DNA of 36,709 nt from an uncultured Bacilli bacterium (GCA_947632595.1 CANRPY010000013.1:1-36709); one strand, 5' to 3'. Shown: positions 1 to 36,709, counted from the stretch's first letter. Notes: generated by a model not told the origin, from the sequence alone. A program made the numbers and translations.

Positions 1-5
1 AAAAA

Positions 6-410
6 ATGAATGTAGTAGGAACAATGTTTTTTAAAGATGAAAAATTATTAATTGATAAGCCAAGAAAAAGACCAACATATCAAATGATTGGTGGTAAGGT
101 TGAATCTGGTGAAACTCCATTAGAAGCAGCAATAAGAGAATGCCACGAAGAATTAGGGAAAGATTCAATCTTTGATGATAAATTAATTGAATTAGTTATG
201 GAATTTGATGAAATAGCAACAAGTGACGGAAAAACACCTATTCATTTTTATGTATTTAAATATAAAGGATTATTAGAAGGAAAATTATCTACATCAGAAG
301 AAATAGAAAAATTTTTATGGTACGATTCATCTTATAGAAATGAAATTTTATCTAATACATTAAAAAACGAAGTTATTCCCTATTGTTTAGAGAAGAAACT
401 AATTAAATGA
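6..410 (+). CDS. NUDIX hydrolase (MutT-like)
   Basis: This is a 134-residue single-domain NUDIX hydrolase of the usual length. The NUDIX box is complete: Gly30, Glu36, then Arg44-Glu45 and Glu48-Glu49 with Gly51, fitting G-x5-E-x7-R-E-U-x-E-E-x-G. Members hydrolyse nucleoside diphosphates linked to another moiety, for example oxidised dNTPs; the substrate cannot be read from this sequence. Only five bases precede the ATG, so a ribosome binding site or an upstream start cannot be checked. The gene is followed by about 120 bases of featureless AT-rich DNA. It is not related in architecture to the longer NUDIX gene at 6054. Confidence 0.88.
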   Translation: MNVVGTMFFKDEKLLIDKPRKRPTYQMIGGKVESGETPLEAAIRECHEELGKDSIFDDKLIELVMEFDEIATSDGKTPIHFYVFKYKGLLEGKLSTSEEIEKFLWYDSSYRNEILSNTLKNEVIPYCLEKKLIK

Positions 411-533
411 AAAAAATTAGAAGTATAAAATAAAGCAAGTTTTTAATACAATTTTAATATTAATCATAAATTTACTTAATCTAGATTTATTTCATTTTTA
501 TTAAAATAAAAGTAAAGAACTTAGGAGGTTATA

Positions 534-716
534 ATGGAAAAATTAATAAAAGAGTATTATAAAATATTTCCTAATACTCATTTTTTCCCTGAGTGGTTTG
601 AAATACCAAAACAAGAAAAAATAGAAATACTAAAAGAGGCAATTAAGGATAAAAAAGATTTAAGCCAAACAAAATTATTTAAAAAATATGAGGAGAAAGT
701 TATAGACATCAAATAA
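534..716 (+). CDS. Small charged hypothetical protein (60 aa)
   Basis: This 60-residue lysine- and glutamate-rich protein is not recognised. A good ribosome binding site (TTAGGAGG) stands seven bases before the ATG, which supports real translation. The sequence suggests two short helices around an aromatic patch (FFPEWF). There is no signal peptide or membrane segment. It is followed 44 bases later by another small ORF of similar size, so the two may be co-transcribed. Both lie just upstream of a decayed RhuM gene, suggesting an accessory segment. Function is unknown. Confidence 0.55.
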   Translation: MEKLIKEYYKIFPNTHFFPEWFEIPKQEKIEILKEAIKDKKDLSQTKLFKKYEEKVIDIK

Positions 717-760
717 GACATCTTTTTATACGATTTAATAAATTAAAAGGGGGAAATATT

Positions 761-952
761 ATGAACTTAAAAGAAGAGCAAATCGAAATATTAAAAAAAT
801 ATAATATCAACTATGATGTAAAAAATGTTAAGGAATTATTAATTAACATTGATTTAGTAATGACTGATTATGTAGATGAAAATGACGAGCCTACAAAAGA
901 TTTTTTGATATTAGAAAAATTATATGATGAAATATTAAAAGATGCTAAGTAA
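761..952 (+). CDS. Small acidic hypothetical protein (63 aa)
   Basis: This 63-residue acidic protein is not recognised. AAAGGGGG precedes the ATG at a plausible ribosome-binding distance. It looks like two amphipathic helices joined by an Asp/Glu-rich loop (DYVDENDE), with no membrane segment. The stop codon lies only eight bases before the start of the RhuM remnant, so it could once have been part of the same transcript. Whether it is functional cannot be told from one sequence. Confidence 0.5.
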   Translation: MNLKEEQIEILKKYNINYDVKNVKELLINIDLVMTDYVDENDEPTKDFLILEKLYDEILKDAK

Positions 953-960
953 GAAGAAAA

Positions 961-1448
961 ATGACTAAAAGAGAACTTGAAGCAGAATGGCAAAAAGAAC
1001 ACTGTAATTTATAATGATGAAGAAGGAAATACTAAAGTAGAAGTACTACTTGAAAATGAAGATGTTTGGTTAAGTACAAAAAGCTTTAGCAACCTTATTT
1101 AATATTGATAGAAGTGGTATTGTTAGACATATCAGTAATATTTATAAAGATGAGGAATTAGACGAAAATTCAACTTGTGCAAAAATTGCACAAGTTAAAA
1201 ATGAAGGTACCCGTAAAGTTAAAAAAACTTTTCCATATTATAATTTAGATATGATTATTTCTATTGGCTTTAGGGTTAATTCTAAAAAGGCAATTAAATT
1301 TAGAACTTGGGCAAATAAAATCATTAAAGATTATATGATTCAGGGATTTGCTTTAAATGATGAAAGATTCATGAAAGCTAATAAAAAGGATCAAGAATAT
1401 TATAAAAGATTACTTGAAAGAATGAATAAAAAAGGACTTATATCATGA
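961..1448 (+). pseudogene. RhuM family protein, frameshifted and truncated
   Basis: Translation across three frames reconstructs the N-terminal and central part of a RhuM (virulence RhuM/DUF) protein. The phrase LLENEDVWLS lies in the frame containing 998; then a one-base shift near 1080, within an A-rich run, leads into ATLFNIDRSGIVRHISNIY, which resembles the family's helix-turn-helix-like start. The conserved block YNLDMIISIGFRV and FRTWANKIIKDY follows in the third frame. The ATG frame at 961 stops after 17 codons, so at least two shifts separate it from the rest. The usual C-terminal half is absent: the frame stops at 1448, directly against the stop of the convergent gene. This is a decayed gene. 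The family role is poorly defined and often associated with accessory islands. Confidence 0.75.
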
Positions 1449-2630
1449 TTATAAGTCTTTTGTATTTTTAGTATCATCAGCAAGAAATTTTAAAGTATAT
1501 TGTGAAAAATATAAGATAAGAACTCCATAAATGAGTGATTGTATTTGCATTAAATTAGTAGATGTACCATTTAAAAATATGGAATAAGTAAGGAAAGCAT
1601 TAAAGTTAATGGCAATCACAAGAGGTAAATTTTTCTTATATAGCAAAAAGTAAACAACAGAAAGAATTTCTCCTACAAACATATATCTTTCATGCATTCC
1701 TGGAAGAATATAGGTAACTACTGTTAATAGGAATAAGCTAAGTGTTAATATTTTCTCATGATTCCATTTTACGTTTTTATGAATGATATATATTAACAAA
1801 GAAAAACATAAAGTAAACATAACACCAATTCCTGCTAGTTTAAAGTAAGGAAAATTATTATGGATAAATTGGTAAATATTAGGATAATTTAATACTAAGC
1901 AATCAGATTCGTTAATTTGTACTCCAAAGATCGAAAAACATTTACTAAATGGCATACCTCCAAAAATCATTGCAGGCAAACATAATACAATATTGGTAAG
2001 TGGAATTAATAAAAAATGAAATATTGAAAACTTATTTTGGCAAATATAAAGAATGACATATAATGGCAATAGGAATATAAACTGCAGCTTGAAAGCAAAG
2101 GCACATCCTAATAATATAAAAGATAATGGATATTTTTCTTTTAAAAGAAAGATGAGGGATAATATAACAAAACTAGAGTAGATAGAATCGCATTGAGCCC
2201 ACATAGAACTATTTAAGATTACTTGAGGCAAAAACAAAATACATGAATACGCAACTAAACCTGCTATTCTTTTATTTTTACCATTGGTTAAATCATAGAC
2301 AAGATATCCACAAGAGAAAGCTAATACAAAATCAAAAAGAATAGAAAGACCTTTAATCATATAAAGTGGATTAAAAGGTAAATAAGTAAAAAGAACCATT
2401 AATGTAAGGTAAGGAGCATTATAATCTCCGTCATAAGTGGCCAGAGCTTTAAATTGCCCATTTGTTTTAAAATATTCAAACCATCGATTAAGAAAACCAT
2501 CAAAATCATTGGATCTATAATCTAAAAAAAAGAGTCTTATGAAAATAGAAAGCAATGTAATACCAACGGCAAATATTAGTAAATAATTCTTTTTAAAAAA
2601 ATCAATTATTCTCTTTTCAAATTCCATCAT
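1449..2630 (-). CDS. GT-C fold membrane glycosyltransferase (Gpi18/COG5542-like)
   Basis: This 393-residue polytopic membrane protein has roughly ten hydrophobic segments. An acidic pair in the first extracytoplasmic loop (Asp42 and Asp44, in SNDFDGF) and a WAQCDSIY motif at 144-151 resemble the catalytic-loop Asp and the W-G-Q-x-D motif of GT-C mannosyltransferases related to Gpi18. Such enzymes transfer sugars from polyprenyl-phosphate donors outside the membrane; donor and acceptor are unknown here. Two Met codons open the frame and the second could be the start. It is transcribed alone from the minus strand and its stop abuts the RhuM remnant with no gap. A surface glycan role is inferred from the family only. 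Confidence 0.72.
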   Translation of the reverse strand: MMEFEKRIIDFFKKNYLLIFAVGITLLSIFIRLFFLDYRSNDFDGFLNRWFEYFKTNGQFKALATYDGDYNAPYLTLMVLFTYLPFNPLYMIKGLSILFDFVLAFSCGYLVYDLTNGKNKRIAGLVAYSCILFLPQVILNSSMWAQCDSIYSSFVILSLIFLLKEKYPLSFILLGCAFAFKLQFIFLLPLYVILYICQNKFSIFHFLLIPLTNIVLCLPAMIFGGMPFSKCFSIFGVQINESDCLVLNYPNIYQFIHNNFPYFKLAGIGVMFTLCFSLLIYIIHKNVKWNHEKILTLSLFLLTVVTYILPGMHERYMFVGEILSVVYFLLYKKNLPLVIAINFNAFLTYSIFLNGTSTNLMQIQSLIYGVLILYFSQYTLKFLADDTKNTKDL

Positions 2631-2740
2631 AAAGAATCAGTCCTTCTAACTATTAGTACATATAATATATCATATTATTATTACACGGGCAAGATACTTC
2701 TAAGGACAGAATGATTATCCTATAAAAGAGAGAGAATGAA

Positions 2741-2749
2741 TGGTATAAT
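2741..2749 (+). promoter_or_regulatory. Extended -10 promoter
   Basis: A TG-G-TATAAT element lies 27 bases before the ATG of the next gene. No convincing -35 hexamer is present 16-18 bases upstream, so recognition would rely on the extended -10. The same arrangement recurs in front of many genes in this window. Confidence 0.55.
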
Positions 2750-2775
2750 AGGAAATGAAAAAAGGTTGTGAGAAA

Positions 2776-3150
2776 ATGAACTTAAAAGAAGAAACGAAAA
2801 ATAACATATCAAAAGCATTTAAAAAGGCATTTGGAATAACATATGAAGAATTTGAACAATTGGATATTGAAGAACAACAGAAGTTAATCGCCATGCACAG
2901 AAAAAATCAAAAAAGGAAAAAATCGAAAGAAGTAATTGCCATGATAGGTTCTGGAGAGGATTCCATTTTTATAAGAGTGAAAAAGGGAGAAAGAATTATG
3001 GTAGGAAGTGGAGAAGAATCGTGTTTTGTAAGAGCAGGAATTACTCCAGAAGAAGCAAGTCTAGAATTAGATGATAAAATAGATGACGCTCTTTATAGTA
3101 AACCGGTTGCATTCGTGAAAAAAATGAAAAGAAGAATCCAAAGAAAATAA
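2776..3150 (+). CDS. Hypothetical protein with an internal GSGE repeat (124 aa)
   Basis: The chosen start is the ATG at 2776, preceded by AAAGGTTGTGAG like other genes here; an ATG seven codons upstream lacks a ribosome binding site. The N-terminal third is helical and Lys-rich. The middle holds an imperfect duplication, IGSGEDSIFIRV followed about 20 residues later by VGSGEESCFVRA, suggesting two short beta hairpins. The C-terminus is basic. There is no signal peptide or membrane segment. The family is not recognised. A promoter-like TATAAT lies just upstream, and the gene appears monocistronic. Confidence 0.6.
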   Translation: MNLKEETKNNISKAFKKAFGITYEEFEQLDIEEQQKLIAMHRKNQKRKKSKEVIAMIGSGEDSIFIRVKKGERIMVGSGEESCFVRAGITPEEASLELDDKIDDALYSKPVAFVKKMKRRIQRK

Positions 3151-3234
3151 GGAAAAAAAGAAATAACAAAAAAATTCTATATTATCTATCCGTAAGAAAA
3201 AAATAGAAATAGAGAAGAAAGGTTGCGGAAAAGA

Positions 3235-3777
3235 ATGACTGAAGATTTTAAAATAGAAACAGAAAGATTAATACTTAGACAATATCGATTAGAAGATGCA
3301 GATGATATTGTAGAGGGATTAAATAATATAAATGTATCTAAGTGGTTAGCAGGAGCTCCATATCCATATACAAAAGAAGATGCTCTCTTTTTCATTCGAA
3401 AATCTATTGATAATAATTTATATAATTTTGCCATAGAGTTAAAAAGTGAAAAGAAAGTAATAGGGGGAACTCAACTAACAAACATAGATATGCATAACAA
3501 AACAGCAGGAGGTGGAATTTGGATTAGTGAAAAATACTGGGGAAAAGGATATGGTACAGAAGCCTTCGGCGCAAAAATAAAATATGCATTTGAAACTTTA
3601 GGATTAAGAAGATTAGAAAATGGCTATTTTAAAGGAAATGAAAAGTCACATAAAATGCAACTAAGATATGGATATAAAGATGAAGGCGTTAGAAGAAAAA
3701 GATTTGTATCAAAAGCAACAGGGGAATTAGAAGATGAATACATCACAGGATTATTAAAAGAAGAATGGATAAAATGA
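3235..3777 (+). CDS. GNAT family N-acetyltransferase (RimJ/RimL-like)
   Basis: This 180-residue protein opens with the typical ETERLILRQYRLEDADDI strand-helix start of RimJ/RimL-type acetyltransferases. It has the acetyl-CoA pyrophosphate loop in the context EKYWGKGYGTEA (pattern Q/R-x-x-G-x-G). The C-terminal NEKSHKMQLRYGY segment matches the usual N-x-x-S-x-x-x-x-x-x-x-G-F core. The substrate may be a protein N-terminus or a small amine; it cannot be specified. The ATG at 3235 is preferred over an upstream TTG because AAAGG stands at the right distance. A strong terminator follows directly after the stop. Confidence 0.85.
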   Translation: MTEDFKIETERLILRQYRLEDADDIVEGLNNINVSKWLAGAPYPYTKEDALFFIRKSIDNNLYNFAIELKSEKKVIGGTQLTNIDMHNKTAGGGIWISEKYWGKGYGTEAFGAKIKYAFETLGLRRLENGYFKGNEKSHKMQLRYGYKDEGVRRKRFVSKATGELEDEYITGLLKEEWIK

Positions 3778-3804
3778 TAGTGAATAAAGCACTATCTTTT
3801 TTTT
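3776..3804 (+). terminator. Rho-independent terminator
   Basis: A perfect 7-bp stem, GATAGTG (3776-3782) with CACTATC (3790-3796), is followed by a run of eight T. It begins inside the stop codon of the GNAT gene. Confidence 0.85.
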
Positions 3805-3832
3805 AATTCCAATCAATAGAACATTCAAGATA

Positions 3833-3841
3833 TGATATAAT
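3833..3841 (+). promoter_or_regulatory. Extended -10 promoter
   Basis: TG-A-TATAAT precedes the DUF6508-like gene by about 90 bases. No clear -35 element is seen. Downstream, the reading frame is open from about 3842 but has no start codon until 3928. Confidence 0.45.
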
Positions 3842-3927
3842 GGATACGAAAAGAACCAGAAAAATTCCATTCTCTTGCAGAAATTAAATTATATTTAAAA
3901 CAAGCATATGTTCCTGCATATTGGAAA

Positions 3928-4269
3928 ATGCCATATCCAAGTTATTACATTGATTGTGGAAAAATAATACATTATATGGGATGGCTTCAATATGATATGA
4001 GAGTTTTTAAAATAATAGATTTTTTAATAGAAAACCATTATATAGAAGAAGATTACTACAATCGTATGAAACATCCTGAATATTTCGAGGAAGACTACAG
4101 AAAATACAATTACGAAAATCTAGACTACGGTAGAGTATCTTATTTAATATTAAGAACCTTTAACACGGAAAGAATAAATGAAGGAACAGTAAATGATATG
4201 GTAATATCAGGAAGATTATTAAAACTAATAGAAAGACTAGAGAAGATAAAAGAGCCAGAAGTAATATAA
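3928..4269 (+). CDS. Hypothetical protein, DUF6508-like; start probably eroded
   Basis: The C-terminal part (ILRTFNTERINEGTVNDMV then LIERL) resembles the R-x-E-R-F-x-E-G and G-x-x-x-x-x-L-x-R-L pattern I associate with DUF6508. The N-terminal SYYIDCGKIIHYMGW is also protein-like. The ATG at 3928 has no ribosome binding site. The same frame stays open upstream to about 3842 and reads as plausible protein (LAEIKLYLKQAYVPAYWK), but it lacks ATG, GTG or TTG. An ATG at 3840 beside the promoter is in another frame. The gene may therefore have lost its start by a small indel. Family assignment is tentative and no function is known. Confidence 0.5.
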   Translation: MPYPSYYIDCGKIIHYMGWLQYDMRVFKIIDFLIENHYIEEDYYNRMKHPEYFEEDYRKYNYENLDYGRVSYLILRTFNTERINEGTVNDMVISGRLLKLIERLEKIKEPEVI

Positions 4270-4302
4270 GAAAAAAGCCTTGCAAAAGCAAGGTTTTCTT
4301 TA
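4269..4302 (+). terminator. Rho-independent terminator
   Basis: The stem CCTTGC (4278-4283) with GCAAGG and loop AAAA is extended by flanking A and T runs, and ends in TTTTCTTT. It separates the DUF6508-like gene from the TetR promoter. Confidence 0.75.
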
Positions 4303-4321
4303 TGTAGAAAAATATAAAATT

Positions 4322-4339
4322 AAATAACATATGATATTT
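4322..4339 (+). promoter_or_regulatory. Upstream TetR-type operator (O1)
   Basis: This 18-bp palindrome, AAATAACAT facing ATGATATTT, has one mismatched pair. It lies just upstream of the -35 hexamer and shares the half-site AAATAACA with the perfect palindrome at 4371-4390. The two centres are 50 bp apart, near a whole number of helical turns, which would put both on similar faces of the DNA. Confidence 0.6.
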
Positions 4340-4343
4340 TATA

Positions 4344-4371
4344 TTGACAGCAAAAAATAAAATAGTATAAT
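4344..4371 (+). promoter_or_regulatory. SigA-type promoter of the TetR gene
   Basis: A consensus TTGACA (4344-4349) is separated by 16 bases from a consensus TATAAT (4366-4371). It is the best -35/-10 pair in the window. Its -10 shares its last base with operator O2, so repressor bound there would block RNA polymerase. Confidence 0.85.
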
Positions 4372-4390
4372 AAATAACAAATGTTATTTA
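4371..4390 (+). promoter_or_regulatory. Core TetR-type operator (O2)
   Basis: A perfect 20-bp palindrome, TAAATAACA / TGTTATTTA around a central AA, spans the expected transcription start immediately after the -10 element. This is the usual position for autorepression by a TetR-family dimer. That the downstream regulator binds it is an inference. Confidence 0.75.
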
Positions 4391-4413
4391 ATAAATGAGA
4401 AGGGAGAATTTCT

Positions 4414-4974
4414 ATGGCAAGAACAATTCAATATTCAAAAGATGAAATTTTAAAAAAGAGTGTAGATTTTATAAAAGAAAAAGGATACTCAAAATTATCG
4501 GTAAGAGAACTCTCAAAATATATAGGATGCTCAACACAACCGATTTTTAAAAACTATGAAAATTTTGAAACTTACAAAGAAGAATTAAAAGCATACTTAA
4601 GAAATGATTATGCTGCTTTTATTTATACATATTTAGATATTGATGATTATTTATATACAATAAGTTATGCATACGCTCTTTATGCCAAAAAAGAACCTAA
4701 TATTTTTTTCTCACTATTTATGGCGGATTTATCAGGATCAAGAACCATTAATGAAGTATTGAGTACTGGAAGAAATATAAAAACAATAAATGCTATGGTA
4801 AAGCAATATCACATTACAATGGAACAAGCAAAGAAAATATATAGAGAAGTTCGTTTTTATACACATGGAATCGCAACACAATTATGTATTAAGAGTATAA
4901 AATTAACAGATAAAGAAATCAAAGAACTTATTAGAAATAATATAGAAGTAAATTTAAGGGGGTTAAAAAAATGA
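4414..4974 (+). CDS. TetR/AcrR family transcriptional regulator
   Basis: This 186-residue protein has a TetR_N helix-turn-helix in residues 10-55: ILKKSVDFIKEKGYSKLSV, then ELSKYIGCSTQPIFKNYENF. The CSTQPIF recognition-helix form is typical of a Firmicute subgroup. The C-terminal ligand-binding half (60-186) is aromatic-rich and divergent, as usual; the inducer is unknown. GAAGGGAG precedes the ATG. The promoter carries two palindromes with the same half-site, so autorepression is likely. The stop overlaps the start of the downstream methyltransferase remnant (ATGA), indicating translational coupling. Confidence 0.9.
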   Translation: MARTIQYSKDEILKKSVDFIKEKGYSKLSVRELSKYIGCSTQPIFKNYENFETYKEELKAYLRNDYAAFIYTYLDIDDYLYTISYAYALYAKKEPNIFFSLFMADLSGSRTINEVLSTGRNIKTINAMVKQYHITMEQAKKIYREVRFYTHGIATQLCIKSIKLTDKEIKELIRNNIEVNLRGLKK

Positions 4975-5616
4975 ATTTACAAGATAGAAATCAAAAACAA
5001 AGAAATTTCTTTAACGAAAAAAATAGATACATACGAAGAAGTTCATAGTTCCTATCGAGAAGTAAAAAAAGAACTTGCTCTATGTCTAGAAAAAAACACA
5101 AAGAAAATATTAGACTTAGGCGGAGGAACGGGTTTAGAATTAATGGAAATAATGAATCGGTTTCCACAAGCAGAAGTTACAGTAATTGATATATCAGAAA
5201 AGATGTTAGAAAAATTAAAACAAAAAAGATTTTCGGATAGAGTAACAACAATCTGTGGAGATTTTTTTGAAGTGGACTTTGGAGAACAATATGATGCCGT
5301 AATCTCAACGTCTGCTCTACATCATTTTAAAATGGAAGAAAAAGAAATCCTTTATCAAAAGATATATCAATGTTTAAAAGAAAACGGTCAATGGATTAAT
5401 TGTGATAAAGTAGCAACAACAGCAAAAGAAGAAAAAGAAATGCTATATGAACTAGAACATCATATGGAGGAACATAAGCATATAGATACCCCTCTAACAG
5501 TAGAACACGAAGTAGAAATCTTAGAAAAAGTTGGATTTAAAATTGTTCAAATAAAAGATACAGTAAAAGAAGAATATAAATTAATCGAAGCAAAGAAAGA
5601 AACAACACAAAAATAA
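4971..5616 (+). pseudogene. Class I SAM-dependent methyltransferase with a frameshift in an A7 run
   Basis: Translation from the coupled ATG at 4971 gives NQKQRNFFNEK and then stops after 25 codons. Shifting frame at the seven-A run (5017-5023) restores IDTYEEVHSSYREVKKELA, the SAM-binding motif LDLGGGTG and the rest of a Methyltransf_25-like domain (VIDISEKML, GDFFEVDF, ISTSALHHF). With six A residues the gene would be one open frame of about 215 codons. Internal starts (for example at 5143) would lose motif I and are unlikely to make an active enzyme. It may be a recent pseudogene, a phase-variable or slippage-corrected gene, or a sequencing error. Substrate is unknown; it belongs to the TetR operon. 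Confidence 0.75.
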
Positions 5617-5626
5617 AATAAGATAA

Positions 5627-5635
5627 TGGTATAAT
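5627..5635 (+). promoter_or_regulatory. Extended -10 promoter with very short leader
   Basis: TG-G-TATAAT ends 15 bases before the ATG at 5651. Transcription would begin about nine bases before the start codon, leaving just enough leader for the GGTGAT ribosome binding site. Confidence 0.55.
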
Positions 5636-5650
5636 AAAGTTGGTGATACA

Positions 5651-6037
5651 ATGGCAAAAGAAGAAAATAATTCTACAGGAGGAGAATATTCATTTGATGA
5701 AGAGCTTCTCTTTGATGCGATAGAAGAAAAATTATCTCAAATGGATATAGAAACGTTACAAAAAGTAAAGAAAAACTTAGAAAAAAATAAAGAAGACACC
5801 GAATTAATTGATAAAGTAATTAGTCGAAAAGTAGGAACAAAAGAAGAAGATCACCTAACACTAGGAGAAATCCTATTTGGTTCTTTTTTAGGATTAAAAG
5901 ATCATAAAAAAAGAAAGTCAACAATCTCTTCTATATATAATCCAGAAGAATATGCCAAAAAAGATGGATATTATGATGAAAATTTAGAGGAAGAAGAACA
6001 AGAAGAAGATGACTTTTACTACGACGATTTAGATTAA
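5651..6037 (+). CDS. Acidic hypothetical protein (128 aa)
   Basis: This 128-residue protein is not recognised. The N-terminal 60 residues are predicted helical and acidic. A central LTLGEILFGSFLGL segment is mildly hydrophobic. The C-terminus is an extreme acidic tail, with a run of Glu and then Asp/Tyr (EEEEQEEDDFYYDDLD). No signal peptide is present. It is the first gene of what looks like a four-gene operon with a NUDIX hydrolase, a YqfO-like protein and a YjjX-like phosphatase, and ends 16 bases before the NUDIX start. Its role there is unknown. Confidence 0.65.
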   Translation: MAKEENNSTGGEYSFDEELLFDAIEEKLSQMDIETLQKVKKNLEKNKEDTELIDKVISRKVGTKEEDHLTLGEILFGSFLGLKDHKKRKSTISSIYNPEEYAKKDGYYDENLEEEEQEEDDFYYDDLD

Positions 6038-6053
6038 AGGGCAAGGTGGAAAG

Positions 6054-6905
6054 ATGGAATATCAAGATTATGATTTATTGCTAAAATATCAGATAGAACA
6101 AGAAAGAAGAAAAAGTTCATATGTAGGAGATCCTTCTATCTATGAAGATGGCAGAGAACTAGAAATTTTTCCAGATGGAAAAGATAGAGTAAATGGACAA
6201 AATCCTAAATTTGTATTCGCAACAGTTGTTTACTTAAAATATCAAGATCAAGTTCTTCTTCTCCAACAACAAAAAGAAGACAGAGTAGTAAATACATTGG
6301 TTGGTCTAGGTGGAAAAGTAAGACCTATGATTGGAAATGTTTCACTTGCTTCTGAGAAAAATGATTTAGAAGAAATTTTAACATCTTATAGAAGAGGAAC
6401 ATTAGATGCCGATGAAAGATTTAAAATAGCAGCATCACGAGAAGTAATGGAAGAAACCAGTACATATGCAGTAGATGAAAAGAAACAATACACCCATGAG
6501 ATTACCAAAGAAGGAATTCATATTGATCCAAATAGATTAGAGTTAATTGGCCCAAGTAGAGTACGAATCATAAAGAAAGACAAAACAGAATGTTGGATGA
6601 TTTTAAATTATCGATATGATTTAACAGAAGCAGAATATCGATGGATAGAAGAAAATGTAAAAAAAGAAAATAGAGAAGGATCTCTACAATGGATGACAGT
6701 AGAAAAAGCTGCAAGTGAAATGTCACCAACAGATAAAATTGTTTTAGAAAATAATGAAAAAGAAGTATCTGTATCAGAAATAAGAGATGAGTGTAATGGA
6801 CAAAATGTGATTCATTATCAAATACAAGATATGTGGAATGCAACAGAAGAAACTAAAATCAATGGAGAAAGATGCGAACCTAAAAAGAAGAATACAAAAA
6901 AATAA
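6054..6905 (+). CDS. NUDIX domain protein with an insertion splitting the NUDIX box
   Basis: This is a 283-residue protein with a NUDIX fold in the middle. Strands FVFATVVYLKYQDQVLLLQQ lead to GLGGKV (84-89), the start of the NUDIX helix region. The catalytic REVMEET follows only at 129-135, so about 29 extra residues are inserted where the canonical box allows about 13. The catalytic Glu pair is kept. The N-terminal 50 residues and the C-terminal 60 residues (Lys/Glu-rich tail) are extra to the fold. It probably hydrolyses a modified nucleotide or related diphosphate. Its neighbours, a YqfO-like protein and a YjjX-like ITPase, support a nucleotide-pool role. AAGGTGG stands before the ATG. 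Confidence 0.78.
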   Translation: MEYQDYDLLLKYQIEQERRKSSYVGDPSIYEDGRELEIFPDGKDRVNGQNPKFVFATVVYLKYQDQVLLLQQQKEDRVVNTLVGLGGKVRPMIGNVSLASEKNDLEEILTSYRRGTLDADERFKIAASREVMEETSTYAVDEKKQYTHEITKEGIHIDPNRLELIGPSRVRIIKKDKTECWMILNYRYDLTEAEYRWIEENVKKENREGSLQWMTVEKAASEMSPTDKIVLENNEKEVSVSEIRDECNGQNVIHYQIQDMWNATEETKINGERCEPKKKNTKK

Positions 6906-6920
6906 GATGAGGTAATAAGA

Positions 6921-7262
6921 ATGGAATTAGAAGTCAAAAGAGTAAAAATAGTAGTAACCATACCACCTGAAAATACAAATCATCTAAGAGAAAAAATTGG
7001 TAAATTAGGAGCAGGAAAAATAGGAGAGTATACCTACTGTACAACATCAACAAAGTCAGTAGGGACCTTTCTACCAAGTGAAAAAGCAAATCCCTACATT
7101 GGCCAAAATAAAAAATTAGAAACAGTGGAAGAAGACAGACTAGAGTTTATTTGTGAGGTAGAAAAAGTAAAAAAGGTAATACAAGAAATAAGAAAGAATC
7201 ATCCCTATGAAGAACCAGCAATTGATATATATCCATTACTAGAAGAAGATACTTTTTTATAA
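6921..7262 (+). CDS. YqfO-type PII/CutA-like protein (stand-alone)
   Basis: This 113-residue protein matches the PII/CutA-like domain that is inserted in Nif3/YqfO proteins and also occurs alone (COG3323). The signs are KIVVTIPPENTNHLREKIGK, GKIGEYTYCTTST with GTFLPSEKANPYIG, and the end IRKNHPYEEPAIDIYPL. The HPYEEPA motif is the most diagnostic. Such proteins form trimers; a ligand or regulatory role is suspected but not established. It sits 15 bases after the atypical NUDIX gene and 16 bases before the YjjX-like gene, each with its own ribosome binding site, so co-transcription is likely. Confidence 0.8.
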   Translation: MELEVKRVKIVVTIPPENTNHLREKIGKLGAGKIGEYTYCTTSTKSVGTFLPSEKANPYIGQNKKLETVEEDRLEFICEVEKVKKVIQEIRKNHPYEEPAIDIYPLLEEDTFL

Positions 7263-7278
7263 AAAGAGGAGGAAAAAA

Positions 7279-7803
7279 ATGAAAGTAATTGTCTGCTCAA
7301 AAAACAAAGCAAAAAATACTGCCGTAGAAGAAGTAATAAAAGAATATATACACTCATATGAAATAATTTCTTTAGAAACAAACTCCCAAGTATCAGAAAC
7401 TCCAATTGGGGATGAAGAAGGATTATTAGGGTGCCAAAATAGAATAAAAGATGCGAAAAAGAAAGAACCTACAGGCGATATCTATATCGCGATGGAAGGA
7501 ATTTTAACCGAAACAAAATTTGGAACTTTTCTATGTGGATGGACTACAATCTATATCAAAGAAACAGATGAATATTTATATGGCTGTAGTGCCAAAGTAA
7601 AAGTTCCTGATTCAATTATGAAAAATGTAACAAAAGAAGAAAGATTATCCGATGTCGTTGCCAAATACACAAATAGTAAAGAAGAAGAGGTTAGTAAAAT
7701 AGGAACCAACGGATTACTAACCAATGGATCCTATACTAGAACAGATGAATTTAAAGATTCTATTATTTGTGCCATTTCTACAAAGTATAAAAGAATGAAA
7801 TAA
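7279..7803 (+). CDS. Non-canonical purine NTP phosphatase (YjjX/DUF84 family)
   Basis: This 174-residue protein has the DUF84 layout: an N-terminal VCSKNKAKNTAVEEV strand-helix, an ETPIGDEEGLLGCQNRIKDA segment with the acidic pair, IAMEGILTE, and the end GTNGLLTNGSYTRTDEF before a hydrophobic strand. Family members hydrolyse ITP and XTP to the monophosphates, removing deaminated purines from the pool. Length is normal. It is the last gene of the housecleaning-type operon, with GAGGAGG before the ATG. A terminator follows that also serves the convergent minus-strand cluster. Confidence 0.85.
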   Translation: MKVIVCSKNKAKNTAVEEVIKEYIHSYEIISLETNSQVSETPIGDEEGLLGCQNRIKDAKKKEPTGDIYIAMEGILTETKFGTFLCGWTTIYIKETDEYLYGCSAKVKVPDSIMKNVTKEERLSDVVAKYTNSKEEEVSKIGTNGLLTNGSYTRTDEFKDSIICAISTKYKRMK

Positions 7804-7850
7804 AAAAAGAGTTTTCCAAGGAAACTCTAAAATTCATTCTTTTTTTATTA
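7801..7850. terminator. Bidirectional terminator between convergent genes
   Basis: The inverted repeat AGAGTTT (7808-7814) and AAACTCT (7822-7828) lies between converging genes. Read on the minus strand, the stem is followed at once by seven T. On the plus strand a T run follows after about ten bases, making that direction weaker. Confidence 0.75.
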
Positions 7851-8168
7851 CATATTAGTAACGCTATCTTCAAAAGTATCTTTTGCGGCGGTTACTTGAG
7901 AAGCCAATTCACTCATATTTTGACTAGTGGCATTGACATACTGATGAATGGCATCAGAACTTGCATGGTATTGTTGCAAAGAATTTTGAAGAGCTTTTTG
8001 ATAACGAGATTCTAAATCTGATATCTTATCTGCCAAAACAGGATTGTAAGAAGAAATAATAGATCGAATTGTACGTAAACTATTTAAAATAGTTTGATAA
8101 CGTTGACTCAATTTAGAAGTAGAATTCTTTAAGATATCAGCATAGCGATTCATTTCATTAAAATCCAT
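7848..8168 (-). CDS. WXG100/Lap-like small helical protein (106 aa)
   Basis: This 106-residue, entirely helical protein has the size and composition of type VII secretion WXG100 or Lap proteins. There is no signal peptide, Trp-x-Gly motif or clear Y-x-x-x-D/E tail. Its middle (IISSYNPVLADKISDLESRY) aligns by eye with MENYSPDLVKQVTSL of the neighbouring 111-residue protein at 8536, so the two look like paralogs. It is the second gene of a two-gene unit with the gene at 8180 and starts 11 bases after that stop, with AGGAGAG as ribosome binding site. Secretion is inferred from the family only. Confidence 0.6.
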   Translation of the reverse strand: MDFNEMNRYADILKNSTSKLSQRYQTILNSLRTIRSIISSYNPVLADKISDLESRYQKALQNSLQQYHASSDAIHQYVNATSQNMSELASQVTAAKDTFEDSVTNM

Positions 8169-8179
8169 ATTCGTCTCTC

Positions 8180-8443
8180 CTAACTTGAAACATTCGCATC
8201 ACTTGCAAGAGAAGATTTAATCGTATTCAATAATTCAGTAGTATCACTTTGTAAATCTAATAAATCTCGGTTAAGCTGATAAATCTTATTACATTCTTGA
8301 TTTCCAATCGAAGTATCTTGCAATAATTCATCTAATTTTTGGCAAGCAGTATCCAAATCTTTCAAAACTTCATTTGCTAAAGGAGCAGATAAAGATGATA
8401 TTTCTGATAAGACCTTATTTCTTTGCTCAATATCTAAATTCAT
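8180..8443 (-). CDS. WXG100/Lap-like small helical protein (87 aa)
   Basis: The start is placed at the Met of MNLDIEQRNKVL, preceded on the minus strand by AAGGATTGTGAT; the frame is open further upstream but runs into the promoter. The 87-residue product is two helices with a small turn (QDTSIGNQECNK), acidic and rich in Leu, Ser and Asp, with no membrane segment. It is the first gene of a pair with the 106-residue protein. Pairing suggests a heterodimer as for EsxA/EsxB, which is inference. No Trp-x-Gly motif is present. Confidence 0.58.
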   Translation of the reverse strand: MNLDIEQRNKVLSEISSLSAPLANEVLKDLDTACQKLDELLQDTSIGNQECNKIYQLNRDLLDLQSDTTELLNTIKSSLASDANVSS

Positions 8444-8465
8444 AATAATCACAATCCTTATGTAC

Positions 8466-8494
8466 ATTATATTATAAGAAAAGTAGAAAGACAA
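8466..8494 (-). promoter_or_regulatory. Promoter of the second WXG-like pair
   Basis: Read on the minus strand, TTGTCT (8494-8489) is followed after exactly 17 bases by TATAAT (8471-8466), about 22 bases before the start at 8443. Together with the terminator at 8507-8528, this makes the downstream pair a separate transcription unit. Confidence 0.7.
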
Positions 8495-8506
8495 GTTTTG
8501 AGCAAA

Positions 8507-8528
8507 GAAAAAACTGAGTAAACTCAGT
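8507..8528 (-). terminator. Terminator of the first WXG-like pair
   Basis: On the minus strand, ACTGAG and CTCAGT pair around a four-base loop and are followed by six T. It lies just after the stop of the 111-residue gene and before the next promoter. Confidence 0.82.
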
Positions 8529-8535
8529 TATTCAA

Positions 8536-8871
8536 TTATAAGTTCTCTATTGCTGTTCCAATTCCTTCTACATTACTTGATAAGTTTTCAAGATTTTGAA
8601 TTAAACCAGTTGCATATGTAGCTAAACTTTGAGAAACTTCAGAATAAATATTAGCTGCCTTTCCTTTATAAGTAGTTAAGGAACCAGCTAAACTAGTAAC
8701 TTGTTTTACCAAATCTGGACTATAATTCTCCATCATGGTTCCCATTTCATTCAAATGATCGGTTACAGTATCTAATATTTTATTAAGTTGTGTTAATTGC
8801 TCAGTAATTCTCTCAGATTGTCTTTTTAATTCTTCAGGAACAGTAGCTCCAGCTGTTCTTGATGCAGCCAT
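8536..8871 (-). CDS. WXG100/Lap-like small helical protein (111 aa)
   Basis: This 111-residue protein is helical, with two long helices around MENYSPDLVKQ and a Gly-containing end (NVEGIGTAIENL). The length and lack of signal peptide suit WXG100/Lap proteins of type VII secretion. It resembles the 106-residue protein of the next unit (S-Y-x-P-x-L block), suggesting that a gene pair was duplicated. The start is the only good Met, with GAAGGG on the minus strand. The stop is followed by a strong terminator. No Trp-x-Gly is present. Confidence 0.6.
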   Translation of the reverse strand: MAASRTAGATVPEELKRQSERITEQLTQLNKILDTVTDHLNEMGTMMENYSPDLVKQVTSLAGSLTTYKGKAANIYSEVSQSLATYATGLIQNLENLSSNVEGIGTAIENL

Positions 8872-8892
8872 GTAAAATCCCTTCCTTTCCTA

Positions 8893-9189
8893 TTATACTT
8901 GACTATTATTCTTTTCTTGTTGATCGCAGAATGCTTCAACAGCTTTTTCTAAATCTTGTAGACAATTCCATAATTGCCCTAAAACTTTGCTAGCTTCTTC
9001 TGCTTTGGAAGCTAAATTTTCTCCAAATTGAGTTCCTGTTAGATTATAACGATCTAAACTTTGTTTAACATAATCAAATGAGTTTTTAATGTCATGAAGA
9101 TTATTTCCATTTCCATCTACAGTAAGATCACGAAACTTTTTAAAATCTTCACAGAAAGTTCTCAATTTTTCGATATCTTGTTCAGTCAT
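8893..9189 (-). CDS. WXG100-like small helical protein (98 aa)
   Basis: This is a 98-residue helical protein with a single Trp in LGQLWNCLQDLEKAV near residue 75 and two or more Cys. Size, charge and the absence of a signal peptide fit the WXG100 superfamily loosely. It is the first gene of the first pair, 21 bases upstream of the 111-residue gene, with AAAGGAGAGG before the ATG. The region upstream (9190-9372) is AT-rich and shared with the divergent remnant at 9373; a weak minus-strand TTACTT-17-GATAAA can be drawn there. Confidence 0.6.
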   Translation of the reverse strand: MTEQDIEKLRTFCEDFKKFRDLTVDGNGNNLHDIKNSFDYVKQSLDRYNLTGTQFGENLASKAEEASKVLGQLWNCLQDLEKAVEAFCDQQEKNNSQV

Positions 9190-9308
9190 GTTATCCTCTC
9201 CTTTAAATCTTATATATATTTATCGTAACACAAATAAAAAGAAGTAACGCAGAGAATTTTCAAACTTGACAATAAAAAAGTAAAATAGAAAAAATTAGAA
9301 AACAAAAT

Positions 9309-9325
9309 ATGACTTAATAAGTCAT
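9309..9325. promoter_or_regulatory. Palindromic operator-like site upstream of the XRE remnant
   Basis: ATGACTT and AAGTCAT form a perfect inverted repeat around AAT. It directly precedes a weak TTGCGA-17-TATAGT promoter (9325-9353) for the XRE fragment. XRE regulators often bind such sites, so this may be the relic of an autoregulated operon. Confidence 0.45.
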
Positions 9326-9372
9326 TGCGACATAAAAAGAAATCTTATATAGTGGAGAGGAAGGCGATACAG

Positions 9373-10025
9373 ATGAATCAAGAAAAAATGGGACAGTTTA
9401 TTTCAGAACTAAGAAGAGAAAGAAATATGACACAAAAGGAACCATAAAATTATTATTAACAACACCAAATAAAAGAGAAAAAGTCATTCTTTCTAAATGG
9501 ATTTATTTAGTATTAAATGTATATATTCTATGGATAGTAGGAAGTGTCCTTTTATGGACCATCAGTGCAATAAAGTATGGCTATTCTGATCTTTTCGTAA
9601 ATGAACTAGTTCTATTTCATGGAAAAGTATATGAAGTAAATTATGTCTTATGGTATCTATTCCATATGTTCCGTCATAGTATTCCTGTAATTTGTTTATT
9701 ATCTTTCCTATTGTTTTTATCAACAACGACAAAGAATATAGCGTTAACTTCCAGTATTTGTTCTGTTACTACATTTTTATCTTTGATAATATGGGCTGCA
9801 CTAAGTGTTCTAAACAAGAAGGCTTTATATAAAACAGCCTATATTCCATTTTGTTATATAGACTATAATATTATCCGAGAAAATAGTGATAGCTTCATAG
9901 ATGTTTTAGCAAACACCAATCTACCAAATCATTATGGTTTATGAATCAATGCAATTTTTACACTTTTGTATTTAGGAATCAGTATTTACTATTATAAAAA
10001 AATAGATATTGTCAACAAGTCCTAA
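9373..10025 (+). pseudogene. Deletion scar: XRE regulator start joined to an ABC-2 permease end
   Basis: The ATG at 9373, with a good ribosome binding site, encodes the first 24 residues of an XRE helix-turn-helix protein (QFISELRRERNMTQKE) and then stops at 9447. From about 9438, in another frame, the sequence reads as the C-terminal half of an ABC-2 type permease: GTIKLLLTTPNKREKVILSK, followed by hydrophobic segments. An in-frame TGA at 9942-9944 interrupts this remnant where TGG would fit. The frame then continues as INAIFTLLYLGISIYYYKK to a TAA at 10023. A deletion appears to have removed the rest of the regulator, any ATPase gene and the permease start. TGA is a stop in this genome, so the product is dead. 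Confidence 0.8.
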
Positions 10026-10030
10026 AGGTA

Positions 10031-10039
10031 TGCTATAAT
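10031..10039 (+). promoter_or_regulatory. Extended -10 promoter
   Basis: TG-C-TATAAT lies 25 bases before the GTG start of the repeat protein and just past the end of the permease remnant. A TTGTCA is present 19 bases upstream, a long but possible spacing. Confidence 0.55.
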
Positions 10040-10064
10040 GGTAATAAGATAGAGGTGAAGGAAA

Positions 10065-10538
10065 GTGCAAGGAACATTAAAAGATTTGATTAGGGAAGCA
10101 TGGCGTAAAGGAAAAGAATCCGGCATGTCAGATCAAGAAATCATTGCAGAAATTGAAAATGAGATAAAACAAAGACAAACGAATGGGCAAGTAGCAACCG
10201 ATACAAGAAGAAAGAAAAAGTATAACTATACACCAATGACAGAAGAAGAAATAGAGGCAGCCCAAAGAGAAATTGGGATTACTGATGCAGGAGAAGAGCG
10301 AGTAGAAAGAGTAGTCTATACATCCCCTCAAGTCCTATATGGACCTCCTCCAGTAAAAGAAGAAACAACAGTGGTCTACCAATCTCCTCAAGTCTTATAC
10401 GGTCCACCTCCAGTGAAAGAAGAAACAACAGTAGTTTACCAACCACCTCAAGTTTTATATGGACCTCCTCCAAGAGACGAGCTGGAATCAATGTTTGTAG
10501 AAGAAGATACCCCTAAAACAACACCACATCAAAAATAA
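10065..10538 (+). CDS. Tandem-repeat protein with Pro/Tyr-rich 20-residue repeats
   Basis: This 157-residue protein starts at GTG, with AGAGGTGAAGGA upstream. The N-terminal 85 residues are charged and helical (SGMSDQEIIAEIENEIKQRQ). Three near-identical units follow (10311-10370, 10371-10430, 10431-10472), the first two being 20 residues: V-V-Y-x-S/P-P-Q-V-L-Y-G-P-P-P-V-K-E-E-T-T. Units differ mainly at synonymous positions. The tail is acidic. There is no signal peptide, anchor motif or membrane segment, so it looks cytoplasmic. The proline-tyrosine repeats suggest an extended or binding region. The family is not recognised. It has its own promoter and terminator. Confidence 0.65.
   Translation: MQGTLKDLIREAWRKGKESGMSDQEIIAEIENEIKQRQTNGQVATDTRRKKKYNYTPMTEEEIEAAQREIGITDAGEERVERVVYTSPQVLYGPPPVKEETTVVYQSPQVLYGPPPVKEETTVVYQPPQVLYGPPPRDELESMFVEEDTPKTTPHQK
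10311..10472 (+). repeat. Three in-frame tandem repeats (60-bp period)
   Basis: Two full 60-bp units and a third of 42 bp encode V-V-Y-x-x-P-Q-V-L-Y-G-P-P-P. Third-position differences (for example CTATAT, TTATAC, TTATAT) show that the copies are old enough to have drifted while the protein was kept. Confidence 0.9.
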
Positions 10539-10544
10539 TCCAAT

Positions 10545-10568
10545 AGAAGACAAAATGTCTTCTTTTTG
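10545..10568 (+). terminator. Rho-independent terminator
   Basis: AGAAGACA (10545-10552) and TGTCTTCT (10556-10563) form a perfect 8-bp stem with loop AAA and a T-rich tail. Confidence 0.85.
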
Positions 10569-10608
10569 TGTAAAGTAAGAAAATAAATCAAGAAGAAAAT
10601 AAGAAGCA

Positions 10609-10617
10609 TGATATAAT
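10609..10617 (+). promoter_or_regulatory. Extended -10 promoter
   Basis: TG-A-TATAAT is 26 bases before the ATG of the zinc-ribbon/Ltp gene. No strong -35 hexamer is seen. Confidence 0.55.
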
Positions 10618-10643
10618 AAAAGAAAGAATAAGAGGTGAACCGT

Positions 10644-11615
10644 ATGAAATGTACAAACTGTGGCATGGAGGTAGAAAATGGTGCAAGATTCTGTACCAAC
10701 TGTGGAAAAACAATAGAGCAGCAAGCACCAGAAGGAGTTCCTGTAAACAATATTCAAAACGGACAACCAGGCGTTCCTATGCAACAAGCTCCTCAACCAA
10801 ATAAGAGTAATAAGATTGTTTGGATTATTATAGGAGTAGTTGCTGGTGTATTTGTATTTATTGCAATTGGAATCATCCTATTAGCAACTTTGTTTGCTGC
10901 AGAAACAAAAAAGGTAATAGAAAAACAGTCTGATATTGTAGAGCATGAAAGTCCAATAGATAAAGATAATATTGTGGATGGAAAACTAATAAAAACAATA
11001 AAATCACCAACAGGACGTCAAATAAGAATCATCCAAAGTAAAATCCATACAGTAACAGCAGATACAGAATACCTATATAAAGATGCAGAAGAAAAAAGAG
11101 AGAAATATAAAATAATGACTGAGGAAGAAGCAGATAAATTAGATTCAACACCAATTTATATCATGGCTGTTAAAAAAATAATATCCGAATTAAAATATGA
11201 ATCTTTATCAGAACAACAATTGCGAGAAACATTAGCAGAAGAAAATTACCCAGAAGATGCGATTAATTATGCTATAGAGACAGTAAATATTGACTGGGAT
11301 ATTATGGCAGAGATGAGAGCTGCAAGTTACATGCACCATCTTGATGGCGTATCAAAAAAACACTTAGTAGAATTATTAGTCTATGAAAAATTTACAGAAG
11401 AACAAGCAGAAAAAGCAGCTTCCAACAAGAATTATGACTTTTATGAACAAGCTGTAAAAAAGGTATGTGATTACAAATACGTAATGCCTAAGTATGGAAG
11501 AGAATATACAAGAGACGAAATCAAAGAGCAAATGGGAGAAGAATCAGACATATATGATGGATTTACCAAAGCAGAAATCGATTTTGCTTTAAAAGAAGTA
11601 TATGATAATCTCTAA
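10644..11615 (+). CDS. Zinc-ribbon membrane protein with Ltp-like domains
   Basis: This 323-residue protein is best started at the ATG at 10644, placed after AGAGGTGA. Cys3, Cys6, Cys17 and Cys20 form an N-terminal zinc ribbon (CTNC and CTNC). A Gln/Pro linker leads to one membrane segment at about 57-83 (VWIIIGVVAGVFVFIAIGII). The C-terminal 150 residues carry repeats resembling the Ltp domain (PF07553): A-x-x-Y/I, L-S-E-Q-Q-L, YPEDAINYAI, then VSKKHLVELL and FTEEQAEKA. Ltp domains are known from the TP-J34 phage superinfection-immunity lipoprotein and many surface proteins. The topology puts the ribbon inside and the Ltp domains outside, by inference. Function is unknown. Confidence 0.78.
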   Translation: MKCTNCGMEVENGARFCTNCGKTIEQQAPEGVPVNNIQNGQPGVPMQQAPQPNKSNKIVWIIIGVVAGVFVFIAIGIILLATLFAAETKKVIEKQSDIVEHESPIDKDNIVDGKLIKTIKSPTGRQIRIIQSKIHTVTADTEYLYKDAEEKREKYKIMTEEEADKLDSTPIYIMAVKKIISELKYESLSEQQLRETLAEENYPEDAINYAIETVNIDWDIMAEMRAASYMHHLDGVSKKHLVELLVYEKFTEEQAEKAASNKNYDFYEQAVKKVCDYKYVMPKYGREYTRDEIKEQMGEESDIYDGFTKAEIDFALKEVYDNL

Positions 11616-11620
11616 AAAGA

Positions 11621-11648
11621 AACTAACACACGTTAGTTCTTTTTTTTG
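11621..11648 (+). terminator. Rho-independent terminator
   Basis: AACTAAC (11621-11627) pairs with GTTAGTT (11632-11638) around ACAC, followed by a run of eight T after one C. Confidence 0.85.
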
Positions 11649-11689
11649 AAAACAAAAAAAAGAAAAAAGTAGGATAACAAAGAAGAACA

Positions 11690-11698
11690 TGGTATAAT
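11690..11698 (+). promoter_or_regulatory. Extended -10 promoter
   Basis: TG-G-TATAAT lies 41 bases before the lipoprotein start. No -35 match is visible. Confidence 0.55.
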
Positions 11699-11739
11699 AG
11701 AAAGTAAGAAAGATCATAATATGAGAAGAGGTTGATGAA

Positions 11740-12234
11740 ATGTTAAAAAAGATAGGGAAAATTGCATTTCTTTTTCTACTAATGATTCTATTAGTAGGAT
11801 GTGGCAAAAGCAAAAAAGAAAAAGAAGAAATACTTGGAGACTATGTAGGAGAATACACAGTAACATTTGATGAAAATATAGAAATGTTAAAAAAATATAA
11901 ATTTTATGAAAAAGTAAAAATAAAAGAATGTAAATCCAAAAAAGAGAAACATTGTTTGATTTTAGCAGGAAATGATACACAATTATCGGTTATGGAAGAA
12001 AAAGAAGGAATAGATGAATATATATCCATTCCAATGGACTTCTTAATCGATGAGAAAAAAAGTGACATAGAAAAAGATGATGATTTTGTAAAAGCAAGAG
12101 CATGCCTAAAATGGAATGAATTTGGATTACTAGAGCAATTCATGTGCCCACCAGTAGATACAGAATTATATGAAAAAGAAGAACTAGATCCAGATTACTT
12201 TATAAGACTTGCAAAAGAAGAAAAAGAAAAGTAA
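11740..12234 (+). CDS. Predicted lipoprotein (164 aa)
   Basis: The N-terminus has Lys residues, a hydrophobic stretch (IAFLFLLMILLVG) and a lipobox LVGC with Cys21, so a lipidated, membrane-anchored mature protein is expected. It would be processed by Lgt, which is encoded in this window at 31132, and by signal peptidase II. The mature part is charged and contains three further Cys (KECKSKKEKHC, KARACLKW). No known domain is recognised. AAGAGGTTGATGA stands before the ATG, and promoter and terminator make it monocistronic. It is not obviously a substrate-binding protein; it is too short for that. Confidence 0.72.
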   Translation: MLKKIGKIAFLFLLMILLVGCGKSKKEKEEILGDYVGEYTVTFDENIEMLKKYKFYEKVKIKECKSKKEKHCLILAGNDTQLSVMEEKEGIDEYISIPMDFLIDEKKSDIEKDDDFVKARACLKWNEFGLLEQFMCPPVDTELYEKEELDPDYFIRLAKEEKEK

Positions 12235-12252
12235 ACCTCTTTTTCTTTTTTT
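12219..12252 (+). terminator. Rho-independent terminator
   Basis: AGAAAAAGA (12219-12227) and TCTTTTTCT (12238-12246) form an A:T-rich 9-bp stem overlapping the end of the lipoprotein gene, followed by more T. The stem is weak in GC, so efficiency is uncertain. Confidence 0.55.
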
Positions 12253-12306
12253 GTAGAAAAATATCATAAGATAATCTTTCTTTTTTGATTTTTTTTGATA
12301 CAGATA

Positions 12307-12315
12307 TGATATAAT
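12307..12315 (+). promoter_or_regulatory. Extended -10 promoter of the nfn-type operon
   Basis: TG-A-TATAAT lies 32 bases before the first start codon. A TTGATT occurs 19 bases upstream, a loose -35. Confidence 0.55.
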
Positions 12316-12347
12316 AATGATATGTTAGAAAATAAAGAGGTGTTTCA

Positions 12348-13187
12348 ATGTATAAGATAGTAAAGAATGAGCAAATAAGTCCTAATTCTTTTTTAATGGA
12401 ATTAGAAGCTCCTGAAGTAATTAAGAAAGCAATGCCGGGTCAATTTGTAATTGTTATGGCAAAAGAAGATAGTGAAAGAATTCCGCTAACGATATATGAC
12501 TATGATAAAGAAAGTGGAATCTTATCTTTAATTTATCAAGTAATTGGAGCCTCTACAGAAGAGTTATCCACATTAAAAGAAGAACTTTTTGCTGTAGTAG
12601 GACCACTTGGAAAACCAAATGAGATTTGTGCCAACCCAGAAGAATTTAAAGGTAAAAGAATCGTATATGTAGCAGGAGGAGTTGGAATTGCTCCCGTATA
12701 TCCACAAGTAAAATATCTAAAAGAACATGGTTTTGAAGTAGATATTATCTATGGTTCAAGAGAAAAAGATCTATTATTAATTAGAGAAAAAGCGGAAGCA
12801 GTAGCTAGAAAAGTAATGTATACAACAGATGATGGATCCTTTGGAGAAAAAGGATTTGTAACAACAGTATTGGAAAGAGAAATTAATAATTATGATATTT
12901 GTGTTGCAATAGGACCAATTATTATGATGAAAAATGTTGCAGAAACCACTAGAAAATATAATGTAAAAACAATTGTTAGTATGAATCCTTTAATGGTAGA
13001 TGGTAGTGGTATGTGTGGAGCATGCCGTTGTGAAATAGAAGGAAAACCTAAATTTGCTTGTATAGATGGACCAGAATTTGATGGACATAAAGTTAATTTC
13101 GATTTAGCCCTAAAAAGAATGAATATATATAAAGAAGAAGAAAAAGAAAAATGGGAACAAATGAAAAAGTCCCTAGGAAAGAATTAG
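12348..13187 (+). CDS. Ferredoxin-NADP+ reductase alpha subunit (NfnA/SudB type)
   Basis: This 279-residue flavoprotein has the FNR layout: an FAD-binding barrel with RIPLTI (44-49), an NAD(P) domain with GGVGIAP (110-116) and YGSREKDLL, and a C-terminal 2Fe-2S motif with Cys223, Cys226, Cys228 and Cys238. In Nfn complexes this subunit binds NAD(H) or NADP(H), FAD and a 2Fe-2S cluster and pairs with the NfnB/GltD-like subunit, which is the next gene, four bases on. The pair may bifurcate electrons between NADH, ferredoxin and NADPH or act as sulfide dehydrogenase/FNR; sequence alone does not decide. PyrK is the main alternative, but the partner excludes it. Confidence 0.88.
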   Translation: MYKIVKNEQISPNSFLMELEAPEVIKKAMPGQFVIVMAKEDSERIPLTIYDYDKESGILSLIYQVIGASTEELSTLKEELFAVVGPLGKPNEICANPEEFKGKRIVYVAGGVGIAPVYPQVKYLKEHGFEVDIIYGSREKDLLLIREKAEAVARKVMYTTDDGSFGEKGFVTTVLEREINNYDICVAIGPIIMMKNVAETTRKYNVKTIVSMNPLMVDGSGMCGACRCEIEGKPKFACIDGPEFDGHKVNFDLALKRMNIYKEEEKEKWEQMKKSLGKN

Positions 13188-13199
13188 GAGGTGTTAGTG

Positions 13200-14567
13200 A
13201 TGAACGATGGCGGAAAAGTAATCATGAGAGCACAAGAACCTAATGTAAGAAATAAAAACTTTGAAGAAGTAGAATTAGGTTATACCAAAGAAGAAGCCCT
13301 AAAAGAAGCATCAAGATGTTTACACTGTAAGATTCCAAAATGTGTAGAAGGATGCCCTGTTAACATTATGATTCCAGAGTTTATTGCAGCTCTAAAAGAA
13401 GATGATGTAAAAAAAGCTTATGATATTATCAGTGAATCATCTTCTTTACCAGCAATTTGTGGAAGAGTTTGTCCTCAAGAAAAACAATGTGAAGCAAAAT
13501 GCGTAAAAGGAATCAAAGGTGACTCTATCGCAATAGGATCTCTAGAAAGATATGTAGCCGATGAAGCAATTAAAAATAATTTTACAACCATTATAAAAGT
13601 TCCTAAGAAAAATAAGCATGTCGCAATCGTAGGAAGTGGACCTGCAGGACTTACTTGTGCAGGAGATCTTGCAAAAGCAGGATTTGATGTTACCATTTTT
13701 GAAGTACTACATAAAGCAGGAGGAGTTTTAACATATGGAATTCCAGAATTCAGACTTCCAAAAGCAATTGTAGAGAATCAAGTAAAAAGCTTAAAAAAAT
13801 TAGGAGTAAGAATTCGTACCAATGTCCCTGTTGGTAATGCAATTACTTTAAGTGAATTACAAGAAAAATTTGATGCCGTATTTGTAGGTACCGGTGCAGG
13901 ACTTCCAAAATTCATGGGAATTGAAGGAGAAGATGCAAGCGGTGTTTTCTCAGCAAACGAAATTTTAACAAGAATTAACTTAATGGGTGGATTTAAAGAA
14001 GATTCTAAGACTCCAATCAAACATGCCAAAACAGCATACGTAATTGGAGGAGGAAATGTAGCAATGGATGCAGTTCGTTCTCTAAAAAGATTGGGAGTAG
14101 ATGCACACATTATGTATAGACGTAGTGAAGAAGAACTACCTGCTAGAAAAATGGAAGTTCATCATGCAAAAGAAGAAGGGATTGAATTCAATCTATTACA
14201 AAATCCAGTAAAAATCATAGTAGATGAACAAAATAATGTAACCGGTATGGAAGTAGTAGATATGGAATTGACAGAACCAGGAGAAGACGGAAGAAGAGGA
14301 GTCGTTGAAAAAGAAGGCTCTAACCACGTTGTTGAATGCGATATGGTAGTTATGGCTCTTGGAACAGGACCAAATCACGAAGCATTAAAAGAAAGTCCAA
14401 TTGCTCTTACATCTAGAAACTTAATTGAAGTAGATGAAAGTGGAACCAAGACTTCTTTAGATAATGTCTATGCAGGAGGAGACGCTGTAACAGGAGCAGC
14501 AACAGTAATTCTTGCAATGGAAGCAGGAAAGAAAGCAGCAAAACAAATCATAGAAAGATTTAGTTAG
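13200..14567 (+). CDS. NADPH-dependent glutamate synthase-like beta subunit (NfnB/SudA type)
   Basis: This 455-residue protein has Cys40, Cys43, Cys48 and Cys52 and then Cys87, Cys91, Cys97 and Cys101, placed for two 4Fe-4S clusters. An FAD Rossmann motif GSGPAG (145-150) follows, then AGGVLTYGIPEFRLP, and a second nucleotide site VIGGGNVAMDA with YRRSEEELPA nearby. It ends in VYAGGDAVTGAATVILAMEAG. This is the NfnB/GltD fold. No glutamate synthase large subunit is adjacent, and the FNR-like partner is directly upstream, which favours NfnAB/SudBA over GltBD. The ATG at 13200 after TTAGGAGGTG is preferred to the GTG inside that site. Confidence 0.88.
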   Translation: MNDGGKVIMRAQEPNVRNKNFEEVELGYTKEEALKEASRCLHCKIPKCVEGCPVNIMIPEFIAALKEDDVKKAYDIISESSSLPAICGRVCPQEKQCEAKCVKGIKGDSIAIGSLERYVADEAIKNNFTTIIKVPKKNKHVAIVGSGPAGLTCAGDLAKAGFDVTIFEVLHKAGGVLTYGIPEFRLPKAIVENQVKSLKKLGVRIRTNVPVGNAITLSELQEKFDAVFVGTGAGLPKFMGIEGEDASGVFSANEILTRINLMGGFKEDSKTPIKHAKTAYVIGGGNVAMDAVRSLKRLGVDAHIMYRRSEEELPARKMEVHHAKEEGIEFNLLQNPVKIIVDEQNNVTGMEVVDMELTEPGEDGRRGVVEKEGSNHVVECDMVVMALGTGPNHEALKESPIALTSRNLIEVDESGTKTSLDNVYAGGDAVTGAATVILAMEAGKKAAKQIIERFS

Positions 14568-14608
14568 AAATGTAATGTAAATAATTGTCAAAGGAAGAAG
14601 ACAAATAG

Positions 14609-14663
14609 TTTACAAAAAAAAATACAAATGAGATAATCAAAATAGGCAAGATAGAATTCTTGC
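14609..14663 (+). promoter_or_regulatory. Promoter and 5'-terminal hairpin of the WXG100 operon
   Basis: TTTACA (14609-14614) and GATAAT (14632-14637) are 17 bases apart. The expected transcript start, near 14644, coincides with an inverted repeat: GCAAGA (14646-14651) and TCTTGC (14658-14663) around a six-base loop. A hairpin at the very 5' end would protect the messenger from decay, suiting an abundantly made small protein. Confidence 0.6.
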
Positions 14664-14704
14664 GTGTAACATGTCATATTAAAAAATGAAAGGTGGTGAA
14701 TAAT

Positions 14705-14998
14705 ATGGCAGGTGGAGTAATGATTAACGGACCTGAGTTAAACAAAACTGCAGAAAAAACAAGAGAAAATGCTGAAACTTTCAAAGAAAAGTATACAGCT
14801 ATTATGAACGAGGTAAAGGATAAAATCGTAGGTGACTTTACTCAAGATGGAAAAGCATGGACAGGAGTAAAAGCTCAACAATTCGTTGATAATGTTCAAG
14901 CAACAGAAGCAGATTTTATCGCTGCATACAACAATATTAAAAAAGCAGCAGACACATTAGATAGTCACGTTCAAGTTTGGACAAATTTCGATGCTTAG
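14705..14998 (+). CDS. WXG100 family protein (97 aa, ESAT-6-like)
   Basis: This is a 97-residue two-helix protein with a clear central W-x-G (AWTGVKAQQF), the defining turn of the WXG100 superfamily secreted by type VII systems. It has no signal peptide. The start at ATG 14705 follows AAAGGTGGTGA; an upstream in-frame GTG falls inside that site. No obvious Y-x-x-x-D/E secretion tail is visible; the end is HVQVWTNFDA. It is followed 29 bases later by another 97-residue WXG-like gene, so a heterodimer is likely. No secretion ATPase is in the window. Confidence 0.82.
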   Translation: MAGGVMINGPELNKTAEKTRENAETFKEKYTAIMNEVKDKIVGDFTQDGKAWTGVKAQQFVDNVQATEADFIAAYNNIKKAADTLDSHVQVWTNFDA

Positions 14999-15027
14999 AA
15001 AAATAATATAGTAAAGGAGAGATGAAT

Positions 15028-15321
15028 ATGGCAGTAACAGCTTACATTGATTATAATAAAATGATCGCTTTAAGTGATGAAGTTGCAAGAATTGGTAGTG
15101 AGATTACTACACTTTTTGAAACTGAAATTTTAGGAAACAGATACAATGAAGTACAAGCCGCTTATAACGGTGAAGCTGCAGAAGCATATGCCGCAGAAGT
15201 AAAAAGTAGTATTACAAAAGTTGAACAAGATATTCAAAAACTTGTTGATGATATTAAAACAGAAGCTAATACACAAAAACAAGCTTGGGAAAATCAAGAC
15301 AGAACTGCAGCAAACGCATAG
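15028..15321 (+). CDS. WXG100-like protein (97 aa)
   Basis: This has the same length as its upstream neighbour. The turn reads AYNGEAAEAYAAEV, with Tyr-Asn-Gly in place of Trp-x-Gly, a common variant in WXG100 partners. Both flanks are amphipathic helices. The ATG at 15028 is preferred to the one at 15022 because the GGAGAG ribosome binding site would be too close to the latter. It probably dimerises with the first protein. A long RNA hairpin separates it from the larger genes downstream, possibly uncoupling their expression levels. Confidence 0.75.
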   Translation: MAVTAYIDYNKMIALSDEVARIGSEITTLFETEILGNRYNEVQAAYNGEAAEAYAAEVKSSITKVEQDIQKLVDDIKTEANTQKQAWENQDRTAANA

Positions 15322-15331
15322 AGAATATTAT

Positions 15332-15390
15332 AGAAATTACAATTGTAATTTCTTATTAGTGTGGATTAGTTCATAATCCCTACTAATAAG
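15332..15390 (+). promoter_or_regulatory. Intercistronic palindrome and 17-bp hairpin
   Basis: A perfect 22-bp palindrome (15332-15353) runs into a second inverted repeat. In the second, CTTATTAGT (15352-15360) pairs with ACTAATAAG (15382-15390). The stem continues through a G-T wobble and one mismatch into GGATTA/TAATCC, closing on the loop GTTCA. The two structures share 15352-15353. No T run follows, so it is not a standard terminator; a role in messenger processing or stability is likelier. Confidence 0.75.
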
Positions 15391-15413
15391 GAATTAAAGA
15401 AAGGAGTAATATT

Positions 15414-16181
15414 ATGAATGGTGAAGGTGGAACAACATTAGCAAACTTTGAAGCAGGAGTAAATGGCGATTTTACAGGGTGTGATCCTCTTACAGAAGAT
15501 TGGATATATATCGGTAAACAAACAGAAATTATTAATGATTACACAACAGACTCTGCAAATAAAGCAGAAAATGTATCTTCAGACATAGAATCTGATAAAG
15601 CCAGAGTCGTTGAAACAGAACTATTAGTTCAAGGGGAAAATGGTCAACAGGCTCAAACGAATATAGTGGATGCAAAACAAAATTTGGATGAATTAAAACA
15701 AACTATGAATTCCATTAGAAATGATAGTGGTTTCAGAGCAAAAATGGTTAAATTTAATGATAACCTAGAAAAGGCAAAAAAAGAAAAATATAGAGATTAC
15801 CTTCGAGGCAAATGTGATGAGTTTAACGATATGAAAAAGATCACAGCATACTGGTATTACGATATGGATCCCAATCATGGCGATGCATGTGAAAGATATT
15901 ATCAGCTTTCTGCAAGTGAATTGAAAAGTCAGTCAGTTCCCCAATTAGGAATGTCAAATGATAATACCAAAAATGTTATAAATTACGAGTATGACAGTAT
16001 TTGGTGTGATAGATTTATAAAATCGTGGGATACATTCTTAGACATGCAAAACGATACAATTTATAAAAATTTAAAAGACAGAGAATCAAAATATGGAATA
16101 GATTTTGGGCTTGAATCTATAGTAGGATTGAAAAAATATATTGATAACCCAGAAGGCTTTAGACCAGAAAATACATATTAA
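15414..16181 (+). CDS. Hypothetical protein of the WXG100 operon (255 aa)
   Basis: This 255-residue soluble protein is not recognised. It begins with a Gly-rich stretch and GCDPLTEDWIYIGKQ. The centre (60-150) is helical and charged, and the C-terminal part is rich in Tyr, Trp and Asp (AYWYYDMDPNHGDACERYY; SIWCDRFIKSW). It has no signal peptide or membrane segment. AAAGGAG precedes the ATG. It ends 14 bases before the 588-residue gene and shares its transcript, so a role as partner, chaperone or co-substrate of that protein is a reasonable guess only. Confidence 0.68.
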   Translation: MNGEGGTTLANFEAGVNGDFTGCDPLTEDWIYIGKQTEIINDYTTDSANKAENVSSDIESDKARVVETELLVQGENGQQAQTNIVDAKQNLDELKQTMNSIRNDSGFRAKMVKFNDNLEKAKKEKYRDYLRGKCDEFNDMKKITAYWYYDMDPNHGDACERYYQLSASELKSQSVPQLGMSNDNTKNVINYEYDSIWCDRFIKSWDTFLDMQNDTIYKNLKDRESKYGIDFGLESIVGLKKYIDNPEGFRPENTY

Positions 16182-16195
16182 GGGAGGTGAACACT

Positions 16196-17962
16196 GTGTC
16201 ATCTGTAAACTATGAAGTAATGCAACAAGTGATAGAAGATCTTGGTGAAAAAATCACAGAAACTCAACAAATCAATAATAATTTAGATAACATGTTAAAC
16301 GAACTTGACCCTAGAGTAGGAGAATTCTTGAAGTCAAGTCATGGTATAGAAGAACAACAGGGAAAGGTTGATGCTGCAAAAACGGATATTGCAAATTATC
16401 AAAACTGGTTGGAAGCGGCAGTTCAAAAAGTAAAGGATACAGACAGCAAACTTGCTGGAGATACTTCACTTGGAACATCCAATATAAATGGTATTGGAGC
16501 TGGAGGAACAGGTGTAGGTGCAGTAGTAGGTGGAGGTTATCAAGGATTTGGTACAGATGTTGATGACGGAAAAACAGATACAGAAAGTGTTACAAAAACC
16601 GAAGACTACTTCATTAACCCAGAGGATTTAAAAAATCTTTCTGCCGAGGCAAAAGAACAACTTCGAAATATGTTAAAACAACTAGGATATACGGATGAAG
16701 AAATTGAAAAGATATTAAATGGTGAAGTAGGAATTCCTCCTGAAGATTATGAAGAATTAAAAGCTCTTATAGAAAAATTGAAAGAAAAGAATCCAGATGT
16801 TGCAGAAGAACTAGAAGACATTTTGGATATTGAAGATCCATTCCCAGATGATGAAAAAGGACCTGGTACCGTTGATGATGGTGATAATGATAATACAGAT
16901 GGAGATGGCCTAGATCACGGTGACAATGAAAATATCACTCAACCAGATGATAACATTGATTCAGAAAATGGAAACGGAAATGGAGATAACGGAAATGATT
17001 CTAATAATATAAACGGTGGCGATAATCAAAATGGAGGAAATCAATTAGACGAGTCCAAGACAGAAACAGGAACAAGTATTGGAGGTTCTGTTGTAGGTGT
17101 AGGAGGAACCGTTGGAGAAGGTGGAAAAGATACATCAGAAGTAGGCAACGCTGCTGCCACATCCGCAAAAGATGGACTTGGCAAAGGAATAGATTCCATT
17201 ATGTCTGCCATTGGAAAAGGAGCTGCTAAACTAACAGGAGGAGTTACTCCATATAGTGGCGGAAATGGAACAGTATCTGGTTCAGCTATCAATAGTGCCT
17301 CTGCAGGAATTATTGCCGCTGCAAGCTTAGCTGCAGGAGGATCTGCTGCAGGTGGAGGATTATTACTTGGTAAAAAATTAAGTACAATAAGATTTACCCC
17401 AGAAGATTGGGAATCATTAGGAGAAGATTACCAAGGAATTATCGAGAAATTAATGATAACCGTTGGATTTACAGACGAAGAAAGAGAAACTTTCAAAACA
17501 TCCAACTTCAAGATTGCTACTAGTGAATTAAAAGAACATGTTAAGAAAATCGATAAAGCAACGGAAAATAGTACCGATTGTGAAGAGGAATTATTAAAAC
17601 AATATGGATTCTCTATGATCGATGAAAATGGTAAAGTAATAGATTACTTACTATTTATTACAATGATTGTCGATGGTAAGAATTCAATTGATGAATTTAA
17701 TATGTACAATATTATTAACCAACATCTAGAAAATGTTAACGAATCAGACTTTATCTATGCTGGAATCTCTATGGAAGATTACATAGATAATGAAGAAGAA
17801 GAGGAAGAAATCAAGATTGCAAATGATCCAACAGAAGAACAACAAGAAAGTCCAGAAGAAAAAGAAGAAGAGACTTCATCAAATGAGTCAGAAGAATCTT
17901 CAACTTCTGTATCCACTGGTTTAGATAAAGAATGGTTAAAAGGTATTGGAATAGACGACTAA
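16196..17962 (+). CDS. Large low-complexity protein with helical N-terminus, candidate type VII substrate
   Basis: This 588-residue protein starts at GTG after AGGGAGGTGA; another in-frame GTG lies inside that site. Residues 1-90 form a WXG100/LXG-like helical hairpin without W-x-G. A Gly-rich linker follows, then a helical segment at about 130-215 (GYTDEEIEKIL, AEELEDILDIED). Next come an Asp/Asn/Gly-rich low-complexity stretch (220-290) and a Gly/Ala hydrophobic stretch ending SLAAGGSAAGGGLLLGKK (about 370-390). A helical C-terminal domain and an acidic Glu/Ser tail follow. There is no signal peptide and no recognised enzymatic motif. The small WXG100 genes upstream suggest type VII secretion; effector activity is unproven. 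Confidence 0.65.
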   Translation: MSSVNYEVMQQVIEDLGEKITETQQINNNLDNMLNELDPRVGEFLKSSHGIEEQQGKVDAAKTDIANYQNWLEAAVQKVKDTDSKLAGDTSLGTSNINGIGAGGTGVGAVVGGGYQGFGTDVDDGKTDTESVTKTEDYFINPEDLKNLSAEAKEQLRNMLKQLGYTDEEIEKILNGEVGIPPEDYEELKALIEKLKEKNPDVAEELEDILDIEDPFPDDEKGPGTVDDGDNDNTDGDGLDHGDNENITQPDDNIDSENGNGNGDNGNDSNNINGGDNQNGGNQLDESKTETGTSIGGSVVGVGGTVGEGGKDTSEVGNAAATSAKDGLGKGIDSIMSAIGKGAAKLTGGVTPYSGGNGTVSGSAINSASAGIIAAASLAAGGSAAGGGLLLGKKLSTIRFTPEDWESLGEDYQGIIEKLMITVGFTDEERETFKTSNFKIATSELKEHVKKIDKATENSTDCEEELLKQYGFSMIDENGKVIDYLLFITMIVDGKNSIDEFNMYNIINQHLENVNESDFIYAGISMEDYIDNEEEEEEIKIANDPTEEQQESPEEKEEETSSNESEESSTSVSTGLDKEWLKGIGIDD

Positions 17963-17986
17963 AAGGAGATAAAATATCTCCTTTTT
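17961..17986 (+). terminator. Terminator of the WXG100 operon
   Basis: AGGAGATA (17964-17971) and TATCTCCT (17975-17982) form a perfect 8-bp stem, with flanking A and T runs extending it. Confidence 0.88.
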
Positions 17987-18052
17987 CATTTAAAAAATAA
18001 AAATCATTTATACATTACAAAAATATGTAACAGTAAAACATAAAACAAAATA

Positions 18053-18125
18053 AAAGAGGCTTTCTGGCCTCTTAATCTATGTACAAGAGGATCTTCACAC
18101 TTACAGTGAACCTTCCTCTACCAAT
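18053..18125 (-). ncRNA. Candidate structured small RNA upstream of prfB
   Basis: Two hairpins lie in this gene-free stretch. One pairs AGAGGA (18086-18091) with TCCTCT (18114-18119) and, inside it, TTCAC with GTGAA across an internal loop. The other pairs AAGAGGC (18054-18060) with GCCTCTT (18067-18073). Read on the minus strand, the larger hairpin comes first and the smaller one is followed by TTTATTTTGTTTT, like a terminator. On the plus strand no T run follows. No known RNA family is recognised and no strong minus-strand promoter is seen. It could instead be part of the prfB leader. Confidence 0.45.
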
Positions 18126-18217
18126 AATATATGTAAACAAAATAAAATAATACATAATTTGTATAAAAAAATAAAAATATGTTACACTATATATGACAAT
18201 ATGGAAGTGGTGAGATT

Positions 18218-19322
18218 ATGGAAATAAGAGAACAAAAAAGTGCATTAGATAAAAATTTAGAATCTGTAAATCAATTATGGAGGTCACTTTGACATTCCAA
18301 ATAAGAAAAAAGAAGTACAAGAGTTAGAAAAACAAACAGAAAATCCTAACTTTTGGAGTGATCGTTCTCTAGCAGAAGAGACAATCCGAAAAATAAATGA
18401 AGAGAAAGATACAATTTATAAAGTAGAAGATTTACAAAAAGAAATAGAAAGTAACAGTGAGATTCTTCATCTACTAGAACAAGAAGAAGATACTTCTTTA
18501 TTCGAAGAAGTTTGTAAAAATATTGAAACGATTACAAAAAGAGTAGAAGAATTAAATGACTTGGTATTACTAAGTGGTCCATACGATCACAATGATTGTA
18601 TTTTAGAAATCCATCCTGGAGCTGGAGGAACAGAGTCTTGTGATTGGGCAAGTATGTTATACCGTATGTATGTAAGATGGTGTGAAAAAAAGAATTATAA
18701 AACCGTCCTACTAGACTATCAAGATGGAGAAGAAGCAGGAATTAAGAGTGTATCCTTATTAATAAAAGGAGCATATGCATATGGATATTTAAAAAATGAA
18801 AAAGGAGTACACCGATTAGTAAGACTATCTCCATTTGACTCTAACAATAGAAGACACACTTCTTTCGCATCTGTAGAAGTTACACCAGATATTGATAAAG
18901 ATGTAGAAATAGAAATTGATGAGAAAGACTTAAAAATAGATGTTTACCATTCCTCAGGAGCAGGTGGACAAAGCGTGAATACAACTGATTCCGCAGTAAG
19001 AATTACTCATCTTCCAACAAAAATAGTAGTAACTTGCCAAAATGAAAGAAGTCAAATTCAAAATAAAGAACAAGCAATGAAAGTTCTAAAAAACAAATTG
19101 TTATTAATAAAACTAGAAGAACAAGAAAAAGAATTAAATGAAATTAAAGGAGAACAAAAAAATAATGAATTTGGTTCTCAAATAAGAAGTTATGTCCTTC
19201 ATCCATATTCCATGGTAAAAGATCATCGTACCAATGTAGAAACAAGTAACACAGGAAAAGTATTAGATGGTGATATTGACTTATTTATAGAAAGTAATTT
19301 AAAAAAGGGGATTGAGAAATGA
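18218..19322 (+). CDS. prfB: Peptide chain release factor 2, with programmed +1 frameshift
   Basis: RF2 ends translation at UGA and UAA. The ATG at 18218 follows AAGTGGTGAG. Codon 25 is a TGA at 18290-18292 in the context AGG-TCA-CTT-TGA-C, the classic RF2 slippage site. A GGAGG stands three bases before CTT, matching the spacing of the E. coli signal. After the +1 shift the frame continues at 18291 and gives 367 residues. The GGQ loop (SGAGGQSVNTTDSAVR) and the stop-reading motif SPF (LSPFDSNNRRHTSF) are intact. RF2 thus limits its own synthesis when abundant. The stop overlaps the next start (ATGA). Confidence 0.95.
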
Positions 19323-20194
19323 ACGTTTTCTCTAAAATGAAAAATGTTAAAATAAGTTATTCTAAAAAAAATTATGGAAAGAGATTTCTCTCCTTCTTTT
19401 TTGGTTGCTTAATTATAGCGTTCTCTTATAACTTATTTATTGCATCCAATGATTTAGTGCCTGGAGGAGTGGGAGGAATCGCTGTTATTCTTAGTAATTT
19501 ATTGAATTGGGATAACTCTCTTGTGATATTAATCTGTAATTTCCTTTTGGTTATCTTAAGTTTTTTCCTATTAGGAAAAGAAAAAACAAAAAACACCATT
19601 TTAGGAGCGATTCTATTTCCTATTCTAGTAAAACTAACAGAACATGCCAATGTATGGGTTCAAGTAGATACTTCTAAAATCTTACTCATGGCAGTCATTG
19701 GTGGAGCATTCTACGGAGTAGGAGCAGGACTAGTTTTTAAAGCAGGATTCACAACAGGAGGTACCGATATTCTTAACCAAATTCTTTGTAAATATGGAAA
19801 AATGAGTATGGGAAAGAGTATGTTATTAAGTGATGGATTAATCGTATTACTATCAGGCCTATTCTTTGGAGTAACCAGTATGATGTATTCCATCCTAATA
19901 TTATATATGATTAGTATCATATCAGATAGAATTGTATTAGGAACATCCGATAATAAAATGTGCTATATCATAACAGATAAAGAAGAAGAAATTAAAGGAT
20001 ATATTTTAGATATTCTAAGTCATGGAGCAACAATTTTTAGAGCCAAAGGAGGAACAGACAAACGAAAAGAAAATGTTATTATGACAGTCGTTCCTAGTAA
20101 GAGGTATCAAGAACTAAAAGATGGAATTGAAAAGATCGATGAAGATGCATTCTTCATTGTAACCGATTCCTATGAGTTGTTTGGAGGAGAATAA
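19319..20194 (+). CDS. YitT family membrane protein
   Basis: This 291-residue protein has about five or six membrane segments in its first 200 residues, with the YitT landmarks NDLVPGGVGGIAVIL and AGFTTGGTDILNQI. A soluble C-terminal DUF2179 domain follows (YIITDKEEEI, GGTDKRKENVIMTVVPSK, DEDAFFIVTDSYE). Transport or regulatory function in this family is not established. It is translationally coupled to prfB through ATGA and followed two bases later by a second YitT gene, so the three form one transcript. Confidence 0.88.
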   Translation: MNVFSKMKNVKISYSKKNYGKRFLSFFFGCLIIAFSYNLFIASNDLVPGGVGGIAVILSNLLNWDNSLVILICNFLLVILSFFLLGKEKTKNTILGAILFPILVKLTEHANVWVQVDTSKILLMAVIGGAFYGVGAGLVFKAGFTTGGTDILNQILCKYGKMSMGKSMLLSDGLIVLLSGLFFGVTSMMYSILILYMISIISDRIVLGTSDNKMCYIITDKEEEIKGYILDILSHGATIFRAKGGTDKRKENVIMTVVPSKRYQELKDGIEKIDEDAFFIVTDSYELFGGE

Positions 20195-20196
20195 AA

Positions 20197-21051
20197 ATGG
20201 AAGAGATCTTAAAAAAAATTACAAGTAAAAATAAAATAAGTAGATTTTTCGTTTTAGTGATTGCTTTAGTATTAAGTGCCATTTTATATAATTTATTTCT
20301 ACAACCAATGAACTTAGTAGCAGGAGGAACCAATGGTATTGCAATTATTACAAAAGCCTTATATGGTATTAATCCTGCTTTAATGATTTTTTTAATCTAT
20401 TCTGCCTGTATTGTAATTAGCTTTTTATATTTAGGGACAGAAAAAACAATGACAACAGTTGCAGCAAGTATTCTATATCCCATCTTAGTACAATTAACAT
20501 CTCCAATTGGAAATTATTATCCAGCAGATGCCGACCCTCTTTTATTAGCAATCTTTGCGGGTGTCTTAGGAGGAGTCTCAAGCGGACTTATTTACAGAAC
20601 AGGTTATAACAATGGAGGAACAGCAGTAATTAGTCAAGCTCTATTCGAACATAAAAAAATATCCATAGCGAAATCTTCTTTAGTAATCAATGGACTAATT
20701 GTCTTAACAGGAGCTTTCTTCTTTGGAACAACCAATGCTCTTTATGCAATCATCTATCTATTTATATGTAACATAGTAACCGATAAAGTTCTATTAGGAG
20801 TATCCAATAATAAAGCATTCTATATTATTACCGATCAAGAAGAAAGCGTAAATGACTATATTATGAGAATCTTAGGACATTCCGTAACCGTATTCGATGT
20901 AAAAGGAGGATTCCTAGAACAAAAAAGAAGAGTACTTTTAACAGTAATTCCAACAAGAGAATATTATAGAGTAACCGAAGGAATTAAAGAAATCGATCCA
21001 AACGTATTTTTTGTCGTAACAGATGCATACCAAGTAAAAGGTGCAAAATAA
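20197..21051 (+). CDS. YitT family membrane protein (second copy)
   Basis: This 284-residue paralog of the preceding gene has the same order of parts: MNLVAGGTNGIAIITKAL, a middle loop TGYNNGGTAVISQALFEHKK, and a DUF2179 tail (FYIITDQEESVNDYI, VFFVVTDAYQ). Conservation between the copies is best around the Gly-Gly loops and the C-terminal domain. A tandem pair may form a heteromer, which is inference. The unit ends with a terminator 15 bases downstream. Confidence 0.88.
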   Translation: MEEILKKITSKNKISRFFVLVIALVLSAILYNLFLQPMNLVAGGTNGIAIITKALYGINPALMIFLIYSACIVISFLYLGTEKTMTTVAASILYPILVQLTSPIGNYYPADADPLLLAIFAGVLGGVSSGLIYRTGYNNGGTAVISQALFEHKKISIAKSSLVINGLIVLTGAFFFGTTNALYAIIYLFICNIVTDKVLLGVSNNKAFYIITDQEESVNDYIMRILGHSVTVFDVKGGFLEQKRRVLLTVIPTREYYRVTEGIKEIDPNVFFVVTDAYQVKGAK

Positions 21052-21065
21052 TGCAAAACAAGGAG

Positions 21066-21100
21066 AAAAAAGGGAAAAGTATGGGAACTTCCCTTTTTTT
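21066..21100 (+). terminator. Rho-independent terminator
   Basis: AAAAAAGGGAA (21066-21076) pairs with TTCCCTTTTTT (21089-21099), ending the prfB-yitT-yitT unit. Confidence 0.85.
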
Positions 21101-21113
21101 ATGGAAAAAGGTA

Positions 21114-21122
21114 TGTTATAAT
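21114..21122 (+). promoter_or_regulatory. Extended -10 promoter of the ftsEX operon
   Basis: TG-T-TATAAT is 28 bases before the GTG of ftsE, just after the terminator of the previous unit. No good -35 is visible. Confidence 0.55.
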
Positions 21123-21150
21123 TAAAGATACTAAGGTGGTGAAAAAATAG

Positions 21151-21849
21151 GTGGATTTAATTAGAATCAAAAATGTAGAAAAAAAATACAAAAATGGAGT
21201 AACAGCCATCTATGACTTAAACTTAGCAATAGAAAAAGGATCCTTTGTATTCGTAATCGGAGGTTCTGGAAGTGGAAAATCAACATTAATTAAGATGCTG
21301 TACCGCGAAGAAAAACCAACCAAAGGACAAGTTATTGTAGGTGGATTAGATGTTGCAAAACTAAAAGATAGAAAAGTATACAAACTAAGAAGAAAATTAG
21401 GAATTGTATTTCAAGATTATAGATTATTACCAAAATTAACCGTATTTGAAAATGTAGCCTTTGCATTAGAGTGCCTAGGAGAAAAGAAAAATGAAATTAG
21501 ACAAAAAGTCTTAAAAGCATTAGAAGATGTAGGCTTAAAAAACAAAGTACATAGCTATCCTGATCAATTATCTGGTGGAGAACAACAAAGAGTAGCTATC
21601 GCAAGAGCAATAGTAAATGATCCAAAATTATTATTATGTGATGAGCCAACAGGAAACCTTGATCCAGAAAGAAGTATGGAAATTATGCAAGTACTAGAGG
21701 ACATTAATAAAAATAGAGGAACAACAATTATTATGGCAACTCATGATAAGGAAATTGTAAATAAAATGAAGAAACAAGTTATTACTTTAAAAGATGGTCA
21801 CCTAGTAAATGTTAAGAAGAAAGGAAAGTACGAAGATGAAGCTATTTAG
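21151..21849 (+). CDS. ftsE: Cell division ATP-binding protein FtsE
   Basis: This 232-residue ABC ATPase has Walker A GGSGSGKS (37-44), a Q-loop at VFQDYRLLPKLTV, signature LSGGEQQR, Walker B LLLCDEPTG and the H-loop in MATHD. The FQDYRLL form and the adjacent ftsX identify FtsE rather than LolD or MacB. It powers the FtsEX complex that activates peptidoglycan hydrolases at division; the hydrolase is the third gene. It starts at GTG after AAGGTGGTGA and overlaps ftsX by 14 bases. Confidence 0.94.
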   Translation: MDLIRIKNVEKKYKNGVTAIYDLNLAIEKGSFVFVIGGSGSGKSTLIKMLYREEKPTKGQVIVGGLDVAKLKDRKVYKLRRKLGIVFQDYRLLPKLTVFENVAFALECLGEKKNEIRQKVLKALEDVGLKNKVHSYPDQLSGGEQQRVAIARAIVNDPKLLLCDEPTGNLDPERSMEIMQVLEDINKNRGTTIIMATHDKEIVNKMKKQVITLKDGHLVNVKKKGKYEDEAI

Positions 21850-22735
21850 AATGATCGGAAGAAGCATCCGAGATGCTTTTAAAAGCGTAATAAGAAACTT
21901 CAGTTTATCTTTAGCATCCATCTCTTGTATTACAATTACCTTAATCATAGTAGCAATAGCAATTATGGCCTCTTTAAATGTTAAAAATTTTACAACAGAA
22001 ATTGAAAAAGATATGACAATTGTTGTATTCCTAGATAGTTCAACCACCGAAGAAGAAGCAAAAGAAGTAGAAGAGAAAATAAAAAATCTAGATAATGTGA
22101 GTGAATACACATATCAAACTAAAAAAGAAGTAAAAGAAATGATGCAAGAAGAATCCGAAGTTTTCAAAGAAGTATTAGATAATTTTGATGATGAATCAAG
22201 CCCATTAAAAGATACATTCCAAGTAAAAGTAGAAGAAGTCTTATTTATCAAATCAACCGCAAAACAAATTGAGAATATGGATCATGTCTCTGTAGTAAGA
22301 TATGGAGAAGGTATGGTAGATAAGATGGTATCTGCATTTACATCAATTGAGAAAGTAACTTATGGTGTAGTAATTGCCTTAGTTCTAGTAACTCTATTCT
22401 TAATTATCAATACAATTAAATTAACAATTTCCGCAAGAAAAAAAGAAATTGGAATTATGAGATTAGTAGGAGCTAGTAACTTTACGATTAAAACACCATT
22501 CATTATAGAAGGTATGATATTAGGAATGTTTGGATCTATCATACCAATTATCATTACAACATATGGATATATGGCATTCTACAATCACTTTGATGGTTAT
22601 TTGTATTCAGAACTAATTAAATTAGTTTCACCAGAACCATTTATCTATCAAGTATCCCTAATCGTTCTAGGAGTAGGAATCTTAGTAGGTATGATTGGAA
22701 GCTCTGGCGCAGTAAGGAAGTATTTAAAAGTATAA
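21836..22735 (+). CDS. ftsX: Cell division protein FtsX
   Basis: This 299-residue protein with four membrane segments has one near residues 22-44, an extracellular domain of about 120 residues (VVFLDSSTTEEEAKEVEEKI onward), and three C-terminal segments with the conserved LTISARKKEIGIMRLVGAS block of ABC permeases. The start is the Met of MKLFRMIGRSIRDAF at 21836, preceded by AAAGGAAA; an earlier in-frame ATG lies deeper in ftsE. The extracellular domain normally contacts the coiled coil of the partner hydrolase, here encoded immediately downstream. Confidence 0.93.
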   Translation: MKLFRMIGRSIRDAFKSVIRNFSLSLASISCITITLIIVAIAIMASLNVKNFTTEIEKDMTIVVFLDSSTTEEEAKEVEEKIKNLDNVSEYTYQTKKEVKEMMQEESEVFKEVLDNFDDESSPLKDTFQVKVEEVLFIKSTAKQIENMDHVSVVRYGEGMVDKMVSAFTSIEKVTYGVVIALVLVTLFLIINTIKLTISARKKEIGIMRLVGASNFTIKTPFIIEGMILGMFGSIIPIIITTYGYMAFYNHFDGYLYSELIKLVSPEPFIYQVSLIVLGVGILVGMIGSSGAVRKYLKV

Positions 22736-23871
22736 TGAAGAAAAAAATAATAGGAATCATTATGCTTATCGTTCTACTAGGAAATATCTTTATTCCAGTA
22801 GATGCCTCTGCAACGACTCTTAGAGAATACGAAGAGTTGTTGGCAAAATATGAGAATGAATTAAATGATACAAGTAACCAAATTAGTATGAGTAAAAAAG
22901 AACTAGAAGAGATTCAAGCAAAAATAGCAGATATTGAAAAACAGATGAAAGAAGCAGAAGATGAGATACAACGACTTGAAGAAGAAATCAAGAAAAACAA
23001 CGAAGAAATAAAAAAGAAAAAAGAAGAATCCAAAGCATTAATGGAATATTACCAAATCTCTAATGGAGAAAATATTTACCTAGAATATGCTTTTGGAGCA
23101 AGTGATATTACCGATATGGTTTATCGTATGTCTATTGTAGAACAACTTACAGAATATAATAATCGTGTCATGAAAGAGTTAAAAGATTTAATTAAGAAAA
23201 ATCAAGAATCTCAAAAAGAATTAACAAAGAAGAAAGAAGATTTAAAAGTATTACAATCAGAACTAAATGAGCAAGCAAGAAAAGTAAAAGGAAATATTTC
23301 TACAATGGAAGGAACCATTCCAAATCTAAAAGAAAATGTATCAGTCTATAGAGACCAAGTAGATTACTACAAGAGAAATGGTTGTGAACCTGATGATGAG
23401 ATTGGAGTAGACTGTGTAAGAGGAAACAATGCATATGGATTTGTCTTCCCACTAAGTGGAAGTTATTGGACATCAACAGGATACTATTGGAATGGATCAT
23501 CTGGTCACAAAGGATTAGACTTTGCTCAAGGATGTGGGAATCCTGTAAAAGCAGTTGCGAATGGTAGAGTATACTATGTTGGAAATACCAAAGATATTTA
23601 TGGAGCAAATATGATTTTAATTGTACATAACTATCAAGGTAGATTAGTATTCTCACAATATACTCACCTTTCTGGATATAACGTTTATACCAACCAACAA
23701 GTAACGGCAGGACAAGTCATTGGATACGTAGGAACAACAGGATGGTCATCAGGATGCCACTTACACTTAGAGATGTCAGTAGATATGGGTTGGGATTATA
23801 ATTGGCCAGGAAACTATTGGACTTATGTTCACTATATCGTAAATCCATATAACTATATACCAAGAGGATAA
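22735..23871 (+). CDS. PcsB/EnvC-like LytM (M23) peptidoglycan hydrolase
   Basis: This 378-residue secreted protein has a signal peptide in residues 1-26 (IIGIIMLIVLLGNIFI, then VDASA), a long coiled coil (about 28-105 and 140-205), and an M23/LytM domain (about 235-378). The metal and catalytic residues are present: His258 and Asp262 in GHKGLDF, His311, and His342/His344 in CHLHLEM, so the domain should be active. EnvC is a degenerate LytM activator, and PcsB uses a CHAP domain; this is a hybrid layout seen in other Firmicutes. It starts in TAATG with ftsX and is the likely FtsEX target. Confidence 0.88.
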   Translation: MKKKIIGIIMLIVLLGNIFIPVDASATTLREYEELLAKYENELNDTSNQISMSKKELEEIQAKIADIEKQMKEAEDEIQRLEEEIKKNNEEIKKKKEESKALMEYYQISNGENIYLEYAFGASDITDMVYRMSIVEQLTEYNNRVMKELKDLIKKNQESQKELTKKKEDLKVLQSELNEQARKVKGNISTMEGTIPNLKENVSVYRDQVDYYKRNGCEPDDEIGVDCVRGNNAYGFVFPLSGSYWTSTGYYWNGSSGHKGLDFAQGCGNPVKAVANGRVYYVGNTKDIYGANMILIVHNYQGRLVFSQYTHLSGYNVYTNQQVTAGQVIGYVGTTGWSSGCHLHLEMSVDMGWDYNWPGNYWTYVHYIVNPYNYIPRG

Positions 23872-23872
23872 A

Positions 23873-23910
23873 AAAGAAGTAAAACAATGAAGTTTTACTT
23901 CTTTTTTTTT
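23873..23910. terminator. Bidirectional terminator
   Basis: AAAGAAGTAAAAC (23873-23885) and GTTTTACTTCTTT (23892-23904) form a perfect 13-bp stem with T runs on the plus side and, read in reverse, on the minus side. It overlaps the last codons of the convergent phosphodiesterase gene. Confidence 0.88.
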
Positions 23911-24848
23911 GAATAAGTTTTCTCTAAACAGTAACTAACCACATCCGGAAAATCTGTAATATAGTATAGATCATCATAATAATCCCCTGCTTGCTGAAGA
24001 ACTTGCATAATTTCTTCTGGATGGTTTAATGTCCATACTGCAACCTTTTTATTTTGACCAAAGAGTTCTTTTAAAGTATCTGCAGTTACAAGATTTTTAC
24101 GAAGCGTAATCATATCAAAAGAAGATGCTTTTGATAATTGATCTTTAGAAGATACAATTGCAGCATAAGAATATTCTGGTAAAACTTCTCTTAGTTTTTC
24201 TAAAGCATCTAAATTAGCACTTTGAAGAATAATAGCTTGAGAAAAAGAAGTACCCAGTTTTTCTTTTAAAGCAGAAAGAAAAGAATCAACATTCCCATCA
24301 AACTTTAAATCTAATAAGATTTTCTTATTTCCACAAGATTCCATCCCTTCTTCTAAAGTAGGAAGAGAGTAAGAATGAAGAGTCTGTAAAAGTCGATCAA
24401 GATAGAAAAAAGAATAACCATTTTGAATAGAATTTTTAAAATGTAAGAGTTGATTTTCTGTTGTAGGTAAAAACTTTTTCTTTTGTAAATCAGAAAGACT
24501 TTCTTCTTCAATATCATAAGGAATAAGATGAGTAGAAAGCAAATCATCTGTATGAGAAAGGACAATTTCCCCATCTCTAGTAAGTCTTGCATCCACTTCA
24601 ATATAATCAACATAAGGACTTTCTCCTGCAAGAGCAATCGCATCGATAGTATTTTCGAATTCTTTAGAAGAATACCCTCTATGAGCAACAATAGAAAAAG
24701 AATCATCTTGAAAAGAATCTGTATAATGAACAACTTGATCAGAAAACTCTTCAGCTTTATCTCGACAACTCTTAATTTTAGCGCCTCCCATAAAAATCAT
24801 ACATAAAGTGGTAGAATAAAGAATGAATTTTTTAACATTATTTCTCAT
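23895..24848 (-). CDS. Glycerophosphodiester phosphodiesterase, membrane-anchored
   Basis: This 317-residue protein begins at the Met of MRNNVKKFILYST, after GGAAGTGAT on the minus strand; the frame is open for 64 more codons upstream into the uvrB promoter, but without support. An N-terminal hydrophobic stretch (8-22) suggests an exported, possibly anchored enzyme. The GDPD active site is complete: His56-Arg57 (AHRG), Glu65-Asn66-Thr (ENT), Glu84 and Asp86 (IEVD), His99. Such enzymes release glycerol 3-phosphate from lipid head groups or teichoic acid. The C-terminus (EKTYSKKKK) lies in the terminator stem. Confidence 0.88.
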   Translation of the reverse strand: MRNNVKKFILYSTTLCMIFMGGAKIKSCRDKAEEFSDQVVHYTDSFQDDSFSIVAHRGYSSKEFENTIDAIALAGESPYVDYIEVDARLTRDGEIVLSHTDDLLSTHLIPYDIEEESLSDLQKKKFLPTTENQLLHFKNSIQNGYSFFYLDRLLQTLHSYSLPTLEEGMESCGNKKILLDLKFDGNVDSFLSALKEKLGTSFSQAIILQSANLDALEKLREVLPEYSYAAIVSSKDQLSKASSFDMITLRKNLVTADTLKELFGQNKKVAVWTLNHPEEIMQVLQQAGDYYDDLYYITDFPDVVSYCLEKTYSKKKK

Positions 24849-24870
24849 CTTTATCACTTCCGTGTTCCCT

Positions 24871-24879
24871 ATAATATCA
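24871..24879 (-). promoter_or_regulatory. Extended -10 promoter of the phosphodiesterase gene
   Basis: On the minus strand this reads TG-A-TATTAT, 23 bases before the start codon, with a weak TTTTCA 17 bases further upstream. Confidence 0.5.
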
Positions 24880-24933
24880 CAAAAAATGCGATTTGAAAAT
24901 GAAAAGTAAGGAGGAAAAAGGAAATCACAATCC

Positions 24934-24962
24934 TTGTATTCCCTATAAAAAAATGGTAGAAT
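24934..24962 (+). promoter_or_regulatory. Promoter of uvrB
   Basis: TTGTAT (24934-24939), a 17-base spacer ending in TG-G, and TAGAAT (24957-24962). No CGAAC-N4-GTTCG type LexA box is apparent between this element and the gene. Confidence 0.5.
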
Positions 24963-25009
24963 ATAGACGAAATTAGATGGTCTATCTAGAAAAAGAAAAG
25001 GAGGCTTAT

Positions 25010-26959
25010 ATGTTCGAATTAGTATCAAAATATCAACCAAGTGGAGATCAACCAGAAGCTATAAAAGAACTAGTAGAAGGAATTCAAGAGGGGAAAAAAG
25101 AACAAGTACTCCTTGGAGCAACCGGTACCGGAAAAACATTTACGATTGCGAATGTCATAAAAGAGGTAAACAAACCAACCTTAGTACTTGCTCACAATAA
25201 AACACTTGCAGGACAGCTATATAGTGAATTAAAAGAATTATTTCCAAATAATAAAGTAGAATACTTTGTCTCATACTATGATTACTACCAACCAGAAGCC
25301 TATGTTCCATCAACAGATACTTATATTGAAAAAGATTCCTCAATTAATGATGAAATAGATGAACTACGTCATGCCGCAACATCAGCTTTAATTAGTAGAA
25401 GAGATGTCATCGTAGTTGCCTCTGTCTCTTGCATCTATGGTATTGGAGAAGTAGAAGAATATAAAAGCAAAATGTTAACACTATCCGTAGGAGAAAAAAT
25501 AGAAAGAAATAAAGTTCTAAATAAATTAGTGGAAATGTTATACGAAAGAAATGATATGGATTTTAAACGTGGAACTTTCCGAGTAAGGGGAGATACCTTA
25601 GAAATCATTCCTGCAAACCAAAATACCCAAGGTTATCGAATAGAATTTTTCGATGAAGAAATTGATCGTATATCAGAAATTGATACGCTAACAGGAACGA
25701 TCATCAATAATGTAAAAAATGTTTCAATCTTTCCCGCAAGTCACTTTGTCGTAAGCGATGATAAATTAAAAGAAGCCATTGTAAGAATCAAAAAAGAATT
25801 AGAAGAAAGATTACAAGAGTTAAAGGCAAATAATAAATTACTGGCAGCAGAGCGTCTAGAACAAAGAACAAATTATGATATTGAAATGTTACAAGAAACA
25901 GGATTCTGTTCCGGAATTGAAAACTATTCTGCACCAATGGCAGGACGTGCACCAGGAGAGACTCCAACAACATTAATGGATTTCTTCCCAAAAGACTACT
26001 TATTGGTAGTAGATGAATCCCATGTAACCCTTCCTCAAGTAAGGGGAATGTATAATGGAGACCGTGCTAGAAAACTAAATCTAGTAGAATATGGATTTCG
26101 TCTACCAAGTGCTCTAGATAATAGACCTTTAATGTATGATGAGTTTGAAAAGAAAATTAATCAAGCAATCTATGTATCCGCAACGCCGGGGGATTATGAA
26201 TTAGAACATACAAACAACCAATATGTAGAACAAATCATTCGTCCAACAGGACTATTAGATCCAACAATCGAAGTAAGAAAAACAGAAGGACAAATTGATG
26301 ACCTAGTAGGAGAAATAAAAGATCGTATCGAAAAAAACGAAAGAGTCTTAATCACAACACTAACGATTCGTATGGCAGAAGAATTAACCAACTATTTAAA
26401 AGAGTTAGATATCAAAGTAGCCTATCTACATAGTGAAGTAAAAACACTAGAGAGAATGCAAATCATCCACGATATTCGTATAGGAAAATATGATGTCTTA
26501 GTAGGAATCAATCTATTAAGAGAAGGTCTAGACATTCCAGAAGTATCTTTAATCGCCATCCTAGATGCCGATAAAGAAGGATTCTTAAGAAGTACACGAA
26601 GCCTAATTCAAACAGTAGGTCGTTGTGCAAGAAATGCCAATGGACATGTTATTTTATATGGAGATAAGATTACCGATTCTATGCAAGAGACCATGGAAGA
26701 AACTGCAAGACGTAGAAAAATTCAAGAAAAGTATAATGAAGAACATGGAATAACACCAAAGACAATTATCAAAGAGATTCGAGAAGTTATTTCAAATAAT
26801 GATGAAAAAGCAAGCAAGAAAGAAAAGAAAATGACAAAGAAAGAACTTGCTCTAATGATGGATCGTCTAGAACAAGAAATGAGAGAAGCTGCAAAGAACT
26901 TAGACTTCGAACGTGCTATGGAGTTACGTGATATTTTATTTGAAATGAAATCACAGTAA
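25010..26959 (+). CDS. uvrB: Excinuclease ABC subunit B
   Basis: This 649-residue helicase-like subunit of nucleotide excision repair verifies damage and loads UvrC. Walker A GATGTGKT is at 36-43. The beta-hairpin region [20 protein letters not shown], the DExx box VVDESHV, motif V/VI ([21 protein letters not shown]) and a C-terminal UVR domain ([20 protein letters not shown]) are all present. The ATG at 25010 after AAAGGAGG is chosen over one 11 codons upstream. A radical SAM gene separates it from uvrA, which has its own promoter. Confidence 0.96.
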
Positions 26960-26968
26960 GTAGGAGAT

Positions 26969-27802
26969 ATGAAAAAGTATAAAAAAATATATATAGAAAT
27001 CACAAATCGTTGTAATCTAAATTGTTCCTTTTGTAAAAATACAACACGAGAAAAAAAGGACATGACAATAGAAGAGTTTCAAAAGGTTTTAGAACAAGTA
27101 AAAGAGTATACCAACTATATTTATCTCCATGTAAAAGGAGAACCCCTTCTTCACCCAAAGGTAATAGAGTTTATTCATCTAGCAGAAACCTACCACTTAA
27201 AAGTAAATTTAACAACAAATGGTACTCTATTTCAAAAATATGCAGAAGAATTAGGAAAGTGTAATAATCTAAATAAAATAAATTTTTCTCTTCACTCAGA
27301 AAACAAAAAAGAAAACTATTTAGAAGAAATCTTTGAAAATGTAAAAGCCCTTTCTGAAAAGACAACAGTCATCTATCGACTATGGACATTAAAAAATAAT
27401 GAGTTAGATAAAAAATCAACAGATATCGTGGATAAAATAAAATCCTATTATCTTTTATCCACACAAACAGTGGATAAAATAAAAAAAGAAAAAAATATTA
27501 AAATTTCTTCCACAATTTATGTGGATAAAGAAAATGGATTTGAGTGGCCTGAAATAACAAACCACAAAAGTTGTGGATATTGTCATGCACTAAAAACCCA
27601 GATTGCTATTTTAGTAGATGGAACCGTAGTTCCTTGTTGCTTAGATGGAGAAGGACAAATTTCTCTAGGAAATATTTTAAAAGAACCATTAGAAGAAATT
27701 ATTCAAAAAGAAAGAACACAAAAATTACAAAAATCATTTCAAGATAGAAAACCAATAGAACCATTATGCCAATCTTGTACCTATAAAGAAATTTCAAAAT
27801 AG
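26969..27802 (+). CDS. Radical SAM/SPASM domain protein
   Basis: This 277-residue enzyme has the radical SAM cluster motif C-x3-C-x2-C at Cys15, Cys19 and Cys22 (ITNRCNLNCSFC), KGEPLLHP and NLTTNGTL in the barrel, and a C-terminal SPASM-like Cys set (SCGYCHALK; VPCCLDG; PLCQSC) for auxiliary clusters. SPASM enzymes often modify peptides or activate sulfatases, but no precursor peptide or sulfatase is nearby. It lies nine bases after uvrB with GTAGGAGA before the ATG and ends in a terminator. The stretch 27427-27580 holds five DnaA-box-like 9-mers, and all three GTG valine codons of the gene are inside them. Confidence 0.86.
   Translation: MKKYKKIYIEITNRCNLNCSFCKNTTREKKDMTIEEFQKVLEQVKEYTNYIYLHVKGEPLLHPKVIEFIHLAETYHLKVNLTTNGTLFQKYAEELGKCNNLNKINFSLHSENKKENYLEEIFENVKALSEKTTVIYRLWTLKNNELDKKSTDIVDKIKSYYLLSTQTVDKIKKEKNIKISSTIYVDKENGFEWPEITNHKSCGYCHALKTQIAILVDGTVVPCCLDGEGQISLGNILKEPLEEIIQKERTQKLQKSFQDRKPIEPLCQSCTYKEISK
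27427..27580 (+). promoter_or_regulatory. Cluster of DnaA-box-like 9-mers inside the radical SAM gene
   Basis: TTATCCACA occurs exactly at 27455-27463, and its complement TGTGGATAA at 27520-27528. One-mismatch copies lie at 27427-27435 (CGTGGATAA), 27469-27477 (AGTGGATAA) and 27572-27580 (TGTGGATAT). An A-rich tract (27476-27504) separates the third and fourth boxes. Whether DnaA binds here is untested. Confidence 0.45.
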
Positions 27803-27817
27803 AAATTTCTTTTTTTC
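27787..27817 (+). terminator. Rho-independent terminator
   Basis: AGAAATTTC (27787-27795) and GAAATTTCT (27802-27810) form a perfect 9-bp stem over the end of the radical SAM gene, followed by T. Confidence 0.8.
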
Positions 27818-27859
27818 TATCGTAAAAAAAGAAAAATCATAAATAAAAAATAAGAAATG

Positions 27860-27868
27860 TGGTATAAT
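27860..27868 (+). promoter_or_regulatory. Extended -10 promoter of uvrA
   Basis: TG-G-TATAAT ends 18 bases before the uvrA start at 27887, leaving a short leader with GAAGAGGTG as ribosome binding site. Confidence 0.6.
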
Positions 27869-27886
27869 ATGCGAAGAGGTGTTACT

Positions 27887-30700
27887 ATGGATAAAATTAT
27901 TGTGAAAGGGGCCCGTGAAAATAATTTAAAAAATGTAGATATTGAACTCCCTAAAAATAAATTAATTGTAATGACAGGACTATCTGGATCTGGGAAATCT
28001 TCTCTTGCCTTTGATACGATTTATGCCGAAGGACAAAGAAGATATGTAGAGAGTTTATCTGCTTATGCAAGACAATTTTTAGGAGGAACAGAAAAACCAG
28101 ATGTAGATTCTATCGAGGGACTTTCTCCCGCAATCAGTATTGATCAAAAAACAACCAATAACAATCCTCGTTCAACAGTAGGAACGGTAACCGAAATTTA
28201 TGATTATTTAAGATTAGTATTCGCAAGATGTGGAGTACCTTACTGTCCAAATCATAATATCCCAATTACATCACAAAGTGTAGAAGAAATGACCAATAAA
28301 ATCATGGAGTATCCAGAAGGAACAAAGATGATGATTACTTCTCCTGTTGTTCATGGCGAAAAAGGAACTCATAAAGACATCTTAGAAGACTTACGAAAAG
28401 AAGGTTATGTAAGAGTTATTGTGAATGGAGAAATGGTAGACTTAAGTGAAGACATTCAATTAGAGAAAAATAAAAAAGATAATATTGCTGTAGTAATTGA
28501 TCGTTTAATATTAAAAAGGGAATCTCGTTCTAGATTATTTGAAGCACTAGAAGCAGCAACGAAATTATCTGGTGGAAAAGTAGTAATTGAAATATTAGGG
28601 GAGGAACATAAAGAAATAGTATTCTCAGAATCCTTTGCGTGCCCATATTGTGAATTTTCTCTACCGGAACTAGAACCAAGATTATTTAGTTTTAATGCCC
28701 CTTATGGAGCATGCCCTGAATGTAAGGGACTTGGTATGAAACTACAAATCGATGAAGACCTATTAATCCCAGATGATACGAAATCCATTGAAGATGGCTG
28801 CATCAAAACATTAACCGATGACCCAGAAGGAATGGATTATCAAAAACTAGAATGTTTATGCAAACACTATAAAATTAAAATGAATACTCCATGGAAAAAA
28901 TTAAAAAGAAAAGAACAAGAATATATTTTATATGGATCAGATGAAATTATTCACTTTCAGTATGCATCAAAAAGTGGAAACAAATATAATAAAAAAGAAT
29001 TTTATGAAGGAATCATTAACAATCTAGAAAGAAGATATATGGAAACTTCTTCTACATGGATTAGAGAGTGGTTAGAAAATTACATGGTAGAACATACTTG
29101 TGATGTTTGTCATGGAGCCAGACTAAAAGATGAAGTATTATCCGTAAAACTAGGAAACAAAAATATTTATGAAGTAACACAAATGTCCATAAAAGACTTA
29201 ATTCCTTTTTTCCAAAACCTAGAATTATCAGAAGAGAAAAAAGAAATTGCCAAATTAGTTTTAAAAGAAATTATTGATCGTCTAACATTCTTATCCAATG
29301 TAGGACTAGAGTACTTAACTTTAAGTAGAAATGCAGGAACCCTATCAGGAGGAGAAGCACAAAGAATTCGTCTTGCAACACAAATTGGCTCTCACTTAAC
29401 AGGCGTTTTATATGTTCTAGATGAACCAAGTATTGGTCTACATCAAAGAGATAACAATCGTCTAATCAAATCAATGTTAGATATGAGAGACTTAGGAAAC
29501 ACTCTAATTGTGGTAGAACACGATACCGATACCATGCTTGCCTGTGATTATTTAGTAGATATCGGTCCAGGAGCAGGAGATGCGGGAGGAAGAATTGTTG
29601 CGAAAGGAACTCCAGAAGAAGTGATGAAATGTGAGGAAAGTATCACAGGACAATACCTAAGTGGAAAGAAAAAAATAGAAGTTCCGAAAAAAAGAAGAAA
29701 AGGAAGTGGCAAATTCTTAAAGATAAAAGGTGCCCAAGAAAACAACTTAAAAAAGATTGATGTCGATATTCCTTTAGGAACCTTTACTTGTGTAACAGGT
29801 GTTTCTGGATCTGGAAAAAGTTCTTTAATTAATGAAATTTTATGCAAAGCAGTTTACCAAAAGATTTATAAATCAAAAGAAAAACCAGGTAAGTTTGAGA
29901 AAATATTAGGAATAGATAACCTAGATAAAATCGTAGCGATTTCTCAAAATCCAATTGGTAGAACTCCCCGTAGTAATCCAGCAACCTACACAGGAGTCTT
30001 CGATGATATTAGAGAATTATTTACAAATACCAAAGAAGCAAAGATGTATGGTTTTGAAAAAAATCGTTTCTCATTTAATGTCAAAGGAGGACGTTGTGAA
30101 GCATGCCGTGGAGATGGAGTAAAGAAAATAGAAATGCATTTCTTACCAGACGTATATGTTCCTTGTGAAGTATGTCACGGAACTCGTTATAATACCGAAA
30201 CTCTAAACATAAAATATAAAGGAAAAAATATTGCTGAAGTACTAGACATGAGAGTATCAGAAGCATTAGAATTTTTCGAAAATGTTCCAAAAATTAAAAG
30301 AAAATTACAAGTAATTTCCGATGTAGGATTAGGATATATCAAACTAGGACAAAGTGCTCCAACGCTATCAGGAGGAGAAGCAGAAAGAGTAAAATTAGCA
30401 AAAGAATTACAAAAGCAAGCAACAGGAAAAACGCTATTCGTATTAGACGAACCAACAACGGGTCTACACACAGATGATATCAGTCGTTTACTTGCAATTT
30501 TACAAAAAATAGTGGATAATAAGGATACCGTAGTAGTGATTGAACACAACTTAGATGTCATTAAAGTAGCAGATCATATTATCGATTTAGGTCCAGAAGG
30601 AGGAGACAGTGGAGGAGAAGTAGTCGCAACAGGAACTCCAGAAGAAGTCTCTAAAGTAAAAGAATCCTATACGGGTCAATTTTTAAAAAAGATATTATAG
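27887..30700 (+). CDS. uvrA: Excinuclease ABC subunit A
   Basis: This 937-residue damage-recognition ATPase of nucleotide excision repair has close to the family length. Two ABC modules are seen: Walker A GLSGSGKSS (31-39) and GVSGSGKSS, and signatures LSGGEAQRIRLA and LSGGEAERVKLA with LDEPSIGLHQRD and LDEPTTGLHTDD. Zinc-binding Cys pairs (CPYC with CPECKGLG; CEACRGDG with CEVCHG) are intact. The ATG at 27887 after AGAGGTG is preferred; an ATG ten codons earlier overlaps the promoter. It leads a tight run of genes through whiA. Confidence 0.96.
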   Translation: MDKIIVKGARENNLKNVDIELPKNKLIVMTGLSGSGKSSLAFDTIYAEGQRRYVESLSAYARQFLGGTEKPDVDSIEGLSPAISIDQKTTNNNPRSTVGTVTEIYDYLRLVFARCGVPYCPNHNIPITSQSVEEMTNKIMEYPEGTKMMITSPVVHGEKGTHKDILEDLRKEGYVRVIVNGEMVDLSEDIQLEKNKKDNIAVVIDRLILKRESRSRLFEALEAATKLSGGKVVIEILGEEHKEIVFSESFACPYCEFSLPELEPRLFSFNAPYGACPECKGLGMKLQIDEDLLIPDDTKSIEDGCIKTLTDDPEGMDYQKLECLCKHYKIKMNTPWKKLKRKEQEYILYGSDEIIHFQYASKSGNKYNKKEFYEGIINNLERRYMETSSTWIREWLENYMVEHTCDVCHGARLKDEVLSVKLGNKNIYEVTQMSIKDLIPFFQNLELSEEKKEIAKLVLKEIIDRLTFLSNVGLEYLTLSRNAGTLSGGEAQRIRLATQIGSHLTGVLYVLDEPSIGLHQRDNNRLIKSMLDMRDLGNTLIVVEHDTDTMLACDYLVDIGPGAGDAGGRIVAKGTPEEVMKCEESITGQYLSGKKKIEVPKKRRKGSGKFLKIKGAQENNLKKIDVDIPLGTFTCVTGVSGSGKSSLINEILCKAVYQKIYKSKEKPGKFEKILGIDNLDKIVAISQNPIGRTPRSNPATYTGVFDDIRELFTNTKEAKMYGFEKNRFSFNVKGGRCEACRGDGVKKIEMHFLPDVYVPCEVCHGTRYNTETLNIKYKGKNIAEVLDMRVSEALEFFENVPKIKRKLQVISDVGLGYIKLGQSAPTLSGGEAERVKLAKELQKQATGKTLFVLDEPTTGLHTDDISRLLAILQKIVDNKDTVVVIEHNLDVIKVADHIIDLGPEGGDSGGEVVATGTPEEVSKVKESYTGQFLKKIL

Positions 30701-30710
30701 AGGCGAGAAC

Positions 30711-31151
30711 ATGCAATTTATCTTAAAGAAAAAAAATATAACTTTTCTAAATCCTATTTTAGATTGGCTATTATATATGGCTGGTTATACCATTGTCTTT
30801 TTAGCAGTAACCTGTCTCTTTGATTCCATTGTAGTAGATAAGAATCATTTTATTCTATGGGCAATCATTATCGAATTATTAATTTACTTATTAAATAAAA
30901 CCGTAAAACCAATTTTATTTACCTTAACAATTCCGATTACAGGAGTAACACTAGGTCTATTTTATCCATGCATAAATGTATTTATTTTAAAATTAGCAGA
31001 TTGGTTATTAGGAAAACACTTTGAAATCAATCATATTATTGTAGCTTTTTTTGCAGCAATCTTAATTTCTGTTATGAACTTTTTAATGGAAAAAATCATT
31101 GAAAAAATAATTAGAAAGGTAAAACCAAAAAATGAATCAAACGCTCATTGA
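30711..31151 (+). CDS. Phage holin superfamily IV-like membrane protein (YvlD type)
   Basis: This 146-residue protein has four predicted membrane segments and the typical core NKTVKPILFTLTIPITGVTLGLFYPCIN of the YvlD/holin-IV family. Despite the family name, chromosomal members are not known to act as holins. In B. subtilis yvlD also lies near uvrA, which supports the assignment. It starts ten bases after uvrA and overlaps lgt by 20 bases. Confidence 0.8.
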   Translation: MQFILKKKNITFLNPILDWLLYMAGYTIVFLAVTCLFDSIVVDKNHFILWAIIIELLIYLLNKTVKPILFTLTIPITGVTLGLFYPCINVFILKLADWLLGKHFEINHIIVAFFAAILISVMNFLMEKIIEKIIRKVKPKNESNAH

Positions 31152-31941
31152 TTTAGGATGGATCCAAATTCGCTGGTATTCCATCTTTATCTTATTTGCA
31201 ATCTTAACAGCAGCCATATTGGTATCGAAAGAAGCAATGAAAAAAGGTTTAGAGAAAGATACCTTATTAGATCTTATCTTTTACACAGTAATCTTTGGAA
31301 TTTTAGGAGCAAGAATATATTATGTATTATTTAATCTATCTTACTATCTAAATAACCCAATAGAAATAATCTGTATTTGGCATGGAGGTCTTGCAATTCA
31401 CGGAGGACTAATCGCAGCCCTTATTTATCTACTAATAGAAACCAAAAAGAAAAAGATTAACTTTCTACTTCTATTAGATATTGTAGTAGTAGGTCTCATA
31501 TTAGCCCAAGCAATCGGTAGATGGGGAAATTTCTTTAATGGAGAAGCTTTTGGAGGAATAGTAACAAAAAGCTTTTTAGAAAATTTGCATCTCCCCAGCT
31601 TTATCATCGAAGGAATGTATATAGATGGTGCTTACCGAGAACCAACATTTCTCTATGAATCAATCTGCTCCCTACTAGGCTTTCTCATCTTATACTTTTT
31701 AAGAAACTTTAAAAAGATGAAAGTAGGAATGTTAACAAGTCTATATTTAATTTGGTATGGAGTAACAAGATTCATAATTGAATCCTTACGAAGTGACTCT
31801 TTATTATTAGGAAATTTAAAGATAGCCCAAATAGTATCAATAATCGGCATAACCGCAGGAGTTCTACTTCTCATAAGATCGAGAAAAAATTCATACTATA
31901 AAGAAGTAAATTTAAAAAATAGGAGGAATCCATATGTATAA
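31132..31941 (+). CDS. lgt: Prolipoprotein diacylglyceryl transferase
   Basis: This 269-residue membrane enzyme transfers diacylglycerol from phosphatidylglycerol to the lipobox Cys of prolipoproteins, such as the one at 11740. The Lgt signature is clear: GRWGNFFNGEAFGG, preceded by GGLAIHGGLIAAL. Downstream are REPTFLYES and YLIWYGVTRFIIESLRSDS, holding conserved Arg and Glu residues. About seven membrane segments are present. It starts within the end of the YvlD-like gene and overlaps yvcK by eight bases. Confidence 0.94.
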   Translation: MNQTLIDLGWIQIRWYSIFILFAILTAAILVSKEAMKKGLEKDTLLDLIFYTVIFGILGARIYYVLFNLSYYLNNPIEIICIWHGGLAIHGGLIAALIYLLIETKKKKINFLLLLDIVVVGLILAQAIGRWGNFFNGEAFGGIVTKSFLENLHLPSFIIEGMYIDGAYREPTFLYESICSLLGFLILYFLRNFKKMKVGMLTSLYLIWYGVTRFIIESLRSDSLLLGNLKIAQIVSIIGITAGVLLLIRSRKNSYYKEVNLKNRRNPYV

Positions 31942-32887
31942 AAAAGTAGTAGTATTAGGTGGTGGAACAGGAATCTCTTACCTGTTACGAGGACTGAAAG
32001 ATTTTCCAGTAGATATTACCGCAGTCATTACCGTATCCGATAATGGTCGTTCTACCGGAAAACTAAGAGAAGAATTTCATACTCCCGCAGTAGGAGACAT
32101 CCGTAAAGTCATTACCAATCTTTCTCAAACAGATACCCCAATAAAAAAAATGATGTCTTATCGTTTTAATACGTCTAGTGACTTAGATGGACACGCAGTA
32201 GGAAATTTAATTTTAACCGCAATGTTAGATATTACAGGATCTTTAAAAGACTCGATTCGTTACTTAAGTAAATTACTAGATGTAAGACATAAAGTTCTCC
32301 CACTATCAGAAGACTCCGATCTAACATTAATGGGTCAAGATAAAGAGGGAAACATCATCGAAGGAGAGGCAGAAATTACCAAAGCTCATTGCCAATTAGA
32401 AAAAATCTATTATAAGCATGAGCCCAAAGTATTAAGAGAAGTAGAAGAAGCGATTCATAAAGCAGACTTAATAATCTTTAGCATGGGAAGTTTATACACA
32501 AGTATCTTACCAAATATTATTTGTAATCAAGTAAAAGAAGCTTTAGATAATTCAAATGCCCCAATTATGTATTTATGTAACATAGTAACCCAACCAGGAG
32601 AAACAGATAACTTTACGGTATCCGACCATATCAAATTATTAAATAAGTATCTTAACCACAGAAAAGTAGATGTCGTCATTGCCAACAGCAAAGAAGTAGA
32701 TGCAAAAATGGCAAAAAAATATGAAAATGAAGAACAAAAAGATCCTGTTCTAATCGACCAGGAAGAATTGGAAAAAATAGGAGTAGAATTAATTGCAGAA
32801 GACTTACTAACGATAGATGATAATACCCTAAAACATGATAGTCTAAAATTAAGTTCTGTAATCTTCTCTTATTTAATGAGAAAATAA
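31934..32887 (+). CDS. yvcK: YvcK/GlmR family protein (UPF0052)
   Basis: This 317-residue protein has the CofD/UPF0052 nucleotide-binding start VVVLGGGTGISYLLRGLK, then VSDNGRSTGKLR, GDIRKVITNLS and DGHAVGNLIL, and the later IIFSMGSLYTSILPNI. In B. subtilis it binds UDP-GlcNAc and directs carbon to cell-wall precursor synthesis during gluconeogenic growth. AGGAGGA precedes the ATG. It lies between lgt and whiA. The usual upstream neighbour rapZ (yvcJ) is absent here. The stop shares a base with the whiA start. Confidence 0.93.
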   Translation: MYKKVVVLGGGTGISYLLRGLKDFPVDITAVITVSDNGRSTGKLREEFHTPAVGDIRKVITNLSQTDTPIKKMMSYRFNTSSDLDGHAVGNLILTAMLDITGSLKDSIRYLSKLLDVRHKVLPLSEDSDLTLMGQDKEGNIIEGEAEITKAHCQLEKIYYKHEPKVLREVEEAIHKADLIIFSMGSLYTSILPNIICNQVKEALDNSNAPIMYLCNIVTQPGETDNFTVSDHIKLLNKYLNHRKVDVVIANSKEVDAKMAKKYENEEQKDPVLIDQEELEKIGVELIAEDLLTIDDNTLKHDSLKLSSVIFSYLMRK

Positions 32888-33831
32888 TGTCATTTACCGT
32901 ATCCATAAAAGAAGAGATATCTACATCCCCAAGGTTAAGAACAGAAATGATAGCCGAGTTGTCTGCATATATCCGAAACAATGGAAAAATTACATCACAA
33001 GAAATCATTTTAACAACAGAGAATCACTTTATCGTAGAAAGAGTAATGGAAGAGTGCCAAGAACTATTTGGAATTCTCCCAGAAGAAGAAACAATAGAAA
33101 ATCTAAATTTTAGTAAAAAAGAATTATATCAGATTACCATAAAAGACCATCTAGAAGAAATAGAAAAAGAATTAGGAATTGTAGATGAAAAAGGAATCTA
33201 TTATGATGTAGTTCCAAAATATATTGTAGATGCCGAAGAAGAAATCAAGGCCTATTTAAAAGGAAGCTTTTTAGCATCCGGTAGTATCAATGACCCTAAA
33301 ACATCCAGATATCATATGGAGATATTAATTTCAGAACCAGAAGAAGCAGTCTACGTTCAAAAACTATTAAATGGCTTTGATTTAAATGCCAAAATCTTAA
33401 GTCGAGAAAAAGGCTATATGATTTATATGAAAGAAGCAGAAAAAATAAGTGACTTCTTAAAATTATTAGGAGCCACCAATGCAGTCTTATACTATGAAAA
33501 TGTAAGAATCTATCGAGATCAAAAAAATATGACCAATCGACTAAATAACTGTGAACAAGCCAATATGGATAAAATCTTTGAAACAGCAAATGAACAATTA
33601 AAACAAATTGAATTAATCGAAAAAAATGATGGCATTGTCCTATTAGATGAAAAAACAAAAACAGCCTTAGAATATCGAAAGAAGTATCCTGAAGTTTCCC
33701 TAAAGGAACTAGCAGAAATTATCTCGTTAGAAACAGGACATCCTCTAACCAAATCTGGCTTAAACCATCGTATGAGAAAAATAAAAGAACTTGCCAAACA
33801 TTTTGAGAAACGAGAAACTACTTCCCAGTAG
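32887..33831 (+). CDS. whiA: WhiA DNA-binding protein
   Basis: This 314-residue protein has an N-terminal LAGLIDADG-like homing-endonuclease fold without nuclease function (IKEEISTSPRLRTEMIAELSA; YLKGSFLASGSINDPKTSRYH) and a C-terminal helix-turn-helix (SLKELAEIISLE, LTKSGLNHRMRKIKELA). In Firmicutes it influences cell division and chromosome segregation. It is coupled to yvcK through TAATG, the usual pairing. The last codons lie in a terminator stem. Confidence 0.94.
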   Translation: MSFTVSIKEEISTSPRLRTEMIAELSAYIRNNGKITSQEIILTTENHFIVERVMEECQELFGILPEEETIENLNFSKKELYQITIKDHLEEIEKELGIVDEKGIYYDVVPKYIVDAEEEIKAYLKGSFLASGSINDPKTSRYHMEILISEPEEAVYVQKLLNGFDLNAKILSREKGYMIYMKEAEKISDFLKLLGATNAVLYYENVRIYRDQKNMTNRLNNCEQANMDKIFETANEQLKQIELIEKNDGIVLLDEKTKTALEYRKKYPEVSLKELAEIISLETGHPLTKSGLNHRMRKIKELAKHFEKRETTSQ

Positions 33832-33840
33832 TTTTTTTTG
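33815..33840 (+). terminator. Rho-independent terminator after whiA
   Basis: AAACTACT (33815-33822) pairs with AGTAGTTT (33827-33834) around TCCC, followed by T. The whiA stop codon is inside the stem. Confidence 0.85.
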
Positions 33841-33870
33841 TAGGATTTAGTAAAGTAGATGGATAATTTA

Positions 33871-33899
33871 TGGATAAAAAGAATAAGATATGATATACT
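33871..33899 (+). promoter_or_regulatory. Promoter of the nucleoside kinase gene
   Basis: TGGATA (33871-33876), a 17-base spacer ending in TG-A, and TATACT (33894-33899). Confidence 0.5.
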
Positions 33900-33923
33900 T
33901 AAGGAAAGATTAGGAGTGATAGT

Positions 33924-35579
33924 GTGATAGAAACCATAGAAATTAAAGTAAATGGGGAAGAAAAAAAAGTAAGCAAAGGAATTAAATTACAAGAAATTGC
34001 TTCTGAATACCAAAAAGATTATAGATATCCCATTTTACTAGCAAGAGTAGATAATCGTTTAAAAGAATTAACTTATGAAGTAAAAGAAAGATGTACCGTT
34101 GAATTTTTAGACTTAACTTCTTGTGAAGGAAATAGAATTCATATCAATGGTTTAATCCTAATTCTTTTATACGCCCTAAATTCATTATATGGAGAAAATG
34201 CCAAAATCAAAGTACAACACTCCCTAGATAAAGGAATCTTTATAAAAACAGAATTTCGTCTAACAGAAACAAAATTACAAAAGATCAAAGATGTAATGAA
34301 TGAAATTGTCAAAAAAGATCTACCAATCAGTAGAATGAATATTGATCGGATGGAAGCAATGCAATATTTCTTAGAGATTGGAGAAGAAACCAAAGCAGGA
34401 GTTCTAAAATATACAACCGATAACTATATAACCCTATATCGTCTAGGAAATGTTTATGATTACTTCTATAATTTAATGCCTACTTCTACAGAACGATTAA
34501 AAGACTTTGATTTAACCTTCTTAAATGATAGTAGTTTTGTCTTACGATTCCCAACAGTATATATTAATGAAAAAATTAAAAAGTATGAGCATCATCCTCA
34601 TATGTTTGATGTCTTTGAAGAATACAAAGAGTGGGCAAACCTAATTGGAGTAGAAACATCAGTAGATTTAAACAAAGTAGTTTCAACAGGAAAAATCAGT
34701 GACTTAATTAAAATAGATGAGACTCTACAAGGAAACCGCTTACTAAATGTAGCAAGACAAATTAATAAATTAAGAAATAAAGTAAAAATCGTCTTATTAG
34801 CAGGACCCTCTTCTTCTGGAAAAACAACAACTTCTAGAAAATTATGTATGTATTTAAAAAGCTTCGGTCTAAACCCAATTGCTTTAGGAATGGATGATTA
34901 TTTTAAAGACAAAGCAGATACCCCAAAAGATGAAAATGGAAACTACGACTTTGAATGTTTAGAAGCAGTGGATTTAAAATTATTTGATAAGCAAGTACAA
35001 GAATTAATAACAGGAACAAAAGTAACCGTTCCAACCTATAATTTCCCACTTGGTAAAAAAGAATTTAATCATGATATTCAACTAGCACAAAACGATATCA
35101 TCATCATTGAAGGAATTCATGCCTTAGATCCTAAGATTTTAACCAATATTTCAAGAGAGAAAAAATTTAAGATTTATATCTCTCCATTAACAGAAATCAG
35201 TATGGATTCTCACAACCGTATTCCAACAACAGATAATAGACTTTTAAGAAGAATTGTAAGAGACAATCGTACTAGAAATTATGGAGTAGAAAAGACTCTG
35301 AAACAATGGCCAAGTGTTCGCCAAGGAGAAGAAAAATATATCTTCCCATATCAAGATGAGAGTGACGCAACAATTAATTCCGCAGCCATCTATGAGATGG
35401 GAGTCTTAAAAACATATGTAGAGCCTCTACTATATTCCGTAGAAAGTACATCACCATATTATGAAGAAGCAAGAAGATTACTAAATGCTCTACGACTATT
35501 CCTTCCAATTCCATCCGAATCGATTCCAGAAGATGCTGTCATAAGAGAATTTATTGGAGGAAGTTATTTTCATGAATAA
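33924..35579 (+). CDS. TGS-domain nucleoside (uridine) kinase family protein
   Basis: This 551-residue protein starts at GTG after TTAGGAG. Residues 1-60 are a TGS domain and 65-230 resemble the second domain of threonyl-tRNA synthetase. From about 285 follows a P-loop kinase of the uridine kinase/phosphoribulokinase family: GPSSSGKT (294-301), LGMDDYF, DFECLEAVDL, then TYNFPLG and IIIEGIHAL. This fusion is widespread in Firmicutes and Bacteroidetes and is annotated as nucleoside kinase; the role of the tRNA-synthetase-like half is unclear. It is monocistronic, with promoter and terminator. Confidence 0.88.
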   Translation: MIETIEIKVNGEEKKVSKGIKLQEIASEYQKDYRYPILLARVDNRLKELTYEVKERCTVEFLDLTSCEGNRIHINGLILILLYALNSLYGENAKIKVQHSLDKGIFIKTEFRLTETKLQKIKDVMNEIVKKDLPISRMNIDRMEAMQYFLEIGEETKAGVLKYTTDNYITLYRLGNVYDYFYNLMPTSTERLKDFDLTFLNDSSFVLRFPTVYINEKIKKYEHHPHMFDVFEEYKEWANLIGVETSVDLNKVVSTGKISDLIKIDETLQGNRLLNVARQINKLRNKVKIVLLAGPSSSGKTTTSRKLCMYLKSFGLNPIALGMDDYFKDKADTPKDENGNYDFECLEAVDLKLFDKQVQELITGTKVTVPTYNFPLGKKEFNHDIQLAQNDIIIIEGIHALDPKILTNISREKKFKIYISPLTEISMDSHNRIPTTDNRLLRRIVRDNRTRNYGVEKTLKQWPSVRQGEEKYIFPYQDESDATINSAAIYEMGVLKTYVEPLLYSVESTSPYYEEARRLLNALRLFLPIPSESIPEDAVIREFIGGSYFHE

Positions 35580-35600
35580 AGTGGGTATCCACTTTTTTTC
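35578..35600 (+). terminator. Rho-independent terminator
   Basis: AAAGTGG (35578-35584) and CCACTTT (35589-35595) with loop GTAT, followed by T. Confidence 0.85.
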
Positions 35601-35663
35601 TTGACAAAAAAGTAAAAAACAAGTGGAATTTTTATGGTAATTAGAAAAGAAAAGTTATATAAT
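35601..35663 (+). promoter_or_regulatory. Promoter region of gap
   Basis: A consensus TTGACA (35601-35606) starts directly after the terminator; 17 bases on, TGGAAT (35624-35629) is a moderate -10. A consensus TATAAT also lies at 35658-35663, but with no good -35 at 16-18 bases. Two start sites, or a long regulated leader, are possible. Confidence 0.5.
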
Positions 35664-35690
35664 AATAAATAGAAGATTAGGAGGAAAATT

Positions 35691-36695
35691 ATGATTAAAG
35701 TTGCTATTAATGGATTCGGAAGAATCGGAAGATTATGCTTTAGATTAATGGAAGAAAATCCAGAATTTGAAGTAGTTGCAATTAATGATTTAACAGATGC
35801 TGAACAATTAGCTTACTTATTGAAATATGATACCAATCATAGAAACTATCGTATTGATGAAATAAGAGCAGAAGGAGACTACATCGTAGTAGGAGATCGC
35901 CGTGTAAGAGTATATGCAGAAAAAGATCCTGCAATGCTTCCATGGAAAGATTTAGATATCGATGTTGTATTTGAAAGTACAGGATTATTTACATCAGAAG
36001 AAAAAGCAATGGCACATATCAATGCCGGAGCAAAACATGTAATTATTTCTGCACCTGCAAAAGGAAATATTAAAACAATCGTTTATAATGTAAACCATGA
36101 GATTTTAACAGGAGAGGAAAAAATTATCTCTGCTGCATCATGTACAACAAACTGCTTAGCACCAGTTGTAGATGTATTAGATAAAGAATTTGGAATTGTA
36201 AAAGGATTTATGACAACAGTTCATGCTTATACAAATGACCAAGCATCTCTAGATATTGCTCATAAAAAAGGACATATGGCTCGTCGTGGACGTGCATGTG
36301 CTGCAAACATCGTACCTGCATCTACAGGAGCTGCTTCTGCAATTGGACTAGTATGCCCTAACTTAGCAGGAAAATTAGATGGTATGGCAATGCGTGTACC
36401 AGTTCCAACTGGATCTGTAGTAGACCTAACACTAGAATTAAGTAGACCAACAACTGCTGAAGAAGTCAATAAAGTATTAAAAGAACATACAAGTGAAACA
36501 TTAGAATATACAGAAGACCCAATCGTATCAAGTGATGTAATTGGAAGACGTTGTGGATCTTTAGTAGATGCTTTATCAACCAATGTACTAGAAGTAGATG
36601 GAAAACAACTAGTAAAAGTAGTATCTTGGTATGATAATGAAATGTCTTATACAGCACAAATGGTTCGTACAGCAAAATATTTAATGACAAGATAA
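35691..36695 (+). CDS. gap: Glyceraldehyde-3-phosphate dehydrogenase, type I
   Basis: This 334-residue enzyme of glycolysis oxidises glyceraldehyde 3-phosphate with NAD+ and phosphate. The Rossmann motif INGFGRIGRL is at 6-15. The catalytic Cys151 is in AASCTTNCLAPV, and the following HAYTNDQ and RRGRACAANIVPASTGAA blocks are intact. The C-terminal SWYDNEMSYTAQMVR is typical. Length is normal. GATTAGGAGG stands before the ATG. No cggR-type regulator precedes it, unlike B. subtilis, and the next glycolytic gene, if any, is beyond the window. Confidence 0.96.
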   Translation: MIKVAINGFGRIGRLCFRLMEENPEFEVVAINDLTDAEQLAYLLKYDTNHRNYRIDEIRAEGDYIVVGDRRVRVYAEKDPAMLPWKDLDIDVVFESTGLFTSEEKAMAHINAGAKHVIISAPAKGNIKTIVYNVNHEILTGEEKIISAASCTTNCLAPVVDVLDKEFGIVKGFMTTVHAYTNDQASLDIAHKKGHMARRGRACAANIVPASTGAASAIGLVCPNLAGKLDGMAMRVPVPTGSVVDLTLELSRPTTAEEVNKVLKEHTSETLEYTEDPIVSSDVIGRRCGSLVDALSTNVLEVDGKQLVKVVSWYDNEMSYTAQMVRTAKYLMTR

Positions 36696-36709
36696 AAAAA
36701 GAAATTAAG

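What the first reader, a model, noticed from the sequence alone, without database searches (positions are those of the whole stretch)
14705..17962. Uncharacterised WXG100 operon with a large candidate substrate
Two 97-residue WXG100-like proteins are followed by unknowns of 255 and 588 residues. The latter has a helical N-terminus like LXG-type substrates, a long Asp/Asn/Gly linker, a Gly/Ala hydrophobic zipper-like segment and an acidic tail, but no recognisable enzymatic toxin domain. A membrane-active or structural extracellular product is possible. No immunity protein is evident: prfB follows after the terminator. This is the best candidate in the window for an undescribed system.
Basis: partly seen in the sequence, partly recalled or inferred. 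Interest (0 to 1): 0.68.

Follow-up and report, generated by a model that had tools for sequence, protein, structure and literature searches.

The report
Four-gene type VII secretion cassette with RNA
In one genus of gut Bacilli, two small WXG100-type proteins travel genetically with a helical partner and a membrane-segment protein whose back half is conserved and front half is not, and a previously uncatalogued, structure-conserved RNA hairpin sits between them; it is probably a type VII secretion cargo module rather than an ordinary toxin, and its function is untested.

Summary
The four genes are real and co-inherited. In 39 genomes of the genus, the 588-aa family occurs in 17, the 255-aa family in 14 (all within those 17), and EssC in 38. 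Both small proteins are WXG100-like; the first ends in a conserved Wxx[FY][DE] motif (10/12 relatives, 0/279 other short ORFs), like known T7 export signals. The 588-aa protein has a WXG-like hairpin, an Asp/Asn/Gly linker, a Gly/Ala segment and two homologous helical domains (hhalign 98.9%). It is the reverse of a polymorphic toxin: between sister genomes the N-terminal hairpin keeps 21% identity while segment plus C-domain keep 85%. No immunity gene recurs. Best reading: a T7-exported, three-partner complex whose membrane-inserting cargo is displayed rather than toxic, with the RNA uncoupling WXG from cargo expression. Export, topology and RNA function are inferred. New variant of a known kind.

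The parts
14705..14998 (+). WXG-A: 97-aa WXG100-like protein, AWTG hinge, C-terminal WTNFD (Wxx[FY][DE]) putative T7 export signal
   Evidence: ORF; invariant W52, G54, W92 over 12 relatives; motif 10/12 vs 0/279 background; 4/12 relatives hit PF06013 at E<=0.01
15028..15321 (+). WXG-B: 97-aa WXG100-family protein with YNG in place of WxG, no export motif
   Evidence: TIGR03930 E=1.1e-5 and PF06013 E=3.7e-4, both below curated cut-off; 10/12 relatives hit PF06013, best 5.4e-9
15331..15403 (+). Conserved intergenic RNA element
   Evidence: Model R1; 14/39 genus genomes, one + strand copy each, all between WXG-B and the next gene; not in Rfam
15346..15396 (+). P2 hairpin, arms 15346-15368 and 15374-15396 (23 positions, one mismatch)
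   Evidence: MFE z -5.8; 97.3% of cells paired, 9 pairs with two-sided changes, 0/500 shuffles
15332..15353 (+). P1 hairpin AGAAATTAC/GTAATTTCT, mutually exclusive with the lower part of P2
   Evidence: 97.8% of cells paired but no two-sided change in P1 itself; alternative fold energies 0.5-5 kcal/mol apart
15414..16181 (+). Mid protein, 255 aa, helical, C-terminal RPENTY (RPxDT-like motif)
   Evidence: Family A2 in 14/39 genomes, all with the 588-aa family; AF2 model poor, pLDDT 46
16196..17962 (+). Cargo protein, 588 aa
   Evidence: Family A3 in 17/39 genus genomes
16196..16480 (+). Cargo residues 1-95: WXG-like helical hairpin, fast evolving
   Evidence: AF2 pLDDT about 70; Z 8.9 to EsxA:EsxB 4lws among many helical bundles; 21% identity between sisters
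16601..16831 (+). Cargo residues 136-212: helical unit D1
   Evidence: AF2 pLDDT about 90; homologous to C-domain
16832..17182 (+). Asp/Asn/Gly-rich linker, variable length
   Evidence: pLDDT about 30; alignment
17294..17383 (+). Gly/Ala hydrophobic segment followed by KK
   Evidence: KD19 1.33-2.11 in 22 of 23 family members, the other being a contig-edge fragment
17384..17785 (+). C-domain, residues 397-530: D1-like unit plus extension
   Evidence: AF2 pLDDT about 86; hhalign 98.9% to D1 over 74 columns
17927..17959 (+). Conserved extreme C-terminal motif KEWLKGIGIDD after acidic tail

Best explanation
This is a type VII secretion substrate cassette. WXG-A (carrying the C-terminal Wxx[FY][DE] signal), WXG-B and the helical mid protein dock on the WXG-like hairpin of the 588-aa protein to form a pre-secretion complex that is handed to the core EssC. 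The cargo is a non-enzymatic, membrane-inserting protein: its Gly/Ala segment anchors it in a membrane, exposing a variable N-terminal head on an acidic linker, while the conserved C-domain and tail work on the other side. The hairpin RNA between WXG-B and mid splits the operon so that the WXG pair can be made in excess of the two large proteins, by transcript processing or stability or by local translational control. Shown: gene content, co-inheritance, motif conservation, domain duplication, evolutionary rates, RNA structure conservation. Inferred: export, complex formation, topology, non-toxicity, RNA function.
For: Every genome with mid also has cargo, mid normally directly upstream. The only genus genome without a detected EssC (G021) lacks the cassette; nine cassette genomes (e.g. 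G026, G010, G012, G023) have one EssC match, so the core machine would have to serve. WXG-A motif 10/12 vs 0/279, resembling the YxxxD/E and FxxxD export motifs (PMC9600955). Three small partners bound to the transport domain of one substrate is a known T7SSb arrangement (EsxBCD with EsaD, PMC10653861). Predicted WXG-like N-hairpin. N-hairpin 21% identity, dN/dS about 0.83, against segment plus C-domain 85%, about 0.13. In G026 and G010 the same C-half (66% identical) rides on an unrelated N-half beside four different WXG-type genes. RNA.
Against: No experiment. EssB/YukC is not found in the genome by HMM, so the machine is not a canonical T7SSb; EsaA and EssA were not tested. N-hairpin fold similarity is in the range that helical hairpins reach by chance. 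Hydropathy of the Gly/Ala segment is modest (1.3-2.1). WXG genes at the smpB site and in L038 deviate in kind or order. G006, G030 and G032 have cargo relatives without a detected mid.
Confidence: 0.5

Rival explanations
1. Pore-forming antibacterial toxin: the Gly/Ala glycine-zipper segment permeabilises neighbour membranes, as for the LXG toxin TelE or TspA, with the immunity gene elsewhere or immunity intrinsic.
For: Glycine-zipper LXG toxin TelE is a T7SSb precedent and its zipper is the conserved part of a diverse pool of variants (PMC10434224); zipper-like segment in 22 of 23 family members.
Against: No immunity-like gene recurs beside the cassettes: next genes are prfB, pnp-site or other housekeeping genes. 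The C-domain, not only the zipper, is conserved, and the variable part is the export head, the reverse of polymorphic toxins.
Confidence: 0.25
2. Not secreted cargo but a membrane-anchored accessory of the T7SS: the C-domain is cytoplasmic (positive residues follow the segment) and acts as an adaptor between WXG substrates and the machine.
For: K/R in the 15 residues after the segment 66 vs 33 before, over 22 family members; strong C-domain conservation.
Against: Present in only 17 of 39 genomes although EssC is in 38; not encoded near essC; some relatives lack the full C-domain.
Confidence: 0.2
3. The hairpin is a DNA-level palindrome (operator or recombination site) rather than an RNA element.
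For: Near-palindromic, so weaker minus-strand matches appear; sequence of the lower stem highly conserved.
Against: Mid-operon position, -2 to 38 nt after a stop codon and just before an SD in 14 genomes; one G-U pair kept as G-U in 7/10 and A-U in 3/10, and two-sided changes in 9 pairs; single copy per genome, not dispersed.
Confidence: 0.12

Closest known systems
EsaD with EsxB, EsxC, EsxD (S. aureus T7SSb, PMC10653861)
   Same: Three small helical partners encoded upstream of one large substrate whose transport domain they bind
   Different: [quoted passage not shown] nothing of that kind is seen here; similarity is of layout, no sequence relation was found
LXG effector with Lap1/Lap2 (PMC9600955)
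   Same: Two WXG-like partners upstream, one with an aromatic-xxx-acidic motif near its C-terminus
   Different: No LXG domain by Pfam in 20 relatives; partners match WXG100 rather than DUF3130/3958; C-half conserved, not polymorphic
TelE glycine-zipper LXG toxin and TipE (PMC10434224)
   Same: Gly-rich hydrophobic segment as a conserved feature
   Different: TelE zipper is C-terminal and has a DUF5085 immunity protein; here a 130-aa conserved domain follows and no immunity gene recurs
esxB-esxA transcript processing in M. smegmatis (PMC11728522)
   Same: The mRNA of a WXG pair is separated from its operon neighbours by a cleavage site and is more abundant and stable
   Different: Different place in the operon, different phylum; there the stem-loop tested did not confer stability

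Membership tests
WXG100 superfamily (WXG-A) | About 100 aa, helical hairpin with W-x-G hinge | tested here: met
   97 aa; W52 and G54 invariant in 12 relatives. Own Pfam match absent, 4/12 relatives match weakly
WXG100 superfamily (WXG-B) | Profile match to PF06013/TIGR03930 | tested here: inconclusive
   E 3.7e-4 and 1.1e-5 but under curated cut-offs; 10/12 relatives match, best 5.4e-9; hinge is YxG
T7 C-terminal export signal | Aromatic-x3-acidic near the C-terminus of one partner | tested here: met
   Wxx[FY][DE] in 10/12 WXG-A vs 0/279; export itself not testable here
LXG polymorphic toxins | N-terminal LXG domain (PF04740) | tested here: not met
   No hit in 20 cargo relatives at E<=0.01
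LXG polymorphic toxins | Conserved N-terminal trafficking part, variable C-terminal toxin part | tested here: not met
   Reverse pattern: 21% vs 85% identity;
LXG polymorphic toxins | Adjacent immunity gene | tested here: not met
   No recurring neighbour other than site-specific housekeeping genes
Canonical T7SSb machinery in the genome | EssC ATPase | tested here: met
   Two EssC over cut-off
Canonical T7SSb machinery in the genome | EssB/YukC | tested here: not met
   No PF10140 match while the B. subtilis control rings; genome is a 95% complete draft
Canonical T7SSb machinery in the genome | EsaA and EssA | not tested
Glycine-zipper pore-forming toxins (TelE-like) | Membrane permeabilisation | not testable with these tools
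   Needs an expression assay
Rfam families (RNA element) | Match at gathering score | tested here: not met
   None in the window; only sub-threshold miRNA hits at the element

The most novel reading that the evidence does not exclude
A T7-dependent surface-display system instead of a toxin system: a conserved membrane-anchored effector half is fitted with exchangeable, fast-evolving export/recognition heads and partner sets, and a dedicated RNA switch (mutually exclusive P1 and P2 stems) at the WXG/cargo boundary sets the ratio of carrier to cargo.
Probability: 0.22. Interest if true: 0.78.

Novelty: new variant of a known kind. Interest (0 to 1): 0.56.

Why it matters
Most described T7SSb substrates with WXG-like partners are toxins with immunity proteins. 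A cassette with the reverse pattern of variation and no recurring immunity gene points to a different use of the pathway in gut Bacilli. The operon-internal RNA, single-copy and strictly co-inherited with the cassette, offers a direct handle on how the carrier-to-cargo ratio is set in WXG100 secretion.

Tried and rejected
LXG membership (no Pfam hit). Enzyme or toxin domain (only weak unrelated hits). PDB relatives by sequence (coiled-coil noise). Mid-protein model too poor to use (pLDDT 46). Phage origin: no viral contig relative. Wider spread: only marginal, mostly N-hairpin matches in 395 class and 386 family genomes; the RNA in none of 386 family genomes outside the genus, with stricter filters. 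Dispersed repeat: RNA element unique in own genome. Intrinsic terminator: no U-run follows the hairpin. First genome-contig scan with the 255-aa protein alone found nothing. My first count of the WXG-A motif in a notebook entry (11/12) was wrong; the script gives 10/12.

Full report
The window is contig C13 of a 1.40-Mb draft genome in 51 contigs. Related loci carry titles of Bacilli or Bacillales metagenome-assembled genomes; four of six are from ruminant guts (sheep, yak, goat). I call them WXG-A, WXG-B, mid and cargo.

Co-inheritance. With profiles built from relatives, cargo is found in 17 of 39 genomes of the genus and mid in 14, all 14 among the 17. Gene order WXG-A, WXG-B, mid, cargo recurs beside a gltA-type gene and prfB in several genomes, and near rpsO/pnp or smc in others. 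In G005 and G022 a second mid-cargo pair lies upstream. In G012 and G023 mid and cargo are duplicated. Outside the genus only marginal matches, mostly to the N-hairpin, appear among 395 class and 386 family genomes.

Machine. The genome has two EssC ATPases over the family cut-off and 38 of 39 genus genomes have at least one. The exception, G021, has no cassette. Nine cassette genomes have a single EssC match. EssB/YukC was not found in the window's genome; T7SS variants lacking it are described (PMC11217815). EsaA and EssA were not tested.

WXG pair. WXG-A keeps the WxG hinge and an invariant C-terminal Trp in 12 of 12 relatives, and Wxx[FY][DE] within the last residues in 10 of 12 against 0 of 279 other short ORFs of the same loci. 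WXG-B keeps YxG and its relatives match PF06013 in 10 of 12 but it has no such motif. That is the usual pattern of one signal-bearing and one signal-less partner. The YxxxD/E and FxxxD export motifs are described in PMC9600955.

Cargo. AlphaFold2 with ten sequences gives a helical hairpin 6-94 (pLDDT about 70), a confident helical unit 140-210 (about 90), disorder to 394 and a confident C-domain 395-530 (about 86). Among aligned PDB chains the hairpin matches EsxA:EsxB, EsxA and EsxB structures at Z 7.5-8.9, mixed with unrelated helical bundles, so this is support and not proof. The unit at 136-212 and the C-domain are homologous: hhalign probability 98.9, 74 columns. A Gly/Ala hydrophobic segment occurs in 22 of 23 family members, the exception being a contig-edge fragment; Lys/Arg are twice as common after it as before it (66 to 33). 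Many members end in KEWLxGIGID or close variants after an acidic tail; in pnp-site members the same motif runs into a second hydrophobic stretch.

Direction of variation. Between the sister loci of G008 and G003, flanking gltA and ftsE have dN 0.02 and 0.01, while the cargo hairpin has 21% identity (dN 0.79, dS 0.95) and mid dN 0.63, dS 1.07. The cargo segment plus C-domain has 85% identity (dN 0.09, dS 0.69). The dS values are high, so ratios are rough. In G026 and G010 a cargo with a 66%-identical C-domain and an N-half without clear similarity sits with four other WXG-type genes and an NlpC/P60 gene. Polymorphic toxins vary at the other end. No neighbour gene recurs that could be an immunity gene.

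The RNA element. All ten intergenic stretches first compared between WXG-B and the next gene fold into a long hairpin (z -2.2 to -7.5). On a plain MAFFT alignment 97.3% of cells are paired and 9 of 22 pairs show changes on both sides; none of 500 shuffles reaches these values and slid controls drop to 35-59% paired. A model built from these ten finds 14 of 39 genomes, one plus-strand element each, including four not used for building (G004, G010, G015, G028; 60-79 bits). The weaker minus-strand matches are the same sites read backwards. All 14 begin between -2 and 38 nt after the WXG-B stop and, where the next ORF was called (13 of 14), end 4-35 nt before its start, next to its Shine-Dalgarno. 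The element is unique in the window's genome, absent from Rfam, and not at the other WXG operons of the genome that I fetched. A short 5' hairpin P1 competes with the lower stem. Where an alternative differing from the minimum could be evaluated (eight elements) the two folds lie 0.5-5 kcal/mol apart, and in two more the P1 form is itself the minimum. P1 shows no two-sided change, so a switch is only a possibility. No U-run follows, so an intrinsic terminator is unlikely. Separation of a WXG pair's transcript from its operon is known in M. smegmatis, though a stem-loop tested there did not stabilise it (PMC11728522).

Conclusion. The most economical account is a T7 substrate cassette with three partners and one membrane-inserting cargo, comparable in layout to EsxBCD-EsaD (PMC10653861), but with a conserved non-enzymatic C-half and an operon-internal RNA. 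That the cargo is displayed and not toxic is inferred from the pattern of variation and the missing immunity gene; a TelE-like pore (PMC10434224) remains the main rival.

Noticed in passing
L036:8097-9425 (G000 C4): A 442-aa protein with an ELLD/NlpC-like C-terminal domain sits beside two WXG100-type genes, suggesting a T7-linked peptidoglycan hydrolase.
   Followed up: partly
L035:10151-11029 (G000 C14): A 292-aa protein with a Phage_lysozyme2 domain lies just downstream of the genome's best WXG100 match (C14:16860-17105), another possible T7-linked wall hydrolase.
   Followed up: no
L034 (G000 C38): A second essC lies with an EsaB-like gene, a 153-aa protein with a weak LXG match and several about 100-aa proteins.
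   Followed up: no
L037 and L039 (G026 C2, G010 C8): Cargo paralogs near smpB and RNase R genes with four WXG-type genes and an NlpC/P60 gene.
   Followed up: partly
L053 (G006 C2): A distant cargo relative sits next to a PASTA-type Ser/Thr kinase, a PP2C phosphatase and an FHA-ABC2 transporter fusion.
   Followed up: no
L033:4959-6966 (G000 C1): An Abi_2-like gene and a trypsin/PDZ protease gene lie near the core essC.
   Followed up: no
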